From an uncultured Prevotellaceae bacterium (GTDB lineage: Bacteria; Bacteroidota; Bacteroidia; Bacteroidales; Bacteroidaceae), in assembly GCA_900321425.1 (NCBI GenBank), contig ONWA01000008.1, positions 1 through 44,921 on the forward strand: DNA of 44,921 nucleotides. Direction: 5' to 3'. Below are positions 1 to 44,921 of this stretch, one piece after another (positions within the stretch are counted from its first letter, which is position 1; every line of letters begins with the position of its first letter). The notes beneath the pieces were generated by a model. That model ran no database searches and was not told the origin of the DNA. It saw only the letters and a list, made by a program, of their open reading frames with translations. A program made the position numbers and the translations under genes.

Positions 1-28
1 CTATCTTTTCGGTTTTTTGACACAATAT

Positions 29-59
29 TTTGCAGTTCGCCCGATTTATGTTACCTTTG
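29..59 (+). promoter_or_regulatory. Bacteroidota-type promoter for the first operon
   Basis: A -33 TTTG (29-32) and a -7 TACCTTTG (52-59) are separated by 19 bases, matching the Bacteroidota sigma consensus TTTG / TAnnTTTG. Only four bases (CAAC) separate the -7 box from the ATG at 64, so the transcript probably begins at or within a few bases of the start codon. Confidence 0.75.
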
Positions 60-63
60 CAAC

Positions 64-384
64 ATGACACAGGAAGAAAAGACCCGCATAGAAGAACGGA
101 TTGTGGACGTGCTGAAGACCGTCTACGACCCCGAGATTCCCGTCAATATCTACGACTTAGGGATGATTTACAAAATTGACGTACACGATGACGAAACGGT
201 CGATTTGGACATGACGTTCACAGCCCCCAACTGTCCGGCTGCCGACTTTATCTTAGAGGATGTGCGCACCAAGTTGGAGAGTGTCGACGGAGTAAAGAGT
301 GCCAACGTGAACCTTGTATTCGAGCCCGCATGGGACCAGTCAATGATGAGTGAGGAGGCACGCGTGGAACTGGGATTTGATTAA
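64..384 (+). CDS. MIP18/DUF59-family Fe-S cluster assembly factor (SufT/PaaD-like)
   Basis: A 106-residue single-domain protein of the MIP18 (formerly DUF59) family. The hallmark segment YDPEIPVNIYDLG lies near residues 21-33, and the APNCPAAD stretch near residues 54-61 carries the conserved cysteine thought to take part in cluster handling. Family members help mature or deliver iron-sulfur clusters in the cytoplasm and often accompany the SUF system. No suf genes are visible here. The ATG at 64 is preferred because the conserved domain starts almost at once. It is the first gene of a plus-strand set with lpxH (17-base gap) and argE. The exact client proteins cannot be read from sequence. 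Confidence 0.85.
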   Translation: MTQEEKTRIEERIVDVLKTVYDPEIPVNIYDLGMIYKIDVHDDETVDLDMTFTAPNCPAADFILEDVRTKLESVDGVKSANVNLVFEPAWDQSMMSEEARVELGFD

Positions 385-401
385 GTAATATCGTTGTGAC
401 C

Positions 402-1166
402 ATGAAGAATATCTATTTCATTTCCGATGCCCACTTAGGATCGTTGGCCATCCAGCACAAAAGGATGCAGGAGCGACGACTCGTCCGTTTCCTTGACAGC
501 ATCAAAGAAAAGGCTGAAGCCATCTATCTCCTGGGGGATATGTTCGACTTCTGGTATGAGTACCGCTATGTCGTACCTAAGGGTTACACCCGTTTTTTAG
601 GTAAGATATCGGAACTGACTGACATGGGTGTTGAGGTGCATTACTTCACTGGCAATCATGATATCTGGGCCTACGACTATCTGCAACGGGAGTGTGGTGT
701 GATTCTTCACAAGCAACCCGTCACAACAGAGCTCTATGGAAAGGTGTTCTTCCTGGCTCATGGCGACGGACTGGGTGATCGCGATAAGAAATTCAAATTC
801 ATCAGGGCCATCTTTCATAATGCCACCTGTCAGCGACTATTCTCTGCCCTACACCCTCGTTGGGGTATGTGGCTCGGTCTGAACTGGGCCAAGCACTCCC
901 GACTGAAACGACCCGACGGAGAGGAGCCTCCCTATATGGGTGAGGAGCGTGAGCCGCTGGTACGATTCACCAAGCGCTATATGCAGTACCACCCCAATGT
1001 AGATTACTATATCTACGGTCATCGGCATATCGAGGTAGATCTGCAACTGACGAAGAAAGCCCGAATGATTATCTTAGGCGACTGGATCTCCCACTTCTCG
1101 TATATCGTCTACGACGGCAGTCATCTCTTGATGTCGCAATACATCGAAGGACAGAGTCAGTTATAA
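402..1166 (+). CDS. lpxH: UDP-2,3-diacylglucosamine diphosphatase (LpxH-type metallophosphoesterase)
   Basis: A calcineurin-like metallophosphoesterase of 254 residues. The two-metal site is visible: D9xH11 in SDAHLG, D46 in LLGDMFDFW, GNHD at 84-87, H120 in AHGD, and GHRH at 206-209. This spacing fits LpxH, which hydrolyses UDP-2,3-diacylglucosamine to lipid X and UMP in lipid A synthesis at the inner membrane face. Bacteroidota homologues are slightly longer than the E. coli enzyme, as here. An in-frame GTG at 396 is possible, but ATG 402 places the first strand (KNIYFISDAH) as in the family. It lies 17 bases after the Fe-S factor and 16 before argE. A sister phosphodiesterase is the main alternative. 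Confidence 0.88.
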   Translation: MKNIYFISDAHLGSLAIQHKRMQERRLVRFLDSIKEKAEAIYLLGDMFDFWYEYRYVVPKGYTRFLGKISELTDMGVEVHYFTGNHDIWAYDYLQRECGVILHKQPVTTELYGKVFFLAHGDGLGDRDKKFKFIRAIFHNATCQRLFSALHPRWGMWLGLNWAKHSRLKRPDGEEPPYMGEEREPLVRFTKRYMQYHPNVDYYIYGHRHIEVDLQLTKKARMIILGDWISHFSYIVYDGSHLLMSQYIEGQSQL

Positions 1167-1182
1167 ACAAGCATCACTCATC

Positions 1183-2256
1183 ATGAACCAAACAATTTGC
1201 GATATGAAACAGTATGTTGACGACGCGATAGAACTGCTCCAGCAGTTGATTGCCACACCATCGGTAAGCAGAGACGAAGGGGCGGCAGCTGATGTGATGG
1301 AAACCTTTATGGACCGCTGGGGACTGCCCCACGGACGCGAAGGTAATAACCTGTGGGTGGGTAGCCCCGACTGGAGCGACCAGCGCCCCACTATCATGCT
1401 CAACGCACATATCGACACGGTGAAGCCTGTGGCATCGTGGACGAGAGACCCGTTCAAGCCACAGATAGAGGACGGACGACTCTACGGACTGGGCAGCAAC
1501 GACTGCGGCGGCGGACTCGTGGCACTGTTGCAGGCCTACCGCATCATGAAGGACCGACAGCGCTCGTATAACCTGCTCTACGTCGTATCGGCTGAGGAGG
1601 AGATATCGGGCAAGGACGGGTTCAGCAGGGTGCTTCCCCTACTGCCACCGGTCGACGTCGCCATCGTGGGTGAGCCTACGGGTATGCAGCCTGCCATCGC
1701 AGAGAAAGGACTGATGGTCATCGACGGCTATGCATACGGCACATCAGGTCATGCGGCGCGCAATGAGGGTGTGAATGCTATCTATGAAGCCCTCGACGAC
1801 CTGACATGGTTGCGCGACTATCAGTTCAGGAAGGAGAGCCGGCTGCTGGGACGCACGAAGATGAGCGTCACCGTGATAGAGGCTGGCACACAGCATAACG
1901 TAGTGCCCGACAAGTTGCACTTCGTCATCGACGTCCGCCCCAATGAGTTCTACCAGAACGAGTATATCTTCCGCTTCCTCCAGAAGAAGATGAAGAAATG
2001 CGAACTCAAGGAACGCTCCTTCCGACTGCACTCCTCTTCGATAGCCGAGGATCATCCGCTGGTGCAGAAATGCGTGGCGATGGGCATGAAACCCTTCGGC
2101 TCCCCCACCCTCAGCGACCAGGCACTGATGCCCTTCCCGTCGTTTAAGTTAGGACCGGGAGAGTCGAGCCGCTCGCACTCAGCCGACGAGTTCATCTGTC
2201 TGAGTGAAATCGAGCAGGCCATCCAGACATACGTAACGCTACTGGAAGGATTTTAG
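1183..2256 (+). CDS. argE: M20-family metallohydrolase, acetylornithine deacetylase-like (ArgE)
   Basis: A 357-residue M20 dinuclear zinc amidohydrolase. Metal and catalytic positions are visible: H76xD78 in AHIDTV, D107 in GSNDCGGG, and E138-E139 in SAEEE; GEPTG follows and HSADEF near the C-terminus supplies the last histidine. The middle segment is the dimerisation lid. Overall it looks like the ArgE/DapE/carboxypeptidase G2 group. In Bacteroidota the matching arginine step removes an N-succinyl group (succinylated arginine pathway), so the acyl group may not be acetyl; that is family knowledge. ATG 1204 is an alternative start. Its stop codon overlaps the stop of the convergent envC-like gene by 4 bases. 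Confidence 0.78.
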   Translation: MNQTICDMKQYVDDAIELLQQLIATPSVSRDEGAAADVMETFMDRWGLPHGREGNNLWVGSPDWSDQRPTIMLNAHIDTVKPVASWTRDPFKPQIEDGRLYGLGSNDCGGGLVALLQAYRIMKDRQRSYNLLYVVSAEEEISGKDGFSRVLPLLPPVDVAIVGEPTGMQPAIAEKGLMVIDGYAYGTSGHAARNEGVNAIYEALDDLTWLRDYQFRKESRLLGRTKMSVTVIEAGTQHNVVPDKLHFVIDVRPNEFYQNEYIFRFLQKKMKKCELKERSFRLHSSSIAEDHPLVQKCVAMGMKPFGSPTLSDQALMPFPSFKLGPGESSRSHSADEFICLSEIEQAIQTYVTLLEGF

Positions 2257-3704
2257 CGTCCCAACCAAACTTCAGGATTGAGTTTATTGATTTCCTTGCG
2301 CAACTGGAATTGAAGGATCTGGTCGGCTCCCACCGTTCCGAGCACCTGACGCGTGCTGACATGCTGTCCACGACTGACACTCACGGACGACAGGTTACAG
2401 TAGATGGAGATATAGCTACCATGACGCACCATCACACCCATGGAACCACCCAGAGTGAAGACATAGCACACCTCGCCATCGAAGATGCTACGTGCCTGAG
2501 CGCCCGACTGGCCTTTGATATTAATACCTTTATTATCTAATCGTACGTTGTGCAGGCCTTCCACATTATACTGTCCGAAATGGCTGACAATACGATACGG
2601 ACCCGTGATAGGCATCGGCAGACGACCGCGGTTACTCTCGAAGTTGCTGCTCAGGCGACGGTCTTCGGAGGATATGGTATACACTTCCTCACGAGGTTTC
2701 TTCACCTCAACGGTCTCAGTCTTGCGACGCTCAGCCCTGTGAGACTCCGATTTAGCCGTCGACTTCTCGCTCTTGCTCTCCGACTTACTCTCTGCCTTAC
2801 GCGCAAGTTCCTGTTCACGGCGACGGGCTTCCTCGGCCTCACGACGACGAGCCTCCTCAGCTTTTCGGCGAGCCTCGGCCTCAGCACGTGCTTTCGCCTT
2901 AGCCACCTCAATGGCAATCAAACGGTCGATTTCGGCATTCAGAGCAGCATCTTTCTTACGCTGATCATCGATAATTGACTGGATGGTCTTCTGCTGCTTC
3001 TGCAAGGTCTTGACCATACCCTGTTGCTCTTCCTGTTTGCCCTCCAGTTGCTTGCGTTCCTGAACACCACGATAGAGCAGGTCGTCTTTCTTTTTCTTCG
3101 TAGCCGTCAGCTCCTCACGCTTGGCAGTTACCTGACGCTGCTTGCTCTTCACCTCCTCGCCTTGTGCCTTTTGGAAAGAAGCATATTCGCGGACAAAGCG
3201 CAAACGACGGTACATCTGCGAGAAGTTCTTAGCACTGAAAATAAACGTCAGCTGACTTTGAATCGAACGGTTGCGATGCATATAGCGCATCGACTTGAGG
3301 TATTTCTGCTTTCGGTCGTCGAGTTGCTTCTGCAAGGTATCCAACTCCTGATTGAGTTGAACGATATTCCCTTCCAACTGATGGATATCGCGGCTGATCG
3401 TATCAATCGTCTTGCGCTTATTGGCAATTTCTGTATTCAACATCATCAGATTCTGCAGGCGCTGTTTCACATCCCGCTCGTTCGAACGCAGACGACGCTC
3501 CTGCTCACGGATGTTCTGCTGAATCTTCTGACGCTGGTTCTGCAAACCTTTGATAGAGGTGGAAGACACCGTTGTGGAGCGCTTCTTGGTTGTCCGCTTG
3601 GTCGTCCTCGTGGTGGTGGCCTTCTTGGCAGGTGTACGCCGCTTCTGCGCCTCCACTCCCCATGAAAGCGACAACAGTAGTAGCAGTATAACGATTCTTC
3701 TCAT
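2253..3704 (-). CDS. EnvC-like murein hydrolase activator (coiled coil plus degenerate LytM domain)
   Basis: A 483-residue exported protein: signal peptide about 1-19 (ends VEAQ), a basic Lys/Arg/Thr-rich stretch, long heptad-like coiled coils about 50-310 very rich in Lys, Glu, Gln and Arg, and a C-terminal LytM/M23 fold about 360-483. The LytM zinc ligands are missing: the usual YAHL motif reads YCNL, and the usual HxH motif near the end reads LQFQL. This is the EnvC/NlpD pattern, where a dead peptidase fold activates a cell wall amidase during septum splitting. It is last in the dut-TPR-DUF4292 operon, 3 bases after DUF4292. The partner amidase is not in the window. Confidence 0.87.
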   Translation of the reverse strand: MRRIVILLLLLSLSWGVEAQKRRTPAKKATTTRTTKRTTKKRSTTVSSTSIKGLQNQRQKIQQNIREQERRLRSNERDVKQRLQNLMMLNTEIANKRKTIDTISRDIHQLEGNIVQLNQELDTLQKQLDDRKQKYLKSMRYMHRNRSIQSQLTFIFSAKNFSQMYRRLRFVREYASFQKAQGEEVKSKQRQVTAKREELTATKKKKDDLLYRGVQERKQLEGKQEEQQGMVKTLQKQQKTIQSIIDDQRKKDAALNAEIDRLIAIEVAKAKARAEAEARRKAEEARRREAEEARRREQELARKAESKSESKSEKSTAKSESHRAERRKTETVEVKKPREEVYTISSEDRRLSSNFESNRGRLPMPITGPYRIVSHFGQYNVEGLHNVRLDNKGINIKGQSGAQARSIFDGEVCYVFTLGGSMGVMVRHGSYISIYCNLSSVSVSRGQHVSTRQVLGTVGADQILQFQLRKEINKLNPEVWLGR

Positions 3705-3707
3705 CCC

Positions 3708-4562
3708 TTACAATGCCATGAAACGTCGGAGAATCTCATCAACAGTCACCTTCTTATACTTACCGGGAATGACCGTACGCGACTCCCAGTCACTCTCATG
3801 ACCGATATAGTTGAGCTTGATGCCCAGCGACACTTCCTTCTTGGGCGAAGTCAATGTGACATGCATACGGGTAGGAAATTGTTTCTTTCCTACATTTTCA
3901 AAGTCTGAATAGTTCCAGTTCAACTGGGTATTGCCGTCAAAACGGTCCTTATGCAGGACATTGGCCATCTTGATGAGAGCCTGATCCTGCTCGGCCAGCC
4001 AGCTGTAGGACATCTGGTCTTTATCAAGACGAATAACGAAATCATTATCTACAGGTATGGTTTCAAAGTTCTTCAACCCTTCGTCTGTAACCTTTGACTC
4101 GCCCGGCAGGAACAACTCATTCCAAAAGAGAGCTTGCAGAGAGTAGAAATTCAAGCCGCTGGCACGAAGGAAAGCCAACTCAGCATAAGGCACCATCATA
4201 TAGAGCTTATTGATACGGTCCATCACCAGGATATACTCGCTGGTGAACTCCAGGCGACCGGCCTCTACGAAACCGAAGGCCATGAGCTGCAAACGGATCA
4301 CGTCATCGCGCTTCATCTTCAGATTGCCAGTCAGCGTCATCTCCTGCGTCCCGACCTTCATCGTGAACTTCACCTTCGACGTGATAAAACGGGAGAACTG
4401 AGCATTATCATTCACCTTTTGCAGAAATTTCTTCTGCTGAACCGAGCCCTGAACGGCCGAAGAGGAAGTAGAGGGCTGGTCAGCCACTTTCTTCGTCTGA
4501 CAAGAGCAGAGACACAACGGCAGAGCCAATAAGGCCAATTTCAGATATCTTACTGTTTTCAT
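3708..4562 (-). CDS. DUF4292 lipoprotein
   Basis: A 284-residue lipoprotein with an N-terminal hydrophobic signal and lipobox LCSC (lipidated Cys21). The rest looks like the DUF4292 family found in Bacteroidota, with an LolA/LolB-like antiparallel sheet rhythm (for example KVKFTMKVGTQEMTLTGNLKM). Such folds carry lipids or lipoproteins across the periplasm, but no function is established for this family as far as I know, and the LolB comparison is inference. Its ATG overlaps the TPR gene stop by 4 bases, and it ends 3 bases before the EnvC-like gene, so the three are translationally coupled. Confidence 0.8.
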   Translation of the reverse strand: MKTVRYLKLALLALPLCLCSCQTKKVADQPSTSSSAVQGSVQQKKFLQKVNDNAQFSRFITSKVKFTMKVGTQEMTLTGNLKMKRDDVIRLQLMAFGFVEAGRLEFTSEYILVMDRINKLYMMVPYAELAFLRASGLNFYSLQALFWNELFLPGESKVTDEGLKNFETIPVDNDFVIRLDKDQMSYSWLAEQDQALIKMANVLHKDRFDGNTQLNWNYSDFENVGKKQFPTRMHVTLTSPKKEVSLGIKLNYIGHESDWESRTVIPGKYKKVTVDEILRRFMAL

Positions 4563-6271
4563 TCCTTAATATATTTTTTTTGTCTAATTTTACGAATCAG
4601 CACTTGATTGTCGGGCGCTTTCTTTAGTGCTTCCTGCCAAAAAGCGAGCGCTTTGTCCATATCATTGTTCAACGCATAGATATCTCCTGCATGCTCAGTG
4701 ATGACAGCATTACTGTCTGTATCGTTCTGCAAAGCTTGATCGATATAGATACGTGCTTCTGCATAACGAGCCTGCATAAAAAGAATCCACGCATAGGTAT
4801 CGAGATAAGTAGCATTCTTCGGATCAGCTTTCACAGTCTTCAGACTCATGGTCTCTGCCTTATCAAGTTGTTCGCCCTGCTCACTTAGATAATATGCATA
4901 GTTGTTGAGGCACATAATATTATCGTCTTTCCATTGAAGACAAGAGTCATAAGCAGCGTATGCCTCTGCAACCAAACCTCGCTCATGAAACAGGTCGCCC
5001 ATCACTGCATAGAAATCGGACACGATAGCTGGGTCACTTTGCTCATTAGCTACTCCAATACCATTCTTAAAGGTCTCAAGTGCCTTGTCATTCTCCTTCC
5101 GCTGATAATAGGCCATACCTTGATAATAATAAAAGGCCATTTCATCGGGATTATACTGCCGTGCTGCTGAGCAAAGATCAATAATCCGTTGGGTATCCTC
5201 AGCTTTCCAGGCATAACTCACCAGTTGCAAACGTGCAGCAGCATTATCAGGAGCAATCTCAAGAATACGTTCCAAGACCTTAGCAATACTATCCTGCGGC
5301 ATTTTTTTCAAACCCATATAAGCGGCATACATAGCAGCAAGCTCTACATCTGGGCGAGGCAGAGCCATATAGCTTCGGAATAGGTTTAGTATCCGTGTGG
5401 AGTCTTTTTTTAGATTCTCTGTTTCCGCGACTTCCTGGCGCATAAGATAGACCCGTTCTTCCGTCGTAGCGGTGGGACTTAATAGAATTTGCTCCGTTAG
5501 ATTTTTCACTGCGACAGTATCGTTTTTCGACTTATAGAAAGAACGCATGGATAAGAGGGCATGCACTTGACTCGGATTAGCTGCCAATACATCTTTCAAT
5601 ACCGAGACGGCTTTCTTCTCCTGCCCATTCATCATGAGCATATCAGCATATAACGTCCGATAATTATCATCATTAGGGTGCTGATCGGAAAGACTTTTCA
5701 TTTCAGCAATAGCTGCTTTCTTATCGCCCAACTGAGTGTATAAATCACTCTTGGCATAAGCAATGCGCTCACTCTTCCCGTCAGCCAATTCAAGCCTTTC
5801 CAACGAGGAAATAGCTTTAGGATAATCTTTCTGCTGTTGGTAAATCTGGTACAGCATCTCCAGAATTTCCAACCTGTCTTTATTACGATCATACAACCGT
5901 TCTAAAACAAGTGCGGCATCGTCTAACTTATTAGAAGCAACATAGGATTGTGCCAACGTCTCAAGAAAAAAGGAATTATCAGGGTCTAACTCAGCAGCTT
6001 TTTCCTTGTATTCCAGTACCTTGTCAGTATGCTTCAAGCCAGCCTCATACTGAGAAAGATAGAAATAAGCAGCTGAAGAGAGAGAATCCAACTCCACACA
6101 ACGTTTCAGCAAATCATAAGCAGCGTCGTGGTTGCCCTTTTCACGTTGAACGATGGCCTCCAAAAAATAATAGTCATAGGTACGTGACAATGAATCAGCG
6201 ACAACAGACTGAGCCATACAACCCAGTTCCATCATCCAGAGAAAAAGAACAAAAACACTTCTCATCACCAC
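4559..6271 (-). CDS. Tetratricopeptide-repeat protein, exported
   Basis: A 570-residue protein with a signal peptide (about 1-20, ending CMAQ) followed by TPR-type helical pairs along nearly the whole length; typical repeat cores include AAYFYLSQYEAG, AIAEMKSLSDQHP and KALAFWQEALKKAPDN. TPR arrays are scaffolds, and no enzyme motif is visible. It lies 17 bases after dut and overlaps DUF4292 by 4 bases. The dut-TPR-DUF4292-EnvC order recurs in Bacteroidota genomes in my experience, which suggests an envelope or division role with the last two genes. ATG 6265 is an alternative start. Confidence 0.85.
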   Translation of the reverse strand: MVMRSVFVLFLWMMELGCMAQSVVADSLSRTYDYYFLEAIVQREKGNHDAAYDLLKRCVELDSLSSAAYFYLSQYEAGLKHTDKVLEYKEKAAELDPDNSFFLETLAQSYVASNKLDDAALVLERLYDRNKDRLEILEMLYQIYQQQKDYPKAISSLERLELADGKSERIAYAKSDLYTQLGDKKAAIAEMKSLSDQHPNDDNYRTLYADMLMMNGQEKKAVSVLKDVLAANPSQVHALLSMRSFYKSKNDTVAVKNLTEQILLSPTATTEERVYLMRQEVAETENLKKDSTRILNLFRSYMALPRPDVELAAMYAAYMGLKKMPQDSIAKVLERILEIAPDNAAARLQLVSYAWKAEDTQRIIDLCSAARQYNPDEMAFYYYQGMAYYQRKENDKALETFKNGIGVANEQSDPAIVSDFYAVMGDLFHERGLVAEAYAAYDSCLQWKDDNIMCLNNYAYYLSEQGEQLDKAETMSLKTVKADPKNATYLDTYAWILFMQARYAEARIYIDQALQNDTDSNAVITEHAGDIYALNNDMDKALAFWQEALKKAPDNQVLIRKIRQKKYIKE

Positions 6272-6288
6272 CTTGTATTCATCACTTA

Positions 6289-6723
6289 CTATTTAACACC
6301 TGTATGACCATAGCCACCTTCACCGCGCTCAGTCTCATCAAGCTCTTCAACCTCGATGAATTCGCCTTGTTCGTGACGTGCTATCACCATTTGAGCGATA
6401 CGCTCACCATCTTCCACGATGAAATCATCTTGGGACAAATTAATAAGAAGAACCCCCACCTCGCCACGATAGTCAGCATCGATAGTTCCTGGAGAGTTCA
6501 ACACCGTAATACCTTTCTTTAGAGCCAATCCACTACGAGGACGTACTTGCGCCTCGTAGCCTGCCGGAAGAGCGATGTGAAGACCGGTAGGAATCAGTCG
6601 ACGTTCCATAGGACAAAGACATACTGGAGCATCCAAATTGGCACGCAAATCCATTCCTGCACTCTGCAGAGTGGCGTAAGCCGGCAACTGCTGATGTCCG
6701 CGATTAATCACTTTAATTTTCAT
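6289..6723 (-). CDS. dut: Deoxyuridine 5'-triphosphate nucleotidohydrolase (dUTPase)
   Basis: A 144-residue trimeric dUTPase. All five family motifs are recognisable: [18 protein letters not shown], the uracil-binding segment [23 protein letters not shown], and the C-terminal glycine-rich arm GEGGYGHTG that closes over the active site. It hydrolyses dUTP to dUMP and diphosphate, keeping uracil out of DNA and supplying dTMP synthesis. The start at 6723 (MKIKV) is chosen because the upstream open frame lacks family character and crosses a promoter. It heads the operon with the TPR, DUF4292 and EnvC-like genes. Confidence 0.95.
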
Positions 6724-6746
6724 AACGTGGTCGTATATATTTCGTG

Positions 6747-6754
6747 CAAAAGTA
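6747..6754 (-). promoter_or_regulatory. -7 box for the dut operon
   Basis: On the minus strand this reads TACTTTTG (TAnnTTTG), 23 bases before the dut ATG. I see no clear -33 TTTG at the usual distance. It is divergent to the dgt promoter about 65 bases away. Confidence 0.6.
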
Positions 6755-6817
6755 GCTATTTCTATCCAAATAGCCATATTTTTTGAGTAAAAAAGACATA
6801 AATTCAATGAAAAAGCG

Positions 6818-6825
6818 TACTTTTG
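6818..6825 (+). promoter_or_regulatory. -7 box for dgt
   Basis: TACTTTTG, followed by CAAC and the ATG at 6830: the same spacing and the same bases as before the gene at 64. No good -33 TTTG at 19-21 bases. The mRNA should be leaderless or start just before the second ATG at 6836. Confidence 0.65.
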
Positions 6826-6829
6826 CAAC

Positions 6830-8173
6830 ATGACAATGAATTGGCAACAACTGATTTCCAACAAACGACTCGGTCAGGAGCACCGTCATCCTATCCGACA
6901 TGATGATCGTACAGAGTTCAAACGTGACTACGACCGACTGATATTCTCAGCCCCATTTCGACGGATGCAAAACAAGACCCAGGTATTCCCCCTGCCTGGC
7001 AGCATTTTCGTACATAACCGATTGACGCACTCACTCGAAGTAGCAAGTGTGGGAATGTCATTAGGTAATGATGTTGCCCAAATGCTAACGCACAAACATC
7101 CTGAACTAAAAGACACCTTATTTCAGGAAATCGGACAAATTGTAGCAACAGCCTGTCTAGCACATGACATGGGGAATCCACCGTTTGGACATTCAGGGGA
7201 AAAAGCGATACAAGCATTCTTTAAAGAAGGTAAAGGAAAAGCACTGAAACAACATGTCAGTCCGGCGTTCTGGGAGGATATCACCCATTTTGAAGGAAAT
7301 GCATACGCCTTTCGTCTGCTTACCCATCAATTCAAGGGCAGACGTCCAGGAGGATTTGTCATGACCTATTCCACATTGGCATCCATCGTCAAGTACCCTT
7401 TCCCTGCTTCGATGGCTGGTAGTCATGGTAAGTTTGGCTATTTCCAAAGTGAACGGGAATACTACCTTCGTCTTTGCGATGAAATGGGAATAAAATGCAT
7501 AGAGGAAAGTGGTAACCAAAAACGATTTGCTCGCTATCCGCTCGTATATCTCGTAGAAGCTGCCGACGATATTTGCTATGAGATTATGGATATCGAAGAC
7601 TCCCATAAATTGAAACTTCTAACATATGAAGAAACAAAAGACTTATTATTGGGTTTCTTCGAACCAGAAACACAGCAAAAGATTCTACAACGCATCGAAG
7701 AAGAAGGCGTTAGCGACAACAACGAGAAAATAGTTTATATGCGCGCCTGTGTTATCGGGCGACTGGAACATGAATGTGTACAGGCATTTGTTGAGGAAGA
7801 AGAAGCGATCCTGAACGGATCATTTACTGGCAGTCTGATTGAGCATATTAGTCCATTACAACGAGACAACTATATACGTTGCACCCAAATCTCGAAAAAG
7901 AAAATCTATCGTAGCAAACCAGTACTCGACGTCGAGCTCTCCGGATACAAGATTATGGACACATTGCTCGACCAGATGGTAGAAGCGGTTTGCTTCCCTG
8001 ATCGATTCTATTCGAAGCAACTGATTGGAAGAGTTAGCAACCAATACGATATTGACAACGAAGATTTTGAAACGCGACTGATGGCCGTCATAGATTACAT
8101 CTGTGGCATGACAGACGTCTTTGCACTTGACGCCTACCAAAAAATGTTGGGAATCAGTCTTCCGATAGTTTAA
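6830..8173 (+). CDS. dgt: Deoxyguanosinetriphosphate triphosphohydrolase (HD-domain dNTPase)
   Basis: A 447-residue HD-superfamily dNTP triphosphohydrolase. The N-terminal signature [13 protein letters not shown] leads into RLTHSLEV (H67), and the HD pair is H112-D113 in [14 protein letters not shown]; a further metal-site aspartate is in [10 protein letters not shown]. Enzymes of this group cleave dGTP or other dNTPs to the nucleoside and triphosphate, adjusting dNTP pools and sometimes limiting phages. It is monocistronic and divergent from dut, another dNTP-pool enzyme. ATG 6836 (MNWQQL) is as likely a start as 6830, given the promoter position. Its stop shares a TTAA with the stop of convergent glsB. 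Confidence 0.92.
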
Positions 8174-9165
8174 ACCTGATCCTTGTAAATAATTTTATTG
8201 GCGCCAGAGGTGACTTTCAACGCCTCTGGATGCTCTTTAATATAAGAATCAATATGACGGATACGTTTCTGTTCAAGGATCTCATCCACAGCAATCAAGA
8301 TGCCCGTTTCCTCTACATCGCCAAAACCATAGTTGATAGCAGTACCAAAAAGTTTCATGGTAGGACTTAATCCCATATAGGCATTCACCAAAGGAGGAAT
8401 ATTATATCCTAATTTTCTAATCTCAGAATTAAGAATCTTATAATCTTCTCTAAAATCTTGTTCACAGAATATCTGCGCAAACTCACTTTCATCCGACTCT
8501 ATTTTCAACGGTTTCATCGGTATGATTAGATGATCCTTATCATCAAAATGTTTCTTCAGGAAATACAGAATCATATCCCTCCCCCGACGGATATAAGATG
8601 GATACATCGTCATTTTACCAAAAAAGTAGCGAACATTGGGCTTGATGACAGTCAATGCCCCCAAACCATCCCACAAATTATCCAGAGCGAACAAACTTTT
8701 TGACCCATTTTTACTGGTATTCTGATATTCCAAGGTAACAAAACTACGTCCCAATTCTATCGTATAGGGCATATACTCCTTCATAAAACGGTCAGAGAAA
8801 TGAAACATATGACTCGTGGCTAAAATGGGTTGTCCATCCTCGTCCACATCCACGTCCGTACCTAAAATGTATCGGTAACCTCCAATAATTTCCTCTTCTT
8901 GAGGGTTCCAAACCACCAATTGTTTATAACAGTTTTCGCAAGTATCGAATTCATCCAGATCAAGTTCTTTCCCTGTTCCACCACCTGCTGCACGAAATGC
9001 AATCTCACGAAGTCGACCGATTTCTCGAACCACATTAGGAGCCTGATGCCAAGTAACCACATAAATTTCATTATTACTCTTATTCGTCATTCTCAACTGA
9101 CGCTCTGGAGTCAGCTCCTTCCGCAGGAGTTCTTTGTCAATAGGGGGTATTATTGATTGTTCCAT
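8170..9165 (-). CDS. glsB: OlsB/GlsB-like N-acyltransferase (GNAT fold), glycine lipid synthesis
   Basis: A 331-residue protein with the hemolysin-like/OlsB acyltransferase region: FRAAGGGTGKELDLDEFD near residues 65-82, GGYRYILG, and FSDRFMKEYMPYTIELGRSFV. In Bacteroides, GlsB puts a 3-hydroxy fatty acid on the glycine nitrogen and GlsA adds the second fatty acid, giving glycine lipids; assignment here is by family resemblance and the adjacent PlsC-like gene. The start at 9165 (MEQSII) is 16 bases after glsA; the longer open frame would overlap glsA. A generic GNAT lipid acyltransferase is the alternative. Confidence 0.75.
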   Translation of the reverse strand: MEQSIIPPIDKELLRKELTPERQLRMTNKSNNEIYVVTWHQAPNVVREIGRLREIAFRAAGGGTGKELDLDEFDTCENCYKQLVVWNPQEEEIIGGYRYILGTDVDVDEDGQPILATSHMFHFSDRFMKEYMPYTIELGRSFVTLEYQNTSKNGSKSLFALDNLWDGLGALTVIKPNVRYFFGKMTMYPSYIRRGRDMILYFLKKHFDDKDHLIIPMKPLKIESDESEFAQIFCEQDFREDYKILNSEIRKLGYNIPPLVNAYMGLSPTMKLFGTAINYGFGDVEETGILIAVDEILEQKRIRHIDSYIKEHPEALKVTSGANKIIYKDQV

Positions 9166-9181
9166 ACTTAATTGGTTTTGT

Positions 9182-10006
9182 CTATAGGTTATAAACTTGA
9201 TCTTGAACTTCTTTGGCCCATTCGACCGGCGTTTTTGAGTGATCAAAGTGTTGCCAGCAAATAGGTTTACCGATTCTTATCTCAAATGTCTTATGTACAT
9301 TCTTATACATCTCGTCAACAAGAAAAAGCATAGCGAGATTGAAAGGAAGAAAACGATCGCTAAAATTGGCCAAACGATAGAAAAAATCTGAATTCCTCCC
9401 TCCGAAATGAATAGGCACCACATCTCTATGATACTCGACGCTCTTGGTTATAAATGTCTTTTTCCACTGAAAATCACGTATTGTCTTACCCGTCCGACGT
9501 GAACAAAGGCCTGCAGGGAACATCAGCACATGGTTATCACTTTTAAATACAGCTTCTATCATTGCAGGAAAATTTCTGCCTTGTCGCCCCGTCTTGTTAA
9601 TCGGAACACATAATGGAGCCAAACCAGGCAGATTCATCAGTAAGTCATTCACCAAATAGCGAAAATGTCCATCATATTTTCGACCTATGATGGCGCCCAA
9701 TGCAACTCCATCAATTCCACCTAAAGGATGATTGCTCACAAATGTATAAAGTTTACCATCATGAGGAGATGGAAGATTTTCCATTCCCTTTACATCTAAT
9801 GTCATATCCAAATAGCGTACACAAGCTTCCAACCACTCAGTACCCTCGACATGACGACTATCCCATAAGAAACGATTAACAGCATCCTGATGAATGATAC
9901 GCTTCAACCATGAAACGAGAAATCCAGGAACAAATTTGGCTCGGTTTCCCATCTTAGTTTGCAAGATTGAATCTATGTCAATCGTCTTTGATATCACTTC
10001 ACTCAT
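9182..10006 (-). CDS. glsA: PlsC-like O-acyltransferase, GlsA-type
   Basis: A 274-residue glycerolipid acyltransferase fold. The catalytic NHxxxxD motif is NHPLGGID (H93, D99); FPAGLCSRR near residues 158-166 matches the substrate-phosphate motif, and VPIHFGGRNS is the downstream block. With GNAT-type glsB directly downstream, it is best read as GlsA, which O-acylates the hydroxy fatty acid of N-acylglycine. The gene starts 22 bases after a good -7 box and is divergent from mraZ. A lysophosphatidic acid acyltransferase (PlsC) is possible but is less likely beside glsB. Confidence 0.75.
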   Translation of the reverse strand: MSEVISKTIDIDSILQTKMGNRAKFVPGFLVSWLKRIIHQDAVNRFLWDSRHVEGTEWLEACVRYLDMTLDVKGMENLPSPHDGKLYTFVSNHPLGGIDGVALGAIIGRKYDGHFRYLVNDLLMNLPGLAPLCVPINKTGRQGRNFPAMIEAVFKSDNHVLMFPAGLCSRRTGKTIRDFQWKKTFITKSVEYHRDVVPIHFGGRNSDFFYRLANFSDRFLPFNLAMLFLVDEMYKNVHKTFEIRIGKPICWQHFDHSKTPVEWAKEVQDQVYNL

Positions 10007-10028
10007 AACCTCATATCATATGAACATG

Positions 10029-10057
10029 CAAAATTAACAGAAAATTCATAAATACAA
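10029..10057 (-). promoter_or_regulatory. Promoter for glsA-glsB
   Basis: On the minus strand: -7 TAATTTTG (10036-10029) with a TTG at 10057-10055, spacing 18. It lies back-to-back with the mraZ promoter in a very A/T-rich 204-base intergenic region. Confidence 0.6.
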
Positions 10058-10139
10058 TGCACTTTTTCCTAAAAATGTGCAAAAATAATTCCCTAAAATG
10101 CTTTTTTTTATTTTTTTTGCCCCAAAATTTGATTTTTTG

Positions 10140-10164
10140 TGGGGAATTGTGGTGGAAAGTGGGG
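10140..10164 (+). promoter_or_regulatory. Putative MraZ operator: three TGGKG boxes spaced 10 bp
   Basis: TGGGG at 10140, TGGTG at 10150 and TGGGG at 10160, each followed by a five-base spacer. In E. coli and Mycoplasma, MraZ binds tandem TGGGN boxes with five-base spacers before its own gene. Here the boxes end 9 bases before the -7 element, so MraZ bound there would block the promoter. The middle box carries one deviation. Confidence 0.75.
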
Positions 10165-10173
10165 AGTTTTATG

Positions 10174-10181
10174 TAACTTTG
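10174..10181 (+). promoter_or_regulatory. -7 box for mraZ and the dcw cluster
   Basis: TAACTTTG, 29 bases before the mraZ ATG at 10211. The usual -33 position is occupied by the MraZ-type boxes, and I see no clean TTTG there, which fits a regulated promoter. Confidence 0.65.
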
Positions 10182-10210
10182 AACCCGAAATTCATATAAA
10201 TTTGGTACAT

Positions 10211-10669
10211 ATGCGTTTTTTAGGTAATATAGAAGCAAAGACTGACGCCAAAGGAAGAGCCTTTTTGCCAGCTGTTTTCCGCAAAGTACTACAGGGTGCT
10301 AGCGAAGAAAATCTGGTTTTACGGAAGGATGTCTTTCAAGAATGTTTGGTCTTGTATCCTGAAAGTGTATGGAACGAGCAGATGGATGCCTTGCGTTCCA
10401 AACTGAGCCGATGGAACAAGCAGCAGCAGTTGGTTTTCCGCCAGTTTGTCTCAGAGGTCGAGCTCGTAACACTCGATGGCAATGGACGTTTTCTAATACC
10501 TAAGCGGTACATGAAAATGGCTGGCATTGAACAAGATGTTAAGTTTATCGGCATGGGCGATACCATAGAAATCTGGAGCAATAAACATACCAGCGAGCCA
10601 TTTATGGAGGCTCAAGAATTTGGTCTGGCTCTTGAAGAAATGATGATTGACAAAGACAACAAAGAATAA
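10211..10669 (+). CDS. mraZ: Transcriptional regulator MraZ
   Basis: A 152-residue AbrB-like protein with two MraZ half-domains. The first begins at the N-terminus (FLGNIEAKTDAKGRAFLPAVFR) and the second is around residues 80-110 (VTLDGNGRFLIPKRYMKMAG); each carries the DxxGR signature that contacts DNA. MraZ is the conserved first gene of dcw clusters and represses its own operon by ring-shaped oligomers on TGGGN repeats, which are visible just upstream. The ATG at 10211 is chosen because the upstream open frame runs through promoter sequence. rsmH follows after 11 bases. Confidence 0.95.
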   Translation: MRFLGNIEAKTDAKGRAFLPAVFRKVLQGASEENLVLRKDVFQECLVLYPESVWNEQMDALRSKLSRWNKQQQLVFRQFVSEVELVTLDGNGRFLIPKRYMKMAGIEQDVKFIGMGDTIEIWSNKHTSEPFMEAQEFGLALEEMMIDKDNKE

Positions 10670-10680
10670 AAGCATCAAGA

Positions 10681-11601
10681 ATGACGACTACGGCATTGAC
10701 TTATCACACCCCTGTTCTTCTGCAAGAGAGCGTTAACGGGTTAAACATCCACCAAGACGGCATCTATGTGGATGTAACCTTTGGGGGAGGAGGGCATAGC
10801 CGAGAGATACTAAGCCGTTTGGGAAACAACGGACACTTATACAGTTTCGACCAAGATGCCGACTCAGAAAAAAACATTGTCGCTGATGATAGATTTACGT
10901 TTGTCAGAAGCAACTTTAGATATATCAGAAATTGGATGCGATACTACCATGTAGAGCATATCGATGGTATCTTGGCCGACTTAGGAGTGTCCAGTCACCA
11001 TTTTGATGATGAAACGAGAGGTTTTTCCTTCCGCTTCGACGCTCCGTTGGACATGAGGATGAACAAACGAGCAGGAGGTACTGCTGCCAGTGTCCTCAAT
11101 AGCTATACCGAAGAGCAACTGGCTCAGATCTTTTACCTTTACGGAGAACTCAAAAATGCAAGAAAAATTGCCTCAGCCATTATAAAGGCCCGCATGGACA
11201 AGCCTATCAATACAACGAGCGACCTCTTAATGGCTACAGAAAAGCTGTTTCAAAAAGAACGAGAGAAGAAAGAAATGGCTAAGATGTTTCAGGCACTCCG
11301 CATTGAGGTAAACCAAGAAATGGGAGCGTTAAAAGAGATGCTTACAAGTGCAACAGAGTTACTTCGGGAAGGAGGTCGGTTGTCCGTTATCACCTACCAT
11401 TCATTAGAGGATCGGATGGTGAAGAACATCATGAAGACAGGGAATCCTGAAGGAAAGGTAGAGAAAGACTTCTTTGGTCGTTCCTGTTCGCCCTTTCAGC
11501 TAGTTAACAGCAAAGTCATTGTTCCTAGCTCGGAAGAACAACAGACAAACCCGAGGAGTAGAAGTGCGAAGTTACGCATTGCAGAAAAAGTAAAACAATA
11601 A
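10681..11601 (+). CDS. rsmH: 16S rRNA (cytosine(1402)-N(4))-methyltransferase RsmH
   Basis: A 306-residue SAM-dependent methyltransferase formerly called MraW. The start YHTPVLLQESV is typical, and the SAM site shows DVTFGGGGHS near residues 31-40. DGILADLGVSSHHFDD and GFSFRFDAPLDMRM follow, and the C-terminal YHSLEDRMVK is the family signature. It methylates N4 of C1402 in the ribosomal P site. Second gene in dcw, 11 bases after mraZ and 13 before ftsL. Length is normal. Confidence 0.95.
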   Translation: MTTTALTYHTPVLLQESVNGLNIHQDGIYVDVTFGGGGHSREILSRLGNNGHLYSFDQDADSEKNIVADDRFTFVRSNFRYIRNWMRYYHVEHIDGILADLGVSSHHFDDETRGFSFRFDAPLDMRMNKRAGGTAASVLNSYTEEQLAQIFYLYGELKNARKIASAIIKARMDKPINTTSDLLMATEKLFQKEREKKEMAKMFQALRIEVNQEMGALKEMLTSATELLREGGRLSVITYHSLEDRMVKNIMKTGNPEGKVEKDFFGRSCSPFQLVNSKVIVPSSEEQQTNPRSRSAKLRIAEKVKQ

Positions 11602-11614
11602 ATACCAGATAAAA

Positions 11615-12067
11615 GTGGCAAAGGAAGAAAACTTAGAGCAGGAAATTCAGTTATCCCCTGAAGTCTCACAAGACAAGAATAAGCAGGAAACTGGCACATT
11701 AGAAATGATTGAGGAGCGGGCAAAAGAAGAAGAATCACGTTCTCTCTCTTCACTGAACCTGCGTACTATATTGGGTGGTGACGTCTTAACTGCAAAGACG
11801 GTACGCCATCAGATATGGCTGTTTGTACTCATTGTCATCTTCGCTATTATCTATGTTGCATTCAGATACCAGTGCCAACAAGACATGATTGCCATTGACA
11901 AATTAGAAAATGAATTGAAAGATGCCAAATTCAAGGCACTCTCTAGTTCCAGTACACTAACGGAGCGCTGTCGTGAAAGCCACGTGTTAGACGTTCTACG
12001 CCAAAATAAAGACAGCGTTCTACATATAGCAGATCAGCCCCCATATATTATCCAGATTCCAGAATAA
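11615..12067 (+). CDS. ftsL: FtsL-like cell division protein
   Basis: A 150-residue bitopic membrane protein: an acidic cytoplasmic segment of about 65 residues, one transmembrane helix about 67-84, then a short periplasmic helix (DKLENELKDAKFKALSSSSTLTE) that could form a coiled coil. Position between rsmH and ftsI, size and topology identify it; FtsL sequences diverge too fast for motifs. It would work with FtsI and FtsW, and FtsB is not encoded nearby. The start is GTG at 11615, since no earlier ATG is in frame after the rsmH stop and the family's acidic leader begins there. The long acidic N-terminus is typical of Bacteroidota. Confidence 0.8.
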   Translation: MAKEENLEQEIQLSPEVSQDKNKQETGTLEMIEERAKEEESRSLSSLNLRTILGGDVLTAKTVRHQIWLFVLIVIFAIIYVAFRYQCQQDMIAIDKLENELKDAKFKALSSSSTLTERCRESHVLDVLRQNKDSVLHIADQPPYIIQIPE

Positions 12068-12098
12068 ACCATCAAAAAGACAAACACCACAAAGAAAA

Positions 12099-14264
12099 AT
12101 GAATAAGTTCAATAGTGAAAAAGTGATGCCACGCTATTTTGCCATAGCGATAATATTTACCATAATAGGATTTGCTATCTTGGGAAAGGCTATGTATATC
12201 ATGACCATCAAAAAAGACTATTGGACCAAGGTTGCCGCTAGACTCAAGCGCGATAGTGTATGCGTAAAGCCAACCCGTGGTAACATTCTTAGCTGTGACG
12301 GTCAGTTGATGGCAAGCAGTATCCCTGAATATCGAATCTACATGGACTTTAAGGCTGGTGGCAAAGAAAAAGACTCTTTGTTAGGTGTCAAGATGGACTC
12401 TATCTGCGAAGGACTTGCTGAAATATTTCCTGAATATACAGCCGAGAAATTCAGAGTCCAAATGGAACTTGCCAGAAAAGATTCTCTCAGTCATTATCCT
12501 ATATGGCGAAAGCGTATTGATTACAATACATTCACTCAAGTTAAAAGTCTCCCAGTATTCAATCTCTCCAAATACAAAGGAGGATTTCACTGGGAAGAAT
12601 TCAACGCTCGACGTCGTCCTTTTGGCTCACTGGCTCAACGCACAGTCGGTGATATGTTCGGTGCTAAGGATACTGCTCGTTGTGGTCTTGAACTATCTTT
12701 CGACTCTATTCTTAGAGGGACAAACGGTCTGACACACAGGCGAAAGGTCCTTAATAAATATATGAACATACCCGTGATGCAACCCATCGACGGAGCGGAT
12801 ATTGTGACCACCATCGACGTAAACATGCAAGACATCGCCGAACGTGCCGTCATCGACGAATTGAAAGACATCAACGGTGACTTAGGCGTGGCCATTCTGA
12901 TGGAAGTTGAAACAGGTGACATCAAGGCTATTGTAAATATGTCAAAATGCGTATTAGATAATGGCGAAGTGGTATACCGAGAGATTAAGAACAATGCAGT
13001 TGCCGACCTTCGCGAGCCCGGTTCTGTATTCAAGACTGCCTCCATTCTCGTGGCATTAGATGACGGCGTAATTCCCAACGACACCAATTATATCATCCAT
13101 ACTGGCTGCGGTATCGTAGATATGCATGGAAGACCGATGAAAGATCACAACTGGCGAAGAGGTGGTTATCAAGATATCAATGTAGCACGCGCCCTCGAAG
13201 TCAGTTCCAACATCGGTGTAAGCCATGTCATCGATAAATTCTACGGGCATAAACCCGAAAAGTTCATTGAAAGTATCTACCGTACAGGGCTTGCCAGCGA
13301 TCTACACATTCCGCTGGTGGGTTCGACCAAGCCACGCATCCGTAAACCAGAAAAAGACAAGTATGGTCATTGGACGAACTGGAGTAAGACAGCTCTCCCA
13401 TGGATGAGTATCGGCTATGAGACACAGATTCCTCCCATCTCCACAGTAACATTTTACAATGCCATTGCCAATAATGGCAAAATGATGCGCCCACGATTTG
13501 TCAAAGCAGTTATGAAAAATGGCGAAGTCGTGGCAGAATTTCCACCCGAAGTGGTGAAGACAAGGATTGCCAAACCCGCTACCATCAAGATGATGCAAAC
13601 GATTCTTGAGCATGTAGTAAGCCAAGGATTAGGAAAAAGGGCGGGTTCCAAATCCTTCAAAGTTGCAGGTAAGACAGGTACAGCGCAGATTTCTCAGGGT
13701 GCAGGTGGCTATAAGTCTGGTACTGTGCAGTACTGGCTAAGTTTTGCTGGCTATTTTCCAGCAGATGCTCCCCGTTACAGCTGTATTGTCTGCCTGAAAA
13801 AGTCAGGACTTCCAGCCTCTGGAGGCGGTATGAGCGGATTGGTATTCCACCGCATTTCAGAAGGTGTAATGGCTCAAAGTCTTAAACTTCATGTCAAGGA
13901 TGCCAGAGACTCCCTGTCGATCATGATTCCTGAAGTAAAAGATGGAGATATCATTGCTGCCGACTATGTGCTTCATCAGTTGGGAATACGCACAAATGTC
14001 AACCAAGATTTCTCCTATGCAAACGGCAACCCGATATGGGGGAAGGCAACGCTTAGCAAAGAAAAAGTCATGCTGACCAGTAGCAAGACATCTCACAACG
14101 TCGTACCGGATGTCACCGGCATGGGAGCCCGCGATGCCGTCTACCTGATGGAATGCCGAGGCATTCAGGTAAAACTTCATGGAAGAGGTAAAGTCAAATC
14201 ACAGAGCATACCGGCAGGAAATATCGCCAAGAAAGGATCTGTATGTGAATTAAGATTACAATAA
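12099..14264 (+). CDS. ftsI: Penicillin-binding protein FtsI/SpoVD type with C-terminal PASTA domain
   Basis: A 721-residue class B PBP: N-terminal transmembrane helix about 13-35, dimerisation domain to about 230, and a transpeptidase domain with S309-x-x-K in PGSVFK, SSN at 369-371 and KTG at 525-527. A single PASTA domain occupies about 668-721 (VPDVTGMGARDAVYLM). It cross-links septal peptidoglycan with FtsW, which is downstream. The PASTA tail makes it SpoVD-like rather than like E. coli FtsI (588 residues, no PASTA); this is usual for Bacteroidota. It lies 31 bases after ftsL and 12 before murE. Confidence 0.95.
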   Translation: MNKFNSEKVMPRYFAIAIIFTIIGFAILGKAMYIMTIKKDYWTKVAARLKRDSVCVKPTRGNILSCDGQLMASSIPEYRIYMDFKAGGKEKDSLLGVKMDSICEGLAEIFPEYTAEKFRVQMELARKDSLSHYPIWRKRIDYNTFTQVKSLPVFNLSKYKGGFHWEEFNARRRPFGSLAQRTVGDMFGAKDTARCGLELSFDSILRGTNGLTHRRKVLNKYMNIPVMQPIDGADIVTTIDVNMQDIAERAVIDELKDINGDLGVAILMEVETGDIKAIVNMSKCVLDNGEVVYREIKNNAVADLREPGSVFKTASILVALDDGVIPNDTNYIIHTGCGIVDMHGRPMKDHNWRRGGYQDINVARALEVSSNIGVSHVIDKFYGHKPEKFIESIYRTGLASDLHIPLVGSTKPRIRKPEKDKYGHWTNWSKTALPWMSIGYETQIPPISTVTFYNAIANNGKMMRPRFVKAVMKNGEVVAEFPPEVVKTRIAKPATIKMMQTILEHVVSQGLGKRAGSKSFKVAGKTGTAQISQGAGGYKSGTVQYWLSFAGYFPADAPRYSCIVCLKKSGLPASGGGMSGLVFHRISEGVMAQSLKLHVKDARDSLSIMIPEVKDGDIIAADYVLHQLGIRTNVNQDFSYANGNPIWGKATLSKEKVMLTSSKTSHNVVPDVTGMGARDAVYLMECRGIQVKLHGRGKVKSQSIPAGNIAKKGSVCELRLQ

Positions 14265-14276
14265 AAAACAAGATAT

Positions 14277-15758
14277 ATGAAACTCAGCGAACTGCTCAAG
14301 AAAGTAAAACCGCTCCAGATAATTGGAGACGCGGAGAAAGAGATTACAGGCATCAATATCGATTCAAGGCGAATTGAAGCAGGTCATTTGTTTGTGGCCA
14401 TCCCTGGAACACAGACAGACGGCCATATGTTTATTGGGAAAGCCATTGAACTAGGAGCTACTGCCATACTCTGCGAAAAAATGCCTGAAGATATCAAAGA
14501 GGACATCACCTATGCTACAGTGGCATCAACAGAAGATGCGGTTGGCAAAGTGGCAACCATCTTCTATGGAGATCCATCTAGGAAGCTCAAGTTAGTAGGC
14601 GTCACAGGTACAAATGGCAAAACGACTATCGCCACCTTATTATATAATATGTTCCGCCAGCTGGGCTATCATTGTGGTCTACTATCTACGGTATGCAACT
14701 ATATTGATGGTGAGGCTGTCCCAGCCAGTCATACGACACCAGATCCCATTGAGTTGAATCAGTTACTAGCCAAAATGGTGGAGAAAGGATGCACCTATGC
14801 ATTCATGGAGTGTTCCAGTCACGCCATTGCCCAAAGACGCATTGGAGGACTGAGATTTGTCGGAGGAATCTTCACCAATCTAACACGTGACCACCTAGAT
14901 TATCACAAGACCTTTGAAAACTATCGTGATGCCAAGAAAGCTTTCTTCGATGGACTATCCAAGGATGCTTTTGCTATAACAAATGTTGATGACAAAAACG
15001 GAATGGTTATGGTTCAGAATTGCAAGGCGCAGGTGAAGACATACTCAACACGCTCGATGGCAGATTTCAGAGCCCGTATTATAGAATGTCATTTTGAAGG
15101 GATGTACTTGGAGATAGATGGACGTGAAGTTGGTGTTCAGTTCATCGGCAAATTCAATGTCAGCAACCTTTTGGCTGTTTATGGAGCAGCTGTCATGTTA
15201 GAGCAAAAGCCAGAGGACATTCTATTGGTTCTTAGTACGCTGAAAAGTGTCAGCGGACGCCTGGAACCTATCCATTCTCCGGAAGGATATACCGCTATCG
15301 TAGATTATGCTCATACACCCGATGCTTTGGAGAACGTGCTCAATGCCATTCATGAGGTACTGAACACTCACTCTTCAGAAGGACGCGCACAGGACAAGAC
15401 AGGACATATCATCACTGTCTGCGGTGCAGGCGGCAACCGTGATAAGGGGAAACGCCCATTGATGGCCCAAGAAGCCGTAAAACAAAGCGACAAGGTGATT
15501 ATCACTTCTGACAATCCACGATTTGAAGAGCCTCAGGACATCATCAATGATATGATAGCCGGCCTTAATGCCAAACAAATGAAAAAAGTGCTTTGTATTG
15601 TTGATCGAAAAGAAGCGATTCGCACTGCATGTATGCTGGCAGAAAAGGGTGATGTAATTCTTATTGCTGGAAAAGGTCATGAGGACTATCAAGAGATTAA
15701 GGGAGTAAAGCATCACTTTGACGACAAAGAAGTTGTAAGAGAGATTTTCAATAACTAA
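14277..15758 (+). CDS. murE: UDP-MurNAc-L-Ala-D-Glu:meso-diaminopimelate ligase
   Basis: A 493-residue Mur ligase. The ATP loop is TGTNGKTT (110-117), ECSSHAI follows at about 179-184, the carbamylated lysine region is RDAKKAFF, and DNPR at 412-415 marks meso-diaminopimelate as the added amino acid (lysine-adding MurE enzymes differ here). Cytoplasmic third amino acid step of the stem peptide. It is 12 bases after ftsI. A loop with EGRAQDKTG near 369-375 is slightly long. murF, normally the next step, is absent from the cluster. Confidence 0.95.
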
Positions 15759-15778
15759 AATTTATACCTTATTACATT

Positions 15779-17047
15779 ATGTTATACTATATCTTCCGGT
15801 TCCTAGAGCAATTCAACATACCTGGATCACACATGTGGTCGTACATCTCGTTCAGATCTCTTCTGGCACTCATCTTGTCACTTGTCATTTCTGCCTGGTT
15901 TGGTGAGTATTTCATCAAATATATGAGACGTAAGAAAATCTATGAGACAGAACGCGACCCATCCATTGATCCTTTTGGAGTGGAGAAAAAAGGTGTTCCT
16001 ACAATGGGTGGCATCATTATCATTGTCTCCATCCTCATCCCAGTTATTCTTCTGGGACGTATGCGTAATGTATACCTCATCTTAATGATCGTAACGACAC
16101 TATGGCTGGGATTCCTTGGATTCCTTGATGACTACATCAAGATCTTCAAACAGAACAAAGATGGCCTGAAAGGTAAATACAAAATTGTGGGTCAGGTGAG
16201 TATCGGTTTCATTGTAGGTCTGACACTGTATCTAAGCCCTGATGTGGTTATGCGCGAGAATGTATCCATTTCACAGCAGAGTCAGGAGATTGTGGTACAC
16301 AAAAGCGAAGCCGAAAAATCCCTGAAGACCACTATTCCGTTCATTAAGAATCACAACCTTGATTATTCCAAAGTCATGAGTTTTTGTGGCAATTATAAGA
16401 CTGCTGCCGGCTGGATTCTTTTCGTCATCATGACAATTATTGTGGTCACCGCAGTTTCCAATGGTGCCAACCTCAACGACGGAATGGATGGTATGTGTGC
16501 TGGAAATTCCGCTATTATTGGTGTCGCATTAGGCATTCTTGCCTATGTATCTTCCCACATCGTCTATTCTGCTTATTTCGATATTATGTACATCCCTGAT
16601 TCACAAGAGCTTGTGGTATTCCTCTGCGCTTTTATCGGAGCCATGATTGGTTTCCTCTGGTATAATGCATTCCCTGCTCAGATCTTTATGGGTGATACTG
16701 GCTCATTAACCATTGGAGGAATTATCGGTGTAGCAGCAATTATCATCCACAAAGAACTTTTACTACCTATTCTGTGTGGTATCTTCTTTGTAGAAAGTTT
16801 AAGTGTTATCATCCAAACACAATATTTTAAATGGATGAAACGAAAAGGACAACGAGTACGCGTATTCAGAGCAACGCCCATTCACGATACATTTCGTCGT
16901 TTAGACTCACAGTTGGACAATACTAGTCGCTATATCTTAAAAGGATGGCCCCATCGTCCATTCCATGAGTCCAAAATCACTATTCGTTTTTGGATTACCA
17001 CTATTATCCTTGCCGCACTGGCAATTATCACCTTGAAAATGAGATAA
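15779..17047 (+). CDS. mraY: Phospho-N-acetylmuramoyl-pentapeptide transferase
   Basis: A 422-residue polytopic membrane enzyme. Family blocks are clear: KKGVPTMGGI, FLDDYIKI, NLNDGMDGM (usually NLTDGLDGL), FMGDTGSL and the cytoplasmic histidine-containing loop (ATPIHDTF). It moves phospho-MurNAc-pentapeptide onto undecaprenyl phosphate, giving lipid I. It is longer than E. coli MraY (360) because of an insertion about residues 156-195 (MRENVSISQQ region), which is usual for Bacteroidota. murD follows 4 bases later. Confidence 0.96.
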   Translation: MLYYIFRFLEQFNIPGSHMWSYISFRSLLALILSLVISAWFGEYFIKYMRRKKIYETERDPSIDPFGVEKKGVPTMGGIIIIVSILIPVILLGRMRNVYLILMIVTTLWLGFLGFLDDYIKIFKQNKDGLKGKYKIVGQVSIGFIVGLTLYLSPDVVMRENVSISQQSQEIVVHKSEAEKSLKTTIPFIKNHNLDYSKVMSFCGNYKTAAGWILFVIMTIIVVTAVSNGANLNDGMDGMCAGNSAIIGVALGILAYVSSHIVYSAYFDIMYIPDSQELVVFLCAFIGAMIGFLWYNAFPAQIFMGDTGSLTIGGIIGVAAIIIHKELLLPILCGIFFVESLSVIIQTQYFKWMKRKGQRVRVFRATPIHDTFRRLDSQLDNTSRYILKGWPHRPFHESKITIRFWITTIILAALAIITLKMR

Positions 17048-17051
17048 TTAT

Positions 17052-18386
17052 ATGAAAAAGAAAATTGCAATATTAGGAGCAGGAGAGAGCGGTGCTGGTG
17101 CCGCTGTCTTAGCCAAAAAAGAAGGATTTGATGTCTTTGTGTCTGACATGTCCGCTATTCGTGATAACTATAAGAAATTGATGGATGACCATCAGATAGA
17201 ATGGGAAGAAGGACATCATACCGAGGAAAAGATTCTTGATGCTGATGAGGTTATCAAAAGTCCAGGCATTCCGGATACCGCTCCAATGATTGTTAAAATC
17301 AAGGAAAAAGGGATACATATTATCAGTGAGATAGAGTTTGCCGGCAGATATACTGATTCCCAAATGATCTGTATCACAGGATCAAACGGAAAGACTACGA
17401 CAACATCACTCATCTACCACATTTTTAAGAGTGCTGGTTACGATGTAGGTTTGGCAGGAAACATCGGGAACTCATTGGCATTGCAAGTGGCCGAAGATCC
17501 ACATGCCTATTATATCATTGAGTTAAGTTCCTTCCAGTTGGACAATATGTATGACTTCCGTGCGAATATTGCTATTTTGTTAAACATCACGCCCGATCAT
17601 CTTGACCGTTACGACTTCTGTATGCAGAACTATGTCGACTCCAAGATGCGAATCATTCAGAACCAGACTCCTCAGGATGCATTCATTTTTTGGAACGATG
17701 ATCCGGTAGTCAAAAAAGAGTTGCAGAAATACAACATAAAATCTATCCTTTATCCATTCTCTGAGCTCAAGGAAAATGGATCAATCGGATATATTGAGAA
17801 AGGGATGTATACTTTGGAAAAGCCAGAGCCCTTCAATATGGAGCAGGAGTCGCTGAGTTTGACTGGCAAGCACAATATTTATAATTCGTTAGCCGCTGGT
17901 ATAGCAGCCAACATTGCTGGTATCAAAAAAGAGAATATCAGAAAGAGTTTGAGCGACTTCCCCGGTGTAGAGCACCGTCTGGAAAAGGTATGCACTGTAC
18001 ATGGCGTTCATTATATTAATGATTCAAAAGCCACCAATGTTGATGCCTGTTGGTATGCTCTTGAAGCTATGAAGACCAAAGTGATTCTTATTATTGGTGG
18101 TAAGGACAAAGGAAATGACTACGAGCCTATCAAGCCCTTAGTAAAGGAAAAATGCTCAGGCATTGTCTATCTGGGTGCAGACAACCAAAAGTTACACGAT
18201 AATTTTGATGCATTAGGTATCCCTGTTCGTGACACCCACTCCATGAAAGAGTGTATGGCTGCCTGCTACGAAATGGCAAAACCTGGTGAAACCGTTCTCC
18301 TGAGTCCCTGTTGTGCCAGTTTCGATCTCTTTAAGAACATGGAAGATCGAGGTGAACAATTCAAGGCGATTGCCAGAAGTTTATAA
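17052..18386 (+). CDS. murD: UDP-N-acetylmuramoyl-L-alanine:D-glutamate ligase
   Basis: A 444-residue Mur ligase. An N-terminal Rossmann segment (ILGAGESGAGAA) is followed by the ATP loop TGSNGKTTTT near residues 109-118, ELSSFQLD, the central lysine-containing region YVDSKMRI, HRLEKV, and NDSKATNVDA. It adds D-glutamate to UDP-MurNAc-L-Ala in the cytoplasm. It starts 4 bases after mraY and is 25 before ftsW. Length matches the family. Confidence 0.96.
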   Translation: MKKKIAILGAGESGAGAAVLAKKEGFDVFVSDMSAIRDNYKKLMDDHQIEWEEGHHTEEKILDADEVIKSPGIPDTAPMIVKIKEKGIHIISEIEFAGRYTDSQMICITGSNGKTTTTSLIYHIFKSAGYDVGLAGNIGNSLALQVAEDPHAYYIIELSSFQLDNMYDFRANIAILLNITPDHLDRYDFCMQNYVDSKMRIIQNQTPQDAFIFWNDDPVVKKELQKYNIKSILYPFSELKENGSIGYIEKGMYTLEKPEPFNMEQESLSLTGKHNIYNSLAAGIAANIAGIKKENIRKSLSDFPGVEHRLEKVCTVHGVHYINDSKATNVDACWYALEAMKTKVILIIGGKDKGNDYEPIKPLVKEKCSGIVYLGADNQKLHDNFDALGIPVRDTHSMKECMAACYEMAKPGETVLLSPCCASFDLFKNMEDRGEQFKAIARSL

Positions 18387-18411
18387 CTGATGCCCCAACA
18401 AAAACCAGGAA

Positions 18412-19668
18412 ATGAATAAAAAAATTGAAAATATATTTAAGGGTGATAAGGTCATATGGATGATATTCTTCTTTCTCTGCATGATCAGTATTGTTGAAGT
18501 TTTCTCGGCTTCAAGCAACCTGACATATAAGAGTCAGAACTATATTCTCCCTATCATGTACCATGCTGGTACCGTAGCATTTGGCGCCTTTATCGCCGTC
18601 ATCACACTCAATATTCCCTGTCGCTATTTTAAATTAATGACACCTTTCTTGCTGATAGCGACAGGCATCCTATTGCTATGGGTACTCGTTGCAGGCGAAC
18701 GTACAGGCGATGCCAGCAGATGGATTAGTCTCTTCGGCTTTACCTTCCAACCTTCTGAGATTGCCAAAGGAACGATGGTGTTAGCGACGGCACAGATACT
18801 CAGTGCCATGCAACGACCTGACGGATCGGGAGCTGATAAAAAAGCCTTCAAATATATCTTATGGATTGTGGTGCCAGTAGCACTACTCATCATGGTGGAG
18901 AACTTATCAACGGCAGTCCTCCTGTGTTTTGTCATCTTCCTAATGATGTTCATTGGTAGAGTACCATTACTTCAACTGGGTAAACTAGCTGGATTCGTTG
19001 TCGGACTGGCTATCTTCGCATTCATCATGGTCATGACTATTGGAAATAGTGAAGAGGAACAGATGGCTAACGGGAAAGCCCAAACCGAGCAAGTTCAGAC
19101 CCCTAAAAAGAAAAACAAGCTGGAGAAGATTCTTCACCGCGCAGACACTTGGAAGTCACGAATAAAAAAATTCAGCAATAAGAAAGAGATTGCTCCAGAA
19201 GATTATGATTTGGACAAAGATGCACAGGTTGCGCATGCTAATATTGCAATCGTGTCAAGCAATATCATCGGAAAGGGTCCTGGGAAGTCCGTCGAACGCG
19301 ATTTCCTCTCACAGGCTTTCTCCGATTTCATCTATGCCATCATTATCGAGGAGCTAGGTTTCTTCGGAGCCACCTTCGTCATCTTCCTATATATCGTGCT
19401 CCTTTTCCGTACTGCACGAATAGCCAGCCAGTGCGAGAATAATTTTCCTGCATTTCTGGCCATGGGACTTGCCCTCCTACTCGTTGTACAAGCAACTTTC
19501 AATATGCTTGTAGCCGTTGGTATCGCTCCCGTCACAGGACAACCATTGCCACTCATCTCAAAGGGAGGAACATCGACCATCATCAACTGCGCCTATTTGG
19601 GCATCATTTTAAGTGTCAGTCGGTCGGCAAAAAAGTCGAAAAGCAAAGATGATGCAGAAAGTGAATAA
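18412..19668 (+). CDS. ftsW: Septal peptidoglycan glycosyltransferase FtsW (SEDS family)
   Basis: A 418-residue SEDS protein with about ten membrane segments. Signatures are ASRWISLFGFTFQPSEIAK, MVENLSTAVLL, IIEELGFFGA and the C-terminal PLPLISKGGTS block. It polymerises lipid II at the septum together with the class B PBP FtsI encoded upstream. A charged insertion about residues 205-265 (Lys/Glu-rich, between transmembrane segments) is longer than in E. coli FtsW and typical of Bacteroidota. After its stop there is a fresh promoter for murG. Confidence 0.95.
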   Translation: MNKKIENIFKGDKVIWMIFFFLCMISIVEVFSASSNLTYKSQNYILPIMYHAGTVAFGAFIAVITLNIPCRYFKLMTPFLLIATGILLLWVLVAGERTGDASRWISLFGFTFQPSEIAKGTMVLATAQILSAMQRPDGSGADKKAFKYILWIVVPVALLIMVENLSTAVLLCFVIFLMMFIGRVPLLQLGKLAGFVVGLAIFAFIMVMTIGNSEEEQMANGKAQTEQVQTPKKKNKLEKILHRADTWKSRIKKFSNKKEIAPEDYDLDKDAQVAHANIAIVSSNIIGKGPGKSVERDFLSQAFSDFIYAIIIEELGFFGATFVIFLYIVLLFRTARIASQCENNFPAFLAMGLALLLVVQATFNMLVAVGIAPVTGQPLPLISKGGTSTIINCAYLGIILSVSRSAKKSKSKDDAESE

Positions 19669-19683
19669 AAAACACGATGAAAA

Positions 19684-19715
19684 TTGCGAAAAGAAAAAAA
19701 TAATTTGTAATTTTG
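19684..19715 (+). promoter_or_regulatory. Internal dcw promoter for murG and downstream genes
   Basis: TTG at 19684-19686 and TAATTTTG at 19708-19715, spacing 21. The murG ATG is at 19737. This sits in the 68-base ftsW-murG gap, the largest gap in the cluster, so murG-murC-ftsQAZ can be expressed apart from mraZ control. Confidence 0.68.
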
Positions 19716-19736
19716 CGACAATATATAATAAGGTAT

Positions 19737-20876
19737 ATGGATCAAGCAACAAAAACGACCACAAAAAGTGCCAATGAAGTTAGAGTTATCATCAGTGGAG
19801 GTGGAACTGGAGGACATATTTTCCCTGCCATTTCCATTGCCAATGCTATTAAAACTCTTCGTCCTGACGCAAAAATCCTATTTGTTGGAGCTTTGGGCAG
19901 AATGGAGATGCAGCGCGTGCCTGCTGCAGGCTATGAAATCATTGGCCTGCCCATTTGTGGATTCGACCGCAAGAACCTTCTCAGAAATTTTAAGGTCCTC
20001 CTCAAAATTTGGAAGAGTCAGCGAATGGCTAAACAGATTATCAAGGATTTTAGCCCCCAAGTAGTTGTAGGTGTAGGCGGTTATGCTAGTGGTCCTACAC
20101 TGAACACTGCTGCTGCAATGGGAATACCTTGTCTGATACAAGAACAGAATTCCTATGCTGGTGTCACTAATAAACTTCTTGCCAAGAAAGCAGAGAAGAT
20201 ATGTGTGGCTTACGACCATATGGAGCGTTTCTTCCCCGCAGAAAAGATTATCAAGACAGGGAACCCTGTACGTCAGGCATTACTGGAAGCGATCATCACA
20301 CGTGAGGATGCCATACGGTCTTTCGGACTTGACCCTAAAAAGAAAACCATTCTATTAATCGGCGGAAGCCTTGGTGCTCGCACTATCAATGAAAGTATGT
20401 TGCAGCATCTCGACATCATTGCAGAGACCGACGTACAGTTTATCTGGCAAACAGGAAAATATTACCACTCAGAGATTACAGAACGACTCAGGGGGCAAGA
20501 TTTACCCAACTTGAAGGTAATGGACTTCATCAGTGATATGGGGGCAGCATACAAAGCAGCCGACTTGGTTATCAGTCGTGCAGGTGCCAGCAGTATCTCT
20601 GAATTTTGTCTGATTGGCAAACCCGTTATCTTAGTACCCAGTCCTAATGTAGCTGAGGATCATCAGACAAAGAATGCATTGGCGCTTGCCGATTGCGATG
20701 CTGCGATATATGTTAAAGATGCAGAAGCACCAGGCATACTCCTTGATATGGCTATTAAAGTAGTAAAAGATGAAGCCAAACTGGCGTCACTCAGTGAGAA
20801 TGTACTTAAATTAGCCCTACCCGATTCTGCTGAAATCATTGCAAAAGAAGTTATTCAACTTGCTGAAAAAAGATAA
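19737..20876 (+). CDS. murG: UDP-GlcNAc:undecaprenyl-PP-MurNAc-pentapeptide GlcNAc transferase
   Basis: A 379-residue GT28 glycosyltransferase. The N-terminal loop GGGTGGHIFPAISIA, the second glycine loop VVVGVGGYASGP, QEQNSYAG, IGGSLGAR and SRAGASSISE/EDHQTKNA blocks are all present. It makes lipid II at the inner membrane face. The start is ATG 19737; a TTG-started extension upstream would run across the promoter. The murC ATG is 4 bases past the stop. Confidence 0.96.
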   Translation: MDQATKTTTKSANEVRVIISGGGTGGHIFPAISIANAIKTLRPDAKILFVGALGRMEMQRVPAAGYEIIGLPICGFDRKNLLRNFKVLLKIWKSQRMAKQIIKDFSPQVVVGVGGYASGPTLNTAAAMGIPCLIQEQNSYAGVTNKLLAKKAEKICVAYDHMERFFPAEKIIKTGNPVRQALLEAIITREDAIRSFGLDPKKKTILLIGGSLGARTINESMLQHLDIIAETDVQFIWQTGKYYHSEITERLRGQDLPNLKVMDFISDMGAAYKAADLVISRAGASSISEFCLIGKPVILVPSPNVAEDHQTKNALALADCDAAIYVKDAEAPGILLDMAIKVVKDEAKLASLSENVLKLALPDSAEIIAKEVIQLAEKR

Positions 20877-20880
20877 GAAC

Positions 20881-22254
20881 ATGGAACTCGATACTATTAA
20901 AGCTGTTTATTTTGTAGGTGCTGGAGGCATCGGCATGAGTGCCATCGCACGCTATTTCCTAAAGAAAGGCCTTGTGGTGGGCGGCTATGACAAGACCCCT
21001 TCCGACCTAACTCGTCAGTTGGAGAAGGAAGGTATGCATATCCACTATGAAGAGAATGTGCATCAAATACCTGCTGCATGTCAGCAGAAAGACACTTGTC
21101 TGGTCATCTATACACCTGCCATCCCTCAGACCCATCAAGAGCTTGTCTTTTTCCGTGAAAATGGATTTGAAATTCAGAAGCGAGCACAAGTATTAGGTAC
21201 CCTCACAAAGGCTCATAAGGGACTTTGTGTGGCAGGTACTCATGGTAAGACGACTACATCAACTATGTGTGCACACATCATGCACCAAAGTCATCTTGAC
21301 TGTAATGCATTCTTAGGAGGCATTTCCAAAAACTACGGTACCAACTATATCCTTTCTTCCTCCGATTTTGTTGTGATTGAAGCGGATGAGTTCGACCGTT
21401 CATTCCACTGGCTTCGTCCTTGGGCAACTGTAATCACTTCGACTGACCCAGACCATCTGGATATCTACGGAACGAAAGAAGCTTATTTGGAGAGCTTCCG
21501 TCATTATACCACACTGATACAACCAGGCGGTGCCCTTATTATTCATCGCGATCTTGAGATGAAAGAGGATTTGCAAGAGGGTGTCAGACGATATGATTAT
21601 AGTCTTCATGAGGGCGATTTCCACGCTGAGAATATCCATATTGAGAATGGAGAAATCACTTTCGACTTCATCTCACCCATCGAAAGCGTACGGAACGTGG
21701 AGTTAGGACAGCCTATTCCCATCAATATCGAAAATGGTATCGCAGCTATGGCAATGGCACAATTGAATGGTTGTACTCCCGATGAGTTGAGAGAAGGTAT
21801 GCGGACTTTTGGCGGTGTAGACCGTCGTTTCGACTTTAAGATCAAGACCGACAAACTCGTCTTCCTCAGCGACTATGCACACCATCCGAAAGAGATTTAT
21901 CAAAGTGCACGGAGTATCCGTGAGTTATATAAAGACAAGCATATCACGGCCATTTTCCAGCCGCATCTCTACACCCGTACTCGCGATTTTTATCAAGAGT
22001 TTGCCGATGCGCTAAGCCAGTTGGACGAAGTAATACTCACAGAGATTTATCCTGCTCGTGAGAAGCCCATCGAAGGGATCACCTCGCAACTGATTTACGA
22101 CAACTTAAAACCTGGTGTAAAAAAGGAGATCATCCAGAAGAAGGATGTACTCTCTTTCGTGAAGAGCCATACGTTTGAAGTACTGATTGTATTAGGAGCT
22201 GGTGACTTGGATAATGATGTTCCACAGATGACTCAAATATTAAGCAAGAAATGA
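20881..22254 (+). CDS. murC: UDP-N-acetylmuramate:L-alanine ligase
   Basis: A 457-residue Mur ligase. The start is FVGAGGIGMSAIA, the ATP loop is GTHGKTTTS near residues 119-127, EADEFDRSF lies near 169, and DYAHHPKEI near residues 332-340 is the MurC-type block. It adds L-alanine to UDP-MurNAc. The ATG at 20881 follows murG by 4 bases; a longer frame overlapping murG is not family-like. It overlaps ftsQ by 4 bases (ATGA), suggesting coupled translation. No ddl or murB lies next to it. Confidence 0.96.
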   Translation: MELDTIKAVYFVGAGGIGMSAIARYFLKKGLVVGGYDKTPSDLTRQLEKEGMHIHYEENVHQIPAACQQKDTCLVIYTPAIPQTHQELVFFRENGFEIQKRAQVLGTLTKAHKGLCVAGTHGKTTTSTMCAHIMHQSHLDCNAFLGGISKNYGTNYILSSSDFVVIEADEFDRSFHWLRPWATVITSTDPDHLDIYGTKEAYLESFRHYTTLIQPGGALIIHRDLEMKEDLQEGVRRYDYSLHEGDFHAENIHIENGEITFDFISPIESVRNVELGQPIPINIENGIAAMAMAQLNGCTPDELREGMRTFGGVDRRFDFKIKTDKLVFLSDYAHHPKEIYQSARSIRELYKDKHITAIFQPHLYTRTRDFYQEFADALSQLDEVILTEIYPAREKPIEGITSQLIYDNLKPGVKKEIIQKKDVLSFVKSHTFEVLIVLGAGDLDNDVPQMTQILSKK

Positions 22255-23024
22255 TACTCAACTGGAAGAACTCGATGATTGTCCTGTTGGACATTGCCAT
22301 TGCAGTATATCTGCTGTTTGCCATCACGGTTTTCAACACCCCTGATGACAGGTCACAGATATGCTCCAAAGTGGTCATCAATATTCTCGACAATCAAACA
22401 GACGGCTTCCTAAATAATGGGGAAATCAAAAAACTGCTGGAACAAAAGAACAGCTATCCCGAAGGACAACCTTTGTCAGAAGTAAGTGTTCGAAAGATGG
22501 AAGACATCTTGAAGAAAAGCCCGCTTGTAGAAAGCGTTGAATGTTATAAGGGACAGGACGGTAAAGTCTATATCAATCTTTGTCAGCGTCTTCCAGTCAT
22601 CCGCATCAAGTCCAATAACGGTGACGACTATTATATTGACAACAAAGGAGAGATTATGCCTCACACAAAATATGTGAGCGACCGAATTATCGCTACTGGA
22701 CATATTCAGAAATCCTATGCCACAAAGATTCTGGCACCAATTGCCAATGAGTTGGCGAACGACGAGTTTTGGCAGAATCAGATTGAGCAGATTAACATTC
22801 TTGAAAACGGCGGCATAGAGTTGGTTCCACGCGTAGGAGACCATATTATCTACTTGGGCAACCATACCCATTTGACCAGAAAGTTGGAACGCATGAGGAT
22901 GTTCTATAAGTACGGACTGCAGGAAGCTGGTTGGAACAAATATTCATACATCAGCGTAGAATTTGATAATCAAATTATCTGCCGAAAGGGAGAACGAAAA
23001 GAATCCAATAAAAACAAGATATAA
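22251..23024 (+). CDS. ftsQ: FtsQ-like cell division protein
   Basis: A 257-residue bitopic protein: one transmembrane helix about 8-27 (MIVLLDIAIAVYLLFAITVF), then a periplasmic POTRA-like region (VSVRKMEDILKKSPLVESVECY, residues 76-97) and the FtsQ beta domain (GGIELVPRVGDHIIYLG). Position between murC and ftsA supports the call. It recruits FtsL/FtsB and connects cytoplasmic and periplasmic divisome parts. The ATG overlaps the murC stop by 4 bases. The C-terminal tail is basic. Confidence 0.86.
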   Translation: MILNWKNSMIVLLDIAIAVYLLFAITVFNTPDDRSQICSKVVINILDNQTDGFLNNGEIKKLLEQKNSYPEGQPLSEVSVRKMEDILKKSPLVESVECYKGQDGKVYINLCQRLPVIRIKSNNGDDYYIDNKGEIMPHTKYVSDRIIATGHIQKSYATKILAPIANELANDEFWQNQIEQINILENGGIELVPRVGDHIIYLGNHTHLTRKLERMRMFYKYGLQEAGWNKYSYISVEFDNQIICRKGERKESNKNKI

Positions 23025-23045
23025 AAATTAGAAACTAATATAGAG

Positions 23046-24491
23046 ATGGCAGCAAAAGAATTTATTGTAGCAATTGAACTCGGGTCATCAAAGATGACAG
23101 GTATTGCGGGGCAGAAGAACCTCGATGGCAGTATTACCGTACTCGCTGTTGTAAAGGAGGATGCTTCTTCATTCATCCGCAAAGGTGTGGTTTACAACAT
23201 TGACAAGACCGCACAAGCACTGACTAACATTGTCAAGAAATTGACAAGTCAACTCAAGACAGAGATTACACAGGTTTATGTAGGCGTTGGCGGACAGTCT
23301 ATCCGTAGTGTAAGAAATGTGATTACACGCGATCTGCCCACTGACACCATCATCACCCAAGAGATGGTCATTGACCTTATGGATTCCAACCGTAATATGC
23401 AATATGCTGAACAAGAAATTCTTGACGCTGCCGTTCAGGAATACAAAGTTGATGCCCAGTATCAGGTGGACCCTGTGGGCATTCAAGCCACCCATATCGA
23501 GGGTAATTTCCTGAACATCCTGCAGCGCAGAGCATTCTACAAGAGTCTTAACAGTTGTTTTGCTGCTGCCAACATCAATGTTGCAGAACTCTATCTTGCC
23601 CCACTCGCTTTGGCAGACAGTGTGCTGACAGAGGCAGAAAAACGTTCGGGATGTGCACTCGTTGATATCGGTGCTGACACCACTACTGTTAGTGTCTTCA
23701 GTAAGAATATTCTACGCCATCTCTCCGTCATTCCCTTAGGAAGTAACAATATCACCAAGGATATTGCTACTCTGCAGATGGAAGAAAAGGACGCAGAGCG
23801 CATGAAACTGAAATATGCCAATGCCTATACCGACAACAACGATATCGACAACAACATGAAATTCTCCATTGATGCAGAGCGACAGATTGAGTGTCGTAAG
23901 TTCATTGAAATTGTGGAGGGCCGTCTGGAAGAGATCATTGAGAACGTTTGGTATCAGATTCCATCTGACTACTACGACAAACTACTTGGAGGAATCATCC
24001 TCACTGGCGGTGGTTCAAATATGCCAAACATCGATAAAGCGTTCATGAATCATACACACATCGAAAAGGTACGTATCGCCAACTTTGTCACCCAGACCGT
24101 TAACGCTACTCAGGAAGATATCAAAGCGAAGAACGGTATGATGAACACCGTATTAGGACTTCTCGCTAAAGGTGACATGAATTGTGCTGGCGAAGAGTAC
24201 GATCCTAACGGCAATCTATTCAAGCCTCAGCCACAGCCGACTCCCATGGGACTACGCACCCCACGCAAACCCGGTGAGATTGCCCCAGGTGTCATCCGCA
24301 CTGAGGCAGAAAAGCAATTGGCCGAAGAAGAGGCACGCCGCAAACGTGAGGAAGAAGAGGAGGAAGCACGAATCGCCAAAGAACAGGAAGAGGCTCGTCT
24401 TGCTGAAGAGCGACGTAAGAACAGCCTGTGGAATAAAGCTTTCAGAGGATTGAAGAAATTCGGTGAGACGATTATCAAAGAAGAAGATTAA
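23046..24491 (+). CDS. ftsA: Cell division protein FtsA
   Basis: A 481-residue actin-like ATPase: phosphate 1 loop IELGSSKMTG near residues 8-17, the SHS2/1C region, the second phosphate loop ALVDIGADTTTVSVF about 200-214, and the adenosine block GGIILTGGGSNMP about 315-327. It tethers FtsZ to the membrane. The C-terminus is about 60 residues longer than E. coli FtsA: a Pro-rich linker (PQPQPTPMGLRTP), a charged Glu/Arg helix about 420-455, then an amphipathic end (SLWNKAFRGLKKFGETI) that is the likely membrane anchor. 39 bases separate it from ftsZ. Confidence 0.95.
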   Translation: MAAKEFIVAIELGSSKMTGIAGQKNLDGSITVLAVVKEDASSFIRKGVVYNIDKTAQALTNIVKKLTSQLKTEITQVYVGVGGQSIRSVRNVITRDLPTDTIITQEMVIDLMDSNRNMQYAEQEILDAAVQEYKVDAQYQVDPVGIQATHIEGNFLNILQRRAFYKSLNSCFAAANINVAELYLAPLALADSVLTEAEKRSGCALVDIGADTTTVSVFSKNILRHLSVIPLGSNNITKDIATLQMEEKDAERMKLKYANAYTDNNDIDNNMKFSIDAERQIECRKFIEIVEGRLEEIIENVWYQIPSDYYDKLLGGIILTGGGSNMPNIDKAFMNHTHIEKVRIANFVTQTVNATQEDIKAKNGMMNTVLGLLAKGDMNCAGEEYDPNGNLFKPQPQPTPMGLRTPRKPGEIAPGVIRTEAEKQLAEEEARRKREEEEEEARIAKEQEEARLAEERRKNSLWNKAFRGLKKFGETIIKEED

Positions 24492-24530
24492 ACAAAGGGA
24501 CTCGCTAAGCAACTAAAAGTAAAAAGATTA

Positions 24531-25853
24531 ATGATTATGACAGATATATTAGATTTCGGAGCACCCGAGAAAGAGAATAGCATCATCAAAGTGATTGGTG
24601 TCGGCGGTGGTGGCGGTAATGCCGTCAACCACATGTATCGTGAAGGTATACACGATGTAACATTCGTATTGTGTAATACCGATAATCAGGCTCTTAACGA
24701 TTCACCCGTTCCTGTTCACCTCCAACTTGGCAAAGAGGGACTTGGAGCAGGAAACAAGCCTGAGAAAGCCCGTGAGGCTGCAGAAGAAAGTATTGAAGAC
24801 ATCAAGGCAATGCTCAATGATGGTACCCGTATGACGTTTATCACTGCAGGTATGGGTGGTGGTACAGGTACTGGTGCCGCTCCAGTAATTGCCCGCGTAA
24901 GTAAGGACATGGGAATCCTCACAGTAGGTATCGTCACGATTCCTTTCCGATTTGAGGGAGCCAAAAAAATCGACCAAGCGCTCGACGGTGTGGAAGAGAT
25001 GTCTAAACATGTCGATGCCCTGTTGGTCATTAACAACGAGCGTTTGCGTGAGATTTATCCTGAGCTGTCATTGACAGCAGCTTTCGGCAAGGCTGACGAC
25101 ACACTGAGTGTTGCCGCCAAATCGATTGCTGAGATTATCACCGTCCACGGACTGATTAACCTCGATTTCAACGATGTGAAGACGGTATTGAAAGATGGTG
25201 GCGTAGCTATTATGTCTACCGGCTATGGCGAGGGTGAAGACCGTGTCAAGAAAGCTATTGACGATGCGCTCAACTCACCACTGCTGAATGACAACGACAT
25301 CTTCAACTCCAAGAAGATTCTTCTTTCTATCGCCTTCAACGAGGAAAAGGGAAGCAACGAGAATTTCATGATGGAGGAGATGAACTATGTCAATGACTTC
25401 ATGGACAAGTTCGGAGATTTCGAAATCAAGTGGGGTGTTGCCATCGATCCAGAATTGGGTAAGAAAGTGAAGGTTACTATCTTAGCAACTGGTTTCGGTA
25501 TTACCAACGTCGACGGCATGGAAGCCCGTTTGAAAAAACACTCTCAAGAGGAAGCCAACCGCATCGCAGAGGAGCAGGAGAAAGCAGCTGCTAAAGAAGA
25601 ACGCCGCAGTCGTTACTATGGAACTGAGGGAAGCACTCGTCGTTACAAGCGCCGTCCTCACATCTATCTCTTCCGTCCTGAAGACTTGGATAACGACAAT
25701 GTCATCTCTGCGGTCGACTCAACACCAACATACAAGCGTACTCGCGAAATTCTGGACAGTATCAAAAGTCAGTCGAATGGCGAGATTGTAGACAAAGCAT
25801 CGACAGAAGAACCCAAAGAGACGGTCACTCAGAAGACTATCAAGTTCGAATAA
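24531..25853 (+). CDS. ftsZ: Cell division protein FtsZ
   Basis: A 440-residue tubulin-like GTPase. GVGGGGGNAVNHM at about 23-35, the tubulin signature GGGTGTGA at 109-116, NNERLREIYP and DFNDVKTVL are all present. It forms the division ring, held by FtsA just upstream. After the globular core (to about 335) comes a charged linker with KEERRSRYYG, then IYLFRPEDLDNDN and a Thr/Lys-rich tail; the short hydrophobic C-terminal peptide that binds FtsA in other phyla is not obvious. Start 24531 or 24537. Last gene of the cluster, convergent with recO. Confidence 0.97.
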   Translation: MIMTDILDFGAPEKENSIIKVIGVGGGGGNAVNHMYREGIHDVTFVLCNTDNQALNDSPVPVHLQLGKEGLGAGNKPEKAREAAEESIEDIKAMLNDGTRMTFITAGMGGGTGTGAAPVIARVSKDMGILTVGIVTIPFRFEGAKKIDQALDGVEEMSKHVDALLVINNERLREIYPELSLTAAFGKADDTLSVAAKSIAEIITVHGLINLDFNDVKTVLKDGGVAIMSTGYGEGEDRVKKAIDDALNSPLLNDNDIFNSKKILLSIAFNEEKGSNENFMMEEMNYVNDFMDKFGDFEIKWGVAIDPELGKKVKVTILATGFGITNVDGMEARLKKHSQEEANRIAEEQEKAAAKEERRSRYYGTEGSTRRYKRRPHIYLFRPEDLDNDNVISAVDSTPTYKRTREILDSIKSQSNGEIVDKASTEEPKETVTQKTIKFE

Positions 25854-25866
25854 CGAGAGACCCGTC

Positions 25867-26592
25867 TCATTCATATACCGCCTGCAACACTGCCAACGAC
25901 TTCAATTCTGGGAAGTTTGGCAGATGCAGGCGGTAATACTTGATAGCCACCTCCAACAGACGGTTACGATCACGATGTGACAACTGAAACAAATACATCG
26001 TAGGGAAATCCATTCGCATCATCTGAATCAGCCTGCCGGCATCCAAAGGTTCCAGGTAGTCGCAATGAACAGGTAGCTCACTGCAGAAACAACTCTGTCG
26101 TAGGTCAAAATAATCACCTTCTTCATACTCCTCCAAATTGGGATAAAACCCGAGAAAACGACTGAGGCGCATCAAGAACACTAAATGAAAATTGACAAAC
26201 GCACCACTACAACCATCTAACCACTCGAGACTGTTTACCATATAGTCAAAAAGGACTTCATCCTGTTGTTCACCTTTCAAGGCATGATACAGGAACTCAC
26301 CCAAGAACAATGTTATCGTCAACTTGTCCGGATCGAAAGGAATTGTAGAATAAGGCGTCAGTACCCTCACATCGTGCAGTTTTTGCAACTGTACTTTCGG
26401 ACGCATATCCCAAGTAATTTCTAACAACGTTAACGACTGGAAGTACTGTTTCTTCACTTTCGATTTGGCCGACTTCGGTATGGGGACAATAAAAGATTGT
26501 CTTCCGTCCGAACGCGTGAAGAGATCCACAATCATCTTCCCGTCTCCATATTTAATGGCATGTAACACAATTGCCTGCGACCGAACTAACAT
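25867..26592 (-). CDS. recO: DNA repair protein RecO
   Basis: A 241-residue RecO. The N-terminal OB fold begins at once (SQAIVLHAIKYGDGKMIVDLFTRSDGRQSFIVP), followed by the helical domain. Two Cys-containing stretches (QSCFCSEL and VHCDY) lie where zinc-binding cysteines sit in some RecO proteins. RecO anneals ssDNA and loads RecA with RecR and RecF in gap repair. Single gene between ftsZ and a tRNA, 13 bases from the ftsZ stop. Its promoter lies only 5 bases before the ATG. Confidence 0.92.
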   Translation of the reverse strand: MLVRSQAIVLHAIKYGDGKMIVDLFTRSDGRQSFIVPIPKSAKSKVKKQYFQSLTLLEITWDMRPKVQLQKLHDVRVLTPYSTIPFDPDKLTITLFLGEFLYHALKGEQQDEVLFDYMVNSLEWLDGCSGAFVNFHLVFLMRLSRFLGFYPNLEEYEEGDYFDLRQSCFCSELPVHCDYLEPLDAGRLIQMMRMDFPTMYLFQLSHRDRNRLLEVAIKYYRLHLPNFPELKSLAVLQAVYE

Positions 26593-26597
26593 CGGAG

Positions 26598-26605
26598 CAA
26601 AGATA
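26598..26605 (-). promoter_or_regulatory. -7 box for recO
   Basis: On the minus strand TATCTTTG (TAnnTTTG), with five bases to the recO ATG at 26592; another probable leaderless or near-leaderless transcript. No clear -33 element. Confidence 0.55.
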
Positions 26606-26664
26606 CAAAGAAATTGGCAGAAAAAGGAAAAACCTGTCGAAAAACAGATTTTTTTAAAAGAAAA

Positions 26665-26696
26665 TTTGGTGAAACGAAATAAATCGCGTACCTTTG
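26665..26696 (+). promoter_or_regulatory. Promoter for tRNA-Glu and rpsT
   Basis: TTTG (26665-26668), 20 bases, TACCTTTG (26689-26696): an exact match to the Bacteroidota consensus with ideal spacing. The tRNA begins 20 bases after it. Confidence 0.8.
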
Positions 26697-26715
26697 CATC
26701 CGCAAAATTGAAAAG

Positions 26716-26787
26716 GGTCCCTTCGTCTATCGGTTAGGACGAGAGATTTTCATTCTCTAAAGAGGAGTTCGACTCTCCTAGGGACTA
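26716..26787 (+). tRNA. tRNA-Glu (anticodon TTC)
   Basis: A 72-base cloverleaf can be drawn: acceptor GGTCCCT/AGGGACT (first pair G-U), D arm GTC...GAC, anticodon stem AGAGA/TCTCT with loop TTTTCAT (anticodon TTC, Glu), four-base variable loop, T arm AGGAG/CTCCT with loop TTCGACT, discriminator A at 26787. CCA is not encoded. The body closely resembles other bacterial tRNA-Glu. Confidence 0.95.
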
Positions 26788-26936
26788 CAAGGAATCCGTC
26801 ATCTGCGCAGGGATGCGCTACCTAAACAAGGGAAACGGTGGCGGAGAGTGTAGGCAGCAATGTCAATACTCGCCCAGGGCAGCCGCAAGCGTAAGACCCA
26901 CAAGCTTCATTATTAACAAATAATTATTTAAGTAAA
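26788..26936 (+). other. Transcribed leader between tRNA-Glu and rpsT; possible structured RNA
   Basis: 149 bases with no gene and no own promoter that I can see. It is G/C-richer than its surroundings up to about 26905, then A/T-rich before the rpsT start. A stem can be drawn: GAGTGT (about 26846-26851) with ATACTC, extended outward by GGC/GCC across a bulge. It could be processed tRNA trailer or an S20 autoregulatory leader; function is inferred only. Confidence 0.35.
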
Positions 26937-27191
26937 ATGGCAAATCACAAATCATCCCTGAAGAGAATCCGTCAGGACAAGAAAAAAGCTCTTCACAACA
27001 AGTATTATGCGAAGACTATGCGTAACGCTGTTCGTAAACTTCGTGCATTGACTAGCAAGGACGAGGCAGTTGCTCTTTATCCAAAGGTTCAGAAGATGTT
27101 GGACAAGTTGGCAAAGACCAATATCATCCACAAGAACAAGGCTGCAAACTTAAAGTCAAGCCTGACTAAGCACATCAATAAACTTGGCTAA
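26937..27191 (+). CDS. rpsT: 30S ribosomal protein S20
   Basis: An 84-residue, very basic helical protein starting [17 protein letters not shown] and ending in a lysine-rich helix ([22 protein letters not shown]), the S20 family pattern. It binds 16S rRNA in the body of the small subunit. It is transcribed from the promoter before tRNA-Glu and ends at a strong intrinsic terminator. Length is normal for the family (about 84-88). Confidence 0.96.
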
Positions 27192-27217
27192 AAGGTCATT
27201 ATATTATCATAAAAAGA

Positions 27218-27255
27218 AACAGGTCGAAATCTTTTGAGGTTCCGACCTGTTTTTT
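27218..27255 (+). terminator. Intrinsic terminator after rpsT
   Basis: Nine-base perfect stem AACAGGTCG (27218-27226) / CGACCTGTT (27243-27251), 16-base loop, followed by a T run. Typical rho-independent terminator. Confidence 0.88.
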
Positions 27256-27267
27256 GTAGTTTTTTAG

Positions 27268-27300
27268 CAGATAAACATTCGTTTATCTGTCTTTTTTTTT
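27268..27300 (+). terminator. Second hairpin with T run, next to the gyrB promoter
   Basis: Perfect nine-base inverted repeat CAGATAAAC (27268-27276) / GTTTATCTG (27281-27289) with loop ATTC, then TC and nine Ts. It could back up the rpsT terminator. It also covers about -20 to -40 of the gyrB promoter, so an operator role is equally possible. Confidence 0.6.
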
Positions 27301-27301
27301 G

Positions 27302-27309
27302 TAATTTTG
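27302..27309 (+). promoter_or_regulatory. -7 box for gyrB
   Basis: TAATTTTG, 24 bases before the ATG at 27334. The -33 position falls in the palindrome at 27268-27289, with only a weak TTCG at 20 bases' spacing. Confidence 0.6.
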
Positions 27310-27333
27310 CAGCCTATAAGTAACTATCTTGAA

Positions 27334-29310
27334 ATGGAAGAAGAACTGAAACAAGCAGAACAGAACTATTCCGCGAGTAACATTCAGGTACTTGAGGGAC
27401 TGGAAGCAGTGCGCAAACGCCCTGCCATGTATATCGGGGACATTAGTGAAAAGGGACTCCATCACTTGGTAAACGAGACGGTCGACAACTCGATTGATGA
27501 GGCGATGGCCGGATATTGTACCCATATTGAAGTAACTATCAACGAAGACAACTCCATCACCGTTCAAGACAATGGACGTGGTATTCCAGTCGACGAACAT
27601 GAAAAGATGCACAAGTCGGCTTTGGAAGTCGTCATGACAGTGCTACATGCTGGTGGTAAGTTTGACAAGGGCTCTTACAAGGTGTCTGGTGGTCTTCATG
27701 GTGTAGGTGTTAGTTGTGTGAACGCGCTGTCTACTCACATGATGTCACAGGTATTCCGCAATGGGCATATCTACCAACAGGAATACGAGAAGGGTAAGCC
27801 TCTCTACGATGTCAAAATCGTGGGCGACACAGACATCACTGGTACGCGTCAGCAGTTCTGGCCCGACGGAAGTATTTTCACTACAACAGAATTCAAGTAC
27901 GACATTATTGCTCGTCGCATGCGAGAATTGGCCTACCTGAATGCAGGTATCACCATTACACTCACGGATTTGCGTCCTGATGAAGAGGGCAACCTGAGAC
28001 AGCCAGAGGTGTTCCATGCCAAGGAAGGTCTGAAAGAGTTCGTTCGCTATGTGGACCGTCACCGTCAATCCATTATCGGTGATCCTATCTGTCTGAAGAC
28101 GGAGAAGGACGGTGTACCCATCGAGGTGGCTCTGCTGTACAATAGTGATTACTCTGAAAATATCCACTCATACGTTAATAACATTAACACCATTGAGGGT
28201 GGTACCCACCTGACAGGTTTCCGTATTGCCCTTGCTCGCACACTGAAGAAGTATGCAGACGAGGACGATCAGTTGCGCAAGCAGATTGAGAAGGCAAAGA
28301 TTGAGGTGGCTCAGGACGACTTCCGTGAAGGTCTTACTGCCATCATTTCTGTAAAGGTTGCCGAACCACAGTTTGAAGGTCAGACAAAGACTAAGTTGGG
28401 TAACTCAGAGGTTAATGGTGCAGTACAGAAAGCTGTGGGTGAGGCCATGACCAACTTCTTGGAGGAACATCCCAAAGAGGCTCATACCATTTGCGAGAAG
28501 GTTATTCTTGCCGCTACTGCACGTATTGCCGCTCGCAAGGCACGTGAGAGTGTACAGCGCAAGAACCCCATGACGGGTGGTGGCCTGCCTGGTAAGTTGG
28601 CCGACTGCTCCAACAAAGACCCCAAAGAGTGTGAGATATTCCTCGTCGAGGGTGACTCTGCCGGTGGATCTGCCAAGCAGGGCCGAGATCGCCATTTCCA
28701 GGCTATCCTCCCTCTACGCGGAAAGATTCTGAATGTAGAGAAAGTACAGTGGCATCGTGTCTTCGAGGCTGAATCTGTAATGAATATTATCCAGAGTATC
28801 GGTGTACGCTTCGGTGTCGATGGAGAAGACTCCAAGGAAGCCAATGTCGACAAGTTGCGCTATGACAAAATCATCATCATGACCGATGCCGACGTCGATG
28901 GATCACACATCGACACACTGATCATGACACTATTCTACCGCTTTATGCCAAAAGTTATCCAGGAAGGTCATCTATACATCGCCACTCCTCCACTCTATAA
29001 GTGTACCTATAAGAAGTTCGCTGAATACTGCTATACTGAACAGCAGCGTCAGCAGTTCATCGACAAGTATGTGGCTGGTGACGAGAATGCCACAGCGCTA
29101 CACACACAGCGTTACAAAGGTTTGGGTGAGATGAACCCTGAACAGTTGTGGGAGACCACTATGAACCCTGAGAACCGTTTGCTGAAGCAGGTTACTATTG
29201 AAAATGCTGCTGAGGCCGATGAGATTTTCTCCATGCTCATGGGCGATGATGTGGAACCGCGACGGGAATTCATCGAAAAGAATGCTACTTACGCTAATAT
29301 CGATGCGTAA
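27334..29310 (+). CDS. gyrB: DNA gyrase subunit B
   Basis: A 658-residue type IIA topoisomerase ATPase subunit. ATP-site blocks: LEAVRKRPAMYIGD about 23-36, NETVDNSIDEA, DNGRGIPV and GGLHGVGVSCVNALS. TOPRIM residues are E439 in EGDSAGG and the DxD pair beginning at D518 in DADVDGSH. QRYKGLGEMNPEQLWETTM closes the protein as in GyrB. It works with GyrA (not here) to supercoil DNA. About 150 residues shorter than E. coli GyrB because it lacks the enterobacterial insertion. ATG 27334 is chosen; the frame upstream runs across the promoter. ParE is the alternative but is less likely. Confidence 0.93.
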   Translation: MEEELKQAEQNYSASNIQVLEGLEAVRKRPAMYIGDISEKGLHHLVNETVDNSIDEAMAGYCTHIEVTINEDNSITVQDNGRGIPVDEHEKMHKSALEVVMTVLHAGGKFDKGSYKVSGGLHGVGVSCVNALSTHMMSQVFRNGHIYQQEYEKGKPLYDVKIVGDTDITGTRQQFWPDGSIFTTTEFKYDIIARRMRELAYLNAGITITLTDLRPDEEGNLRQPEVFHAKEGLKEFVRYVDRHRQSIIGDPICLKTEKDGVPIEVALLYNSDYSENIHSYVNNINTIEGGTHLTGFRIALARTLKKYADEDDQLRKQIEKAKIEVAQDDFREGLTAIISVKVAEPQFEGQTKTKLGNSEVNGAVQKAVGEAMTNFLEEHPKEAHTICEKVILAATARIAARKARESVQRKNPMTGGGLPGKLADCSNKDPKECEIFLVEGDSAGGSAKQGRDRHFQAILPLRGKILNVEKVQWHRVFEAESVMNIIQSIGVRFGVDGEDSKEANVDKLRYDKIIIMTDADVDGSHIDTLIMTLFYRFMPKVIQEGHLYIATPPLYKCTYKKFAEYCYTEQQRQQFIDKYVAGDENATALHTQRYKGLGEMNPEQLWETTMNPENRLLKQVTIENAAEADEIFSMLMGDDVEPRREFIEKNATYANIDA

Positions 29311-29314
29311 AAAG

Positions 29315-29344
29315 TTTTGGGGGTGACGAAAGTCATCCCCAAAA
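29315..29344 (+). terminator. Hairpin just after gyrB
   Basis: A 13-pair stem (TTTTGGGGGTGAC / GTCATCCCCAAAA, one G-T pair) with a GAAA tetraloop, starting 5 bases after the gyrB stop. No long T run follows, so it may act as an mRNA 3' end stabiliser as well as, or instead of, a terminator. Confidence 0.65.
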
Positions 29345-29365
29345 TATAATAGCCTATTTTGGAAG

Positions 29366-29426
29366 TCTTAAGGATTTCAATTGAAAACCTTAAGATTTTC
29401 TTTTGAAAAGTAGGGACTTTTCAAAA
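29366..29426 (+). terminator. Two more hairpins between gyrB and the thiamine riboswitch
   Basis: First: TCTTAAGG (29366-29373) / CCTTAAGA (29388-29395), whose inner part is again palindromic (TTTCAA/TTGAAA, one central mismatch pair), followed by TTTTCTTTT. Second: TTTTGAAAAG (29401-29410) / CTTTTCAAAA (29417-29426). The first looks like the true gyrB terminator. Apart from these hairpins, the promoter and the riboswitch, the 348-base gap holds nothing I recognise. Confidence 0.55.
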
Positions 29427-29448
29427 AACTGACTTTTTCGTCAAAACA

Positions 29449-29480
29449 TTTGGTCATGTCCACGTTTCTTACTACTTTTG
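29449..29480 (+). promoter_or_regulatory. Promoter for the thiamine uptake operon
   Basis: TTTG (29449-29452), 20 bases, TACTTTTG (29473-29480). Exact consensus and ideal spacing; the riboswitch starts about 20 bases later. Confidence 0.8.
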
Positions 29481-29499
29481 CAAGCGATTGAGCAAAGTG

Positions 29500-29605
29500 C
29501 TTATCAAGGGGTGCTGGCTGTTTTGATCGACGACAGGGTCGTGCAGCTGGCTGAGATGATACCCTCTAACCTGATGCGGATAATGCCGACGTAGGGATGG
29601 ATAGG
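29500..29605 (+). promoter_or_regulatory. TPP riboswitch (THI element)
   Basis: The conserved core is all there: GGGGTGCTGG (29508-29517), the pyrimidine-sensing segment GGCTGAGATGATACCC (29549-29564), ACCTGAT, then GGATAATGCC and CGTAGGGA near 29578-29596. P1 can be formed by TTATC (29501-29505) and GATAG (29600-29604). The variable P3 arm includes the CGAC/GTCG hairpin around 29530. It binds thiamine pyrophosphate and should turn off the TonB receptor and PnuT genes when thiamine is plentiful. Confidence 0.95.
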
Positions 29606-29627
29606 ATGTGATTCAATATGTTTCCCC

Positions 29628-29666
29628 TTTTTTATTGTTCAAAAAAAAGAAAAAAACAATGAAAAA
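29628..29666 (+). promoter_or_regulatory. Hairpin enclosing the start codon: possible riboswitch expression platform
   Basis: TTTTTTATTGTT (29628-29639) pairs base for base with AACAATGAAAAA (29655-29666), 12 pairs including one G-U, leaving a 15-base A-rich loop. The right arm contains the ATG at 29659. This would hide the start codon. The coupling to TPP binding is inference. Confidence 0.5.
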
Positions 29667-32064
29667 AATGAATGTAATGAGCCTTTTGCTGCTGATGGCA
29701 GCACAACCTCTGTATGCACAGAACAAGGCAGCGCTGTATGACTCTACTGAGGTGGAACGCTTGCAGGAAGTGGTGGTAACGGGTGTACGTGCGCAAAAGA
29801 ATGCTCCGTACGCCATCACAAACCTGAGAAAGAAGGAACTGAGCGAATTCTCCAAAACGGGTCGCGAATTGCCGTTTCTGTTCTCGCAGACGCCTGGTGT
29901 GATGGCGTGGAGCGAGAACGGCATGGGTATCGGAACCTCTCACCTGAGGATTCGTGGCGCTGGCGACTCACGAATCAACGTGACACTCGACGGTGTACCA
30001 TTGAACTCCCCTGAAGACCAGTGTGTGTTCTGGGCTAACATGAACAGCTACGCTTCACTGCTGGGTTCTGTACAGATACAACGTGGTGTGGGTACATCCA
30101 CCAACGGTGACGGTGCCTTCGGAGGAACTATCGCCCTGTCATCGGCTACTCCCCTATTGACCCCTTCTATCGAGGTGGCAGGATCATACGGTACGTATAG
30201 TACTTGGAATGTTGGTGGCAACTTCTCTTCGGGATTGTTGGGGAAGCACTGGGTCATCGACGGAGCCTATCATGAGACGCATACCAACGGATTCATGCAC
30301 GGCACGAAAGCACGCTCAGGGTCGTACTACGGAGGTATCACCTACATGGGCGACCGTTTCCAGATACGCTATAAGAATATCGGTAACTTCGAGAAGACAG
30401 GACAGGCCTGGAACGGTGCGACAGCTGGCGATGACTACGTGTCACTCATGGATGGTATCTATGGGGTGAAGACGGGCATTAAGACCTACGAAGATATGTG
30501 GAATGCGGGATTAGGACGATATAACAGTCTCTACGAGCATCTAGTAAAGACCGACCCCACCGATTCCTATAGCGGATTCGTACAGGATGCCAACGGCAAA
30601 TATGTCACTGAGCGCTACCAGTTGGCAGACGGTTCCTATTGGGACCGTACATTCGACTATTTCAAACAAAACCATAACATCCTGTCGGGTTCCTGGAACA
30701 TCAACGAACACTGGACGACTACTGCCTCGCTGCACTATACCTATGGTCATGGTTACTATGAGGAGTTCCGTCCGAACAACAAACTGAAGAAATATGGACT
30801 GGTATTGCGGGATGCCGATGGCAACAAGATCAAGTCTACCGATTTCATCCGTCAGAAGGGACTTACACAGCACACTTACGGAGCGCTTTGGAACATCAAT
30901 TACAAGAACGACCACTGGGATGTAATCGGAGGCTTTTCCCTACAAAACTTCGACGGTACGCATTTTGGCTACCTCACCTATGCGAAGAACCCCGACGTGG
31001 TCCGTCAGATTCTGCAAAACGGCAAATACAAGTATTACGACTCCGATGCGCATAAGTTTGATGTCAATGGTTACCTGAAGGCAGCCTACCACATCAACAG
31101 CCACTGGGACGTGTTCGCCGATGTGCAGTACCGATATGTAAACTATAGGTCGGACGGTTATAACGACAAGTATATGGAGGATGAAACGACAGGAGAGATG
31201 CTCAAACACTACATCGATATCAACGAGAAGTATCATTTCTTTAACCCGAAGGCTGGCTTCTCTTGGAAGAGCAACGGCCACCGTGTCTACGGCTCCATCG
31301 CGATGAGTCACCGTGAACCCGAGCGTAATAACTTCACCGACAACGGATCATACGGATTCCCTGAGTCCGAGCGCCTGCTCGACTACGAACTGGGGTACAC
31401 CTATAACGCACGCTCTTGGCGCGTGGGCGTGAACCTATATTATATGGATTATAAGGATCAGCTAGTACAGACGGGGGCCCTATCGGATATCGGTGAGAAC
31501 CTGACCACGAATATCGAAGACTCTTACCGTATGGGTATAGAGCTACAGGCAGGATGGGATATCACCCCTTGGCTGACGATAGAGGGAAATGCGGCACTGA
31601 GCAAAAACAAGATCAAGGACTTCGATGAAGTAGTGGAAGACTGGGACAACGGATCGCAAATCATCCACTACGACAACTCTACCCTCGCCTTCTCACCCTC
31701 TGTGCTACTCAACGGCTTTATCAACCTACACTGGAAGGGATGGCAGGCAGTATGGCACACCAACTACGTGAGTCGCCAGTATCTGGACAATACAGCCAAC
31801 GAGGACCGTTCGCTACCAGGCTATTCAGTCACCAGTCTGAACCTCTCTTATACACTGCCCTGCAAACGATGGATGGGGCTGAAGGAGACCGTGTTCGCCC
31901 TGAACATGAACAACCTCTTCAACAAACACTATGCCAGTGGCGGATGGGTGTACAGCGCCATCTATGAGAGCGGTGGCCATCCCAACGACAACCGCTACTA
32001 TCAGATAGGTTTCATTCCTATGGCAGGCTTCACGATGATGGGAAGTGTGACACTCAGATTCTAA
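29659..32064 (+). CDS. TonB-dependent outer membrane receptor, probable thiamine uptake
   Basis: An 801-residue TonB-dependent receptor: signal peptide 1-20 (ends LYAQ), a TonB-box-like EVVVTG at about 37-42, plug domain about 45-160 (RIRGAGDSRINVTLDGVPLN), then a beta-barrel with many Asn/Tyr/Trp-rich strands, ending in aromatic-rich MGSVTLRF. There is no N-terminal carboxypeptidase-like domain and no SusD partner, so it is not a SusC-type glycan transporter. The TPP riboswitch upstream and the PnuT-like gene 19 bases downstream point to thiamine or a thiamine precursor as substrate. Start 29659 chosen for the signal peptide; 29668 is also possible. Confidence 0.9.
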   Translation: MKKMNVMSLLLLMAAQPLYAQNKAALYDSTEVERLQEVVVTGVRAQKNAPYAITNLRKKELSEFSKTGRELPFLFSQTPGVMAWSENGMGIGTSHLRIRGAGDSRINVTLDGVPLNSPEDQCVFWANMNSYASLLGSVQIQRGVGTSTNGDGAFGGTIALSSATPLLTPSIEVAGSYGTYSTWNVGGNFSSGLLGKHWVIDGAYHETHTNGFMHGTKARSGSYYGGITYMGDRFQIRYKNIGNFEKTGQAWNGATAGDDYVSLMDGIYGVKTGIKTYEDMWNAGLGRYNSLYEHLVKTDPTDSYSGFVQDANGKYVTERYQLADGSYWDRTFDYFKQNHNILSGSWNINEHWTTTASLHYTYGHGYYEEFRPNNKLKKYGLVLRDADGNKIKSTDFIRQKGLTQHTYGALWNINYKNDHWDVIGGFSLQNFDGTHFGYLTYAKNPDVVRQILQNGKYKYYDSDAHKFDVNGYLKAAYHINSHWDVFADVQYRYVNYRSDGYNDKYMEDETTGEMLKHYIDINEKYHFFNPKAGFSWKSNGHRVYGSIAMSHREPERNNFTDNGSYGFPESERLLDYELGYTYNARSWRVGVNLYYMDYKDQLVQTGALSDIGENLTTNIEDSYRMGIELQAGWDITPWLTIEGNAALSKNKIKDFDEVVEDWDNGSQIIHYDNSTLAFSPSVLLNGFINLHWKGWQAVWHTNYVSRQYLDNTANEDRSLPGYSVTSLNLSYTLPCKRWMGLKETVFALNMNNLFNKHYASGGWVYSAIYESGGHPNDNRYYQIGFIPMAGFTMMGSVTLRF

Positions 32065-32083
32065 TCCTTAAAAAGACGATAAG

Positions 32084-32668
32084 ATGACGGATTTTATCAT
32101 GGCTCATTGGCTCGATATCACGACTACGGTTCTCGGACTAGCGTATATTCTACTGGAATACAAAGCCAGCGTATGGATGTGGCTCATAGGATTCCTGATG
32201 CAAGCCTTAGGTATTGTGCTCTACTACAGAAAAGGGCTCTATGCCGATTGTGGTATGGAGTTCTATTATCTGGCGATGACCCTGTATGGATGGTGGCGAT
32301 GGATACGTGGTTCAGCAGCACGGCAAGAGCTACCTGTGCGCCATTTCCCTCGCCGCTTAGTACTACTCTGGCTGCTACTCGCTGTCATCATCTGGGGTAT
32401 CATCTACTGGTTGCTCGTGAGCTACACCAACTCCAACGTGCCTCTGGCCGACAGTTTTACCACCGCCCTAAGCATCATGGGTATCTGGGCACTGGCACAT
32501 AAGTATCTGGAGCAGTGGTTCGTGTGGATTGCTGTCGATGTCGTCACCAGCGTCCTCTATTTCCACAAAGACATTCCCTTCAAGGCGAGCCTCTATGCAC
32601 TCTATGTGGTGATTGCTGTCTTTGGCTATCTGAAATGGCGGAAGATGATGTGTCTCCAGTCTCAGTGA
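32084..32668 (+). CDS. pnuT: PnuC-family transporter, PnuT-type thiamine permease
   Basis: A 194-residue inner membrane protein with about six to seven hydrophobic segments and the PnuC-family feel: WLDITTTVLGLAYILLEYKASVWMW near the start, a YAD(C)GMEFYYLAMTLYGWWRW block about 46-70, and a conserved W-rich C-terminal half (WFVWIAVDVVTSVLYF). PnuC proteins pass vitamins by facilitated diffusion, with trapping by phosphorylation inside; those under TPP riboswitches are called PnuT. In many Bacteroidota a thiamine pyrophosphokinase gene is next; here a terminator follows instead. Confidence 0.88.
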   Translation: MTDFIMAHWLDITTTVLGLAYILLEYKASVWMWLIGFLMQALGIVLYYRKGLYADCGMEFYYLAMTLYGWWRWIRGSAARQELPVRHFPRRLVLLWLLLAVIIWGIIYWLLVSYTNSNVPLADSFTTALSIMGIWALAHKYLEQWFVWIAVDVVTSVLYFHKDIPFKASLYALYVVIAVFGYLKWRKMMCLQSQ

Positions 32669-32691
32669 AATATCCCCTTCATACATTCTAT

Positions 32692-32729
32692 AAAAGAGCC
32701 CCTCCTGATGACAGAAGGGGCTCTTTTTT
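32692..32729. terminator. Bidirectional terminator
   Basis: Twelve-base perfect stem AAAAGAGCCCCT (32692-32703) / AGGGGCTCTTTT (32716-32727) with T runs in both directions. It separates convergent pnuT and the sugar isomerase gene. Confidence 0.9.
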
Positions 32730-32742
32730 GATGATATGATTA

Positions 32743-34164
32743 TTATTCGTGTACATAGATATCCCATCCAAGATAGGTCTCGATGGCCTCCTGTACGATC
32801 TCTACCACATCAGTACGACACATAGCCACATGATGCTCAAAACCGTTCTTACAGATAAACTTCATCAGTTTCTGTAGATTATCTACCTGTGTCACAGCGA
32901 TACATCCGTCCATACCATAGGGATCATCGGTGAGCATACCCTTGCCCAGATACGACTTGATGCAGCCCTTCGGATCGTCGGTAGAGATACGGAAGAAGGT
33001 GAAATCACCACTCTTCACCTTAGCGTAAACGGCACCAAAGGTATTGATCTTACCCAGCGTACGTCCCAGCACACCAAGAGGTCCTAACTTCAGATCGTTC
33101 TGCACGAACGACTTGGGGTAGTTGCCACAGTGGGTACACACGCACTTGTTGCGTTCCTCAGCAAAATTATTGTTCCAGTCGAGCAACGCCGATGCCTTCC
33201 CTGAGGCGAGTGTCAGCGCATACATCGACACTGCTCCAGCGATATCTGTCTCACAGGCAGCAGGAATCAGTTTGTCGCCCAACATCGACATCGTCACACA
33301 GGCTGCACAGCCGTAGTTCTGCTCCAAGGAGTCCCAGCACTGGATGGCAACAGCCTGCACGTCGTTGGCCTCGATCCAGTTCTCGACAGCCACACCAAAC
33401 TTCGCCTGCAACTTCAGCTTCTCACGATAGTTCTCGGGCACCTCGGCATAGTTGTTCAGACGAGTACACATCTCTTTGAACTTCGGATCATCGTCGCTAA
33501 TCTTCTGAGCAGCAAAGAGAATCTCACTGAGGTCGGCAGGAACGACGGTGATACCGCTACGCTGCAGCAATTTCTCGCTAGCGCGACAGGTATTAAAGCC
33601 CAAAGGACGAGTACCAATCTGTCCGATACGACAGTGGCGCAGACCATTCACCACGCGGCATACAGCAGCAAAGCGGTTGATATCCTTCGCCAATAGCGGA
33701 CTGTAGATGGAATAGGTATGCAGTGTGGTGTCTGTGAAAGGGATACCATACTGATAGAGGTTGTTGCAGACGGAGATCTTTCCGCAGAAGGCGTCACGAC
33801 GGCTATCGAGATCTACCTTGTCGTTCTCGTCATCACAAGCCTGTACCATGACAGGTACATTCAGATTGGCATCGCTGATGGCATTGATGATACCAATCTC
33901 GAAGCCGAAGTTAGGCAGCGAGACGATGATACCATCGATCTCGTCACGATGGGCACGAAACTGCTTCGATACCTTCAGTCCGTCTTCACGGGTCTCGATA
34001 CTACTGCTACCCGTAGGGGTGGCATCTTCTGGCAGGATGACATACTCATAGCCATTGTCCTCCAGTGTTTTCAACAACTGCTTGCGCACATCACGAGCAA
34101 GCTCAGAATTAAAATAGGCGCGCGTTCCAATGATAACGCCAAAACAAGTTTTTCCGTTTCTCAT
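32743..34164 (-). CDS. L-fucose/D-arabinose isomerase-like sugar isomerase (COG2407 type)
   Basis: A 473-residue protein with the FucI/AraA-like fold: an N-terminal alpha/beta region (FGVIIGTRAYF, VSLPNFGFEIG), then the catalytic part with PAACETDIAGAVSMYALTLASG about 302-323, whose Glu and Asp fit the metal-binding pair of fucose isomerases, and a Cys/His cluster KCVCTHCGNYP. These enzymes interconvert aldoses and ketoses. It is the last gene of the sugar operon, 41 bases after the kinase. Substrate is not readable: D-apiose, a pentose or a 6-deoxyhexose are options. Whether known apiose isomerases belong to this fold I cannot say from memory. Confidence 0.7.
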   Translation of the reverse strand: MRNGKTCFGVIIGTRAYFNSELARDVRKQLLKTLEDNGYEYVILPEDATPTGSSSIETREDGLKVSKQFRAHRDEIDGIIVSLPNFGFEIGIINAISDANLNVPVMVQACDDENDKVDLDSRRDAFCGKISVCNNLYQYGIPFTDTTLHTYSIYSPLLAKDINRFAAVCRVVNGLRHCRIGQIGTRPLGFNTCRASEKLLQRSGITVVPADLSEILFAAQKISDDDPKFKEMCTRLNNYAEVPENYREKLKLQAKFGVAVENWIEANDVQAVAIQCWDSLEQNYGCAACVTMSMLGDKLIPAACETDIAGAVSMYALTLASGKASALLDWNNNFAEERNKCVCTHCGNYPKSFVQNDLKLGPLGVLGRTLGKINTFGAVYAKVKSGDFTFFRISTDDPKGCIKSYLGKGMLTDDPYGMDGCIAVTQVDNLQKLMKFICKNGFEHHVAMCRTDVVEIVQEAIETYLGWDIYVHE

Positions 34165-34205
34165 ATTTGTTCAGTCTTAGTTATTTCATTACTCATTACT
34201 TCCTA

Positions 34206-35699
34206 TTATGCTTTAATCAATTGACTGACCGCCTGTCGCCAACCTTCATAGAGTTGTTCTTTCTGCGGACGGTCCTGTGGCTGAATCACCTGTGTCACCT
34301 TTCGCAGTCCGATAACCTCATCAAGACTCTTCCACAGTCCTCGTGCAAAACCGTTCATGATGACAGCACCCAGGGCAGAGGCGTCGTCTACCTCCGTACA
34401 AACCACAGGTGTATCGAGCATATCGGCCTGAAACTGCATCAGGAACTGGTTCTTCGTAGGTCCTCCATCAGCACATATCTCACGCAGTCGACCGCCTGTT
34501 GCCGCCGCCATCACGTCGATGAGGTCCTTGATCTGATAGGCGATACTCTCGAGGGCAGCCCTCAGAAAATGAGCCTTTGTTGTGGCGAAGGTCAGACCGA
34601 ATACGGCACCCTTCACCTGACTCTGCCACCAAGGAGCACCGAGTCCGGAGAAGGCAGGTACGATATAGACACCGCCATTATCGTCTACTGAGGTTGCCAG
34701 TGCCTCCATCTCTGCCGGATGACCTACGAGCTGCAGTTGGTCGGCTATCCACTTCAGGGTAGCTCCTGTACTGTAGATATTTCCTTCATAGCCGTACCAT
34801 GTCTTCCCAAAGGCAGAGAAGCCTACACTCGTCACCAGCCCTTCTGGGGCAGGCAACGGTTCCTCGCCGATATTCACCATCACACTCGAACCAGTACCGT
34901 AGGTCACCTTTCCCGAACCTTTGGTAAAACACATCTGTCCAACGAGGGCTCCGTGTGAGTCACCCAACACGCCGGCAATGGGTATTGGTCGGTCGAACAC
35001 TCCCTCGCAGGTAGTCTCACCATAGACGGCATCGCACGGTAGTACCTCAGGCATCATCGAACGGGGAATATCAAAGAGGCGCAACAGATCATCGTCCCAG
35101 TCCATCGTGTGGATATTGAAGAGCATCGTACGCGATGCGTTCGTCGTATCGGTGGCAAACGTCTTGCCCCCCGTCAGTTTCCAGATGAGCCAAGTATCGA
35201 TGGTACCCATGAGCAGCTCTCCTTTGGCGGCAGCCTCACGTGCACCTGCTGTATGATCGAGCAACCACTTCACGCCACTGGCCGAGAAGTTGGGGTCGAT
35301 GAGCAGTCCGCTCTTCTCCATCACCATCTGGGTCTTTCCTTCCGAACGCAACTGTCGACAGAGTTCAGCCCCACGGGTGTCCTGCCATACCACCGCACGA
35401 GCAATGGGCTTACCCGTCTGTTTGTTCCACACCACAGCGGTCTCACGCTGGTTGGTGATGGCCAGTGAGAGGTCAGAAGTCAGAGGTGAGAGGTGAGAAG
35501 AGTTGTCGTTGACGAGTCGCCGGATGGCTTCCACCATGTTCTGGTAGATTTCCTCTGCATCGTGCTCTACCCATCCTGTCTGGGGATAGTACTGCTGATG
35601 ATCTACGTTCGTACGTGCCAGCATCCTACACTGTTCATCGAACAGCAGGGCCTTGGTCGACGACGTACTTTGGTCGATAGCGATGATACGTTGTGCCAT
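34206..35699 (-). CDS. FGGY-family carbohydrate kinase, glycerol-kinase-like with altered pocket
   Basis: A 497-residue FGGY kinase that aligns by eye along its length with E. coli GlpK (DQSTSSTKALLFD, ITNQRET, GTIDTWLIWKLTGG, NASRTMLFNIHTMDWDD, FSGLGAPWW). R85, E86, W105 and catalytic D247 match GlpK substrate residues, but three others differ: Tyr135 is N137 (DPNFS), Gln246 is S248 (GDSHG) and Phe270 is S272 (GTGSSV). The pocket should be larger and more polar, so plain glycerol kinase is doubtful; a ketose such as apulose, erythrulose or a ketopentose fits the isomerase and transketolase neighbours. It starts 2 bases after the aptB-like stop. Residues 67-79 are encoded by a heptanucleotide repeat. 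Confidence 0.82.
   Translation of the reverse strand: MAQRIIAIDQSTSSTKALLFDEQCRMLARTNVDHQQYYPQTGWVEHDAEEIYQNMVEAIRRLVNDNSSHLSPLTSDLSLAITNQRETAVVWNKQTGKPIARAVVWQDTRGAELCRQLRSEGKTQMVMEKSGLLIDPNFSASGVKWLLDHTAGAREAAAKGELLMGTIDTWLIWKLTGGKTFATDTTNASRTMLFNIHTMDWDDDLLRLFDIPRSMMPEVLPCDAVYGETTCEGVFDRPIPIAGVLGDSHGALVGQMCFTKGSGKVTYGTGSSVMVNIGEEPLPAPEGLVTSVGFSAFGKTWYGYEGNIYSTGATLKWIADQLQLVGHPAEMEALATSVDDNGGVYIVPAFSGLGAPWWQSQVKGAVFGLTFATTKAHFLRAALESIAYQIKDLIDVMAAATGGRLREICADGGPTKNQFLMQFQADMLDTPVVCTEVDDASALGAVIMNGFARGLWKSLDEVIGLRKVTQVIQPQDRPQKEQLYEGWRQAVSQLIKA
35465..35499. repeat. Heptanucleotide tandem repeat inside the kinase gene
   Basis: Five 7-base units on the plus strand: GTGAGAG, GTCAGAA, GTCAGAG, GTGAGAG, GTGAGAA. 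They encode kinase residues 67-79 in a surface loop before the NQRE motif. Gain or loss of one unit would shift the reading frame. Confidence 0.85.
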
Positions 35700-35701
35700 A
35701 G

Positions 35702-36628
35702 TTATTTCTTGATGAAGTCGAGGGTTGACTGAACGATACCTTCAGCATCCATTCCGTAGTAATGGAAGATTTCGGCATTGGTACCATGCACGACATTCTC
35801 GTCGGGGATACCAATGATGCGTACGGGCACAGGGCACTCGCTAATGGTTTCACATACCATTGCGCCCAAGCCACCAAACTGACTATGCTCCTCCACGGTG
35901 ACGATACGTCCTGTTTCCTTGGCAGCCTTTCTAATGGCCTCCTCGTCGAAAGGTTTGATCCACGACATATCCAGCACACGGGCACTGACACCTTTCTCCT
36001 TCAACTGGAGTCCTGCCTGCCAAGCATGGTAGACAGTCTCGCCCGTAGCGATGATGGTCACATCGTTGCCATCGAGCAGTTGGATGGCCTTACCCACCTC
36101 AAACGCAAAGTCATCATTCTCATAAACATCGGGGATGGCCGCACGTCCTACTCGTACATAGCATGGTTTGTCGTAGTCGACGAGGAATTTCACGAGTTTC
36201 TTGGTCACGCGCCAGTCGCTGGGCAGACAGACGGTCATACCAGGGAAAGTGCGCAATACAGCAATATCGTGGAGCGAGTGGTGAGTGGCTCCAAGAGCGC
36301 CATAGGCTACACCACCCGATACTCCGAGGATGGTGACGGGATTCTCCGAGTAAGCCAAGTCCACCTTCACCTGTTCTAGTGAACGAGCCACATAGAAGCA
36401 GGCAGGGCCGCAGCAGAACACTTTCTTTCCTGAGTGCGCCAATCCGGCAGAGATACCCACAGCATCCTGCTCAGCAATACCACATTCCACAAACTGCTCA
36501 GGCAGAGCGTTGGCGAAGTCGCCTAAGGTCACAGAGCCGCGAGCATCAGTAGTCACGGCAATAATATCTTTGTCTTCACGCGCCAGTTCCAGCAGCGTGT
36601 CAGTAAACTGTTTTCTACAAGCTATCAT
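35702..36628 (-). CDS. aptB: Transketolase, C-terminal half (apulose-4-phosphate transketolase subunit B-like)
   Basis: A 308-residue protein with the pyrimidine-binding (about 1-165) and C-terminal (about 180-308) domains of transketolase. The catalytic glutamate that contacts TPP is in CGIAEQDAVGIS (about residues 49-60), followed by GATHHSLHD and the VRVGR strand. It needs the N-terminal half encoded 28 bases upstream to form an active enzyme. Split transketolases are common; the symbol follows the AptA/AptB pair of the D-apiose pathway described in Bacteroides vulgatus and is a contextual guess. A generic or sulfosugar transketolase is the alternative. Confidence 0.72.
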   Translation of the reverse strand: MIACRKQFTDTLLELAREDKDIIAVTTDARGSVTLGDFANALPEQFVECGIAEQDAVGISAGLAHSGKKVFCCGPACFYVARSLEQVKVDLAYSENPVTILGVSGGVAYGALGATHHSLHDIAVLRTFPGMTVCLPSDWRVTKKLVKFLVDYDKPCYVRVGRAAIPDVYENDDFAFEVGKAIQLLDGNDVTIIATGETVYHAWQAGLQLKEKGVSARVLDMSWIKPFDEEAIRKAAKETGRIVTVEEHSQFGGLGAMVCETISECPVPVRIIGIPDENVVHGTNAEIFHYYGMDAEGIVQSTLDFIKK

Positions 36629-36656
36629 AGTGATTAACTATTTGACTATTTACGAT

Positions 36657-37490
36657 TTATTTCTCCAATTGTGCGATGCGCTCTTCGATCTCCTTCACAG
36701 CAGTCTTACACTGTTCCTCGTTGAGCACGCCGTGATGCCACTTGGCGATACCTTCCATGAAGCTAACACCCTTACCCTTAGTCGTCTCCGATACCAGCAG
36801 ATGGGGCTTACCATTCTGGTAGTCGATGGCGGCAAAAGTCTTGACGATATCCTCCATCGAGTCGCCGTTCATGGTAATCACATCCCATCCGAAGGCACTC
36901 CAACGCTCCTTGATACTGTCGATAGGCATCACATCTTCAGTATTACCGCTAATCTGCAGATGGTTACGGTCAATGATAGCCACCAGATTATCCAGATGAT
37001 AACGGTTACCTGCCATCGCTGCCTCATAGATAGAGCCCTCGCCCTGCTCACCGTCGCCCATGAGCACATAAGTGCGATAGTCTTTCTTGTCCATCTTTGC
37101 AGCGATCGCCATACCTACACCAATACTCAATCCGTGTCCCAAGGCACCTGAGTTCACCTCAATGCCAGGCACCTCTATCGTAGGGTGACCAGAGAGGATG
37201 CTCCCAAACTTACCCAGGGTATCCATCACCTCAGACTTCAGGAATCCTTTGGCTTCCAATGTCACATACAATGCTTCCACACAGTGGCCTTTCGACAGGA
37301 CGAAACGGTCGCGGTCAGGATTCTTCGGATTAGCGGGTGAGATATTACGCATCACCTCGAAATAGAGGGCAGTCATCACATTCAGACACGACAGGTCGCC
37401 CCCGATATGACCAGCATGGGCATTGTACACCACCTCTACCAGCCGTTTGCGATTCTTCTCACATAATAATTCAAGTTCTTTTGTACTCAT
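36657..37490 (-). CDS. aptA: Transketolase, N-terminal half (apulose-4-phosphate transketolase subunit A-like)
   Basis: A 277-residue TPP-binding half of transketolase. The diphosphate motif GDGEQGEGS (about 144-152) ends about 30 residues on at IIDRN; substrate-phosphate region histidines are in AHAGHIGGDLS (about 24-34), LSKGH (about 65-69) and ALGHGLSIGVG (about 116-126). First gene of the minus-strand sugar operon, so expression of the set starts here; no clear TAnnTTTG box is visible within 150 bases upstream. With the downstream half, kinase and isomerase it fits transfer of two carbons from a ketose phosphate to glyceraldehyde 3-phosphate. Symbol by context only. Confidence 0.72.
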   Translation of the reverse strand: MSTKELELLCEKNRKRLVEVVYNAHAGHIGGDLSCLNVMTALYFEVMRNISPANPKNPDRDRFVLSKGHCVEALYVTLEAKGFLKSEVMDTLGKFGSILSGHPTIEVPGIEVNSGALGHGLSIGVGMAIAAKMDKKDYRTYVLMGDGEQGEGSIYEAAMAGNRYHLDNLVAIIDRNHLQISGNTEDVMPIDSIKERWSAFGWDVITMNGDSMEDIVKTFAAIDYQNGKPHLLVSETTKGKGVSFMEGIAKWHHGVLNEEQCKTAVKEIEERIAQLEK

Positions 37491-37561
37491 AAGTTATCAA
37501 GTTTGTTTTATATATAAAGACGTTTGCACGAAGGAATTGTAATGATTAAAATGGTCAATAA

Positions 37562-37593
37562 TTTGGTCGTATAGCAAAAAAGACGTAACTTTG
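37562..37593 (+). promoter_or_regulatory. Promoter for gpmI
   Basis: TTTG (37562-37565), 20 bases, TAACTTTG (37586-37593); 44 bases to the ATG. Exact consensus. Confidence 0.8.
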
Positions 37594-37637
37594 CACACCA
37601 AACAAATAAGCATTTAAGGTTTTAAAAGATAAATACA

Positions 37638-39158
37638 ATGGCAAAGAAAGCATTATTGATGATTCTCGACGGATGGGGAATCGGTAAGCACGGTAAGGGT
37701 GACGTCATCTTCAACACACCAACACCTTACCTCGATTTGTTAACAGCCACTTCTGCTCACTCGCAGCTACAGGCCTCTGGTGAGGATGTAGGTCTGCCCG
37801 ACGGACAGATGGGTAACTCTGAGGTGGGTCACCTCAATATCGGTGCCGGCCGCATCGTCTATCAGGACTTGGTGAAGATCAACCGTGCATGCAAGGACGG
37901 CTCTATCATGGAGAATCCGCAGGTGAAGGCTGCCTACAGCTATGCGAAGGAGAAGGGTAAGAAACTACACCTGATGGGACTTTGCTCCGACGGTGGTGTT
38001 CACTCCAGCCTCGACCATTTGTTCAAGCTCATCGAGATTGGCAAGGCTTATGGTCTGAAGAACCAGGTGTTCGTACACTGCTATATGGACGGTCGCGATA
38101 CCGACCCTCACTCGGGTAAAGGTTTCATTGAGCAGGTATCTAAGGTATGTGCCGACAATGATGCTGCCATCGCCTCTATCGTAGGCCGTTTCTATGCAAT
38201 GGACCGCGACAAGCGCTGGGAGCGCGTCAAGGAGGGCTACGACCTCATCGTCAACGGCACCGGCAAGCAGTCGACCGATATGGTGAAGGCCATGCAGGAG
38301 AGTTATGAAGATGGAGTTACCGACGAGTTTATCAAACCGATCCACAACAGCAGTGTGAACGGTTGTATCGAGGAGGGCGATGTCGTCATTTTCATCAACT
38401 TCCGCAACGACCGCGCCAAGGAGATGACCATCGCACTGACCCAGGAGGATATGCCTGAGCAGGGTATGCATACCATCCCAGGACTGCAGTATTACTGTAT
38501 GACTCCCTACGATGCCAACTTCAAGGGTGTTCACATCCTCTTCCCCAAAGAGAATGTTGAGGATACCCTCGGCGAGTATCTCAGCAAACAAGGAAAGAAA
38601 CAGTTGCATACTGCTGAGACAGAGAAATACGCACATGTCACCTTCTTCTTCAATGGTGGTCGCGAGGCTCCCTTCGAGGGTGAGGACCGCATCCTCGTTC
38701 CTTCGCCCAAGGTAGCTACCTACGACCTGAAACCTGAAATGAGTGCCTTCGAGGTAAAGGACAAACTGGTGGCAGCCATCAACGAGAACAAGTACGACTT
38801 CATCGTGGTGAACTTCGCCAACGGTGACATGGTGGGTCACACAGGTGTCTATAACGCCATCGCCAAGGCAGTATGGGCTGTCGACAACTGCGTGAAGGAG
38901 GTCATCGAAGCAGCCAAAGCCAACGACTACGAGGCGATCATCATTGCCGACCACGGTAATGCCGATAACGCCATCAACGCTGATGGCACCCCCAATACGG
39001 CGCACTCGCTGAACCCAGTACCGTTCATCTATGTCACTAACAACAACTCAGCCACCGTCAAGGACGGCCGTCTGGCCGATGTAGCTCCCTCCATCCTGCA
39101 TATCATGGGACTGGAGCAGCCTGCAGATATGACGGGTGAGAATCTTATCGCAGACTAG
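37638..39158 (+). CDS. gpmI: 2,3-bisphosphoglycerate-independent phosphoglycerate mutase
   Basis: A 506-residue alkaline-phosphatase-superfamily enzyme. The first metal aspartate is in LMILDGWG, the catalytic serine is in [15 protein letters not shown] (about 60-74), the substrate loop shows [11 protein letters not shown], and the C-terminal metal site includes [12 protein letters not shown] and ADHGNADN with TAHSLNPVP. It interconverts 3- and 2-phosphoglycerate using Mn, in glycolysis. Single gene between a strong promoter and a long terminator stem. Codon use is more uniform than in neighbours, as expected for high expression. Confidence 0.96.
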
Positions 39159-39179
39159 TTTTCTCCCTTTAAGGGAATA

Positions 39180-39223
39180 AATAAGAACAGGCATCTGGTT
39201 ACGCCCAGATGCCTGTTCTTATT
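39180..39223. terminator. Long bidirectional inverted repeat between gpmI and the lipoprotein gene
   Basis: A perfect 19-base stem (39180-39198 with 39205-39223; core AACAGGCATCTGG) and loop TTACGC. A/T-rich base pairs at the foot make it work in both directions. It lies between convergent genes. Confidence 0.85.
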
Positions 39224-39240
39224 GTATCAACAAACAAGGG

Positions 39241-39750
39241 TTAATTCTCGAAGCTCGGTTGACCGTGACCTCTTTCGTATGTGGCTATATCATCTTCTGC
39301 GAGATACAGGGCACCCATCGTCAGCTTGTCGTTGACGATACCGTTAAACTGGAGTGTCATCGCTCCCACCTTACCTAACAATTGCAGGGTGTTAATACCG
39401 CTTGTTGGGCTGGTACGTACCCACTCCAGCACCCACATATCCTCAATCGGACCTACGATGGTAGGATCTTCAATCTCCTCCCAGTCGGCGTTAGCATTTG
39501 CACGTACCTGCCAAACACGCTCTACAGAGTACGTATGATCGGCCTTGAAGCTGTAACGCTCGAAGAAACGGTTCTTCTCGTCAATCACCTCACGATGCCA
39601 CTCTCCCTGAAGCTTGGCATTGTACTCGTCACGCAATTCTTGTGTCTTGGCCTCAGCCTCCAGATCTTCATCAACAGAGTCGCTGCCACATCCTGCTAAA
39701 AACAATGAGAGCATCACTCCCATCGTTAAGAATAATACCTTTTTCATCAT
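39241..39750 (-). CDS. Hypothetical lipoprotein
   Basis: A 169-residue lipoprotein: signal with lipobox LAGC (Cys21), an acidic helix about 25-45, then a beta-rich body (WHREVIDEKNRFFERYSFKA, YSVERVWQV, NTLQLLGKVG) that resembles small lipocalin-like or calycin folds found in Bacteroidota lipoproteins; this is impression only. I do not recognise the family. It starts 30 bases after the nitroreductase stop with no promoter between, so the two are probably cotranscribed. Could be an outer membrane or surface lipoprotein. Confidence 0.75.
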   Translation of the reverse strand: MMKKVLFLTMGVMLSLFLAGCGSDSVDEDLEAEAKTQELRDEYNAKLQGEWHREVIDEKNRFFERYSFKADHTYSVERVWQVRANANADWEEIEDPTIVGPIEDMWVLEWVRTSPTSGINTLQLLGKVGAMTLQFNGIVNDKLTMGALYLAEDDIATYERGHGQPSFEN

Positions 39751-39780
39751 ATTGATTGTTTAATTATTGTTTGTTTTGAT

Positions 39781-40521
39781 TCATTCCATAAACCCCTGCC
39801 GGCGTAGTGTCTCAATCAGCACATCCGACAGTGCTTCGTTGTCCTTACGGGTATACCGGATATCGGTGAATACCTGTGCCAGCGTCGCCTTGTGGTTCAC
39901 AGCCACAAACTCCCGATTCTCAGGCAACGACTCCTTGTATCCATAATAGCGGTCGATATCATCGGCCAGATAGTCGTTGTAACGCTCCTGATGAACGAAA
40001 CTCTCCAAAGGCAGACGGTCGCTCAGTGGTGGTTGCTCTGCCGGCCATCCAACTGTCAGTGTGGCCACAGGCATCACCAGTCGAGGCAGGTGCAGCAGGT
40101 CAATAATCTGCTGGGGCTGGTAGACGGTCGTACCCAGATAGCAATAGCCCAATCCCTCCTCGTCCATCAGATTACAGAGGGTCTGTGTATACAACAAGGC
40201 GTCGATAGCTGCATTCATAAACGACAGGAAGTTGTTGTAACCAGGCTCTGCCTTTCTGCATCGGGCCCACGTGCTGGTACGGTTGAAGTCGGCACAGATG
40301 GTGAGCACCACAGGCGCCTCCGTCACCATCGGCTGGTTGAAGTGGGCAGGTGCCAGTTTCGCCTTCATCTCCGCCGAGCGGGTCACCACCACGCTATACA
40401 ACTGCAGGTTTCCCATCGTCTGTGTACGGGCAGCCTCGTTCATCAGTCGGTTGAGCAGTTCGTCACTCACCGCCTGATCACTATATTTACGGATGCTCCT
40501 ACGCGTCAACAGATTTTTCAT
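39781..40521 (-). CDS. Nitroreductase family protein (FMN-dependent, NfsA-like)
   Basis: A 246-residue flavin enzyme. The N-terminal FMN phosphate site RRSIRKYSD, AARTQTMGNLQ (residues about 31-41), the central GLGYCYLGTTVYQPQQIIDLLHLP and the glycine-proline GWPAEQPP strand are the family marks; the C-terminal extension past 165 resembles NfsA/Frp rather than NfsB. Uses NAD(P)H to reduce nitro compounds, quinones or flavins; the true substrate is not evident. Has its own -7 box and probably carries the lipoprotein gene along. Confidence 0.88.
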   Translation of the reverse strand: MKNLLTRRSIRKYSDQAVSDELLNRLMNEAARTQTMGNLQLYSVVVTRSAEMKAKLAPAHFNQPMVTEAPVVLTICADFNRTSTWARCRKAEPGYNNFLSFMNAAIDALLYTQTLCNLMDEEGLGYCYLGTTVYQPQQIIDLLHLPRLVMPVATLTVGWPAEQPPLSDRLPLESFVHQERYNDYLADDIDRYYGYKESLPENREFVAVNHKATLAQVFTDIRYTRKDNEALSDVLIETLRRQGFME

Positions 40522-40552
40522 GTGCTAAGTATAATGGATTATTTTCTGCCGA

Positions 40553-40560
40553 CAAAGGTA
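40553..40560 (-). promoter_or_regulatory. -7 box for the nitroreductase gene
   Basis: On the minus strand TACCTTTG, 31 bases before the ATG at 40521. No clear -33 TTTG. Confidence 0.6.
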
Positions 40561-40660
40561 CGCATTATTTCCGAATAAAAAGAAAAAAAAGCGATATTCT
40601 TGAATACAGTTCGCGAGCATTATCGAACCGTCACACCGTTCCAAGCATAGTGCGACACTT

Positions 40661-41782
40661 TCATTTTTTTGTTTTACTCTTTCCGAAATTAGTTGAACGA
40701 AGTAGCATTTCTGCCTTTTCTATCATCTCCGTCAATTGTTGCGTAGGCTTTTCTTCCTTGCGAGCCAGGTTAAGGAACTTCTCATAGTAGGTTTTAGCCA
40801 GTTGACCATCGGGGAGATAATAGTAGTAGGCACTGGCGATATTATAATAGGTAGCTATAGACGATGGGTTATAAGCCAGGTGCTCTTTCCATGCTTCTAC
40901 AGCTTTGTCGTAGTGCTCCGTTAAATAGTATGCTTCACCTTTCGAAAGCGTAATGGCTTTCATCGTGGTGGTATCTGGCAGCAGTAGTTGGGTGGCAAGT
41001 TCAAGATAACCAAGTCCTTCTTCAAATCGTTTGGTATCTACACAGACCACCCCCAGTCGCCATGCACAATTTGCGTGTTGCATCTGGGAGAGGAAAAGGG
41101 CATCACGCAGATATGTGTAAGCTCGATCGAGATCTTTTATCATGGAGTAGCTTAAGCCAGCAGAATAGAGCGTATTGAAAGTAGAATCACCTTGCTGCAT
41201 CAGGCGTTCATACCATTTGGCTGCAGCAGAGAAGTCACGGTTAACGAACCACGCATCTGCCAGTGCACGATTGACCATCATATTCGTGGAATCTTTTTGG
41301 CAGTACGTCATGCCACAGACGATACCTTTCTGAGGTTGATCGCTACTGGTATAAGCCTGCGACAAGGCAGCTACCACCTCACCATCCATCGGATAACGGT
41401 TCACCAACTGACTTGCCCAATAGATGAACGACCCTATATCGTCTTGTTTCTTATAGCTATAGGCCAATTGCCGGAAAGACTCATGTGAAAGACTGTCTTC
41501 TGGAGTGTTCTTCAACAACTCGGAACACTGGAAATAGTTTCCACGTTTGTAGTAGCAGTCGGCCAGTTTTGTTGAGATATAATAATCTTCAGCCTTAGTA
41601 CCCACAACGGTCTTTCCTAATTCGTATGCCCTTTGATAATACTTCAATGCCTCGAAGGTATTGTATTGCTGCATACAGCTATCGCCCCTCTGCAAACAAA
41701 CGGCAAGAGAATCAGAATCCTCGCCTCTGACGGGGAGAACCGTCAAGAGGACGAGGGAGAACAAAGTTGCTATTCTGTTCAT
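40661..41782 (-). CDS. TPR-repeat protein, exported, in the blaI operon
   Basis: A 373-residue protein with a signal peptide (about 1-20, VLPVRGE) and about eight TPR-like repeats (EALKYYQRAYELG, AAKWYERLMQQGDSTF, KAVEAWKEHLAYNPSS, LAKTYYEKFLNLA). It starts 15 bases after the BlaR1-like gene and so is the third gene of that operon. TPR scaffolds accompany M56/BlaI pairs in several Bacteroidota as far as I remember; here it may sit in the periplasm and bind the sensor or envelope proteins. No enzyme motif is seen. Confidence 0.85.
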   Translation of the reverse strand: MNRIATLFSLVLLTVLPVRGEDSDSLAVCLQRGDSCMQQYNTFEALKYYQRAYELGKTVVGTKAEDYYISTKLADCYYKRGNYFQCSELLKNTPEDSLSHESFRQLAYSYKKQDDIGSFIYWASQLVNRYPMDGEVVAALSQAYTSSDQPQKGIVCGMTYCQKDSTNMMVNRALADAWFVNRDFSAAAKWYERLMQQGDSTFNTLYSAGLSYSMIKDLDRAYTYLRDALFLSQMQHANCAWRLGVVCVDTKRFEEGLGYLELATQLLLPDTTTMKAITLSKGEAYYLTEHYDKAVEAWKEHLAYNPSSIATYYNIASAYYYYLPDGQLAKTYYEKFLNLARKEEKPTQQLTEMIEKAEMLLRSTNFGKSKTKK

Positions 41783-41797
41783 TTATACGAGAGAGAT

Positions 41798-43534
41798 TTA
41801 TTTCTTTTTGGTAGTGATACGAATCTTCTTTGGTTGGCCTTTTTCTGCCTTCACCACTTCCATAGACGCAATGCTACCAGAAGGGATATTGCCAATCTCT
41901 GTATCGACGGCTACCTTGCCGTCGATCTCTAAGATATATTTTTCCTCTGAAGCCTTTACGTCATTGCCTTGCAACTTGAAGGTGACGGGCACGGTATATT
42001 TCACACGGACAGGCTTGCCGCCCTGCATACCAGGATTCCATTTAGGCATCGCGTTGATCACTCGGAGAGCCTCAGCATCCAGTAGCGGATGGATGCTTCT
42101 CGTCACCTTCGCTTCAGTGATACTACCATCCGTCTCAACGATGAAGTTGACAATGACACGTCCCTGGATATTGTTTTTGTGGGCTTCTTCTGGATAGCGG
42201 ATATTTTTAGACAAGTATTGCATTAGCGCTGCTGCACCTCCAGGGAACTGAGGCATCTCTTCCACCACATCGAATGGGTTGTCACTCGTGCTGGATACAT
42301 CGCTGTCATCCTTCTGCAATCGAATGTCAAACTTGACTTGCGGGTCACTGACGACAAAAGTTCCATTGGCATAGCCCACATACATCACCTCTATCCGGTC
42401 ACCTTTCTTCGCTTCCAGCGAGAACTCACCATTCCTATCCGTCACAGTACCCAGCTTAGAGCCACTGATTCTAATGACGGCACCCACGATAGCGTCTTTC
42501 TTCTCTTTGTCTTTCACGACACCACGAATGGTGTAGGTCTTAGTGTCTTGCTGAACAGCAGGGGCTTGTTCGATGACCACCACCTCATTCAGCCCCATCG
42601 GTTGAGATATGGTTGAGGCAGGTTGTGCAACAGGATTCTTCTGTGGTTGATCGTACACCACATCGGTGACGGTTTCAGCATTCAGGGCAAGAGCCGTACC
42701 CACGATGGGCAGCAATGCCAGTAATTTGAGCAGGCGACTTGCCTGCGATTTTTTATGTAACATCATAGTGATTCTGTTTTTGAGGGTACTGTGACTGATA
42801 CCGTTGGCAATGGAGTACCCGCCAATGCCTGTGGCTTTTGTGATTAACAGATATTGATATTGACGTGCATTGATGCCTTGAGAGAGTACCGCTGCATCGG
42901 CCTCGTACTCATGGATGGCGCGCAGGTCGGCACGCAACATCCACATGGCGGGGTTAAACCACTGCAGGGCGGTAAGGATATCAACAAGGACGACATCGTA
43001 AGAATGATGCATACGAATATGTCCTCGTTCATGAGCGAGTATAGCGGCATCTTGAAGATCGTAGTCGCTACGGTTCATGACTATATAATGCATCCAACTG
43101 AAAGGGGTCAGCGCTGTGTTACCGGTCACACAGACGATGACGCCGTCGGTCAGCGGATGCTGCTCGCTTCTTCGGATGAGTAGCACTACCTTCCCTATCG
43201 ACCAGAAAGTTTTGCAGAGCATGAGCACAGCTCCTACGATATATAGAAGCACAGCTGTCCACTGCCATAAAGGTATGGTGGAGACTGGTTCTGCAAGCAC
43301 GCTGGCCTCTATATCGCCCACCACCACTTGTGGTATCCGTTGCACCACCACCGTCTCGTGCATGGTGATCACGCAGAGAGGCAGGATAAACGAGAGCACG
43401 GCTGTTGACAATAGCACGATGCGATTCACACGGTGAAACGTCTCCTTGCTCAGCAATAGGCGGTAGAACATATAGAAAACCACGATGCACACCGCCACCT
43501 TCAGGTCGTATATCAGGAAGTTATGCATTCTCAA
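41798..43534 (-). CDS. BlaR1-like M56 metallopeptidase fused to carboxypeptidase-regulatory-like and TonB C-terminal domains
   Basis: 578 residues in three parts. (1) An M56 BlaR1/MecR1-type membrane peptidase, about 1-285: transmembrane segments near 8-28, 38-56, 88-108 and 268-286, with the zinc motif HERGH (168-172) and HEYEAD near 208. (2) A carboxypeptidase regulatory-like beta domain, about 333-407 (YTIRGVVKDKE, TDRNGEFSL). (3) A TonB C-terminal domain, about 428-522 (FPGGAAALMQYLSKNIRYPEEA, GRVIVNFIVETDGSI). The beta-lactam-binding domain of BlaR1 is missing. It probably senses an envelope signal and cleaves BlaI. Overlaps blaI by 14 bases. Confidence 0.9.
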   Translation of the reverse strand: MRMHNFLIYDLKVAVCIVVFYMFYRLLLSKETFHRVNRIVLLSTAVLSFILPLCVITMHETVVVQRIPQVVVGDIEASVLAEPVSTIPLWQWTAVLLYIVGAVLMLCKTFWSIGKVVLLIRRSEQHPLTDGVIVCVTGNTALTPFSWMHYIVMNRSDYDLQDAAILAHERGHIRMHHSYDVVLVDILTALQWFNPAMWMLRADLRAIHEYEADAAVLSQGINARQYQYLLITKATGIGGYSIANGISHSTLKNRITMMLHKKSQASRLLKLLALLPIVGTALALNAETVTDVVYDQPQKNPVAQPASTISQPMGLNEVVVIEQAPAVQQDTKTYTIRGVVKDKEKKDAIVGAVIRISGSKLGTVTDRNGEFSLEAKKGDRIEVMYVGYANGTFVVSDPQVKFDIRLQKDDSDVSSTSDNPFDVVEEMPQFPGGAAALMQYLSKNIRYPEEAHKNNIQGRVIVNFIVETDGSITEAKVTRSIHPLLDAEALRVINAMPKWNPGMQGGKPVRVKYTVPVTFKLQGNDVKASEEKYILEIDGKVAVDTEIGNIPSGSIASMEVVKAEKGQPKKIRITTKKK

Positions 43535-43880
43535 TCTGTTTGATCAGTTCTTTTAACTCGTCAACACTAATCTTCTCCTCCTTGACAAAAGCGGAGACAG
43601 CACTCAGGTAAGAATTATTAAAGTAGTTTTTGATGACACCAGCCATCGACTTGCGACCATATTCGCCCTCTGTGATGAGCGGATAGTACTGGTAGGTGTT
43701 TCCAAACTGCTTATGGTCGAGGAAGCCCTCCTTCTCCAGGATTCGTACCATCGTGGACAATGTATTGAAATGCGGCTTCGGCTCATCATAGAATGCCAAA
43801 AGCTCCTTGACAAACATAGGACCCCGTTGCCAGAACAGATCCATGATTTCCTTTTCTTTATTTGTAAGCTTTTTCATCAT
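43521..43880 (-). CDS. blaI: BlaI/MecI/CopY-family transcriptional repressor
   Basis: A 119-residue winged-helix repressor. N-terminal MKKLTNKEKEIMDLFWQRGP, the recognition region HFNTLSTMVRILEKEGFLDHK (about 36-56), and a C-terminal dimer helix with FVKEEKISVDELKELIKQIE are the family marks. The BlaI cleavage region by the membrane peptidase would be around residues 95-105. Such repressors bind palindromes over their own promoter; three are visible upstream. ATG 43880 or 43877. First gene of blaI-blaR1-TPR. Confidence 0.93.
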   Translation of the reverse strand: MMKKLTNKEKEIMDLFWQRGPMFVKELLAFYDEPKPHFNTLSTMVRILEKEGFLDHKQFGNTYQYYPLITEGEYGRKSMAGVIKNYFNNSYLSAVSAFVKEEKISVDELKELIKQIENA

Positions 43881-43932
43881 TATTCATGTTTTAGTTATTC
43901 ATCAATCGTTGCGTCTTTATCAATATCTGGCG

Positions 43933-43964
43933 CAAAGTAACTAAAAATTTTAGTTCGATACAAC
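43933..43964 (-). promoter_or_regulatory. Promoter for blaI
   Basis: On the minus strand: GTTG (43964-43961), 20 bases, TTACTTTG (43940-43933), one mismatch from TAnnTTTG. It is covered by the palindromes at 43939-43978. Confidence 0.6.
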
Positions 43965-43995
43965 TAAAACCTTTAGTTTTTAAACTATATTAGTT
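43939..43995. promoter_or_regulatory. Triple palindromic operator, probably for BlaI
   Basis: Site 1, 43939-43955: AACTAAAA-A-TTTTAGTT, perfect. Site 2, 43962-43978: AACTAAA-ACC-TTTAGTT, perfect arms. Site 3, 43983-43995: AACTA-TAT-TAGTT. Centres are 23 and 19 bases apart, about two helical turns. Sites 1 and 2 cover the promoter. Confidence 0.78.
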
Positions 43996-44086
43996 AGTTT
44001 GCCTGATAATTAACGAATTTTTAGAATGTACCTTGTGCAATTGCGCTATATCCGCATTGCTATTATAAGACATGACAAAATCGAAT

Positions 44087-44125
44087 GCCCCGCACCAGAG
44101 CGATGTTTTCGCAATGATGCGGGGC
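44087..44125. other. Nested hairpin in the gene-poor end
   Basis: GCCCCGCA (44087-44094) pairs with TGCGGGGC (44118-44125); inside is GCGA...TCGC. No long T run on either side. It lies beyond the 3' end of the minus-strand frame at 44203, so it could stop transcripts reading leftward, or be part of an RNA. Confidence 0.45.
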
Positions 44126-44166
44126 GAGGGTTAAGATTGTTGATTGATGACCGCTTCGTACAGTTA

Positions 44167-44204
44167 AATTCTTCAATTCTTCAATTCTTCAATTCTTCAA
44201 TTCT
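44167..44204. repeat. Octanucleotide tandem repeat
   Basis: AATTCTTC repeated four times without error, then AATTCT. It abuts the stop codon of the minus-strand frame ending at 44203. Units of 8 bases are outside the triplet register. Confidence 0.95.
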
Positions 44205-44454
44205 ATGAGATGACTCCGCTGTCGTCGCCATCGCCGCCTCCCGTTCCAGGATTCTCCGGCGCCTCCGGTGTAGTCGGCGTTTCACCGCTATTAGGATCTA
44301 CATTGCCGTTACCCTGCGTGATGTCGTCTTCCTCTTCCTCGATGACATTGCCGTTCTTGTCCACCTTCTGCCATGAAACAGAGTCCTCGTTGCGATGCCA
44401 AAATCCGCAAGAAGGACCACTACTGCTCGCAATGCGGTGAGAAGTTATGAACAT
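44203..44454 (-). CDS. Hypothetical protein, perhaps a truncated C-terminal fragment
   Basis: An 83-residue frame starting MFITSHRIASSS. Its second half, WQKVDKNGNVIEEEEDD and then Pro/Gly/Asp-rich low complexity ending DGDDSGVIS, looks like a real protein tail; the first 30 residues do not look like a domain. The frame extends upstream to 44544 but there runs into the palindromic array. I suspect the remains of a longer protein whose front part was replaced or lost. A small zinc-ribbon frame on the other strand overlaps it, and only one can be real there. Function unknown. Confidence 0.3.
   Translation of the reverse strand: MFITSHRIASSSGPSCGFWHRNEDSVSWQKVDKNGNVIEEEEDDITQGNGNVDPNSGETPTTPEAPENPGTGGGDGDDSGVIS
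44373..44450 (+). pseudogene. Short zinc-ribbon-like frame with a lost cysteine
   Basis: A 25-codon frame, ATG to TGA, giving MKQSPRCDAKIRKKD then HYCSQCGEKL. The usual zinc-ribbon pattern would be CPxC...CxxC; here the first Cys position is Ser (AGT, one base from TGT), while C7, C18 and C21 remain. It may be the decayed end of a zinc-ribbon protein or a tiny real one. No promoter or strong ribosome site seen. Confidence 0.3.
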
Positions 44455-44494
44455 AGAATCGTTTCTAACACCCTGTGCTTGTTCCTGGATATTG

Positions 44495-44692
44495 GTACAG
44501 TTTACGCTATTTGTTGGTACAGCAAACGGCACTTCTCGGTACAAGATAGGCTAATCTTCTATTGCTGGCTCCAGCCAGCAATACTGCTGCCTCCAGCCAG
44601 CGATATTGCTGCCTGGAGGCAGCAATAAGAAAACAGGCACCTTGGTACCACACATCAGGCACTTTGCGCCCTAAATACAGCGTATTGTGTAC
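44495..44692. repeat. Dyad-symmetric array of nine 22-bp units
   Basis: In 22-base steps, the left three units (44495, 44517, 44539) begin GTACA. On the right, the units ending at 44648 and 44692 end in GTAC. Both mirrored pairs have the same centre, 44593.5, which is also the centre of the fifth unit. The outermost units share GTACA, three bases, TACGCT when one is reverse-complemented (15 of 22 bases equal). The central three units are the palindromes listed separately. The next step to the right (44693-44714) holds AGGGCA-G-TGCCCT. No match to a known element that I can name. Confidence 0.6.
44561..44626. repeat. Core of the array: three 22-bp palindromes in tandem
   Basis: Unit A 44561-44582: ATTGCTGGCT, CC, AGCCAGCAAT, perfect arms. 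Unit B 44583-44604: imperfect version (ACTGCTGCCT, CC, AGCCAGCGAT). Unit C 44605-44626: ATTGCTGCCT, GG, AGGCAGCAAT, perfect arms. A and reverse-complemented C agree at 20 of 22 bases, and each differing G/C is matched by a change in its own partner arm. Confidence 0.92.
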
Positions 44693-44736
44693 CAAAAAGG
44701 GCAGTGCCCTCCCTGTGTTATGAAAAAGTTACACAT

Positions 44737-44921
44737 CGTTCCAGACCCCATGTGTTCCCAGTACGATGTTAACGATGTTGACAAGCAATTCAGTTTAACC
44801 TGGTGAAATCTGTCAAGTGAAATGGTTCTTCTGCAATTTAGTTGAAGAGTACGTGTTCCATTACATCCGCAAGCACCCATTTTATAGTACTTTCACGATG
44901 TTCTTTATATAACAAATTGTA
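44737..44921. other. Non-coding end of the window, nothing recognised
   Basis: No open frame with coding character on either strand, no promoter of the TAnnTTTG type, no clear hairpin. It may continue into a feature beyond the window edge. Confidence 0.5.

Follow-up and report, generated by a model that had tools for sequence, protein, structure and literature searches.

A mirror-image array of 22-bp units in a Prevotellaceae genome is a dispersed non-coding repeat with conserved spacing and polarity

The array and its surroundings

Near the right end of the window analysed here (the whole stretch of 44,921 nucleotides from an uncultured Prevotellaceae bacterium) lies a region that carries only short, overlapping ORFs and no gene. 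No tRNA was found in it, all seven Rfam 15 matches over 43900-44921 fall under the gathering score of their own family, and nothing in plasmid and phage collections matches the array that occupies it. The array proper covers 44494-44693 and is built from nine 22-bp units: three headed by GGTAC, three palindromic units that form a core, and three inverted ones (Table 1). The initial annotation had extended the feature over 44495-44736; the array part of that extent stands, and 44694-44736 belong to a non-repetitive tail. It had also placed GTAC at the outer edges of the steps, which holds on both sides save in the second right-hand unit, and its view that no coding gene explains the array agrees with the ORFs seen.

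Table 1. Features of the array region, in window coordinates
Feature	Coordinates	Strand	Description	Basis
Left array	44494..44559	+	Three 22-bp units, GGTAC start at 44494, 44516 and 44538	Sequence, exact 22-bp spacing
Core	44560..44627	.	Three palindromic 22-bp units, TATTGCTGSCTSSAGSCAGCAATA type	Tandem repeat finder, inverted repeats, alignment
Core units	44560-44583, 44582-44605, 44604-44627			
Right array	44628..44693	-	Three inverted 22-bp units ending GTACC	Sequence, inverted repeats
Right-array units	44628-44649, 44650-44671 (GTAC lost), 44672-44693			
Non-repetitive right tail	44694..44760	+	Common to window and C50 copy	BLAST extents, alignment
28-bp dispersed sequence, inverted ends (ACACA...TGTGT)	44730..44757	+	Also in C8 (twice) and C35; diverged in C50	

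The symmetry is strong. No other ungapped dyad in the 44.9-kb window is as strong as the one centred on 44593.5, which pairs 58 of 100 positions; all centres together average 25.1 pairs per 100 (sd 4.5). First-order Markov shuffling of 44380-44820, repeated 300 times, yields best dyads with a mean of 38.8 pairs and a maximum of 46. Lag 22 gives the top autocorrelation in 44494-44697 (0.54, against a mean of 0.25) and is also the best lag in each outer arm taken alone. The shuffle test, a check proposed in the initial annotation, bears out the centre that it had described, the autocorrelation bears out its 22-base step, and its figure of 15 of 22 reverse-complementary bases for the outermost steps (44495-44516 and 44671-44692) is reproduced. 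Folding both strands of 44480-44720, another of its proposed checks, gives z-scores of -4.3 (+) and -7.2 (-).

Other small features share the window. A perfect 8-bp tandem repeat, AATTCTTC, is present in 4.8 copies near the array at 44167-44204. Just left of the array, a 25-aa ORF (44373-44450) is possibly the tail of a degraded gene; it ends in HYCSQCGEKL, which we take to be a zinc-ribbon-like motif. A second 22-bp repeat, at 29367-29409, has two copies of the unit CTTAAGAATTTCAATTGAAAAC, which contains an internal palindrome.

Copies in the source genome and arrays in Prevotella sp. RGIG4794

The source genome (G000), assembled to 2.18 Mb in 68 contigs and 74.7% complete, contains two further copies, on contigs C50 (87% over 188 bp) and C18 (83% over 215 bp). 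BLAST aligns window 44517-44760 with C50 at 83% and window 44490-44704 with C18 at 83%, homology with C18 stopping at 44704; C50 and C18 align with each other over 206 bp at 91%. The three copies adjoin different genes, and the left flanks of the window and C18 copies are unrelated, that of C50 being cut off by the contig end. The C18 copy has an extra left unit and one step of 21 bp, with a fragment of a transposase (Pfam DDE_Tnp_1_3) further to its right. The left unit next to the contig end of C50 starts GTTCAG; the other left unit and the three right units seen keep GGTAC. An artefact of contig ends was considered and discarded, since the C18 copy is internal to a 57-kb contig and one of the related elements described below, C75, is internal to a contig of 103 kb. 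The mirror-image 22-bp array is a real feature and a dispersed non-coding repeat. That it might be a unique chromosomal site, such as an origin, a partition site or a dif-like site, is ruled out because there are three copies in one incomplete genome.

The 28-bp sequence with inverted ends (WACACATCGTTCCAGACCCCWTGTGTT type) that lies in the tail recurs at C8:3885, C8:5181 and C35:3807; a search with its C8/C35 form found no plasmid match and nothing identical in viral contigs. Homology between the window and C50 ends at 44760, just past this sequence, which resembles a recombination or insertion boundary.

A scan of genome contigs from 84,980 species for the core palindrome returns three stretches, two of them in Prevotella sp. 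RGIG4794 (G200), from roe deer reticulum. The third, on SLGC01000110, was dropped, having no surrounding array. Four matches to the core palindrome in viral contigs are put down to chance: their four contexts are identical, and the L282 match lies inside a 1159-aa ORF. In RGIG4794, GGTAC-N17-GGTAC has 27 matches on 11 contigs, against 10 for the reversed control. At five loci (C41, C48, C75, C147 and C161; the sequences of C161 and C48 identify them as L077 and L078, respectively) the plus-strand pairs lie on the left and the minus-strand pairs on the right, and the other six matches are singles on six other contigs. GGTACC being its own reverse complement, one minus-strand pair at C161 overlaps the left array too. 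Four of these five inverted arrays share the 22-bp lattice of the window array exactly; three have a palindromic core, of two or three units, and two have none. The search of other genomes for the same layout, suggested at the outset, has therefore found several such loci, and the array belongs to a repeat family, one of the possibilities then raised.

Conserved and drifting features

What is kept from copy to copy? Counted over the window and the four loci detected through the core or BLAST, not through GGTAC, 29 of 31 outer units retain that word (window 5/6, C18 6/7, C48 6/6, C75 6/6, C161 6/6); the count leaves out C50, and C41 and C147 carry GGTAC by ascertainment. The remaining 17 positions of the unit, compared over five loci, agree at means from 5.6/17 (left against right, non-mirrored) to 8.3/17 (within left arms). 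From the innermost GGTAC start to the innermost GTACC end, the distance is 22k+2 in seven of eight loci (112 in four, 90 in two and 24 in one) and is off by one in C41 (25). GGTAC, its 22-base spacing and its orientation are conserved between copies, and most other sequence drifts.

The strong dyad and the stable fold would suit a selected cruciform, or a single long hairpin of DNA or RNA, and the initial annotation had taken paired changes in the core as a sign of selection for base pairing. Such changes exist between units 1 and 3 of the window locus, but they are absent as a trend across the 16 core palindromes (12 of them distinct) from six loci. No measure of covariation there rises above shuffling: 88.6% of cells are paired against 90.2% in shuffles, two pairs show double changes against 1.8, and the core pair singled out in the initial annotation (columns 9-16) is unpaired in 9 of the 12 distinct units. 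Mirrored left and right arms agree at 6.13/17 (n = 15), others at 5.63/17 (n = 30; one-sided p = 0.26). Because there is neither excess covariation nor an excess in mirrored arms, selection for a cruciform or long hairpin is unsupported, and we consider it very improbable.

Could the element instead act as RNA, its hairpins being transcribed at gene 3' ends as a terminator or mRNA stabiliser, as proposed for REP and BIME sequences? Folds at eight loci are more stable than shuffles on both strands (16 folds, z -0.9 to -13.6), a stability that arises because the units are inverted and the core is palindromic. Position offers some encouragement. C48 and C75 lie between convergent genes (neighbourhood gene calls follow a simple ORF rule), and the C18 and C50 copies sit 137 and 112 bp beyond a stop codon, respectively. 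In another Prevotella-type genome, G026, arrays of the 22-bp class occupy 18 of 32 convergent gaps of at least 100 bp, 15 of 55 tandem gaps and 1 of 28 divergent ones, a bias that favours convergent gaps and avoids divergent ones (Fisher p 2.0e-4 and 2.5e-4). However, three of the five RGIG4794 elements (C41, C147 and C161) lie between divergent genes, and the absence of covariation and of mirrored-arm excess counts against selected RNA hairpins as well. An RNA role as the primary one is accordingly judged improbable. The C161 element lies about 560 bp upstream of a 16S rRNA gene, which is on its right.

22-bp arrays across the genus

Of 200 genomes of the genus, 35 contain the triple GGTAC-N17-GGTAC-N17-GGTAC (14 of 86 among those of good quality) and, among the matches listed, the interiors of these arrays differ between genomes. 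In other genomes of the order it is found in 4 of 148, against 34 of 199 in the genus with G000 excluded (p = 8e-6). Within the genus GGTAC is not clearly special: the reversed word gives such arrays in 25 of 200 genomes (p = 0.21 against the 35), and GGTAC is therefore no requirement for a 22-bp array. A mirror pattern with a short gap is present in 12 of 398 genomes, against 7 for the reversed control, with no match in G000; these counts are weak evidence, as the matches listed look mostly like self-palindromic units.

Tandem arrays between genes in the sampled congeners have a period of 22 more often than any other. This period accounts for 28 of 52 such arrays in 340 kb of G026 and for 20 of 50 in 520 kb from unselected places in 17 genomes of the genus. 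In two genomes from a different genus of the family the count is 2 of 4, and in other families it is 3 of 18 (313 kb, 20 genomes), where periods 21-23 together make up 7 of 18. Between the genus and the other families the difference has a Fisher p of 0.09, so that period 22 as a trait of the genus is suggestive only. In a 400-kb sample of G000 itself, just 3 of 25 arrays have period 22, and period 8 is the commonest (6). The consensus units of G026 include 18 of 41 with a stem of at least 6, and their mean stem is 5.7 against 3.7 in base-shuffled units; 15 units from the wider genus sample show a small excess (3.5 against 3.1). G000 also has a separate 22-bp array at C37:123-320 (L042), with about eight partly palindromic units of the GGTACTAACCAATTAATCATTT type.

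The presence of arrays beside comparable genes varies. A fur-type gene (Pfam FUR) adjoins the C18 copy and has homologues in seven of eight genomes searched, none being in G200; of those seven, only G062 has a nearby 22-bp array, which is downstream and of a different unit. A bcp-type gene (Pfam AhpC-TSA) adjoins the C147 element, with homologues in nine of ten other genomes searched. On the one gene side compared, all nine lack a GGTAC array beside it, including G000, whose Bcp protein is 85% identical to that of RGIG4794. Upstream of its bcp-type gene, G006 carries a 22-bp array of another kind.

The main rival explanation starts from this abundance. It holds that 22-bp arrays are neutral minisatellites, created and turned over in intergenic DNA through slippage or hairpin-assisted copying, with a period set by the copying mechanism and no function. 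The many arrays of different units in G026, the frequency of period 22 in unselected places of the genus, the near parity of the reversed word and the lack of excess covariation in the core palindromes all agree with it. Against it, GGTAC and its spacing persist while the interior of the unit drifts, and the five RGIG4794 loci share a mirror layout of the same polarity, which slippage alone would not predict. A neutral origin of this kind seems to us unlikely, though it deserves to be taken seriously.

Comparison with known repeats

As a kind, the array is already known, an intergenic minisatellite or MITE-like repeat, here in a variant form; its function is unproven. It is a tandem array of period 22 between genes, like the other 22-bp intergenic minisatellites of the genus. 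Like a MITE it is short, non-coding and dispersed, with three copies beside different genes in G000. Constant terminal inverted repeats are missing, the outermost units differing between loci; no target-site duplication is visible by eye at the loci compared, and no linked transposase was found save the fragment near C18.

The BrickBuilt MITE of Porphyromonas gingivalis (Klein et al. 2015, PMC4596501) is a repeat that contains a 23-nt minisatellite between non-repetitive parts. That report also credits an earlier genome paper with noting 41-, 23- and 22-nt tandem repeats in P. gingivalis W83, and gives only weak tail matches to BrickBuilt outside P. gingivalis and P. gulae. By that account both elements belong to Bacteroidales and are intergenic and dispersed, with a minisatellite of about two helical turns, imperfect units, flanking non-repetitive parts and predicted long stem-loops. 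BrickBuilt differs in its 23-nt units and in a leader and tail with IS5-type terminal repeats, and a mirror layout is not described in the part available. Its terminal repeat, GAGACCTTTGCA, has five matches in the window at up to two mismatches, which is chance level, and none past 37528. With a period of 22 and no terminal repeat near the array, membership in BrickBuilt is unsupported.

In the Prevotella intermedia/nigrescens group, the 188-bp intergenic repeat PINSR (Naito et al. 2015, PMC4755523) is likewise dispersed, judged non-coding and lineage-specific. Compared by description, it differs from the array in having 177-184 copies and in being stated to have no terminal inverted repeats.

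REP sequences, as set out in PMC3733652, are short tagged palindromes of GTAG and CGTC families; they form inverted dimers as well as clusters and lie mainly outside genes. The array resembles them in its short conserved word at the 5' side, the variable sequence that follows it, its inverted arrangements and its species-specific units, which raises the idea that GTAC-tagged palindromes are moved by a tyrosine (Y1) transposase of the RAYT type. However, the tag is GTAC, not GTAG or CGTC, and it heads freely varying units. Nor is there an association with the enzyme: Y1_Tnp (PF01797) is present in 17 of the 35 GGTAC-array genomes against 97 of 200 overall, and was not found in G000, G026 or G123. 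Movement by such a transposase is highly doubtful.

Two further papers concern P. gingivalis repeats (PMC5771137) and structured RNAs of microbiomes (PMC8040213). Among the matches listed from the open-licence literature, no title or abstract treats intergenic arrays of period 22 or 22-bp mirror arrays in Prevotella.

A proposed model of phased sites

Conserved spacing and polarity suit phased protein sites, which the initial annotation had offered beside base pairing; its interpretation is partly supported. Phased sites of this sort, or a mobile repeat with multi-site ends, would fit the pattern better than selection for pairing. Our tentative reading, held at somewhat under even chances, is that the array is a MITE-like repeat, non-coding and dispersed between genes, that belongs to the 22-bp minisatellites common in the genus, its halves being phased sites for a putative protein. 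The loci follow one 22-bp lattice, with [GGTAC-N17] units on the left, no, two or three palindromic core units, and inverted [N17-GTACC] units on the right. Each GGTAC unit would be a site for a hypothetical DNA-binding protein, whose protomers would line up as neighbours at a distance of two helical turns, with the polarity reversed between the halves. The element may have spread as a non-autonomous unit, a mobility suggested by its copies and absences, and may afterwards have gained and lost whole 22-bp steps. Any effects on neighbouring genes, through RNA hairpins, promoter or terminator activity, would be secondary.

Such an arrangement could be likened to the multi-site ends of some transposons. 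The ends of Tn7 and Mu are multi-site and have 22-bp transposase sites. The array resembles them in having several 22-bp sites in opposite orientation at its two ends; it differs in that no cargo, transposase or constant terminus was found.

A broader proposal is that these are lineage-wide elements, fluid in sequence and fixed in lattice. A putative architectural or transpositional protein would read a short word, e.g. GGTAC, repeated exactly every two turns in arrays of mirrored polarity, and each species would evolve its own 22-mer while spacing and polarity are inherited. We give this little credence, given how close the reversed word comes to GGTAC in frequency across the genus. A protein that reads the lattice, if there is one, would count as a new factor in genome organisation or mobility; otherwise the arrays would offer an uncomplicated example of a mutational process whose period is two turns.

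Arrays of different units can also lie side by side. At G006 C87 (L009:1452-1631) and in G062 (L218:2036-2220), a GGTAC-type array is directly followed by a 22-bp array of a different family, the GCTTRYAAGCAAAMGACC type, and composite arrays are therefore common to different species.
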